Assembly: GCA_009930445.1 (NCBI GenBank)
Contig: RZYD01000003.1
Span: 1-38,355 of the forward strand
From: Bacteroidia bacterium
Lineage (GTDB): Bacteria > Bacteroidota > Bacteroidia > Bacteroidales > BM520
Direction: 5' to 3'
DNA: 38,355 nucleotides
Position numbers and translations under genes: made by a program. Of the stretch, positions 1 to 38,355 are shown one piece after another (the first letter of the stretch is position 1; each line of letters begins with the position of its first letter). The notes beneath the pieces were generated by a model, which was not told the origin of the DNA, did not search any database, and saw only the letters and a program-made list of their open reading frames with translations.

Positions 1-381
1 TGGCGGGTGGGCGTTGAAAAACCTGCCGATAATGCAGCGTATGGGGAAAACCTTCAGGCTGTGGTTCAACTTACCGGAAAGGCTCTCGCTACTTCCGGTA
101 GCTATCGGAAATTTTATATTAAGGATGGCGTAAAATACAGCCATACCATCGATCCCCAAACCGGATATCCTGTAGTTCATTCGTTGTTAAGTGCTACAGT
201 AATTGCCAACCAATGCGGAGTGGCTGATGCCTGGGCAACGGCTCTTATGGTGCTGGGATCTGAAAAAGGGAAAGCCGTAATTCTTCAGCATAATGAACTG
301 GAGGCCTATTTGATTTTTATTAATGCGGAGGGCAAGAGTGAAACCTGGGCTTCGGATGGTTTCTTATCGGTTATGGAATAA
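1..381 (+). CDS. apbE: FAD:protein FMN transferase (ApbE family), C-terminal fragment, truncated by left window edge
   Basis: Frame open from base 1; KALATSGSYRKFYIKDGVKYSHTIDPQTGYPV and GVADAWATALMVLG are ApbE hallmarks. Confidence 0.9.
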   Translation, partial: WRVGVEKPADNAAYGENLQAVVQLTGKALATSGSYRKFYIKDGVKYSHTIDPQTGYPVVHSLLSATVIANQCGVADAWATALMVLGSEKGKAVILQHNELEAYLIFINAEGKSETWASDGFLSVME

Positions 382-386
382 CTACA

Positions 387-572
387 TCAGTTATTATGGC
401 AGGAATTACTGCCACCGCCGCAACTGCATCCGATGCGCTCTCCTGTTTCAGGATGTACACTGGAGCAACTTTTTTTAAACTCGCCTCCTTTCTTAACAAA
501 CATTTTAATGGCAAGGGCTGAAACGGCAAGTGCCAATAAGAGAATGGAGATAAGAATTACTTTTAGCATCAT
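387..572 (-). CDS. Small N-terminally membrane-anchored Cys-rich protein, NqrM-like (Na+-NQR maturation) candidate
   Basis: MMLKVILISILLLALAVSALAIKMFVKKGGEFKKSCSSVHPETGERIGCSCGGGSNSC: one TM plus Cys cluster; convergent with apbE. ORF track start at 608, internal ATG at 572 more plausible. Confidence 0.55.
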   Translation of the reverse strand: MMLKVILISILLLALAVSALAIKMFVKKGGEFKKSCSSVHPETGERIGCSCGGGSNSCHNN

Positions 573-613
573 GTTTAATTTATAGTGTAAACAAACCGGG
601 TACGACAATGTTT

Positions 614-654
614 ATGCCGGAAAACAATTGTTTTCCGGCATATCCTGTTTTTTT
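614..654 (+). terminator. Perfect 28-nt palindrome followed by T-tract; possible + strand terminator or operator
   Basis: ATGCCGGAAAACAATTGTTTTCCGGCAT (614-641) then ATCCTGTTTTTTT. Confidence 0.5.
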
Positions 655-672
655 AGTCAACATTGTTGGGAA

Positions 673-2136
673 TTATTTTTTTTGCCACCCTTTGTAAATC
701 TTCGATTCCAGCCCAATATAGTTTTTCTGGAAGAAACAGAATGTTTCCGACCGATCGAGTTTTAGATTGGAAAGTACGTTTTTGCTGCTGGTTTCACGAT
801 ACTTGGTAACATATTCGGTGATTTCGTTAATATGTTTCGGCTCATCGGTTTTTTCCAGGAATTCACGTACCAGCTCCTTGATCGTTTCTGTTTTAATATT
901 GTCCCATCCGGCCAGCGCATACGTACTGGTTTTCCCTATTGCAGATACTTCGTCAAGGCTGAGTATGGACGAGCGCAGGGATTCAATATTCCTGGGAACT
1001 CTGTTGGTCCTTCTGGCTAGTTCTTCATGGATTTCGGCCAGTTGCATCGGCCGTCCGGCTTCTTCCAGAATCGAAAGGATATGTTCTGAGAGTTTAACCA
1101 GCGTATTTCTGGCAATTAAGAAATTATTTTTATCCGTGCTGATTTCAATTTCGAGCTCTTCGTTGGCAACGTGGCGCATAACTGCTTTTGCACGTTTTAT
1201 CCATTTTTCGTCGGTAGTGCGGGTAAATTTATTCAGGAATGGATCAATTTCCAGCGGATAGGTCTCTTCAATCCGTTCGTTAATGAGGTCGTTTAACGCA
1301 TCGAAACAACCGATGAAGTCAAATTTTTCATACAGTTCGTTTTTTACCAGATAGTAGTTCATGTACAATTTTTCCATATTCTGGAATGTGGAATAGTCAT
1401 TTTCGAAGAGGACGGAGAAGACAAATCCGAAGAATTTCGGGGTCATGATGATATCTTCCTTGTCGTTGATCCGGTCGGCTGAGCGTTTGTTAATGATCAG
1501 CAAGTCGCGTTTTGAATCCAGATCGTACGAAATATGGTCGAGAATGTACGTGTGTTCCATCGTAAAAACCGAGATAATGCGTTCCATCATCGACGGAATT
1601 TTCTGGGAAATTTGACGGACTCTTTCACGGGTTATATCATAAATATCACCTATGGCCTGCAGCGTCCGTTTATTGCTGTCGGTAAAATAGTTGAAATTCT
1701 GACGGAAGATAAAAAATTCCCTTTCATTCATGTTTTTCTGCAGAATAGCAGTCAGAAACTTGCAGAACGGAAATTCTTTATTGAAAAATTCGGTACGGAA
1801 AGTTTCCGTATCCTGTGTTGGGATTTTAAAGCTGTTGTAGCAGAAAATTTTAAAATCTTCAAACTGTTTTGTGCGTGGATCCAGCTTGATTTTATCAACA
1901 GTCAAGCTATATTGACGAATGAATTTATCGGAAATCCGGGTTAATTCGTCATTTGTTTTGGCGCCGCAGTTTTGGAGGTTTTTGAAAGTTCCGTACTTGA
2001 AATAATACTCGACGATTTTGTAAAGCGTTGGTATAGAATTCGCAACGCAAACATTTCTTGTCCTTTCGGAAAGTTTTTCCATATCTTTGAGTTCGGAGAT
2101 ATGGAAGTTAGTGGGCATAGTACTGTTCATAGACAC
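673..2136 (-). CDS. Protein with RNA polymerase alpha-CTD-like N-terminus, sigma region-4-like HTH and HARE-HTH-like segment
   Basis: LSERTRNVCVANSIPTLYKIVEYYFKYGTFKNLQNCGAKTNDEL resembles alpha-CTD; LQAIGDIYDITRERVRQISQKI resembles sigma-70 region 4; HILSILEEAGRPMQLAEIHEEL resembles HARE-HTH. Confidence 0.6.
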   Translation of the reverse strand: MSMNSTMPTNFHISELKDMEKLSERTRNVCVANSIPTLYKIVEYYFKYGTFKNLQNCGAKTNDELTRISDKFIRQYSLTVDKIKLDPRTKQFEDFKIFCYNSFKIPTQDTETFRTEFFNKEFPFCKFLTAILQKNMNEREFFIFRQNFNYFTDSNKRTLQAIGDIYDITRERVRQISQKIPSMMERIISVFTMEHTYILDHISYDLDSKRDLLIINKRSADRINDKEDIIMTPKFFGFVFSVLFENDYSTFQNMEKLYMNYYLVKNELYEKFDFIGCFDALNDLINERIEETYPLEIDPFLNKFTRTTDEKWIKRAKAVMRHVANEELEIEISTDKNNFLIARNTLVKLSEHILSILEEAGRPMQLAEIHEELARRTNRVPRNIESLRSSILSLDEVSAIGKTSTYALAGWDNIKTETIKELVREFLEKTDEPKHINEITEYVTKYRETSSKNVLSNLKLDRSETFCFFQKNYIGLESKIYKGWQKK

Positions 2137-2266
2137 TTCTTTTATTCTGGTTTAAATATTTGTTTCTACCACTTATTGCTCTCCAAAAATAGGTAATTAT
2201 TTTTTTAAAAAGCAAGAAAAGTACTAAAAAAAGAGATAATAATTTTTTTTTAAACCTGAATATCGG

Positions 2267-3031
2267 TCATGAAGATGTTGGAATCCGAAAATGATACAAC
2301 ACGATGGCTGTTGCAATTGATGCATTAAGGCTTTCGGGATGAGGTAATTGCGGGTAAAAAGGGGGGATGGTGAGTTTATGGGTTACCTTTGATTCAATAC
2401 TTTTTCTTATTCCATGAGCTTCGCTTCCAATAATAAGAATTCCGTTCGATTTTGGGCTACAATTATAAATTTTATCTCCTTTAAGAAAAAGTCCGTAGAT
2501 GGGTATAGTTAAAGGAATCCGTGCCTGAAAGTCATCAAAGGAGATATACTGGAGGTTGCAACTGGCTAGTGCCCCCATTGTAGCCTGAACTGTTTTGGGG
2601 TTGAACAGTTCTACAGTATCGGGGGTACAGAAAATGTTTTTTACCCCAAACCAGCTTGCGGTACGGAGGATGGTTCCCAGGTTTCCAGGGTCGCGGATTG
2701 TATCGAGGTAAAGCACCAGGTCGTCGAACAGTGACGGATTTTTCAATAAGTCAGGGTATCGGATCTGGCAAACGGCTATCACTTGATTCGGTGTTTTGAG
2801 GGTACTTATGGTAGCCAGTTCCGGTTCGGTAACCAAGGTAATTTTGATGGATGTGTCTGTTGGCAAATGGGGATAATGGGCTTCGGTTACCACAATTTCC
2901 TCTATGGGGTATCCAGCCCTGCATAAGTCATCCACCATTTTAATTCCTTCTGCCAGGAACAGGCCTTTTTGGGTGCGGTATTTCTGTAGATGCAGCGATT
3001 TGAAATGTTTAATTTGGTTTTTTGAAAGCAT
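2267..3031 (-). CDS. RNA methyltransferase, TrmH/SpoU family
   Basis: LDTIRDPGNLGTILRTASWFG, IIGSEAHGI, LTIPPF..LPHPESLNASIATAI SpoU motifs; start taken at internal ATG 3031 (ORF track 3103 overlaps rplI). Confidence 0.9.
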   Translation of the reverse strand: MLSKNQIKHFKSLHLQKYRTQKGLFLAEGIKMVDDLCRAGYPIEEIVVTEAHYPHLPTDTSIKITLVTEPELATISTLKTPNQVIAVCQIRYPDLLKNPSLFDDLVLYLDTIRDPGNLGTILRTASWFGVKNIFCTPDTVELFNPKTVQATMGALASCNLQYISFDDFQARIPLTIPIYGLFLKGDKIYNCSPKSNGILIIGSEAHGIRKSIESKVTHKLTIPPFYPQLPHPESLNASIATAIVLYHFRIPTSS

Positions 3032-3058
3032 AAAAAAATCCCGGATGTTTCCGGGATT
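3032..3058 (-). terminator. Intrinsic terminator after rplI, T-tract abutting the trmH start codon
   Basis: Minus strand AATCCCGGA-AACA-TCCGGGATT then TTTTT. Confidence 0.75.
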
Positions 3059-3083
3059 AAAGGTACGTATATTTTTGAAATGC

Positions 3084-3533
3084 CTATTCGGCAAATACTT
3101 CAAAGTTTACCTCCACCTGTATGTCCTTATAAAGAATGATTTTGGCGGTGTAGGTACCAATTTCTTTGATGGAATCTCCATCGACATGGATTTTCTTCCG
3201 GTCGATTTCATATTTGAACTGTTCCTTGATGGAATCGGCAAGTTGCATTGCGTTCACTGAACCAAAGATTTTTCCGGTAGTTGCCGCTTTGGCACCAATT
3301 TTTACTGTAATGTTGTTGAGGGCCTCCGCCAGGGCAGTCGCTTCTTTTCTGGTTTTATCTTCTTTAAAAGCTTTTTGTTTTATTACTTCATCGCGGCTTT
3401 TCAATGCTGACGGAGTAGCCAGGATTGCTTTTCCCTGAGGGATGAGGTAATTTCTGGCGTAACCAGGTTTAACATCAATTACATCGTTGGCATATCCCAG
3501 ATTGGGTATATCTTGTTTAAGTATAATTTGCAT
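3084..3533 (-). CDS. rplI: 50S ribosomal protein L9
   Basis: MQIILKQDIPNLGYANDVIDVKPGYARNYLIPQGKA. Confidence 0.97.
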   Translation of the reverse strand: MQIILKQDIPNLGYANDVIDVKPGYARNYLIPQGKAILATPSALKSRDEVIKQKAFKEDKTRKEATALAEALNNITVKIGAKAATTGKIFGSVNAMQLADSIKEQFKYEIDRKKIHVDGDSIKEIGTYTAKIILYKDIQVEVNFEVFAE

Positions 3534-3545
3534 GGTTCTACCTCC

Positions 3546-3812
3546 TTATTTTAATAAATCCGCAACATAAGGCATCAGGGCAAGGTGTCTTGCTCTTTTG
3601 ATTGCCTGTGAAACTTTTTTCTGGTATTTTGTTGATGTGCCGGTAATACGGCGTGGGAGAATTTTTCCCTGTTCGTTAACGAATTTCAGGAGAAAATCAG
3701 CATCCTTGTAGTCAATGTATTTTATCCCTGATTTTTTGAAGCGACAATATTTTTTCTTTTTGACATCAACCGCAATCGGGGTTAAATATTTGATTTCTGA
3801 ATTGTTTGCCAT
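3546..3812 (-). CDS. rpsR: 30S ribosomal protein S18
   Basis: [16 protein letters not shown]...[31 protein letters not shown]. Confidence 0.97.
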
Positions 3813-3836
3813 GATTTTTAATTTTATGTGAGATAA

Positions 3837-4211
3837 TTATTCAGCTGCCTCCGTTTTCTCTTCGGGTGCGTTTTGTTTTTGCGATTTAGCTGCACGTTTT
3901 TTCTCGTTGTATGCAATTGCATGCTTGTCGAGTTTTACGGTTAAAAACCGCAGAATTCTTTCGTCGCGTTTAAACGTCACTTCAAAGTTTTCAAGCAGAT
4001 TACCTTCTGCCCTGTATTCCAGCAGGTGGTAAAATCCGGTCGATTTCTTCTGAATCGGGTAGGCCAGTTTCTTAAGTCCCCAATTTTCTTCATGGACAAT
4101 TTCTGCCCCTTTTGTTTTCAGGTAATTCCTGAATTTTTCAACCGCTTCCTTCATCTGATCTTCAGATAAAACGGGAGTCATAATGAAAACGGTTTCGTAC
4201 TGATTGAGCAT
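3837..4211 (-). CDS. rpsF: 30S ribosomal protein S6
   Basis: YETVFIMTPVLSEDQ...WGLKKLAYPIQKKSTGFYHLLEY; adjacent to rpsR-rplI. Confidence 0.96.
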   Translation of the reverse strand: MLNQYETVFIMTPVLSEDQMKEAVEKFRNYLKTKGAEIVHEENWGLKKLAYPIQKKSTGFYHLLEYRAEGNLLENFEVTFKRDERILRFLTVKLDKHAIAYNEKKRAAKSQKQNAPEEKTEAAE

Positions 4212-4440
4212 TGTTTTCAGATTTTAATGAATAATGATTCTTTCTGTTAAAAAATGGAGTGCAAAATTACTATAATTTTTTGATTTTCAAAACTTGCACG
4301 AAAGTTTGGTTCAAAGAAAATTTTAAAATCCTTTCTTGCTTATACGGGCAATTCTATGGCTGGTAAGTCTGACTGCCTTCTGCCGTTCTGCATGTGGCTT
4401 TTGGTTCTCGTTGTTGCAAAAATATCAATGCCGATCGGAC

Positions 4441-5784
4441 TTATGCTTTTACCGGTGTTTTTTTCTTAACAAGGCTCAGCCAAATCAATCCGATTGCACT
4501 GGCGGTGAGCGAGGCTGAGAGGATGCCTATTTTAGCTACTTCGAGATAATGCATCCCGGGGAAGGCCAGGTTATCAACAAACAGTGACATGGTAAAGCCG
4601 ATGCCCCCCAGGCAGGCCACGCCCATCAACTGCTTCCAGGTTGTATGGTCGGGAAGTTTGGCCATTTTGCTTTTTACCGCCAGCCAGCTGAAGAGGGTTA
4701 TGCCAATTGGTTTTCCTATTACCAACCCGAAAAATACCCCCATGGCAACCGGACTGGTAAAATCAGCTAACAGGTTATCGGCATGCAATGCCACACCTGC
4801 GTTGGCCAGAGCAAAAACAGGTAAGATCAGAAACGTTACCCAGGGATGTAGTTTTTCTGTATTACGCTGCGCAGGCGACATTACGCGCTTACAACAGAGT
4901 TCAATCGACTGCACGGCTTCCAGTTGTCGGTGGTTAGTGAGTACATTTTTATCCGGATCCATCCAGGTTCTGAATTTATCCAGGTGATAGTGGATATCTT
5001 TCTGAAAACAGGATGAATCGATTTTCGTCCTGCTTGGAGTTGCCATGGCTACTAACACACCGGCAATGGTGGTATGAACTCCTGATTGCATGAAGAAGTA
5101 CCACATCAGTAGCCCTCCCAACAGATAAGGCACCCGGCTTCTGATACCGATACGATTAAAAATAAACAATAACGCCAGAATAAGTCCGGCAATCCCCAGG
5201 GCATCAAGGTGTAAATTGGAAGTATAGAATACGGCAATTACCAGTACAGCGCCCAGGTCATCGACAATGGCCAGCGCGGTAAGAAAAATTTTTAATGGCA
5301 GGGGCGCTCGTTTCCCCATTAGGGTGAGTACCCCAATGGCGAAGGCTATATCGGTCGCCATCGGAATTCCCCAGCCGGCAATGCCATCGGTACCTTGATT
5401 AAAAAGGAAGAAAATAAACGCTGGAACCACCATTCCACCAAATGCAGCCAAAATTGGGAGGGCAGCTTGTTTGGGTGATTTGAGTTCTCCCACGAGCATC
5501 TCCCGTTTAATTTCTAATCCAACGACATAAAAGAAGATTACCATTAAAAAGTCATTCACCCAATGCGCCAGCCCCATTGATATTTTATTATTTGTAAAAC
5601 CGATGCTGAATTCCTTATGCCAAAACTCCTCGTAAGCATGCCCCAGAAAGGAATTTGCAAGTACCAGTGCAAGAATCGTACAGGTTAAAAGCACAATACC
5701 ACCCGATACTTCGTTATGAATAAAACTTGAAAATGGTTTTTTAATTCGTTTTAAAAGAATGGTTTCTTGTCTTGTGATGTCCAT
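4441..5784 (-). CDS. nhaA: Na+/H+ antiporter NhaA
   Basis: Multi-TM; WVNDFLMVIFFYVVGLEIKREMLVGEL, IPMATDIAFAIGVL, TALAIVDDLGAVLVIAVFYT. Confidence 0.96.
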   Translation of the reverse strand: MDITRQETILLKRIKKPFSSFIHNEVSGGIVLLTCTILALVLANSFLGHAYEEFWHKEFSIGFTNNKISMGLAHWVNDFLMVIFFYVVGLEIKREMLVGELKSPKQAALPILAAFGGMVVPAFIFFLFNQGTDGIAGWGIPMATDIAFAIGVLTLMGKRAPLPLKIFLTALAIVDDLGAVLVIAVFYTSNLHLDALGIAGLILALLFIFNRIGIRSRVPYLLGGLLMWYFFMQSGVHTTIAGVLVAMATPSRTKIDSSCFQKDIHYHLDKFRTWMDPDKNVLTNHRQLEAVQSIELCCKRVMSPAQRNTEKLHPWVTFLILPVFALANAGVALHADNLLADFTSPVAMGVFFGLVIGKPIGITLFSWLAVKSKMAKLPDHTTWKQLMGVACLGGIGFTMSLFVDNLAFPGMHYLEVAKIGILSASLTASAIGLIWLSLVKKKTPVKA

Positions 5785-5788
5785 GGTG

Positions 5789-6970
5789 CTATTTTGTAAA
5801 AGGGTTGTTATTTGTTATTGGGTTTGTCTCGAAATGTTCAAGAATTACCTGGCATATTGTTTCTGCTGCTTTGCCATCGCCAAAAAGAGGAGGAAAATCG
5901 AGGTTTTTTATTGCTATGAAGTGACTAAAAGCCTTTAAAATTGATTCGTTGATTGAATTTGTGATGATTCCACATTGGTTCTCTACTATTTCAGTCCATT
6001 CGGTTTCAGGCCGGATAATAATTACGGGTTTCCGGAAGAAATAGGCCTCTTTTTGAACGCCTCCTGAGTCGGTAATGACTAGCCTGCAGTGTTTTTCCAG
6101 TTTCAGCATATCGAAATAGGATAAGGGCGGAGTAATTTGAATATCAGGATGTGTTATGAAAGATTTTTTGATTTGTGAAGGGAGTTTTGCAATCTGTTTT
6201 TCAGTCCTGGGATGCAGCGGAATTACCATTTTCATTTGTTGGGCAATTTCAATAAAAGCAGCTAATAAGTTTTCCAGACGTTGTGTGTTGTCGGTATTGA
6301 AATCGCGGTGCAGTGTAGCCAGTACATATTGGTTTTCTTTCAGGGCATATTGTTGAAGGATTGTTGATTTTTTTTCTGCAATTTTTGCGAAGAAAATCGA
6401 GTTATCGAGCATAATATCACCACAATGAAAGAGACCCGGATTATCGATGCTATAAGGTTTTTTCGATGGGGTGTGAAAGCCTTCTTTTACGAGATTGCTG
6501 ATTCCGGTTTGTGTTGGCGAAAAGAGCAGGGTTGCGCAATGGTCGGTGCAGATCCGGTTGATTTCTTCGGGCATGGTTTTATTAAACGACCGGAGTCCGG
6601 CTTCGATATGGATTACAGGAATATGAATTTTCACTGCGGCGAGAGCAGCCGCGAGGGTAGAATTGGTGTCGCCGTAAACAATTACGGCGTCGGGGTGGAT
6701 GTCGGCGAAAACTGTTTCAAATTTTTCCAGCATTCTTGCGGTTTGCGTGGCATGGGAGGCTGATCCTACATGAAGGTTATAATGGGGAGCCGGAATTTGC
6801 AGTTCTTCAAAAAATACCTCCGAAAGGTCGTGGTCATAATGTTGGCCGCTGTGGATAATAATTTCGTTTATCTTTCCGATAAATTTCCCTCTAACCGCAC
6901 GTGAAAACGCGGCTGCTTTAACGATTTGCGGCCTTGCACCGACAATGGATGCCACTGTAATCATACCCAT
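5789..6970 (-). CDS. wecB: UDP-N-acetylglucosamine 2-epimerase (non-hydrolyzing)
   Basis: VASIVGARPQIVKAAAFSRA, HSGQHYDHDLSEVFFEEL, VYGDTNSTLAAALAA, HIEAGLRSF, TDSGGVQKEAYFF. Confidence 0.95.
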   Translation of the reverse strand: MGMITVASIVGARPQIVKAAAFSRAVRGKFIGKINEIIIHSGQHYDHDLSEVFFEELQIPAPHYNLHVGSASHATQTARMLEKFETVFADIHPDAVIVYGDTNSTLAAALAAVKIHIPVIHIEAGLRSFNKTMPEEINRICTDHCATLLFSPTQTGISNLVKEGFHTPSKKPYSIDNPGLFHCGDIMLDNSIFFAKIAEKKSTILQQYALKENQYVLATLHRDFNTDNTQRLENLLAAFIEIAQQMKMVIPLHPRTEKQIAKLPSQIKKSFITHPDIQITPPLSYFDMLKLEKHCRLVITDSGGVQKEAYFFRKPVIIIRPETEWTEIVENQCGIITNSINESILKAFSHFIAIKNLDFPPLFGDGKAAETICQVILEHFETNPITNNNPFTK

Positions 6971-7029
6971 ATTATTTCCCGTGCGAAAATACCTTTTTTT
7001 TACGGAAAACGCATGGCCATCGGTTTTTT

Positions 7030-7725
7030 TTATACGATTCCTTCGTCTGCGAAGCTGAAATAGGTATCGCGGCTAAGAATAAGATGATCAAGAACCGGAA
7101 GATCGATCAGTTCACCGGCGTTTCGAAGTTTGCGGGTAAGGCGAATGTCGGCTTCACTGGGGCGAACGTTACCGCTGGGATGGTTATGGCACAGGATAAT
7201 TCCGGAAGCCATCTCCCGGAGGGCGGCATTAAATATTTTTTTAGGGTCGGCGATGGTTCCGCTAACACCCCCATGGCTGATATTACAGGGTCGGATTACT
7301 TTATTGGCACGATTGAGCAGGAGTATCCAGAATTGTTCGAAAGGTTCATCATCAAAGAACTGTTTCATGAGTTCAAACGCATCTTTACTGGAGGTAATCT
7401 GTTTTCGTTCCCGCGATGGGGTTACACTCCTTCTTCGTCCCAGTTCCATCGCTGCCATAATACTTATAGCGCGAACCTTTCCAATGCCTTTCACCGCCGT
7501 CAGGTCGCTGATATCCAGCATTCCCAGGGCAACGAGGTCGTTGGAGACGCGATCGAGGATGTTTCTGGCCAGGTCGACCGCTGAATCCCCGGGTGTCCCG
7601 CTGCCAATCACTATGGCTAATAGCTCTGTAGTACTCAGGGCACTTTTGCCTTTCTGGAGCAGTTTCTCGCGCGGCCGATCGTCTTCGGCCCACTGTTTTA
7701 TACTTTGTCGCTGTTGATAATTCAT
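7030..7725 (-). CDS. radC: RadC family JAB/MPN-domain protein
   Basis: RPREKLLQKGKSALSTTELLAIVIGSG; HNHPSGNVRPSEADIRLTRKL. Confidence 0.95.
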   Translation of the reverse strand: MNYQQRQSIKQWAEDDRPREKLLQKGKSALSTTELLAIVIGSGTPGDSAVDLARNILDRVSNDLVALGMLDISDLTAVKGIGKVRAISIMAAMELGRRRSVTPSRERKQITSSKDAFELMKQFFDDEPFEQFWILLLNRANKVIRPCNISHGGVSGTIADPKKIFNAALREMASGIILCHNHPSGNVRPSEADIRLTRKLRNAGELIDLPVLDHLILSRDTYFSFADEGIV

Positions 7726-7766
7726 ACCTAGTTAATACCAAAAACGAGAAAATATAACCCTTGATA

Positions 7767-7799
7767 CAAAAAAAAAGCCTCCTGCAAAAGGAGGCTTTT
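7767..7799 (-). terminator. Intrinsic terminator downstream of rpsT
   Basis: Minus strand AAAAGCCTCC-TTTTGCA-GGAGGCTTTT then T-run. Confidence 0.85.
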
Positions 7800-7817
7800 G
7801 AAATATCGTGGATGGGG

Positions 7818-8072
7818 TTACGCTAAAGCGTTTACCTGTTTAGTCAGCGACGATTTGATGTTTCCGGCTTTGTTTTTATGAATCATGCCTCTTTTCACCA
7901 TTTTATCTATCAGTTTGTACATTCCGGGAAGGTTTTTCGTAGCCTCCTCCTTGTTGTCAAGGAGACGGAATTTTTTTACAGCACTGCGCATGGTGCGGCC
8001 ATAATATCGGTTACGAAGACGTCTAACTTTCGTCTGTCTGATTCGCTTAATTGATGATTTGTGATTAGCCAT
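7818..8072 (-). CDS. rpsT: 30S ribosomal protein S20
   Basis: [35 protein letters not shown]. Confidence 0.95.
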
Positions 8073-8108
8073 TTTACTCTCTTCTGTCTTTCTACTCAGT
8101 TTTTATTG

Positions 8109-8180
8109 TAGTCCGTAGGGGATTCGAACCCCTGCTACCAGGATGAAAACCTGGCGTCCTAACCCCTAGACGAACGGACC
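8109..8180 (-). tRNA. tRNA-Glu (TTC anticodon)
   Basis: Minus strand GGTCCGTTCGTCTAGGGGTTAGGACGCCAGGTTTTCATCCTGGTAGCAGGGGTTCGAATCCCCTACGGACT; cloverleaf folds, anticodon loop TTTTCAT. Confidence 0.93.
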
Positions 8181-8279
8181 TTTCGTTTTTGGAGTTGCAA
8201 AAATAGAACAATTTTGAATACTGGCAAAAAATTTCTTTAAAAAACCCTAAAAAAAAAGCGATATTCTTCTATTTGGTTG

Positions 8280-8966
8280 TTAATCAACCTCTTTTGTGTC
8301 GGCCTGAAATTTAAAGCCTAATCGTTTCCCCGTTTTTAATTGCATATTGTCGAGCGTCGCCCGAATATCATAAACCGTAATTTGCTGAACTGCCTGATAG
8401 GGTGGAGTCAGGAGATCGAAGTTGATGGTGTATTCAATAGCACTTTGCATAATTTGTTGTATATGCGGTTGATCAAATAAATCGCTTTCAAAATTGTTGT
8501 ACAACAATCCCAGCTCTCGTTTCCCTTCCAGGTAATAATGCTTATCTTTGTTGATGAAAATTCTTCCGATCAGATACCCCAGGTCGTTCAATCGGTTATA
8601 CTTAAAGGAATCGCCTAAAAAGTTGTAGATATTGATAATTCCACAGTATGACCTGGACTTATCCTCTTTTAAATAGGTGGTTTTAAACAGCTCGTGGTCG
8701 CGGGGTAATTCAAAAACATTGGTGTGCATCATAAATAGAAGAATATCGCCACCAAACCGAATTTCAAATTCAAAACCACCCCGATCGTGGAATTCAAAAG
8801 GAACTCTTCCCAAACTGTCGATTTCCATCTCATGATATTTGGTGGCTAACTCTTCTGCCGTGCTTTTAAGTAAACCAAACGCGCTTAGGGTGTTGTCATA
8901 AACATCCTGTTTGAGTTGTCCTTTTTCTTTCAGATGCGTGAACAAATTTTCAAGGGTCTTGTCCAT
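8280..8966 (-). CDS. Conserved hypothetical protein (228 aa)
   Basis: Long ORF with coherent soluble protein composition; no family recognised. Confidence 0.7.
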   Translation of the reverse strand: MDKTLENLFTHLKEKGQLKQDVYDNTLSAFGLLKSTAEELATKYHEMEIDSLGRVPFEFHDRGGFEFEIRFGGDILLFMMHTNVFELPRDHELFKTTYLKEDKSRSYCGIINIYNFLGDSFKYNRLNDLGYLIGRIFINKDKHYYLEGKRELGLLYNNFESDLFDQPHIQQIMQSAIEYTINFDLLTPPYQAVQQITVYDIRATLDNMQLKTGKRLGFKFQADTKEVD

Positions 8967-9043
8967 AAAGTTCAGAATGATATTCGGCTTTTACTGTTTA
9001 GTTTTCAAAGGTAGAAAAAAATGTATAATCTAGTGACTCCCTT

Positions 9044-9961
9044 CTATTCAAATGTAACACCCAGGGTGAAGATTTTAGCATTCAGGCCATCGATTACATC
9101 CGTATAAATATTGTCTTCTCTGCGGAGCATGTCTCTTACTCCATACGACATTTTAAGCTCAACCCCGAGTTTAAACCAATTGTTATAAAAATCGACTCCG
9201 ACGCCAATGTCTCCAAAAATATCGCTGCGAAACAGTTTTATGTGTTTATTGTTAATCTCATCCTTGTTTTTTCTGGCCTCTGAGGCCAGATCGATGGAAT
9301 ATTTTGCCCCTGCAATTATATAGGGGGAATAATTATGTAACCGCTTGGCTTTATATTTTATATACAATGGAAACTCCAGATAGGTTGAGGTTACCGATTT
9401 TTTCATGATGGCCCGCATGGAGGTATCGGGAGTGGGCAGGGTTTCTGAACTGACATAATTCAGGTTCAGGTCATAAACGAGCTGTCTCTCACCAAAAGCA
9501 AGACTGGGAATAAATCGAAGGTCGAAATATTCCATCAGCCGCAGGTTTCCGATGATGGAAATGGTAAACCCCAGGCGCGGCATGGATTCCAGACTGTAAA
9601 CGGAGCCAGAGCGCAGGTAGTAACGTCCGGAGGTTTCCGATTGATACGAGGGCGTGATATCCGGAAATTTTTCACTGCTGTAAGGAATAATGTATTCCGG
9701 CATATTCCCGATGGTGTTGATCGTAAAAAACATTTGGTTGATGGAAATCTGAAAGCCGAAATGATATGGCTGGACATCGTACTTAGGCAGGTTTGGCGGA
9801 TTAAAATCGCGTTGTGCCCGTGCTGGGAGTTGCACTGTAATGCCTGCAACGACCCATAATAGAATGAATAGATTATTTTTAATCGTTGTTTTCAAATGTA
9901 TTGATTTATGGTTTTCTAACGCCCCTGCGGCCAAAATAGTATCTATGTGCTGATTATTCAA
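9044..9961 (-). CDS. porT: PorT-like outer-membrane beta-barrel protein (type IX secretion associated)
   Basis: Signal peptide ...GITVQLPARAQ; FNPPNLPKYDVQPYHFGFQISINQMFF, beta-barrel pattern; start codon uncertain (TTG at 9961). Confidence 0.7.
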   Translation of the reverse strand: MNNQHIDTILAAGALENHKSIHLKTTIKNNLFILLWVVAGITVQLPARAQRDFNPPNLPKYDVQPYHFGFQISINQMFFTINTIGNMPEYIIPYSSEKFPDITPSYQSETSGRYYLRSGSVYSLESMPRLGFTISIIGNLRLMEYFDLRFIPSLAFGERQLVYDLNLNYVSSETLPTPDTSMRAIMKKSVTSTYLEFPLYIKYKAKRLHNYSPYIIAGAKYSIDLASEARKNKDEINNKHIKLFRSDIFGDIGVGVDFYNNWFKLGVELKMSYGVRDMLRREDNIYTDVIDGLNAKIFTLGVTFE

Positions 9962-10994
9962 CTTTGTTCCCTTCCGGATATTGGGTTAAATACCGTGCAT
10001 ACGCTTCTTTTAGTTTTGTTTTATTTACCGGTACTACTCCAGGGAATTCGCATACCTGACCGGCGGCCAGGTTGGCTAAAAAGGTTGCTTCTCTGACATT
10101 AGCGCCCGCGGTCAAAGCCAACGCCGCAACGCTGATGACCGTGTCACCTGCCCCGGAAACATCACTGATTTTTCGCACTTCTGCGTTGAAATGCGCTGTC
10201 CGACAGCTGTAGTCGGTCAGTAATTCGCTATACATTATTCCCTTCTCCGATAAGGTAAGCAACAGCAGTTGGATATTCTGTTCCTGCTGGAATACAGTAA
10301 TTGCCTGTTGTAATTGCTGCAAATCAAACACCGGGAGGGAAGTATTGGTTCCTTCCAGAAATTCTTTTAGGTTGGGTTTAAAGAGGGTGGCTCCGGAATA
10401 GGTTGCAAAGTTCTTTTTTTTTGGGTCTACTGCAGAGAGGATACCCCGCTCTCTGCACTGACTGATGGTGGTACGGATAATTTTTTCTGTCAGTACGCCT
10501 TTGTTATAATCTTGAAGAATAACAAGTTCAGGTTGAATGTTGTCCATTAGCTGTTGAATGCGCCGGAGTAATTCATTTTCAATTTCTGTACTGATATCAT
10601 CGGTGCGTTCCTCATCGACGCGAAGGATATGGTTGTTATTACCGATGATTCGAAATTTAGTGGTCGTTGGTCTGGTGTCATCCTGAACCAGCGCTTCGGT
10701 GCGTATGGCATAGTCGGTAAGCATATCTGTCAGGTCGTCCCGGCCCTTGTCGGTGCCTGTAACCGAACAGAGCCAGGGTTGTGCTCCCAGCGCGCTGAGG
10801 TTTACGGCTACGTTAGCGGCTCCGCCGGGTCGGAGGGTACGGCTTTTTAACGACACCACCGGCACGGGGGCTTCCGGAGAAATGCGCTCCACTGTACCGT
10901 GCAGATACGAGTCGATCATCACATCCCCAATCACCAATACATTTTTTCCTTGCATTCTCCGGAAGAGATCCGGTGTATCCGGTATTTTTGTCAT
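9954..10994 (-). CDS. rfaE1: PfkB-family kinase, D-glycero-beta-D-manno-heptose-7-phosphate kinase (RfaE domain I)
   Basis: NVLVIGDVMIDSYLHGTVERISPEAPVPVV...RPGGAANVAVNLSALG; DVSGAGDTVISVAAL. Confidence 0.88.
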   Translation of the reverse strand: MTKIPDTPDLFRRMQGKNVLVIGDVMIDSYLHGTVERISPEAPVPVVSLKSRTLRPGGAANVAVNLSALGAQPWLCSVTGTDKGRDDLTDMLTDYAIRTEALVQDDTRPTTTKFRIIGNNNHILRVDEERTDDISTEIENELLRRIQQLMDNIQPELVILQDYNKGVLTEKIIRTTISQCRERGILSAVDPKKKNFATYSGATLFKPNLKEFLEGTNTSLPVFDLQQLQQAITVFQQEQNIQLLLLTLSEKGIMYSELLTDYSCRTAHFNAEVRKISDVSGAGDTVISVAALALTAGANVREATFLANLAAGQVCEFPGVVPVNKTKLKEAYARYLTQYPEGNKVE

Positions 10995-10999
10995 TATTA

Positions 11000-12202
11000 T
11001 TATTTTAGTTCGGCCAGTGCAACTCGAATCCGATTGATTGCTTCGATCAGGTTTTCCTCGGAAGTGGCATAACTCAGCCGTATGCAGTTTTCATCCCCAA
11101 AGGCTGAACCCGGAACCAGCGCTACATAGGTTTTTTCAAGCAGGTGAAGGCATAATTCATCGCCGTTATGAATAACCTTGTCGCCGTATTTTTTACCGTA
11201 GTATGCGGTAACATCAGGGAAAAGGTAGAATGCACCATTGGGGATGTTGGTTTTAACGCCCGGAAGTGTGTTCAGCAGGGAGAGGAGTAAATCACGGCGT
11301 TGGCGGAATTTTACGACCATCTCTTTAAGCTCCGGAGTTTCAGTAGGGTTAGCTTTAAAGGCAACAATTGCTGCTTTTTGTGATATGCTTGACGTGGCCG
11401 AGGTGAATTGTCCCTGAATTTTGTTGCATGCTTTGGCAATGGTTAGTGGAGCTGCAAGAAAACCCAGTCGCCATCCGGTCATGGCAAAACTTTTGGAAAC
11501 ACCGTTGACGATGATTACGCGGTCTTTAATATTTTCAAATTGCCCGAACGATTCGTGTTTTCCTTCAAAAATAATGTGTTCATAAATCTCATCGGATAAC
11601 AGATAAACATGGGGAAAATCAGCCACTACATCGGCCAGAGCTTTCATCTCTTCGCGTGTATACACCGAGCCGGTAGGGTTACAGGGCGAGTTGAACATGA
11701 TCAGTTTTGTGGCTGGGGTTATGGCTTCCCGAAGCTGTTCAGGGGTGATTTTGAAATCATGCTCAATTCCGGCATTGATAAATACGGCGGTCCCTTCTGC
11801 AAGTTTAACCATTTCTGAATAGGAAACCCAGTACGGAGCGGGTACAATAACTTCTTCACCCGGGTTTACCAGCGCCAGCAAAGTATTGGCCAGTGCCTGC
11901 TTAGCTCCTGTACACACCACGATTTGGTCGGGCGTATAGGTAACCTGATTGTCACGTTGTAATTTTTCGCAAATGGCTTCCCGCAGCTCCGCAATACCTG
12001 GAACGGCCGTATAATGGGTAAAGTTATCGTCAATGGCTTTCTTTGCCGCATTTTTAATAAATTCGGGGGTGTCGAAATCGGGTTCACCAATACTTAGGTT
12101 GATGACCGCTTTTCCCTGTTGCTTCAATTCAAAACTTTTTCGTGTCATTGCAAGGGTGGCAGATTCTGCCAGCCGGTTAATGCGCTCGGATACAGCATTC
12201 AT
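11000..12202 (-). CDS. Pyridoxal phosphate-dependent aspartate aminotransferase, class I
   Basis: INLSIGEPDFDTPEFIKNAA, FNSPCNPTGSVYTREE, NGVSKSFAMTGWRLGFLAAP. Confidence 0.95.
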   Translation of the reverse strand: MNAVSERINRLAESATLAMTRKSFELKQQGKAVINLSIGEPDFDTPEFIKNAAKKAIDDNFTHYTAVPGIAELREAICEKLQRDNQVTYTPDQIVVCTGAKQALANTLLALVNPGEEVIVPAPYWVSYSEMVKLAEGTAVFINAGIEHDFKITPEQLREAITPATKLIMFNSPCNPTGSVYTREEMKALADVVADFPHVYLLSDEIYEHIIFEGKHESFGQFENIKDRVIIVNGVSKSFAMTGWRLGFLAAPLTIAKACNKIQGQFTSATSSISQKAAIVAFKANPTETPELKEMVVKFRQRRDLLLSLLNTLPGVKTNIPNGAFYLFPDVTAYYGKKYGDKVIHNGDELCLHLLEKTYVALVPGSAFGDENCIRLSYATSEENLIEAINRIRVALAELK

Positions 12203-12283
12203 GGGTTGTCTTTTTAAGTTTGTTTAAATGTGAGGCAAAATTTGTTTAATTTTCAGATATTTGCAAATCTAAAGAGCGGATAT

Positions 12284-12805
12284 ATGAACATAATGACGGA
12301 AATTCTTAAATTTACTATCCCTTCCATAATTATCAGTGGCACATTATATCAGATATTTCGGCTATATCTGCAAAACGAAAAAAAGAACGAAATATTGGCA
12401 TCACCCACTGATTCTTCTGATGCCTTATTCCCGGTCCAACTGCAGGCGTATGAGCGGCTGGTGCTTTATCTCGAACGGATTTCGTTTAATAATCTGATCC
12501 TGCGTGCTTCTGTCCAGGGTGCAACGGTGAGGCAACTTCAATCGGCAATGGTGCATGCTATCCGCGATGAGTATGAACACAACCTGAGTCAGCAACTTTA
12601 CGTTTCCGATGCGGCCTGGGAACAGGTGACCGGAGCTAAAGAGGAACTCTTACGGATCCTTAACCAAACTGCTGCCGGCCTTCCGCCAGAGGCTGAGGCT
12701 ACCGAACTTGCTGCCGGGTTATTTTCTGCGGTTCTGAAGCACGACCCCTCTCCCAACGACCGGGCCGTACATTTTCTGAAACAGGAAATGAGAAATCGTT
12801 TTTAA
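12284..12805 (+). CDS. Conserved hypothetical protein, N-terminal TM
   Basis: MNIMTEILKFTIPSIIISGTLYQIFRLYLQNEKKNE; start at 12284 preferred over track start 12230. Confidence 0.7.
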   Translation: MNIMTEILKFTIPSIIISGTLYQIFRLYLQNEKKNEILASPTDSSDALFPVQLQAYERLVLYLERISFNNLILRASVQGATVRQLQSAMVHAIRDEYEHNLSQQLYVSDAAWEQVTGAKEELLRILNQTAAGLPPEAEATELAAGLFSAVLKHDPSPNDRAVHFLKQEMRNRF

Positions 12806-14061
12806 TTCCCCCTGATAAAACGGATGTCCTCTCCCGACGGCGATTGATAGGCCCGAAGATCAAATTCCGGAATAATCGATAAAATGTGATCGAAAATGTC
12901 GGCCTGAATATTTTCGTATTCGCCCCAGGCTTGAATGGTGCTAAATACATAAATTTCGACCGGAATGCCGGTCTCTGTGGGTTGTAATTGCCGCACCAGA
13001 AAGGTCATATCGTTGCTAATGGCCGGAAGATGGTTGAGGTATTGCTGCAGGTAGGCTCTGAATACGCCCAGATTCGTCTGTCGCCGGCCATTCACTAACA
13101 CGCTGTTATCGATGTGGTGTTTCTCGTTGTAGTCATTAAGCTCTTTTTGTTTCTGATCGATATATCCGGTTAACAACTGAATTTTATGGAATTTCTCCAA
13201 CATTTCCGGGGTGCAGAATTTTATGGTATTCAGGTCGATATTGATCGATCGTTTGATCCTCCTTCCTCCGCTTTCTTCCATCCCCCGCCAGTTTTGGAAT
13301 GATTCTGAAATGAGCGAGTAGGTGGGAATAGTTGAAATAGTCTTATCCCAGTTTTGTACTTTCACGGTAGTGAGTGATATGTCAATCACCGTACCGTCGG
13401 CATTGCGTGTGGGCATGGAAATCCAATCGCCGATACGCACCATATCATTGCTCGAAAGCTGTACCGAGCCCACCAGACCCAGGATAGTGTCTTTAAAAAC
13501 CAATAGCAGCACAGCAGCAAAAGCACCCAGCCCGACAAAGATCGCGTTGGGATCCTTGCCCAGCAAAATGGCTACAATACAGATAGCTGCAATGGTCCAG
13601 AAGACGATGCGCACAAACAACACGTACCCTTTTATCGGCTTGTGTTTCGACGATTCATAGGTTTCATAGATAGAATTTATTGAAATTAATACCGAGGAAA
13701 TCAGCAGTGCCACCAGAATCCAGACGTAAATACTGATTCCTTTTTGGATAATATGGGTTAAAACTTCGTATTCCGACAGCACCAGGGGAATACTGGTATA
13801 AATAATCCAGGCGGGCAGGAAATAGGCTATCCGGCTAAAAACCTTGTTGTCGAACATGATATCATCCCAGTTGCTTTTGGTTTTTCGCGTAAAAGTATAG
13901 ATCACTTTTATCAGAATAAACCGGCCAATAATAAAAGCCAGGGTGCTTACTATCAGTATTAACAGAACTCCGGCGATTTCTTTTGTAAGGAGAGCCGAGG
14001 GTTCGCTCATGCCCAGCTGTATCAGCCAACGGTAGATAATTTTGTCGAAAGAGGTAAACAT
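12802..14061 (-). CDS. Mechanosensitive ion channel family protein (MscS/YbdG-like)
   Basis: Multi-TM; FVGLGAFAAVLLLVFKDTILGLVGSVQLSSNDMVRIGDWISMP..DGTVIDISLTTVKVQNWD. Confidence 0.93.
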   Translation of the reverse strand: MFTSFDKIIYRWLIQLGMSEPSALLTKEIAGVLLILIVSTLAFIIGRFILIKVIYTFTRKTKSNWDDIMFDNKVFSRIAYFLPAWIIYTSIPLVLSEYEVLTHIIQKGISIYVWILVALLISSVLISINSIYETYESSKHKPIKGYVLFVRIVFWTIAAICIVAILLGKDPNAIFVGLGAFAAVLLLVFKDTILGLVGSVQLSSNDMVRIGDWISMPTRNADGTVIDISLTTVKVQNWDKTISTIPTYSLISESFQNWRGMEESGGRRIKRSINIDLNTIKFCTPEMLEKFHKIQLLTGYIDQKQKELNDYNEKHHIDNSVLVNGRRQTNLGVFRAYLQQYLNHLPAISNDMTFLVRQLQPTETGIPVEIYVFSTIQAWGEYENIQADIFDHILSIIPEFDLRAYQSPSGEDIRFIRGN

Positions 14062-14079
14062 AGGGGGTGTTTTATAGGA

Positions 14080-15477
14080 TTATTTAACCGGGGCAAACAT
14101 CGGATCCCACGGGGGAAGGAGGGTAGGTTCGGATTCGAGGATCCGGAGGGTCTCTATATCGATGTACGCTTTGTTTACCACCACTCTGAACATATACTCA
14201 TCAAACCAGGCATCGGTCATAATGAGGTGCCCCTGATATCCGCTGGCTTCTCCCCAGGAGTTTTCGAGGAGCCATTTTGAAGGGTTGTCGTTTTTATCCA
14301 GATCAACCGCCATCAGGGTCATTCCATGCGACGACCCGCTTTCAAAGGTTAAAATGCGTTCTCTTTTGTCCATACCAAAATCAACGCCCAACAGACTTTC
14401 ATAATCATAGTTATTTACATCAAGATAGCCGTTTTTACGGTCGAGTTGTTTGCCGACATCGCAGGAAAAGTACAACGCTTCATTGTTTTTTATGCTTTCA
14501 ATGGCGAATTGCTTGATGCGTTTATTGGGAAGGTTGATAAAACGCCAGTTGAGCCCTTCCCAGGAGTTCCGGTCGTAATCAATTTCATAAAGAGCATTAT
14601 AGGGCCTTGTGGGATCGTTCATAAGCATTACATAGTCCGAAAGGTCAACCCCAACAAATTCGGTATAAAACGATTGAGGGGTGTATTCTTTCTCATCCGA
14701 AACATTCCCATCTGCATCTTTGTAGCGCCATGTGAAGGTGGTTGGAGGTTCGCCCAGGGATACAGCCAGCATCGCGTAGATATCCTGAAGCATGGCTTCT
14801 TTCTCCTTTCGTATCATGGGGAGATTTTTTCCGGCCTCATGCATTTTACGGAGTTGCAATGCATTTTCACGCAGTTTTCTGGCGATTAACCGACTGATCA
14901 TGGCGGTGTTTTCGGAGGCATGAGTCTCCGGCATTACCGTTGCCGGAACCAGGCCGTATTTTTCAATCATATTTACAAATCCATTCCAAACGCCCCCGTC
15001 ACCGATCGCATTTTTTAACAGCCATTCCACTTTTCGGTCATTAAGTTCCAACGCCCGTGTTTCAATAATGCCTTCCATAAAGAGGTTGGCCTTCTCCAGC
15101 TGGTCGTAAAAGAAGTTATAGTTCGCGCTGAAGTCGAATTGATCCAGGTTATACGTGCTGATTACTTTTGGCCGCATAACATTTAAACTGGCAAAGAGCC
15201 AGCACCGGCCTGAGCTTTTTTGGTCGGTAATTCCTTTTGACGATACCCGATGCGAGAAGTATGGATCTGTTTTTCCGGCGTTTTCATGATTCAGCGCAAG
15301 GGTTCGTATATCGGTTTTGTACATGGCATTGGTAGCGGCCCGTTTTTCAGGAGTGAGGGAATAGGCCTCTCTGAATCGTGAGAGTATTTCCGGCGTTATC
15401 GCTCCATCGGTCTGTGCTTTCAAATATCCGGAGAGGGTAATTAATCCGAGTACTACTAAAAAAATTTTTCTTCTCAT
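14080..15477 (-). CDS. pepC: Aminopeptidase C / bleomycin hydrolase-like C1B peptidase, with signal peptide
   Basis: MRRKIFLVVLGLITLSGYLKAQ signal; DQKSSGRCWLFASLNVMRP; GSSHGMTLMAVD; LLENSWGEASGYQGHLIMTDAWFDEYMF. Confidence 0.92.
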   Translation of the reverse strand: MRRKIFLVVLGLITLSGYLKAQTDGAITPEILSRFREAYSLTPEKRAATNAMYKTDIRTLALNHENAGKTDPYFSHRVSSKGITDQKSSGRCWLFASLNVMRPKVISTYNLDQFDFSANYNFFYDQLEKANLFMEGIIETRALELNDRKVEWLLKNAIGDGGVWNGFVNMIEKYGLVPATVMPETHASENTAMISRLIARKLRENALQLRKMHEAGKNLPMIRKEKEAMLQDIYAMLAVSLGEPPTTFTWRYKDADGNVSDEKEYTPQSFYTEFVGVDLSDYVMLMNDPTRPYNALYEIDYDRNSWEGLNWRFINLPNKRIKQFAIESIKNNEALYFSCDVGKQLDRKNGYLDVNNYDYESLLGVDFGMDKRERILTFESGSSHGMTLMAVDLDKNDNPSKWLLENSWGEASGYQGHLIMTDAWFDEYMFRVVVNKAYIDIETLRILESEPTLLPPWDPMFAPVK

Positions 15478-15551
15478 GGTTTTATCTTTGCAGGCAAATA
15501 TAAAAAAAAAGAATAGATTACATTTTTCTTCCATACTGCCCTTTGTAAGAA

Positions 15552-15590
15552 AAAAAAGCTGCCTCCCTCAGGGAGACAGCTTTTTTTTCG
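15552..15590 (-). terminator. Intrinsic (bidirectional-looking) terminator upstream of pepC and downstream of the lipoprotein gene
   Basis: AAAAAAAAGCTGCCTCCC-TCA-GGGAGACAGCTTTTTTTT. Confidence 0.85.
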
Positions 15591-15604
15591 GTTTCTGAAA
15601 AGTA

Positions 15605-16522
15605 TTATTGTTGAACTTTTACCGTAATCAGAATATGTCCCGGGGTTCCAACTCCGCTACCCACAACAATTTCCTGAATTTTTATTAATCCTTTTTTTAA
15701 TGTTTCTGTTTCAAAAGCCAGTACAACCGGTGCACCGTCTTGGTCGAGATTGTTGATGAGCTCCTGATCGGCGCCGGTCGCCAGTGTAATTACCTGGGTG
15801 TCGTTATCGGCCGGGATGGCGTCAAATTCGTCAACAGTGGTTGTAGTCGCCATAAATTTTGTGGCATTACGTTTTGTCCACGTGGCTACGCCGGTTGTGG
15901 GGTTATTGAACACCTCTGCAGCTGCATCAGCCGAAGGAGCACAAATTGTTGAATGGTTGGTGGCACCATAAAAATAGACAAAATCAATTTTATCACTGTT
16001 TTCTTTGGCTTCTGCAAGTGAATAGGTTGTTCCGTCGATACTGGCGAACGAACTGCCAAATTGGCTGTCCTGATCACCCAGCGTTACGTCTTCCCATACA
16101 TTCAACGGCTGATACGTAATCTCTGTGGTAATTATCAGCGATACTTCGGCTGTTTCGCCTTCTGCATCCGTGATTGTAAAGGTAACCGTCTCTTCTCCCG
16201 CTTCAGGGAAGGTAGTAAGATCGAAAACAATACTGAAGGTGTTCACGTTAATGGCTGTATCCCAAAGTGTGGTTTGAACACCGAAAGCCCGTTTCAGGTT
16301 CAGATTGGTGAGCAAGGCACCTGAATTTTCGTTGGCATCAGCATCAATGCCGATAGTAATGACTGATCCCGCTTCTACGGTAACGTTGGTTGACACGTAG
16401 TCAGCACCGGTTTTAAAACTAATCGTAGGTTCAACGTCTGTGGGTTCATCAGGATTACACGATGTAAATAAAATGGCAGATCCTGCAACAAAGGCCATCA
16501 TTAAGAGAAATAATTTTTTCAT
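15605..16522 (-). CDS. Putative surface lipoprotein with Ig-like segment
   Basis: SPII signal MKKLFLLMMAFVAGSAILFTSCNPDEP; beta-rich repeats. Confidence 0.75.
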   Translation of the reverse strand: MKKLFLLMMAFVAGSAILFTSCNPDEPTDVEPTISFKTGADYVSTNVTVEAGSVITIGIDADANENSGALLTNLNLKRAFGVQTTLWDTAINVNTFSIVFDLTTFPEAGEETVTFTITDAEGETAEVSLIITTEITYQPLNVWEDVTLGDQDSQFGSSFASIDGTTYSLAEAKENSDKIDFVYFYGATNHSTICAPSADAAAEVFNNPTTGVATWTKRNATKFMATTTTVDEFDAIPADNDTQVITLATGADQELINNLDQDGAPVVLAFETETLKKGLIKIQEIVVGSGVGTPGHILITVKVQQ

Positions 16523-16732
16523 TTTTGATTTTTTTAGTGATACTGATTTATAGTTTTAGTTTAATTAGTACAACGCATAAATGCTATTTTTGTTGTCTGT
16601 TTTATTTATTCGTAAAAAAAATATCAGTTTCGCATTCTCATAATAATAGATTCAATATTTTTGATGCAAAATTACACTTCTTTTTTTTTAATCAAAAAGT
16701 CGTTGATGTTAAACCTATAAAAAATATCCGTT

Positions 16733-17959
16733 TTGGTAGAAAAAGCAAACATTGGAAACAAAGGTACAGGCATTCGTTCTGATTGTTTTGTAAGTCTCGC
16801 ACTTACAGCATCGGACGGAGTGGAAATTGACCTTTCAAGCAAGGTGAAAGTCCTGTATGGCAGGCGCATTCTTCAACAGGCTCGGGATATACTCAGTTTT
16901 TATTCCGTAACGAATGCTAAACTCGACATAGAAGATACCGGGGCGCTGCCTTTTGTGATGGCAGCACGCCTGGAGGCAGCCGTTAAGCAGGTAAGCGAAA
17001 CGGAGAAGGAGTTTTTACTCCCCATGCTTCCACAGAATCAATACACGACGGCACGCGACCGGCGTCGATTTTCACGCCTTTACCTGCCCGGTAATAACCC
17101 TATGCTCATGATTAACGCTGGCATCCATCGTCCGGATGGGATTATCCTTGACCTGGAAGATGCTGTAGCCCCGGAAAAAAAATTCGAGGCCCGCTTTATC
17201 GTGCGTAATGCCCTGCGGAATTGTGATTTCTATGGTGCAGAACGGATGGTGCGGATCAACCAAATTCCTAAAGGCCTTGATGATCTCAGCTTTATTGTTC
17301 CTCATAATGTGAATCTGATTTTGCTTCCCAAATGTGAACATGCAGAACAGATTCATCAGGTAAATGAAGAAATTGCCCGCCTGCAGTCGCTCCATAACCT
17401 TAAAGGAGAAATTTGGCTGATGCCGATTATTGAGAGTACACTGGGGGTGGAAAATGCTTTCTCTATATGCACTGCTGCCAAAAATGTGGTTGCTGCAGCC
17501 ATAGGGCTGGAGGATTTTACGGCTGATCTGGGCACCCGTCGCACGCAGGAAGGACAGGAGTCGTTCTATGCTCGTACAAGGCTTGTGAATGCCTGTAAAG
17601 CCGCTGGTATACAAGCCATCGATTCGGTCTATTCCGATGTCTCCAATCAGGAAGGGTTACGCGAAAATGTGAAGAATTCCAAAGCGCTGGGTTTCGATGG
17701 AATGGGCTGTATTCATCCCCGTCAGATTGCAGTGATTAACGAAGGATTTGGCCCCGATTGTGTCGAAATTGAAAAGGCCAGAAAAATTGTGATCGCCTTT
17801 GACGAAGCTACTGCCAACGGCCTTGGCGTTGTGGCCCTGGGATCAAAAATGATCGATCCTCCCGTAGTGAAACGTGCAGTGCACACCATCGAAATGGCAG
17901 TTAATATGGGATTGTTACCAAAAACATGGAAAGAAGATTATTATGAAGAAATACGATAA
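16733..17959 (+). CDS. citE: Citrate lyase: acyl-carrier subunit (CitD) fused to beta subunit (CitE)
   Basis: N-term VEKANIGNKGTGIRSDCFVSLALTAS...DIEDTGALPFVMAARLEAAVKQ is CitD-like; then RRRFSRLYLPGNNPMLMINAGIHRPDGIILDLEDAVAPEKK CitE/HpcH; start codon (TTG) uncertain. Confidence 0.88.
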   Translation: MVEKANIGNKGTGIRSDCFVSLALTASDGVEIDLSSKVKVLYGRRILQQARDILSFYSVTNAKLDIEDTGALPFVMAARLEAAVKQVSETEKEFLLPMLPQNQYTTARDRRRFSRLYLPGNNPMLMINAGIHRPDGIILDLEDAVAPEKKFEARFIVRNALRNCDFYGAERMVRINQIPKGLDDLSFIVPHNVNLILLPKCEHAEQIHQVNEEIARLQSLHNLKGEIWLMPIIESTLGVENAFSICTAAKNVVAAAIGLEDFTADLGTRRTQEGQESFYARTRLVNACKAAGIQAIDSVYSDVSNQEGLRENVKNSKALGFDGMGCIHPRQIAVINEGFGPDCVEIEKARKIVIAFDEATANGLGVVALGSKMIDPPVVKRAVHTIEMAVNMGLLPKTWKEDYYEEIR

Positions 17960-19505
17960 ACTGGTTGAAAATGCAGTAGGACGCATCGTCCCTACGATCG
18001 TCAATGGAATGGAAATGGTTCCTTTTAAAGGAGTCGGTAAACACAGGCCTTCCGGCAGGAAATATGCACCCGCTATCCCGAGTTGCATCGATTATCCCGA
18101 CGACGGAAATAAAGTGGTGGGTTCACTCGAAGAGGCACTGGAACGCTGCGGACTGAAAGACGGCATGACTATCTCTACGCATCATCACCTGCGTGATGGA
18201 GATCTGATCTCTAATCTGGTATTTGATATTGCGCACGAAAAAGGGGTTAAAGACCTGGTATGGTTCCCCTCGGCCTCGTTCCCCTGTCATTCTCAACTGA
18301 TTCCCTATCTCGAAGAGGGTACAATAAACCGTATTGAGGGGAGCATGAATGGCCCGTTGGGCAGGTTTTGTTCTGAAGGAAAAATGAAAGGGGTGGCTGT
18401 ATTGCGCTCCCATGGCGGCAGGGTACAGGCTATTCAGGATGGTGAAGTGAAAATCGATATTGCTGTACTGGTAGCTCCCAGCAGTGATGCTTTTGGTAAT
18501 GCACGGGCAACCGGCGGCTCCAGCGCTTGCGGTGTGCTGGGGTACGCTTATCCCGACCATCTCTTCGCCGATAAAGTGATTATTGTTACCGATAATCTGG
18601 TGGAATTCCCCTGTTATCCGATGGAACTACAAGGCAACTATGTCGATTATGTGGTGGTCGTAGATAAAATCGGTATTCCCGAAAAAATTGTTTCCGGTAC
18701 TACAAAAATTACGAAAAGCCCCGACCGGCTCTACATTGCCGAACTGACTACCCAAATGATGGTGGCTACCGGAATGCTCCATGATGGATGTTATATGCAG
18801 GCCGGAGCTGGTGGAACATCGCTCGCCATTGGTTGGTATGCCCATCAGGTGCTGAAACAAAAAGGATGGAAATGCCGCCTCGGATTCGGCGGTTCTACAG
18901 GCTATATGGTGAAAATGATGGAAGAAGGCGTCATGGATTATATCCTCGATGCTCAGGCCTTCGACCTCGATGCCATTCAATCCATCGAAAATAATCCCAA
19001 TCATATTCCGTATCCTGTATTTAATGCCTATAATTACCATTCAAAAGGTAATCTTACCTCTATGATGGATATTATGATCCTTGGCGCAACAGAAGTCGAT
19101 GTGAATTTCAATGGAAATGTGGTTACCCATTCCGATGGCCTTCTGCTCCACGGTATTGGGGGTTGGCAGAATTGCCTGCATGCAAAAAATGTGATCCTGC
19201 CCATCCCGCTCTTCCGCGACCGCATGCCGGTTGTGAAAGATGCCGTTACTACCATCACGGGCCCGGGTTCAATGATTGATGTGATTGTTACTGAACGCGG
19301 CATCGCCGTGAATCCAAAACGTACCGACCTGATTGCCAAAATTAAAAACGCTGGGTTGCCTCTAAAATCGATTCTGGAACTCAAGGAAGAAGCTGAGGCA
19401 ATCTGTGGTGTCCCCGATAAACCCGAACTTAGCGACGAAATCGTTGCCATTATTAAGTGGGTCGACGGTACTGTGATTGATGCAGTTAGAAAAGTAAAAT
19501 GCTAG
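17943..19505 (+). CDS. citF: Citrate lyase alpha subunit (citrate CoA-transferase)
   Basis: MKKYDKLVENAVGRIVPTIVNGMEMVPFKGVGKHRP..., SGTTKITKSPDRLYIAE, overlaps the end of citDE by 17 bp. Confidence 0.93.
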   Translation: MKKYDKLVENAVGRIVPTIVNGMEMVPFKGVGKHRPSGRKYAPAIPSCIDYPDDGNKVVGSLEEALERCGLKDGMTISTHHHLRDGDLISNLVFDIAHEKGVKDLVWFPSASFPCHSQLIPYLEEGTINRIEGSMNGPLGRFCSEGKMKGVAVLRSHGGRVQAIQDGEVKIDIAVLVAPSSDAFGNARATGGSSACGVLGYAYPDHLFADKVIIVTDNLVEFPCYPMELQGNYVDYVVVVDKIGIPEKIVSGTTKITKSPDRLYIAELTTQMMVATGMLHDGCYMQAGAGGTSLAIGWYAHQVLKQKGWKCRLGFGGSTGYMVKMMEEGVMDYILDAQAFDLDAIQSIENNPNHIPYPVFNAYNYHSKGNLTSMMDIMILGATEVDVNFNGNVVTHSDGLLLHGIGGWQNCLHAKNVILPIPLFRDRMPVVKDAVTTITGPGSMIDVIVTERGIAVNPKRTDLIAKIKNAGLPLKSILELKEEAEAICGVPDKPELSDEIVAIIKWVDGTVIDAVRKVKC

Positions 19506-19530
19506 GTTATCTTAAATAATGTACCTTTAC

Positions 19531-19567
19531 GGCATGCAAAGTTTTTATTTTTGTATGCCGTTTTTTT
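19531..19567 (+). terminator. Intrinsic terminator after citF, T-tract abutting the next start codon
   Basis: CGGCATGCAAA-GTTTTTATT-TTTGTATGCCG-TTTTTTT then ATG. Confidence 0.8.
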
Positions 19568-20989
19568 ATGGAACTCATGAATAAACCTGTTCTAATTTCC
19601 TTATTCAAAGCCTGGTGCGGCGTTGATCCGGAAGTGATCGTACCACTCGCCGGCGCTGGTTCCGATCGTTCTTATTTTAGATTAAAAACACCCCAATACA
19701 CTGCAATTGGTGTCTTTGGCCCTTGCCGGGAAGAGAATGAAGCTTTTATTGCCTTTACCACCCATTTCTCCTCGAAAGGCCTTCCCGTACCCCAATTGCT
19801 GCAGGTGGCCGATGGTTCTTCCGCCTATCTTCTGGAAGACCTGGGTGACCAATCGCTTTTTAGTGTGTTGCAGCAGGAGAAACAGTATTCTCCCGGCAGT
19901 GTAGCTGTATATTATCTCGAAAATGCACTGGATGACCTGGCCCGCTTTCAGACAGTGGGCCATCAGGAGCTGGATTACAGCCATGCATGGCCTGTGGCTT
20001 CTTTCGACAGAAATACGATAATCTGGGATTTGAATTATTTTAAATACTGTTTCCTTAAGCCCATGACAGGCAATTTTCAGGAGTACAGGCTCGAAAATGA
20101 TTTTCAAACCCTTAGTGAACGGATTCTGCAGATCCCTTCGGATTTTTTTATGTACCGTGATTTTCAATCGCGTAATATTATGCTTACTACTTCTGGGTTG
20201 CGTTATATTGATTATCAGGGTGGCCGTCGTGGCCCGCGGGCCTATGATGTAGTCTCGTTGCTCTGGCAGGCCCGGGCTACTATTCCACCCAAGGTTAGGG
20301 AATTGCTGCTCGATGGGTTTATTGAACGTAACCTTTCACAACTGCAACAGTCTGCCGGAGCATTCCGCGAAGGCTATTACTCCATTGCACTTTTACGCAC
20401 ATTACAGGTTCTTGGCGCCTATGGGTTCCGGGGCCTGATGGAAAAAAAACTCCATTTTATTCAGAGTATTCCTTTTGCACTGCAAAATTTGCAAGAGTTA
20501 CTGCAGCAGTCAGAGATTTGGGCAGATCTCCGGGAATTAAACGAAGTATGCCGGAAGTTGGTTCAGCTGCAGCAGTTTACTACCCCTGACCGGTCAGGAA
20601 AGTTGCAGGTTTTTGTATCGAGTTTTTCTTACAAAAAAGGATATCCCAATGATCCGGGCCTTAATGGCGGTGGTTTTGTCTTCGACTGCCGGGCGCTGCC
20701 CAATCCCGGGCGTTATCCCCAATACCATCACGTTACAGGAAAAGATGATCCGGTAATCCGGTTCTTCCAACAACACGAAGCATTAAAAGTTTTTATCAGA
20801 CAATCCTGCTGCATGGTAGAAAATGCAGTCGAAAATTACCTCTCCCGTGGCTTTACCTCGCTTTCGGTCGCCTTTGGGTGCACGGGAGGACAGCATCGCT
20901 CGGTTTACTGCGCAGAACAACTGACTCTGCTCCTGCGAAAAAAATTTCCTGCCATCGACGTTATCCTCAACCATCGGGAACAATCCTGA
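19568..20989 (+). CDS. APH/AmgK-like sugar kinase fused to a RapZ C-terminal domain
   Basis: FMYRDFQSRNIML...IDYQGGRRGPRAYDVVSLLWQ (APH motifs); LQVFVSSFSYKKGYP...FDCRALPNP...TGKDDPV...AFGCTGGQHRSVYCAEQL (RapZ-C). Confidence 0.88.
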   Translation: MELMNKPVLISLFKAWCGVDPEVIVPLAGAGSDRSYFRLKTPQYTAIGVFGPCREENEAFIAFTTHFSSKGLPVPQLLQVADGSSAYLLEDLGDQSLFSVLQQEKQYSPGSVAVYYLENALDDLARFQTVGHQELDYSHAWPVASFDRNTIIWDLNYFKYCFLKPMTGNFQEYRLENDFQTLSERILQIPSDFFMYRDFQSRNIMLTTSGLRYIDYQGGRRGPRAYDVVSLLWQARATIPPKVRELLLDGFIERNLSQLQQSAGAFREGYYSIALLRTLQVLGAYGFRGLMEKKLHFIQSIPFALQNLQELLQQSEIWADLRELNEVCRKLVQLQQFTTPDRSGKLQVFVSSFSYKKGYPNDPGLNGGGFVFDCRALPNPGRYPQYHHVTGKDDPVIRFFQQHEALKVFIRQSCCMVENAVENYLSRGFTSLSVAFGCTGGQHRSVYCAEQLTLLLRKKFPAIDVILNHREQS

Positions 20990-21025
20990 GCTACAATTGT
21001 TATTTTGGGAAAGTAAAGTTTTCGT

Positions 21026-21160
21026 ATGCCTAAAACAATGTGTAAACAGGGCTCTAGGGTGCATCAGGAAGAGGCCGTGAAGTTTGTGTGTAAAAAGTGT
21101 GGTCTGGGTGCGACGAAAAAAAAACAACTTTGCAAACCTGCCACTGCAAATGATAAATAG
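21026..21160 (+). CDS. 44-aa Cys-rich (zinc-ribbon-like) small protein, absent from the ORF track
   Basis: ATG...TAG: MPKTMCKQGSRVHQEEAVKFVCKKCGLGATKKKQLCKPATANDK; four Cys including CxxC. Confidence 0.6.
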   Translation: MPKTMCKQGSRVHQEEAVKFVCKKCGLGATKKKQLCKPATANDK

Positions 21161-21282
21161 TCGTCCGGCAATTCAAAAATTAGAAGCCATTTCTAGTTCC
21201 GTAAATTCTACCTGTTTCAGTAAATTTTCTGTTTAGCGAAATTCCTTTTCCGGTTTTTCTTTTTCTGCTGGATCAGAAACCC

Positions 21283-21290
21283 TATTTTTG
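21283..21290 (+). promoter_or_regulatory. Candidate Bacteroidota -7 box TATTTTTG upstream of murU-like gene
   Basis: TAnnTTTG match 18 bp before the ATG; -33 match weak. Confidence 0.4.
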
Positions 21291-21308
21291 TTCTAAACAT
21301 TCCGTACC

Positions 21309-22046
21309 ATGAAGGTTTTTATTCCTGCTGCCGGAAAAGGCACCCGGCTTGGTTCACTGACGCAACAAACCCCGAAAGCACTGGTGGAGATAGCGGGTAA
21401 ACCCATGCTCTGGCATCTTATGCATAAACTCGTGGCTGCAGGATTTACCGAGATTGTAGTCAATGTACACCATTTCGGTGATGCAATTGTGGCCTTCTTG
21501 CAAAGGAATGGTAATTTTGGTGTGAAGGTAGCTGTTTCGGATGAAACGAAAGCCCTTCTCGATACCGGCGGAGGATTGGTACAGGCCGCTGGATTGTTTT
21601 CTTCACAAACCCCTTTTTTGGTGCATAATGTGGATATTATGACCGACATGGATCTGGCGGCTTTTTATAAGGCGCATTGCGCTTCGGATAATGAAGCCAC
21701 CCTTTGCGTGTCCACACGGAAAACTTCCCGCTATCTTTTGTTTGATGAATCCATGCAGCTCTGCGGTTGGGAGAACAGAAAAACAGGTGAACAAATTATC
21801 CCTGTTATGAAGCCCCAACTGACACCCTATGCCTTTTCCGGCATCCAAATGATAAACCCCGAAATGATACCGGCACTTCGCACCATAAATCCGCCTGCAT
21901 TTCCGCTCATTCCTGCCTATCTCTCGCTGATTACTCACCGGAAAATCAGCGGTATGGATTGTCGGTGGCAGTACTGGATAGACTTGGGGAAACCTGAATC
22001 ACTCCATTATGCATCTACTTTCCTGGTAAAAAAATACAACCTGTGA
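21309..22046 (+). CDS. Sugar-1-phosphate nucleotidyltransferase, MurU-like
   Basis: MKVFIPAAGKGTRLGSLTQQTPKALVEIAGKPMLWH; LLDTGGGLVQA; HNVDIMTDMD. Confidence 0.88.
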   Translation: MKVFIPAAGKGTRLGSLTQQTPKALVEIAGKPMLWHLMHKLVAAGFTEIVVNVHHFGDAIVAFLQRNGNFGVKVAVSDETKALLDTGGGLVQAAGLFSSQTPFLVHNVDIMTDMDLAAFYKAHCASDNEATLCVSTRKTSRYLLFDESMQLCGWENRKTGEQIIPVMKPQLTPYAFSGIQMINPEMIPALRTINPPAFPLIPAYLSLITHRKISGMDCRWQYWIDLGKPESLHYASTFLVKKYNL

Positions 22047-22117
22047 AACGATCCAATGGCGTTTTTACGACCAGGAAAATCGTTCGCTCAGATTTATGAA
22101 TACAAAATGATTTGCCT

Positions 22118-24955
22118 ATGAATAGCTTTTTGAACCAATTGGCCCGGCATCTGCTGAAGCACTATTCCGACAGTATGCAGGAACTATGTGTTGTGCTCCC
22201 TAATCGGCGTGCTCGTGTTTTTTTGAAATCTGAACTCGGAAAAAGTACACACCAACCGGTTTGGCTTCCGGAAATATTTGGTATGGAGGATTTTATCGAA
22301 AAAATTTCCGGAAAAACAATCCTATCTTCTTTTTCATTGCTCTTTGAACTTTTTCAGGTACACAAGCAAATTGGTAAATCTGACCGTACCATTGATGAAT
22401 TTCTGCACTGGGGCAGGGTGATTCTACACGATTTTAACGAGATTGATCTTTATCGCGCAGATGCTGGAGCACTCTTCGAGAACTTGTCGGAAATCAAGGC
22501 CATGGAAAAATGGCATCCGGGGGAACCTTTATCGCCTATGGAACAATCCTATCTTCGTTTTTTTGCTTCCTTGAAATCATATTATACACATCTAAATACA
22601 CGGCTTGCCGCACAATCGTCGGCCTATCAGGGGGCTGCATTCCGTTATGTGGCTGAGAATATTTCCCGTATATCTTCCGGATTATCCTGGAAAAAAGTGG
22701 TGTTTGCGGGTTTTAACGCCCTGAGCCTTACCGAAAAGGAGATAATTTTCCATCTGAGGGAGCAAGGCCTTGCAGAAGTGCTTTTTGATGCTGATGCGTT
22801 TTATATGAACGATCCAAAACAGGAAGCCGGACGCTTCCTGCGGGAAATGAAGGCGGAATATCCCGACAATGGATTTTCCCCAATAGCTGATCATTTCAGC
22901 AAACCAAAATCTATTCATATCGTCAGCGCCTCTGGTAAGATTACCATGGCTAAAGCAGCTGCCAATATCCTTGCTGATTTGTCACCGGATTATTGTTCAG
23001 CGGATACCGCCGTTGTGCTCGTTGACGAAGAGCTGCTGATTCCCTTTGTGAGCGCAATACCTGAAAAGGCAGGCGCTTTTAATATCACAATGGGTTTCCC
23101 TTTTTCTGTAACTGCTGCCAGCGATCTGATTGCCGTTTTGTTGAACCTTTGGGCTGATGCGGAATCAAATGCTGTAACACGAAATCAAAAACAGCTTTAT
23201 TATTACCACCATCTGATCGCTCTTTTTCAGCATCCCTGGGCGCAGTTTGTCCCCGGGCTCGACTTGGGTAGAGCTCATCAATTGGTGGATCGAATGAATA
23301 CATCAAACCGGATTTTCTATCCTGTCGCTACGCTTCAATCCATCCTTCAGGTGAGCGACCCGGAAACTATTGATGCACTGAAACTCTTCCCTGGCACTTT
23401 ACCCGTCAATCCACAACAGGCACTGGAAAAAATAAGTCGTCTCTTTGCTGTGATCCATTCTCGGATTTTTGAAACTAAATCAGAAACAAATAAATATGAC
23501 TATGAGTTTGTATGTCAGGGAATTACATTCATTAATCTTTTACAGCGATTGCTGGACTCTTTTTCTGATATCGGTAATATCCGTATATTAAAAATTATCA
23601 CCCAACAAATGGGTGCAGAAATAAAGATTCCTTTTATCGGAGAGCCTCTGACTGGCCTGCAGGTAATGGGAATGCTCGAAACCCGTACCCTTGATTTCAA
23701 AAACTTGATAATGATTTCTGTTAATGAAGGAGTATTACCGGAAAAGAAAAATTATTCTTCGTTGATTCCGTACGACCTCCGAAAAGCTTTTGGAATCCCT
23801 TCCTATAAGGAAAAAAATGCCGTGTACGCATATCATTTTTACCGGTTATTGCAACGTGCTGAAAACGCGTGGCTTTTATACGACACTAATTCCGAAGGGT
23901 TAGGGAAAGGGGAACCGAGCCGTTTTCTGATGCAACTGGAAGATGAACTTCCCCGGTATAATCCCGGAATATCTATTACTACACATGTGGTTATCGATCA
24001 TCAGGTCCCAAATTCGGGCACGGGTCCTGATTCGGTGATTAAAAGCCCCGCCGTTATGGAAAAATTGTATGCCCTGGCGGCAAAAGGATTAGCCCCCACT
24101 GCGCTGAATGCTTACCGTTCGTGTGAATTACGCTTTTTCTTCTCCAGTGTGATGGGCGCCACTGAACCGGATGAAGTGGAAGAACTGATCGATAATCGCT
24201 TATTTGGAATTGCCGTCCATAAAACCCTTGAGAATCTTTATGTGCCTTACCTGAACAAAGAATTGGCCCTGCCGGATGTGGAGACAATGTTAAAAAATGC
24301 GGAAGAAACACTGATTCATGCTTTCTTGGAAAAATTTCCGCGCAGTGATATTTTATATGGGCATAACCTGATGGCTTTTAATGCTGCTCTATCTTACGTG
24401 AAGCGTATGCTGCGGTATGAAAAATATTGCATCAGCAGAGGAGATCAAATTGTGGTTAAGGCTTTAGAAAGTAAAATGATTACCCACCTCACGCTGCAAT
24501 CCGACAAAGGAACGACCTTTGACGTGCTTCTAAAAGGTTTTTTAGATCGTATTGATAATGTTAACGGAACGGATCGGGTGATCGATTATAAAACCGGCAC
24601 CATAGATATGAATAATATGAGGCCCATGGATGCGCAAAAAATACTGGAGGATAAAAGGGCAAAAAAATCCATCCAATTTCAATTATATATGTACCAATGG
24701 CTGTTTCATCAACAGTTTCCTGATACGCCATTGCCTGAACCCGGGGTCTGGGCGTTGAAAAAATCCGAGGATCCGATTTATCTGTTATCCTTCACATCAA
24801 TTGACTCCAACCCTTTGGAGCGATTTGAATTGTTCACGAAATGGCTTAGCGAATCACTGCTACGCATGTTTAATCCTGAGATTCCTTTTCAGGCTACTGA
24901 GGATTCCGACGTTTGTAAAAATTGTCCTTTCAGAGAAACAATCTGTTTGCGGTAA
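22118..24955 (+). CDS. PD-(D/E)XK nuclease family protein, AddB-like
   Basis: LCVVLPNRRARVFLKSEL; DRVIDYKTGTID; Cys pattern YRSCELRFFF ... CKNCPFRETIC at C-terminus. Confidence 0.87.
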   Translation: MNSFLNQLARHLLKHYSDSMQELCVVLPNRRARVFLKSELGKSTHQPVWLPEIFGMEDFIEKISGKTILSSFSLLFELFQVHKQIGKSDRTIDEFLHWGRVILHDFNEIDLYRADAGALFENLSEIKAMEKWHPGEPLSPMEQSYLRFFASLKSYYTHLNTRLAAQSSAYQGAAFRYVAENISRISSGLSWKKVVFAGFNALSLTEKEIIFHLREQGLAEVLFDADAFYMNDPKQEAGRFLREMKAEYPDNGFSPIADHFSKPKSIHIVSASGKITMAKAAANILADLSPDYCSADTAVVLVDEELLIPFVSAIPEKAGAFNITMGFPFSVTAASDLIAVLLNLWADAESNAVTRNQKQLYYYHHLIALFQHPWAQFVPGLDLGRAHQLVDRMNTSNRIFYPVATLQSILQVSDPETIDALKLFPGTLPVNPQQALEKISRLFAVIHSRIFETKSETNKYDYEFVCQGITFINLLQRLLDSFSDIGNIRILKIITQQMGAEIKIPFIGEPLTGLQVMGMLETRTLDFKNLIMISVNEGVLPEKKNYSSLIPYDLRKAFGIPSYKEKNAVYAYHFYRLLQRAENAWLLYDTNSEGLGKGEPSRFLMQLEDELPRYNPGISITTHVVIDHQVPNSGTGPDSVIKSPAVMEKLYALAAKGLAPTALNAYRSCELRFFFSSVMGATEPDEVEELIDNRLFGIAVHKTLENLYVPYLNKELALPDVETMLKNAEETLIHAFLEKFPRSDILYGHNLMAFNAALSYVKRMLRYEKYCISRGDQIVVKALESKMITHLTLQSDKGTTFDVLLKGFLDRIDNVNGTDRVIDYKTGTIDMNNMRPMDAQKILEDKRAKKSIQFQLYMYQWLFHQQFPDTPLPEPGVWALKKSEDPIYLLSFTSIDSNPLERFELFTKWLSESLLRMFNPEIPFQATEDSDVCKNCPFRETICLR

Positions 24956-24995
24956 TACGGGTAAGCGTTACAATATCCCGATGGTAAAATGTAGG

Positions 24996-26507
24996 TCAGT
25001 GCTCCCCCGATAGCGATTCGTTGAACCGAATGGCTTGGTAGGTGAAGAGTTCTGCCTCTTTCCATCCGTTCCATCCGATGCCGGCCTTGTCGCGGCTGCA
25101 ATGTCCAAGTAAGGCTTCGGTGTCCCATCCCGTTTCAATCGCCACTTGTGGTAAATATGTTCCTGAACGGCCTCCTTTACGGATGTATATCCCGTGTACC
25201 CCAGGAATGATTGTGGCTGTATCGGTGACTGGCGTCATGGGGGTCAATAAGCTGACCTCGATGTGCAGCGCATCCAGTTCCTCCGTCGTAACGGGATCAA
25301 AGCGACTGTCGTGGAGTGCTGCGGCAACCGCCATTTCCTGAATAACCAACCAAAGTGGCTCTTTTTCACCAAACCGGCCAATACATCCACGCAGTGCTCC
25401 TTCTTTTCGAAGCGTGACAAAGGCGCCGCAATTCCAATGAAAAATATCCGGCAGAGATTGGATGTCCATTTCCTGAAGTTTTCCGTCGGTCACCACCTCC
25501 TGTATGGTTTTTCGTGCAAAAGCAACGATCTCCTGGCCTTCTTCGGCTGTAACGCTGAAGTCGTTTTCCGACGATTTTATCCCGTCTTTTAGAATTATAG
25601 CGTTGTACCCTACCACCTGATTACGATCGCCGTACTGCGGATGATCGCCCGAATTGGTGTACGACAAAATTTCATAGTGTGTTGTTTCTTCTTTTTCCGA
25701 TAAGCAAAGCAAGGTTAAAATGCTGTTCCAGCCACAGGCTGCAGTGGAAAGCCCTGGGATTCCTTCCCGCTCAACTGCCGTTTTTGTGGCAAGAAAATGC
25801 TCCGCACGATTGGAAAGAATACTTTCCGCTGTTTTTCTGTCGGCAAGCCGGGCCTCTTCATACGAAGGGTAATGGCTGAAATCGGAGCTGACAATGAATA
25901 AATTCTCTTTTGTGAACCACGGTTTGAGCTGCATAGCAAGTTTGCAGCACTCGTCTGCGTTCTGGGTAGTAATTACGATGGGTACAATGGGGGGCATTTC
26001 TTTACCAAAATAGTATTGTAATAACGGAAGTTGTACTTCAATTGCATGTTCGCGTGTGTGCGCTTCGGGAAGGTAGTTAAAAAAAGGATTTTGCAAGAGC
26101 TTTTTCACGGTTTCATGGTCCGTGCTAACCATGCCCAGTGGAGTTATGTAGTTTCCCGGGGCATAGAGCGACGCTCCGGAATGGGTAACATAATGGCTTG
26201 GTGCTAAAATGAAAATTCGTTGGTAAACGTATGGCTTTTTGATTTGTGAAATCGCCGCTGCAGCAGTTTTTCCTGAAAATACATATCCGGCATGTGGAAT
26301 AATCATGCCTCGCAGGATCCCTTCGGCAAAGCTATCCGACGATTTAAATAAACCCCGGATCTCTTTTTCTAACACATCGGGGGCGTGCGGATAAAATCGT
26401 CCCGCCGCCACTGGTTTTCTGTGCGATTCATTGTTTTGTGCCCTGGATCCTGAAAATGAAAATATTCCCATAATGAATAGTAAACAGAGGATTGCAGATT
26501 GCTGCAT
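24996..26507 (-). CDS. AmmeMemoRadiSam system proteins B and A fused (MEMO1-AMMECR1), with N-terminal signal peptide
   Basis: MQQSAILCLLFIMGIFSFSGSRAQ; RKPVAAGRFYPHAPDVLEKEI, MIIPHAGYVFSG, LAPSHYV, TAACGWNSIL (MEMO); CGAFVTLRKEGALRGCIGRFGEKEPLW, DSRFDPVTTEEL (AMMECR1). Confidence 0.92.
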   Translation of the reverse strand: MQQSAILCLLFIMGIFSFSGSRAQNNESHRKPVAAGRFYPHAPDVLEKEIRGLFKSSDSFAEGILRGMIIPHAGYVFSGKTAAAAISQIKKPYVYQRIFILAPSHYVTHSGASLYAPGNYITPLGMVSTDHETVKKLLQNPFFNYLPEAHTREHAIEVQLPLLQYYFGKEMPPIVPIVITTQNADECCKLAMQLKPWFTKENLFIVSSDFSHYPSYEEARLADRKTAESILSNRAEHFLATKTAVEREGIPGLSTAACGWNSILTLLCLSEKEETTHYEILSYTNSGDHPQYGDRNQVVGYNAIILKDGIKSSENDFSVTAEEGQEIVAFARKTIQEVVTDGKLQEMDIQSLPDIFHWNCGAFVTLRKEGALRGCIGRFGEKEPLWLVIQEMAVAAALHDSRFDPVTTEELDALHIEVSLLTPMTPVTDTATIIPGVHGIYIRKGGRSGTYLPQVAIETGWDTEALLGHCSRDKAGIGWNGWKEAELFTYQAIRFNESLSGEH

Positions 26508-26796
26508 ACGTTTCCTTTTGTTACAAAGATACAAACACATTTTTTTATAAGGACATGGGGGAGTGCGGAATTTCAGATCAAGCGTCTGGATACATTCCGT
26601 TTTCATCGAATAATAATGGTTTTTTTTAAAAAAAAGTTCCATCGGAAGGGTTATTTTTTTGATTTTTTTGTATTAACAGGAAATGATGATAGTTAACGAT
26701 AATTCTTAGCAGGAAATAAAACAGGTTGCATCCTTATAATTGGAGGGGTGGTTGCGTGCCTGATTAAATAAATCTGTTAACCATAAAACAAAAAAG

Positions 26797-27276
26797 ATGA
26801 AAAAAGTGCAAAAAATTTGGGTGGTAGTGTTGCTGCTGAGTATGGCAGCACCATGGTGTGTCGGGAATACAATACAGTTTTCTGAACCCCGTTTCAGAAT
26901 TAAAATTATTTTTACCTCTTATTTTCGGTCGGCCAAGAAAATGTGTCTCGATGGGTTTGGACTTTGCTTCGCACATTTTATTCAATTTACGGATAATCTT
27001 CCTGTTTCAGAAACAGAAATGGCTGTGGTTGCTGGGGTAACAGAAGATGGCAGTACCCTTGTACTGGAGTTTTCTGAAGAAGGGTTACGTAAATTTGAAC
27101 AGGGTGCGATGCTGGAAAAATTTGAGGGCCGTTCACATGTAGTATTTGATGAGAATCTGGTGTTGGATAGGCGGGTACTTGAGGCATTGGGGTTACCTTT
27201 ATCGCAAAAATTTAATACCAATACCTTCCCGGTTTACAAGGCCAATGGCCGGTTCTATGTGGAAGTGAAGTTGTGA
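26797..27276 (+). CDS. Exported hypothetical protein (159 aa)
   Basis: Signal peptide MKKVQKIWVVVLLLSMAAPWCVG; followed by a strong terminator. Confidence 0.6.
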   Translation: MKKVQKIWVVVLLLSMAAPWCVGNTIQFSEPRFRIKIIFTSYFRSAKKMCLDGFGLCFAHFIQFTDNLPVSETEMAVVAGVTEDGSTLVLEFSEEGLRKFEQGAMLEKFEGRSHVVFDENLVLDRRVLEALGLPLSQKFNTNTFPVYKANGRFYVEVKL

Positions 27277-27283
27277 GGAATTT

Positions 27284-27325
27284 GCAGAGGCTGCCGGTTG
27301 GGGCAGCCTCTGCCAGTCTTTTTTT
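27284..27325 (+). terminator. Intrinsic terminator
   Basis: GCAGAGGCTGCC-GGTTGG-GGCAGCCTCTGC then CAGTCTTTTTTT. Confidence 0.9.
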
Positions 27326-27645
27326 CGGCTTTTTCTCGCTCTGGGATGAATTATGTTTTCCACCTTTGGATGGCGGGGATTGCAGTTTGTTCCTAAACAA
27401 TAGACCTAGCCGGCTTTAAGCTTCGGGGTTTTCCAGAAAGAGTGCAACCGCAAGAGGTTATTAAATGCCTGTATGGTTTTTCCTTAGGGATTTGTGCCAT
27501 AATGCTATTCCTTTCGCGAAGGCCGCTGTTGGCTGATGATCAATTGTCCCTTTGCAGGGATCATCACGAAAGTCAGAAGAAGAAATAAATGGCCATTTTG
27601 TATGCTTGGATGTTTTCTTCCTTTTTTCTATAGTTTATATCCGGA

Positions 27646-28740
27646 TTAACATCCTCCGGCAGGGGCAGTTTTTATTTCCCCAACAGGCATTGCTTTTTGT
27701 GCGGCAGGGTCTGACTTATCGACTACAAAGGGGTACCCGTGAATCCTTGTCTTGGAAAAGGCATGGTATACTATGGGATCCCGCTCCATCATGACTCCGT
27801 TCATAAAGGAATTTGCCCCGTAATTGAGAGATTTAGCATTATAACCAATCAGATTAAGGTAGGCAATTACAAACGCACTGTGCTGTCCCGTAAAGCAATA
27901 CGGTACAATCGTTTTGTCCGGTGGCAGTGTACTTAGAAATGTCGCACGACCTAGCGATTTTTTGGGGTCATACTGAATGGCTCCTGGGAAATGGCCCAGC
28001 GAATAGAGATCCTCTGGCCAATAGTTGATAATATAATAGTTATCCTTGGTTTCAAACAGCTCGTTAACATTGATACTATATTTTTCAAATCCGTTATTGA
28101 GCAGCTGGATGGCTCTTTCCCTGAGAATGGCGTATCCATCTGTTTTTGTTGTCATTACCTCCGGATATCCGTTTGCCGGCCCTTTAGGGTTTGGTTGCAA
28201 CTCCAACTGGTCTGCAAAGTTGTTCGTACTATTGCTGAGCCATCGATCCCCGGCAAAACTGGCATCCCAGGCACTCATGCCCCACCGTATGGCAAATACA
28301 TTATCATATCCCAGCATCCGAAGTATCGATGTAGCAAAACTGGATGACTGCCCGGCATAACAAACCAGGACAATTTTCGAGAAACTTGGTGCATCAATCT
28401 GGTTTTCAAAATAGGGTATCAATTCTTCCATTTGCAGGTTTTTGGCCCCGCTGATATGTCCGTTGTTGTAATCAGCCGGCCTGCGGATATCAATGACAGG
28501 GTAATGGTTCAGGTTAGCGTAAACTTCTTCGGCATCGATCATTGTCGGCACAATTTTACTGTTGATCAGGTCACCGGAATTTTCAATGTACGTAATCAAA
28601 TTTTCAAATTGGTTCTGCTTTACCTGCACGGCCTGTGCGGTATCATCCGTTTCACGCGTGGTGTTCCCTCCACAACTGCCAAGGATAACAGCTGCCAGTA
28701 GTGAACTTATCAGTAACCCTGTGATTTTTTTCATCATCAT
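27646..28740 (-). CDS. Tandem-rhodanese lipoprotein ending in -GGC
   Basis: SPII LLAAVILGSC; rhodanese loops IVLVCYAGQSS and IVPYCFTGQHS; C-terminus ...KTAPAGGC*. Confidence 0.88.
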   Translation of the reverse strand: MMMKKITGLLISSLLAAVILGSCGGNTTRETDDTAQAVQVKQNQFENLITYIENSGDLINSKIVPTMIDAEEVYANLNHYPVIDIRRPADYNNGHISGAKNLQMEELIPYFENQIDAPSFSKIVLVCYAGQSSSFATSILRMLGYDNVFAIRWGMSAWDASFAGDRWLSNSTNNFADQLELQPNPKGPANGYPEVMTTKTDGYAILRERAIQLLNNGFEKYSINVNELFETKDNYYIINYWPEDLYSLGHFPGAIQYDPKKSLGRATFLSTLPPDKTIVPYCFTGQHSAFVIAYLNLIGYNAKSLNYGANSFMNGVMMERDPIVYHAFSKTRIHGYPFVVDKSDPAAQKAMPVGEIKTAPAGGC

Positions 28741-28875
28741 GTTTTTTGTTTTTATTATCTATAAATATCAATAAATGAATATCTTTTTGTTTGTCTTTAT
28801 TATTGTGATTTGGTCAACAATAAGTACAACAAAATTAAATGATTAGAGTAGTAAACGAATAAATGGAATTTTAGT

Positions 28876-29466
28876 TCAACAGCCTCCGGCGGCTGGCGTC
28901 GTTTGAATCGTTTTCATAATCGGTTTTGGTACTGGAGCAGATGTTTCCGTATTCGAGAAATATTTCGGGTAATCGAATTTGGCTTTTTCTTCTGCATAGC
29001 TGTTAAATTTAGGCTTGTAGGATTTGATTACATTCTGGCGGGCGAAATCATACCCTCCGGCGAGAATATTGAGGTCGTTAAAGCCGGCATTACGCAGGAT
29101 AATCCATCCCTGTACTGCGGCACGTTCGGTTTCGGCAACCAAAACAATAGGTTTGTTGGCATGCCGGATTTGCCGGATACATTTGTGGCACAGGATTTTT
29201 TCTACGGGCATATTAACGGCTCCGGGGATATGATGAATTTCAAAACGGTCGGCATGCCGGAGGTCGATAAACATTACCGGAGATTCGGGCGCGTTCAGCG
29301 CCTGATACAGCTCCCGTAGTGAAAAATAATGATCCTTTGAAAACTCGATACGCCCGTCGATGTACCCGGGAGGGGTTTTGGGCGTCAAGATCGTAGTGGA
29401 AACAAAACCCAGCAGCACAAGGGCCAGGAATGAAAGGGCTGCTATGGTAATTTTATTTGTTTTCAT
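28876..29466 (-). CDS. Membrane-anchored/exported rhodanese-like protein ending in -GGC, catalytic Cys replaced by Ala
   Basis: VMFIDLRHADRFEIHHIPGAVNMP; IVLVAETERAA in place of the Cys loop; C-terminus ...TTPAAGGC*. Confidence 0.85.
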   Translation of the reverse strand: MKTNKITIAALSFLALVLLGFVSTTILTPKTPPGYIDGRIEFSKDHYFSLRELYQALNAPESPVMFIDLRHADRFEIHHIPGAVNMPVEKILCHKCIRQIRHANKPIVLVAETERAAVQGWIILRNAGFNDLNILAGGYDFARQNVIKSYKPKFNSYAEEKAKFDYPKYFSNTETSAPVPKPIMKTIQTTPAAGGC

Positions 29467-29511
29467 AGAATAACAGTATTGATTTCACGAGTATTATTTT
29501 TATAGAGTGCT

Positions 29512-30726
29512 TTAACATCCGCCCTCCACAGCAATGATTTTTGGTTTCACGGGTGCCACCACTGATGGTTTGGCGCTGTTTTCAATGCCCTGAAAGAATT
29601 TTGCTGCTTTGATCCGGAACTGGTATTTATCCATTAGCGGCTTGTAGGCGGGACTGGTAGGAGTAAGCGCTGCGTTGTCAGCAGCAAAAATCTGTTCAAA
29701 AAAGGTATTCAGTCCCCCTTCCAAAATTCTGATATTTTTTATACCTGATTGATAAAGAAGCACATAGGCGTCTTCTGTTAGTACACCAGCATTGGAATAA
29801 AGAATTACTTCCTCTTTGTCATTGAAAAAGGCTCTCCACCGGGGGGCCGTGATTTCATCCAGCGGAATGTGAACAGCACCAGGCAGAGAAAAATAGTTGT
29901 ATTCTTCTGCAGTTCTGATGTCTGCCAGTACCGGTGCGAATTCTTTGTGCATGAGTTTGAAGGCTAATTCATCGGTATCGATGAAACGGCTGTTGTCGTT
30001 GAGTAGTGCACTGATCTCCTCTGCTGCCGGAATACTGCCTTTATTATTTCGCTCTGCCGGAATAAATAACACTACAACACCAAGCAGTACAAGCACTGCC
30101 GCAGCAATCCCGTTTCCTTTCAGAACGCTTTGTTTTACCTGTTGAATTCCGTTGATTTTATTTTCAATGCGTTGTGTGATAGCAAACGCTGCAATGGCCA
30201 TGACAATAAGCAGAAAGGCAAATAGCCCCTGTGAAATGCCGAGGGTGTCATAAATTTTTATTGGGCCCAGTGCTGAAGCATTGTGCAGATTTTCAAATAG
30301 CGGATAACTTTCCGCAAAAAGTAATATTCCCAGCAGAATTCCTCCTAAAAAGAACATGGCATCGATTTTTCCTGTGGCTGCTCCCGCCAGGCTTGTTCCA
30401 GGACAGAATCCCCCGATCACAAAGCCAAAGCCCATGATAACCCCACCAACAAGGGTACTCCATAAAAACGTGGGATTGATAAACACCAGGTTCATGTCGA
30501 TAATCCCGAAATGGTTACCCAGTATCAATCCGACCATTGCGGTAACCGCGGCAGTAAAAAATACGCGTAAAACGACGAAGTCATAGCCGTAAAATACCCC
30601 GGCCAGCTTTCTTGAACTTCCGAATCCGGCTTGTTCGAGGACTGCGCCAAAGAGTACGCCGATAATCAGTGCAATGATTAAATCAAATTCGCTGCTGATG
30701 ATTCCGTAGGGTACTAATGGTCCCAT
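29512..30726 (-). CDS. YeeE/YedE family sulfur transporter half fused to rhodanese-like domain, ending in -GGC
   Basis: Multi-TM, GFGFVIGGFCPGTSLAGAATGKID; rhodanese LADIRTAEEYNYFSLPGAVHIP with VILYSNAG loop; C-terminus ...KIIAVEGGC*. Confidence 0.9.
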   Translation of the reverse strand: MGPLVPYGIISSEFDLIIALIIGVLFGAVLEQAGFGSSRKLAGVFYGYDFVVLRVFFTAAVTAMVGLILGNHFGIIDMNLVFINPTFLWSTLVGGVIMGFGFVIGGFCPGTSLAGAATGKIDAMFFLGGILLGILLFAESYPLFENLHNASALGPIKIYDTLGISQGLFAFLLIVMAIAAFAITQRIENKINGIQQVKQSVLKGNGIAAAVLVLLGVVVLFIPAERNNKGSIPAAEEISALLNDNSRFIDTDELAFKLMHKEFAPVLADIRTAEEYNYFSLPGAVHIPLDEITAPRWRAFFNDKEEVILYSNAGVLTEDAYVLLYQSGIKNIRILEGGLNTFFEQIFAADNAALTPTSPAYKPLMDKYQFRIKAAKFFQGIENSAKPSVVAPVKPKIIAVEGGC

Positions 30727-30744
30727 AATAGTATTGTTTTTAAA

Positions 30745-31260
30745 TTATAACCAAAGTTTTTTAAACATCCAGGCGATGAGGTAGCCTGTTCCGAAGATGG
30801 CGATCAGGGTAAGAAAACCCGCTGTAGAGAGCACTGCCATCCCGCTAAGGGCAGCTCCGCTGGTACATCCTCTGCCGAGTTGTGCCCCGATGCCAAACAA
30901 CATCCCTCCAATAACGGCCATAATTAACCGTGTTCTGTTGCTGATACGCGGGCCTTTCTCGATGGTGAATTTCATCCTGTCGGAAACAATCCCCGAAAAG
31001 TTTCCGCCAATTACCATCCCTATAGCCAGAAAAACCAGCCATGAAATCAATGGCTTCTGTCCACCGGTAACGTATTTACTGTAGAAAGTTGTTTCATTGG
31101 CATGATCAGGAGCTACGGCATTCACAGCACTTACCACTACACTCTTCATCGCACCGCTGGCACCTAATCCTCGCCCGCTGAAATAAAATGCTCCCAGTAA
31201 TACCAGGCCCAGCAGGAAACCGGCAAGATACGAATTCATATATCGGCTCTTTTTTTCCAT
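30745..31260 (-). CDS. YeeE/YedE family protein, half-size
   Basis: MEKKSRYMNSYLAGFLLG; IGAQLGRGCTSGAALSGMAVLS; internal ATG at 31260 avoids overlap with the upstream gene. Confidence 0.88.
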   Translation of the reverse strand: MEKKSRYMNSYLAGFLLGLVLLGAFYFSGRGLGASGAMKSVVVSAVNAVAPDHANETTFYSKYVTGGQKPLISWLVFLAIGMVIGGNFSGIVSDRMKFTIEKGPRISNRTRLIMAVIGGMLFGIGAQLGRGCTSGAALSGMAVLSTAGFLTLIAIFGTGYLIAWMFKKLWL

Positions 31261-31270
31261 AGCTTTTGTT

Positions 31271-31945
31271 TTATTGTGGTTGATCCATTTTTTTATTCGT
31301 GTCTTCCTTCTCTTCTTCCGCTTTATCGTCTTCCACCTCTTCATATCCGGTTATCATGGCCTTGAGATTACTGGTTACTGTGGTCCCGGTGCTGATCAGA
31401 TACAGATGAACAATGACAAACACCAGTAACAAAAATGCACCTGCCGAATGAATGATAGCCACATCTTTTAATCCTGAAATGCCCAGTGATTCAACCCCGC
31501 TGCCCTGTGGGTATCGGTAAAACATATATAAGAGGCCGGAAACAACCATCACGGGGATGATTAGAATCTTTAATCCCAGATATACCAGGCGCTGCAATGG
31601 ATTCAGTTTACTAAGGGTGGTTTTTTTTGTGGGATGTGGCGCATTACGAAAAATTCCGGTCAGATAATATTCAATCTGCGCTTTAAGATTTTTTGTGGTC
31701 GGAATATAATTTCGCCATTGGTCGGTTACAAAATGCCAGAAAATGGCGAGCCCAATAAGCCCGATAAATGCCCAGGCCGCATAGTTGTGCCATGTTACGG
31801 CCGTTTCAAACCCAAAAAGATTATATGAAGAGTGAATTTCAAATCCCGTAAGGGCCAGAAAGAAAATTAGTGCAGCCTGTGACCAGTGCCAGAACCGTTC
31901 AAATTTATGATAAATGTAAACTTCCTTTGTTTTCTTTGGTTTCAT
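31271..31945 (-). CDS. Membrane cytochrome b (cytochrome b561/hydrogenase-type b subunit)
   Basis: YIYHKFERFWHWSQAALIFFLALTGFEIHS, TWHNYAAWAFIGL, HSAGAFLLLVFVIVHLYL: TM helices with spaced His; start at 31945. Confidence 0.85.
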   Translation of the reverse strand: MKPKKTKEVYIYHKFERFWHWSQAALIFFLALTGFEIHSSYNLFGFETAVTWHNYAAWAFIGLIGLAIFWHFVTDQWRNYIPTTKNLKAQIEYYLTGIFRNAPHPTKKTTLSKLNPLQRLVYLGLKILIIPVMVVSGLLYMFYRYPQGSGVESLGISGLKDVAIIHSAGAFLLLVFVIVHLYLISTGTTVTSNLKAMITGYEEVEDDKAEEEKEDTNKKMDQPQ

Positions 31946-31961
31946 GTCCGAAATGTTTGGA

Positions 31962-33500
31962 TTAGTGTTTTTTTGCGAAAAAAATCCGAAGTCCACCATG
32001 GATAATAACACCGATCAGGCTTAGGATGATCAACAGTATTCCTCCTTTTTCAATGGATGCATTGTAATTGCGCCCGGGCATATAAAAGTCGTTCAGCCCG
32101 GCCAGCCTTCCGTCTTCCCGCGTATGGCAATCTTTACAGGTCAGCGCTTGCTCCTTGGGTGCTACCATATGCGAAAGCAGCAGGGTCATTTCGGTATGAA
32201 TGAAATCATGCTTCCCACTCCAAGGAATCTCCACCGACTTCATGCCCTCTTCTATGGCTTTGTAGTAATCAAAATCAACCCATAACGCACCTTTCCCCGG
32301 CTCTTTATCCCACACCTTCATCTGTATTAACCGTTTGAGCTCCGGATCCCAAGGCTGCGTGCCGGGGTGAATCTTGACCGGATGAATTTTGGCCTCTTCA
32401 TCGGCATATTTTCCCTTTAACGTGTTAATCTGTACCGGAAACGTATCAATAATGTCGGTGATCAGGTAATGGTCGGCCGTGCCATTAAACCAAATGTAAT
32501 CAGGTACCAGATCGTTACCCCAGGTGAAACTGCCTTTAATGGATAAATAGGTGTGATTCCCTAACGTATCATCAAGGGAGAAGGGTTCCCCCTCCTCATT
32601 TAGTTTTGTGGCTGTCGACCAGTCCCAGCTGGTTTTTGTGCTGTTTACTTTGGCGTAAGTGGGGATGTGGCAGGTCTGGCACGCAACTTTGATGGTGTGC
32701 TCATTTACCACGTCATTGATGTGGGGGCGCAGGGAATGACATTGTGTACAGGAGGCCCTGTTGCGATTCATGGAGGAGACACCGTAATATTTTCCTTTCA
32801 TCTGGTGTTTCTCCGTTTCATGACATTCTACACAGTTCATATCCGCTCCTTCGGAAGTCATGTGCACATCGGTTTCGGGTGAGCAATCGAGCAACGCCAT
32901 ATCCAGCGTGCCGTTTTTAACGTTGTTCCCTCCTGCAGAATGGAAGTGGCACGTTCCACAGTTTTCCCTGGAGGGAAGGCCTACATTTCGGGCAACATGA
33001 CCCAGGTCGACGGATGGATCCGGATATCCCGCCATCCCACTGCCTTTACGATAGGTGCCCGAGTTATCATGGCATACCAGACAGTCGATGTTGAATTCAT
33101 TCTTAAAATCAAAGGTTTTCTGGTCTTCGTAGCCGTACCCGATATGACAGCGTGTGCAGGTTCCCCAACTGCCTCCTATTCCTGTACAGAAGTTGTTCAG
33201 TAAGTTGTTTTTACCCAGCGAAGTGATTCCCCGCCCTTCGATATAGGCTTCCCGCTCCCATTTCCAGTGCGCCGTTTGCATGACTTCCTTTCCTCTTTCT
33301 GTATGACAGCTCAGGCAGGCCGCGGTAAGCGCATGGGGGTTGTCAAAGTCTTTTTGTAAAACCTCAAACTTGCTGTGATCGGCCGATTTTTGCTGCCAGA
33401 TGGGACTGTCCTTCCGGGGAGTATAAAATGTGGGCGAATCCTGCGCCACGAGCCCCAGCAAACATCCGGTCAGAAAAATAAACAATAGTAATGCCTTCAT
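31962..33500 (-). CDS. Octaheme c-type cytochrome, tetrathionate reductase (OTR) family, C-terminal TM anchor
   Basis: Signal peptide and eight CxxCH: CLSCH, CTRCH, CLVCH, CGTCH, CVECH, CTQCH, CQTCH, CKDCH; C-terminal TM. Confidence 0.9.
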   Translation of the reverse strand: MKALLLFIFLTGCLLGLVAQDSPTFYTPRKDSPIWQQKSADHSKFEVLQKDFDNPHALTAACLSCHTERGKEVMQTAHWKWEREAYIEGRGITSLGKNNLLNNFCTGIGGSWGTCTRCHIGYGYEDQKTFDFKNEFNIDCLVCHDNSGTYRKGSGMAGYPDPSVDLGHVARNVGLPSRENCGTCHFHSAGGNNVKNGTLDMALLDCSPETDVHMTSEGADMNCVECHETEKHQMKGKYYGVSSMNRNRASCTQCHSLRPHINDVVNEHTIKVACQTCHIPTYAKVNSTKTSWDWSTATKLNEEGEPFSLDDTLGNHTYLSIKGSFTWGNDLVPDYIWFNGTADHYLITDIIDTFPVQINTLKGKYADEEAKIHPVKIHPGTQPWDPELKRLIQMKVWDKEPGKGALWVDFDYYKAIEEGMKSVEIPWSGKHDFIHTEMTLLLSHMVAPKEQALTCKDCHTREDGRLAGLNDFYMPGRNYNASIEKGGILLIILSLIGVIIHGGLRIFFAKKH

Positions 33501-34506
33501 ATCGAATTTTGTTATTTGTTGTTTGAAAATCCTTTTATGTGGGATAAAATTATAAATTTAAGTAAAGATATATACAGATAATTAAATATATAACTATAAT
33601 TTATTTTGGTTCTAAATAAGATTGGCATCCCGCAATATTCATTTGATATCGAATTCATACGAATTGGGAACGGGATTTTTATTAAAATTTTCTCCATCGG
33701 CCTATAATCAGTTGGTATAGGTATTAAAGACTAAAAATAAGCATTTTAGATGAGTGATAGGGAAAACCGATTAAAATTTTTGGCCGGGTGATGCAGGAAG
33801 GCATGATTGTGAATTTGCGGGTTAACCCAGCCTATGGGCTTTGGTTTTCAACACGAAAATAATATCTGCCTTATCTTATCCTTTATAATGAAACAACCAT
33901 ATTATTATGATTATCAAACTTTTCCCTGCAATCAACATCTGGCACACCCCTGCAGGTAATTCCCTGTTATCAATATCTATGGCTGAATTTGGGATGATTT
34001 TCTTAAACAATTTTTCCAAAAAATTGATTATTATTAGGATACAACATTCATTATCAGAATTTGATTATCCCGCTATTGATTTCAGAGAATTCTTAATTTA
34101 TTATAAATGCGTTATTATATGCCGTCTTTAAGGTTTGTAATTCCTCAATGCTTCTATTCTTTACCGATATCCGGAACACATCAATCCTACCGTTAAATCC
34201 ATAAGCTACTGACTATAAAGGGTAAAGCGCGAGGGTAGATGATAAGGCCTTTATTTTATGAAAAGGGGAATTCAATAATTCAACCGTGCAAATCGGGCAA
34301 TTGAAACCCTTTAGGTGTCCATGGTCGATAGGCTTTATTGCTTGTTGGGGTGCTGTCAGGCGATAATGAGAATCTGTACGCCAATTCCCGATCGCGAAAG
34401 CCTCTGTGGAATTTTTTTTCTTCTGTACGAAAGTTGACCAGGGGTAAATTTTGTGAGTCTGGTCTTTTTTATAAAATTCTGGTGTCTTTTAAAGGGCACA
34501 AAAACG

Positions 34507-34540
34507 AAAAAAGGTCACTCAAAATTGAGCAACCTTTTTT
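34507..34540 (-). terminator. Intrinsic terminator downstream of tRNA-Asp
   Basis: AAAAAAGGT-CA-CTCAA-AA-TTGAG-CA-ACCTTTTTT. Confidence 0.7.
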
Positions 34541-34541
34541 G

Positions 34542-34615
34542 CGGTCTGGACGAGACTCGAACTCGCGACCCCCTGCGTGACAGGCAGGTATTCTAACCAA
34601 CTGAACTACCAGACC
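34542..34615 (-). tRNA. tRNA-Asp (GTC anticodon)
   Basis: Minus strand GGTCTGGTAGTTCAGTTGGTTAGAATACCTGCCTGTCACGCAGGGGGTCGCGAGTTCGAGTCTCGTCCAGACC. Confidence 0.95.
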
Positions 34616-34935
34616 GTGTTTTCTACAAACTTATGTCGTTTGCGATGGCAAAGATACGCCGTTTTTTCTTTCGTACAATACCTTCTGTATTTTTTTTTAT
34701 TTTTTTTAATTTACGGATGCAGGTAGTGCCTGTTTGCTTTTTTCTATTTTTGCATAAATAAGTTTTTTTATGCACAGGTATGTTGTTCAGCTCTATGGCC
34801 ATTATGGTATCGGCCTCTATGAATGCTGGATCAAATAGTCCTTGTTTTTTTCTTTGCCTGTTGCGGGGGTTGCAGCATTTTTCCGGTATTTTTTTATTAC
34901 AATTTATTGTTTCGCATACTAACTACGACAAGCGT

Positions 34936-35742
34936 ATGGGTTTGGAGAAAGGAATAATTTTCGATATAAAGCGGTTCGCAGTCCATGATGGTCCGGGTAT
35001 TCGTACTACGGTCTTTTTTAAAGGCTGTCCGTTGCGCTGCCTCTGGTGCCATAATCCGGAAGGAATTGACGCGGCACAACAATCTGTCAAAAAAAAGCTT
35101 TCAATGGGAGATAAATCGGTGTGGATCGATGAAATAGTCGGCATGGAATATACGGCCCCTGCCTTGATGAATGAACTGGAGAAGGATTACCTCTTCATGG
35201 AGGAATCATCGGGTGGGGTTACCCTCTCCGGAGGAGAACCGCTCATGCAGGCCGCTTTTCTTCTGCAGTTGCTTCCTCTGCTTAAAAAAAGAAAGGTTCA
35301 TGTTGCACTGGATACTTGTGGGTATGCTTCCCCTGCAATTATGGCTGCTGTGCTTCCTTATGTCGATCTCTTTCTCTTTGACCTCAAACATACGGATGCA
35401 CAAATACACCGCAAATTGACCGGAGTGGATTTGGTACCAATTCTTGCTAACTTGCACGAGGTGTTGCAAAGAAAATGTAATGTGCGTATCCGGATTCCCT
35501 ATATTCCCGGAATTCAGGATGATGCGGCAACGCTTTCGGCTTATATTCGTATTTTAGCGCCTCACCGCAGCGACATTGAGGCCATCGACATCCTGCCCTA
35601 TCATTCCATTGCTGCCAACAAGTACCGGCGCTTTGGATTAGCCAATCGTGTAGCGGATTGGAAGGAGCCGACGGAGGAAGAAATAAATAATTTTGCCCGT
35701 GCTTTTCGCTGTGCCGGGTTTCATGTTACTATAGGAGGATAA
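34936..35742 (+). CDS. Glycyl-radical enzyme activating protein (radical SAM, PflA-like)
   Basis: IFDIKRFAVHDGPGIRTTVFFKGCPLRCLWCHNPEG (CxxxCxxC); GGVTLSGGEPLMQ; start at 34936. Confidence 0.93.
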   Translation: MGLEKGIIFDIKRFAVHDGPGIRTTVFFKGCPLRCLWCHNPEGIDAAQQSVKKKLSMGDKSVWIDEIVGMEYTAPALMNELEKDYLFMEESSGGVTLSGGEPLMQAAFLLQLLPLLKKRKVHVALDTCGYASPAIMAAVLPYVDLFLFDLKHTDAQIHRKLTGVDLVPILANLHEVLQRKCNVRIRIPYIPGIQDDAATLSAYIRILAPHRSDIEAIDILPYHSIAANKYRRFGLANRVADWKEPTEEEINNFARAFRCAGFHVTIGG

Positions 35743-35746
35743 TTTT

Positions 35747-38113
35747 ATGCTTTCAGAACGGATTCAAAAACTGCGCAACGAAAGTTTGAATGCGAAAAAT
35801 ATTTTGTCGCCCGAACGGGCAATTCTGGTTACTGGTTTTTATGCTTCGGATGCTATCCGGGGTCTTTCTATACCCATGCAACGTGCCCGTGCCTTTGCGT
35901 ATGTGCTCCGCCACAAAAAAATTCATATTTCCGAGGGTGAACTGATTGTCGGAGAACGCGGCCCTGCGCCCAAAGCAACACCTACCTATCCTGAAATTTG
36001 TCTTCATTCACTCGAGGATCTGGAAATTTTACATAACCGCAAAAAGGTTTCATTCCAGTCGGATGACACGATGCGTGAGATATACCGGGATAAGATCATC
36101 CCGTTCTGGCAGGGGCGTACCCAGCGTGACCGAATCATGAGAAGAATGCAACCGGAGTGGCAGAGGGCCTATGAAACAGGTGTTTTTACCGAGTTTCAGG
36201 AACAAAGAGCCCCGGGGCATACAGTATGTGGTTCAAAAATTTACCAAAACGGCATGAACGATTTTATAGGTCAGATACGTGAACAGATGCGATCGCTTGA
36301 TTTTGCCCGTGACTTTGGCGCACTTGAGCGTTTGGAAGAGCTGGAAGCAATGGAGGTGGTGTGTGAAGCGATTATTGCCTATGCTCACCGGCACGCGGAA
36401 GTGCTGGCCCTGATGGCTGAGAATGAACCGGATCCCTCACGCCGCAAAGAACTGGAATGTATGGAGCAGATATGCCGCAAAGTACCGGCTCAGGCTCCTG
36501 AAACTTTCCATGAAGCGCTTCAATATTACTGGTTTGTGCATGTGGGCGTTGTCACGGAACTAAATCCCTGGGATTCGTTTAATCCCGGCCGGCTCGATCA
36601 ACATCTTTTCCCTTTCTACGAAAAGGAAATAGCCCGCGGTACATTAACCGAGTCTTCAGCCCGTGAATTACTTCAGGCGTTCTGGATTAAGTTTAATAAT
36701 CATCCTTCACCACCCAAAATTGGGGTTACCGCACAGGAAAGCAATACCTATACCGATTTTACCCTGATTAATGTCGGTGGTGTGAAACCCGATGGCAGCG
36801 ATGCTGCTAATGTGCTTAGCTTTATGATTTTGGATACGGTAGAGGAGATGCGGCTGCTTCAGCCGGGCTCCATGGTACAAATTAGCAGGAAAAATCCGGA
36901 TACCCTTATTCATCGTGCCTTACAGATTATTAAAACAGGATTCGGCCAGCCTTCTCTTTTTAATACAGATGGAATTATCCAACAACTGGTTCATCAGAAT
37001 AAAAACATTGAGGATGCCCGCAATGGTGGTGCTAGTGGGTGTGTCGAATCGGGTGCCTTCGGTACCGAAGCGTATATGCTAACCGGATACCTGAACCTGC
37101 CAAAAATTTTGGAAATTACTTTGCATAATGGAACCGATCCGCGAACCGGAAAACTTATCGGCCTGAAAACCGGTGATCCGCGTTTGTTCTTTTCCTTCGA
37201 TGCCCTGATGGAGGCCTGGGAAAAACAGCTGAATTATTTTGTCGCCATAAAACTTGTCGGTAATAATATTATTGAAAAACTTTTTGCGCATTACCTTCCC
37301 GTTCCTTTTCTCTCGGTGCTGATCGACGATTGTATTACCAATGGAAAAGATTATAATGCCGGTGGAGCACGATATAATACTTCCTATGTCCAGGGCGTCG
37401 GTTTAGGAAGTCTGACCGATCAGTTAACGGCACTGAAATATCATATTTTTGACCAAAAGAATTACACCATGGAGGAAATTTTGGAGGCCCTGCATTGTAA
37501 TTTTGAAGGCTTTGAATCTTTGCGCGCCGCACTTATTTATCAAACACCAAAGTATGGAAATGATGATGAATATGCCGACCAGCAGGCCCTTCAGGCTTTT
37601 AATGCGTTTTATAATGCCGTGAATGGAAACGATACACCGCGTGGCGGAAAATACCGGATCAACCTGCTTCCTACAACTTCTCATGTATATTTTGGATCGG
37701 TCATGCTGGCCTCCGCTGATGGCCGTTTGGCCCGAATGCCCCTGTCAGAAGGCATCTCTCCTGTGCAGGGTGCTGATATCAAAGGCCCGACGGCAGTCAT
37801 CAAGTCTGCAGCCCGACTTAACCATACGAAAACCGGTGGTACGTTGCTAAATCAAAAATTTTCACCGTCATTTTTTAATTCTGTCGATAGTTATCAGAAA
37901 ATTACGGCCTTGATTCGTACCTATTTTCGCCTCAACGGGCATCACATTCAGTTCAATGTTGTGGATGCCCAAACTCTGCGTGATGCCAGAGAAAATCCTG
38001 AACAATACCGCGATCTTATCGTCAGGGTAGCCGGATATAGTGATTATTTTAACGATTTGGGCGATGATCTTCAGGAGGAGATTATCCGCCGAACAGAACA
38101 AGCATCCCTGTAA
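35747..38113 (+). CDS. Glycyl radical enzyme (PFL2-like); trans-4-hydroxy-L-proline dehydratase (HypD)-like candidate
   Basis: Cys loop GGASGCVESGAFGTEAYMLTGYLNLPKILEITLHNG; glycyl loop VRVAGYSDYFNDL; RAPGHTV. Confidence 0.88.
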   Translation: MLSERIQKLRNESLNAKNILSPERAILVTGFYASDAIRGLSIPMQRARAFAYVLRHKKIHISEGELIVGERGPAPKATPTYPEICLHSLEDLEILHNRKKVSFQSDDTMREIYRDKIIPFWQGRTQRDRIMRRMQPEWQRAYETGVFTEFQEQRAPGHTVCGSKIYQNGMNDFIGQIREQMRSLDFARDFGALERLEELEAMEVVCEAIIAYAHRHAEVLALMAENEPDPSRRKELECMEQICRKVPAQAPETFHEALQYYWFVHVGVVTELNPWDSFNPGRLDQHLFPFYEKEIARGTLTESSARELLQAFWIKFNNHPSPPKIGVTAQESNTYTDFTLINVGGVKPDGSDAANVLSFMILDTVEEMRLLQPGSMVQISRKNPDTLIHRALQIIKTGFGQPSLFNTDGIIQQLVHQNKNIEDARNGGASGCVESGAFGTEAYMLTGYLNLPKILEITLHNGTDPRTGKLIGLKTGDPRLFFSFDALMEAWEKQLNYFVAIKLVGNNIIEKLFAHYLPVPFLSVLIDDCITNGKDYNAGGARYNTSYVQGVGLGSLTDQLTALKYHIFDQKNYTMEEILEALHCNFEGFESLRAALIYQTPKYGNDDEYADQQALQAFNAFYNAVNGNDTPRGGKYRINLLPTTSHVYFGSVMLASADGRLARMPLSEGISPVQGADIKGPTAVIKSAARLNHTKTGGTLLNQKFSPSFFNSVDSYQKITALIRTYFRLNGHHIQFNVVDAQTLRDARENPEQYRDLIVRVAGYSDYFNDLGDDLQEEIIRRTEQASL

Positions 38114-38116
38114 GTT

Positions 38117-38355
38117 ATGCACAAAAGTACGCTTCGCTCCTCTTTATTGCTGCTTACTGCCGCTGCAGTGTGGGGGTTTGCTTTTGTGGCCCAGCGGATG
38201 GGTATGGAGCATGTCGGGCCTTTTACTTTTAATGCCATCCGTTTTTTCCTGGGTGGTTTATCGCTCGTGCCTCTGATTTTTATCTTCCCGGAAAAGCCTT
38301 CCCGATACGAGAAACAATTGTCGGCACGTAACCTTGCGCTCTGGGGCACCTTCGC
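38117..38355 (+). CDS. EamA/DMT-family transporter, N-terminal part, truncated by right window edge
   Basis: MHKSTLRSSLLLLTAAAVWGFAFVAQRMGMEHVGPFTFNAIRFFLGGLSLVPL, reading frame open to the window end. Confidence 0.85.
   Translation, partial: MHKSTLRSSLLLLTAAAVWGFAFVAQRMGMEHVGPFTFNAIRFFLGGLSLVPLIFIFPEKPSRYEKQLSARNLALWGTF

Follow-up and report, generated by a model that had tools for sequence, protein, structure and literature searches.

Rhodanese-fold proteins without a loop cysteine, found beside a split sulfur transporter in many Bacteroidota, probably carry sulfur on a C-terminal arm outside the membrane

DsrC is a cytoplasmic protein with two conserved cysteines that carries sulfur for a reductase, and it has a flexible arm in which a cysteine is the C-terminal residue or the one beside it. 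Sud is a rhodanese whose catalytic loop cysteine is intact. In Wolinella it acts as the periplasmic sulfurtransferase of polysulfide respiration (PMC3397948). SoxY has a GGCGG arm (PMC6067878), transfer of sulfur from its cysteine to the YeeE-like transporter SoxT has been proposed (PMC11582611), and divergent soxY genes adjoin otr in lucinid symbionts (PMC11237559). Among the transporters, the split YedE1E2 imports zero-valent sulfur and requires both of its cysteines (PMC10812762), PmpAB is a split relative of YeeE type (PMC11582611), and in the YeeE-YeeD (TsuA-TsuB) system Cys293 of the structure 6LEO is the first cysteine of a relay whose fourth, Cys17 of YeeD, lies on the cytoplasmic side (PMC11073785).

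Here we describe a window of 38,355 nucleotides from a Bacteroidia bacterium (assembly GCA_009930445.1, contig RZYD01000003.1), in which rhodanese domains that had lost the catalytic cysteine and gained a C-terminal one had been predicted between positions 28876 and 30726. Our analysis shows that many Bacteroidota encode rhodaneses of this kind alongside the two halves of a split sulfur transporter, mostly together with an enzyme of sulfur respiration, and that the tail is probably a sulfur-carrying arm outside the membrane.

The window operon and its rhodanese-fold proteins

The minus strand of the window carries an operon-like run of six genes, in the order OTR, cytochrome b561-type subunit, YeeE, YedE-rhodanese fusion, 196-aa rhodanese and two-domain lipoprotein. 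The OTR, cytochrome b, YeeE and lipoprotein genes, the last encoding a tailed protein with intact catalytic cysteines, lie beyond the 28876-30726 segment. The features of the run are:

31962..33500, minus strand: octaheme c-type cytochrome of the OTR (tetrathionate reductase) family (TIGR04315, 8 CXXCH)
31271..32011, minus strand: cytochrome b561-type membrane subunit, thiosulfate reductase cytochrome b-like (PF01292, NF011582)
30745..31344, minus strand: YeeE half-transporter, ORF of 199 aa (PF04143)
30865..30867, minus strand: YeeE Cys160, invariant in 96/96 and aligned to Cys293 of 6LEO
29512..30726, minus strand: 404-aa protein, YedE (N-terminal half of YeeE/YedE) joined to a predicted periplasmic pseudo-rhodanese with a GGC tail (PF04143 and PF00581)
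30403..30405, minus strand: Cys108 (GFCPGT) in the YedE part of the fusion, invariant in 101/101 orthologues
29794..29796, minus strand: Ser311 codon of the YedE fusion, at the rhodanese catalytic cysteine position (profile alignment)
29515..29523, minus strand: Gly-Gly-Cys end (402-404) of the YedE fusion (sequence; invariant in alignment A1)
28876..29466, minus strand: 196-aa single-domain pseudo-rhodanese with a long linker and a C-terminal GGC (ORF, PF00581, AF2 fold)
29134..29136, minus strand: Ala111 codon of the 196-aa protein, at the rhodanese catalytic cysteine position (profile alignment)
28879..28887, minus strand: Gly-Gly-Cys end (194-196) of the 196-aa protein (sequence; invariant in alignments A2 and A5)
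27646..28740, minus strand: 364-aa two-domain rhodanese lipoprotein with GGC at the C-terminus and both catalytic cysteines present (ORF, PF00581, alignment)
28360..28362, minus strand: Cys127, intact catalytic cysteine of lipoprotein domain 1 (profile alignment)
27895..27897, minus strand: Cys282, intact catalytic cysteine of lipoprotein domain 2 (profile alignment)
27649..27657, minus strand: Gly-Gly-Cys end (362-364) of the lipoprotein (sequence)

Both the 196-aa protein and the rhodanese part of the fusion match PF00581 above the cut-off (E values of 1.7e-12 and 2.4e-11), yet the catalytic cysteine of the CxxGxR motif is absent from each. Specifically, the loop of the 196-aa protein reads VLV-A-ETERAA with Ala111 at the cysteine position, while that of the fusion reads ILY-S-NAGVL with Ser311 in its place. 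These are the replacements named in the original prediction, which was also correct in holding the loop cysteine of lipoprotein domain 1 (Cys127) to be intact and made no mention of Cys282 in domain 2; the C-terminal GGC it had pointed out is present in all three rhodanese proteins. The SoxY domain (PF13501) was absent from the rhodaneses of the window, where only PF00581 and PF04143 were found above cut-off.

The remaining genes were assigned by profile. The OTR gene product scored 541 bits against TIGR04315 (cut-off 375) and has eight CXXCH motifs. PF04143 was matched by both halves of the transporter, and the true start of YeeE is probably near position 31260, judging by orthologue lengths of about 171-175 aa. 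A search of the PDB by sequence matched the window YeeE to Spirochaeta thermophila YeeE/TsuA (6LEO, E 2.6e-7), the invariant cysteine aligning with Cys293, and gave no match for the YedE half. Across orthologues each half has one invariant cysteine and few others. A search of the window's genome, an 829-contig draft assembly, found no TusA, and one for SoxY gave no match in this genome and none for its positive control either.

Regarding location, an N-terminal hydrophobic segment was found in 116 of the 118 unfused heads; in the 196-aa protein it is a transmembrane or signal helix at residues 4-26, following MKTNK. In the fusion, a helix predicted at residues 201-221 is preceded by a basic stretch, from which the positive-inside rule places the head probably in the periplasm. 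The AF2 model of the 196-aa protein has a mean pLDDT of 80, with the domain above 90, the linker at about 50 and the tail at 62-71, and its matches in the PDB are rhodaneses (E down to 4e-6). For the fusion the pLDDT is 70, with the head above 90, the membrane part at about 50-75 and the last residues at about 47. In both models the placement of the tail is of low confidence.

Some further features of the window were noted. The 196-aa protein has a CHKC (CxxC) at residues 93-96, matched by CPKC in its closest relative, L021, and missing from the next relative, L022, and it thus represents a local extra thiol pair. On the plus strand, positions 34780-38113 encode, by translation, an activating enzyme and, downstream of it, the glycyl-radical enzyme that it serves (GGASGCVESG and RVAGYSDYF-like motifs), and positions 26797-27276 a 159-aa protein with a signal-like start that matched no Pfam or NCBIfam family above cut-off.

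Conservation and ancestry of the loop and the tail

Relatives were gathered in three sets. A search of 59 relatives used a whole protein as query, and regions were fetched from it (set 1). A scan of 85,488 species genomes for an internal motif led to 80 loci being kept (set 2), all of them labelled Bacteroidota and including Marinifilum, Carboxylicivirga and Draconibacterium. Lastly, a phylum-wide profile search of 398 sampled Bacteroidota genomes contributed 40 further regions (set 3); the profile was matched at E < 1e-20 in about 60 of the 398 genomes, a figure that leans towards tailed proteins since the profile spans the tail.

In sets 1 and 2 together, the loop cysteine was absent from 122 of the 126 single-domain or fused rhodaneses ending in GGC, and in 95 of the 126 the terminal cysteine is the only one. 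Unfused members mostly have one cysteine overall, at the last residue or adjoining it. Single-domain and YedE-fused rhodaneses from all sets were then pooled and thinned to 70% identity. Among representatives with a non-cysteine loop residue the tail cysteine was present in 95 and absent in three, and among those with a loop cysteine a tail was present in six and absent in 22 (Fisher p 3.6e-16, uncorrected for shared ancestry). Control rhodaneses of Bacteroidota obtained in the same phylum search had the loop cysteine in 18 of 19 cases and no cysteine tail in any (17 controls after thinning). The orthologues across Bacteroidota thus do without the loop cysteine. A local mutation or sequencing error is ruled out, given that the orthologues have both traits.

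In the loci studied, 135 of the 146 rhodanese genes end in GGC followed by zero to two residues, against one of 1129 other genes, and these ends are therefore beyond chance. The one non-rhodanese gene, L128:14096-14683, occupies the position of the second pseudo-rhodanese and encodes 196 aa with a single cysteine in a GGCS tail; it is probably a rhodanese that has diverged past recognition by the profile. The terminal variants seen were GGC, GGCG, GGCE and GGCGG. More distant Psr-type operons have ends that are mostly K[KR]EGC or VRMGC, and the deeper rule is therefore a C-terminal Gly-Cys. Members with neither loop cysteine nor cysteine tail are rare, the examples being a second rhodanese (L045:1952-2464) and a fusion (L025:6307-7425). 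There is no transmembrane segment after the tail. A selenocysteine at the tail was also considered, and is ruled out by the stop codons that follow it (TAA in 83, TGA in 32 and TAG in 21). Judged from these sequences, the loss of the loop cysteine together with a terminal cysteine is a conserved, selected trait.

A domain tree was built with the loop column removed; it rests on 93 columns and many of its forks are unresolved. In this tree 99 representatives, 97 of them tailed, form one group with an SH-aLRT of 96, and ordinary rhodaneses and the two-domain lipoproteins fall outside it. As the cysteine-less members make up one clade, the loop cysteine was lost essentially once, with two cases of apparent regain (L180 and L039). 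Repeated independent co-evolution of loop loss and tail is not borne out by this single clade, in which independent pairs are uninformative. The correlated loss foreseen by the original prediction accordingly stands as a co-occurrence, but one that goes back to one ancestral event, and the loop/tail correlation is for that reason no independent evidence. Independent evidence comes instead from the long conservation of the trait and from the concerted tails described below. Tails are also found on other lineages in similar loci, with 11 of 15 two-domain cassette lipoproteins having one. Another arrangement was seen at L046:3848-8803 and L122:8688-14329, where intact-loop rhodanese lipoproteins ending in GGCGG or SSGGC are accompanied by two-domain rhodaneses and by a 336-360-aa protein of no known kind; at L046 it adjoins a full-length YeeE together with TusA- and DsrE-like genes, and at L122 OTR and cytochrome b.

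Changes to the loop extend past the cysteine, which falls from 94% in the controls to 2% in the clade. The glycine at +3 of CxxGxR falls from 94% to 8% and the arginine at +5 from 76% to under 10%, which indicates that the anion pocket has been dismantled beyond the mere loss of a thiol. The clade retains the Asp and Arg of the D-x-R motif (about 100%) as well as a GG close to where the domain ends; the fold has thus been kept without its anion-binding catalytic loop. A new loop consensus, [SAG]-[NED]-..., has a Trp at +10 in 63% of the clade. That these domains are useless and decaying is unlikely, given the retained D-x-R and GG scaffold and the persistence of this consensus.

The tails were compared in the 23 loci that have at least two tailed rhodaneses, using the ten residues before GGC and leaving out the end motif itself. 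Tail identity was 49% within a locus against 17% between loci, a value as high being reached in none of 5000 class-preserving permutations, and the residues after the cysteine agreed in 93% of cases within loci against 47% between them. In these pairs the rhodanese domains are 24% identical within loci and 28% between them. In L034, for instance, three proteins have the common end HKKKKQAAAGGCE. Such likeness would reflect either gene conversion or a single partner reading all tails of the operon, and under both the tail acts as a separate module.

Operon context, a proposed carrier arm and its alternatives

Two operon types were distinguished. In type I, genes for a molybdenum catalytic subunit, an FeS protein and NrfD (Psr/Phs-like) precede YeeE, YedE and an unfused tailed head, whereas in type II, that of the window, OTR and cytochrome b561 precede YeeE and a YedE fused to the tailed head; the fusion of head and YedE is present in almost every OTR-type operon. 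The Psr/Phs-type loci matched PF00384, Fer4 and PF03916 (NrfD anchor), and the catalytic subunit scored 491 bits against the PhsA equivalog, below its cut-off of 694. Nearly every locus has the split YeeE/YedE as a constant neighbour, and almost all of the complete loci also have a Psr/Phs-like or OTR gene set upstream. Near Psr-type operons, a gene for a MobA-like molybdenum cofactor guanylyltransferase was seen in 37 loci (e.g. L087:2005-2730).

We consider it fairly probable that these proteins are dead, membrane-anchored periplasmic rhodanese heads with a C-terminal sulfur-carrier arm, trading sulfur with YeeE/YedE, the reductase or both. The arm would be flexible, about 40-65 residues long and usually basic, with the terminal cysteine as the working thiol, and would act as a sulfur carrier in the manner of SoxY or DsrC, the rhodanese fold being retained as a docking head. 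The thiol may receive its sulfur, as a persulfide (or thiosulfonate), either through the turnover of sulfur compounds or by the action of an intact two-domain rhodanese; such rhodaneses, where present, may be the loaders of the arm. The arm could then swap sulfur with the periplasm-facing cysteine of YeeE/YedE that corresponds to TsuA Cys293, with the reductase encoded next to it (a Psr/Phs-like complex or, in the window, OTR), or with both. Both options of the original prediction, a tail that supplies the thiol and a pseudo-rhodanese that acts as a scaffold, fit.

The sequence basis for this carrier arm consists of a loop that no longer has its Cys, Gly and Arg, the near-invariant tail cysteine, the linkage to YeeE/YedE and the reductase, and the concerted tails. 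The loop/tail counts and their controls, and the many proteins with one cysteine, speak for it, as do the invariant YeeE/YedE cysteines and the N-terminal hydrophobic segments. It is further favoured by L128, where the tail is kept on a domain no longer recognisable as a rhodanese, and by the recurrence of the YeeE/YedE-rhodanese cassette with Psr-like or OTR genes and also free of any reductase (L194, L200). Counted against the carrier arm are the missing tails of L025 and L045, the low AF2 confidence in the position of the tail, the lack in the draft genome of TusA as a cytoplasmic acceptor for any imported sulfur, and the single ancestral loss, which means that the co-occurrence is not one of repeated evolution; the concerted tails, moreover, could arise by gene conversion without a common partner. 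A more specific version can be put forward only tentatively: the arm may add one more cysteine where YeeE/YedE opens to the periplasm, shuttling sulfane sulfur to and from interchangeable reductases with intact rhodaneses as same-tailed loaders, and would then constitute an undescribed system of Bacteroidota.

An unlikely alternative, although one with a precedent in Wolinella Sud (PMC3397948), is that the armed proteins donate polysulfide sulfur to Psr/Phs or OTR only and that YeeE/YedE is a bystander. The reductase set upstream in nearly all complete loci agrees with such a donor; it is YeeE/YedE, however, that stays constant as the partner and that OTR-type operons join to the head in one protein, and in L194 and L200 the YeeE-YedE-rhodanese core occurs without a reductase. 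We less favour, and think improbable, the main idea of the original prediction, a terminal cysteine that enters the vacated pocket of its own protein or of a neighbour and so restores sulfurtransferase chemistry. The linker is long enough, Ser, Gly or Ala at the cysteine position would leave space, and the new consensus with its Trp suggests a pocket still in use, but the dismantled loop, which has lost Gly+3 and Arg+5 as well, argues against the tail thiol simply restoring rhodanese chemistry. The tail of the diverged L128 member, which has no recognisable rhodanese domain to enter, the like tails on intact two-domain rhodaneses and the low AF2 confidence for the tail also weigh against it.

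Least probable of all, and in our view very unlikely, is a structural role in which the terminal cysteines form intermolecular disulfides or bind metal or heme and the heads scaffold a membrane complex. One cysteine per protein does make an intramolecular disulfide impossible, and several proteins per operon have like tails; one cysteine and two glycines would, however, form a poor metal site, and the sulfur-metabolism setting and the SoxY-like motif point to sulfur chemistry.

Comparison with known sulfur carriers and transporters

Cysteine-tailed pseudo-rhodaneses were not described in the non-subscription literature searched, and no NCBIfam model names such a family. The logic of a carrier arm is known, while neither the cysteine-tailed family nor its association with YeeE/YedE seems to have been described. 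In this widespread family catalytic chemistry has seemingly moved from the active-site loop to a C-terminal arm, and the standard annotation as rhodanese would consequently predict the wrong chemistry. For anaerobic Bacteroidota, the arm suggests a way in which thiosulfate, polysulfide or tetrathionate could be handled, and it bears on an open point in the SoxT/TsuA literature, namely the partner at the periplasmic mouth of YeeE/YedE.

As in YedE1E2, PmpAB and SoxT, there are two half-transporters with one conserved cysteine each; here, however, a cysteine-tailed pseudo-rhodanese is joined to one of the halves or encoded after it, and the usual cassette is without a TusA/YeeD partner. YeeE-YeeD (TsuA-TsuB) likewise places a partner thiol at the mouth of a cysteine relay (YeeD Cys17, PMC11073785), but YeeD is a cytoplasmic protein of the TusA family whereas the present arm is predicted to be periplasmic and would sit at the opposite mouth. 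Unlike Sud, the present proteins have no loop cysteine, and their main thiol lies at the C-terminus. SoxY is also periplasmic, has Gly-Gly-Cys on a flexible C-terminal arm and has sulfur enzymes encoded nearby; the head here nevertheless has a rhodanese rather than a SoxY fold, the cysteine is usually the last residue, and no sox genes were noticed in the rhodanese cassettes. DsrC shares the flexible arm with a terminal cysteine on a fold unrelated to the rhodanese heads. Beside SoxY and DsrC, these proteins would thus represent a third apparent invention of a cysteine swinging arm for sulfur.
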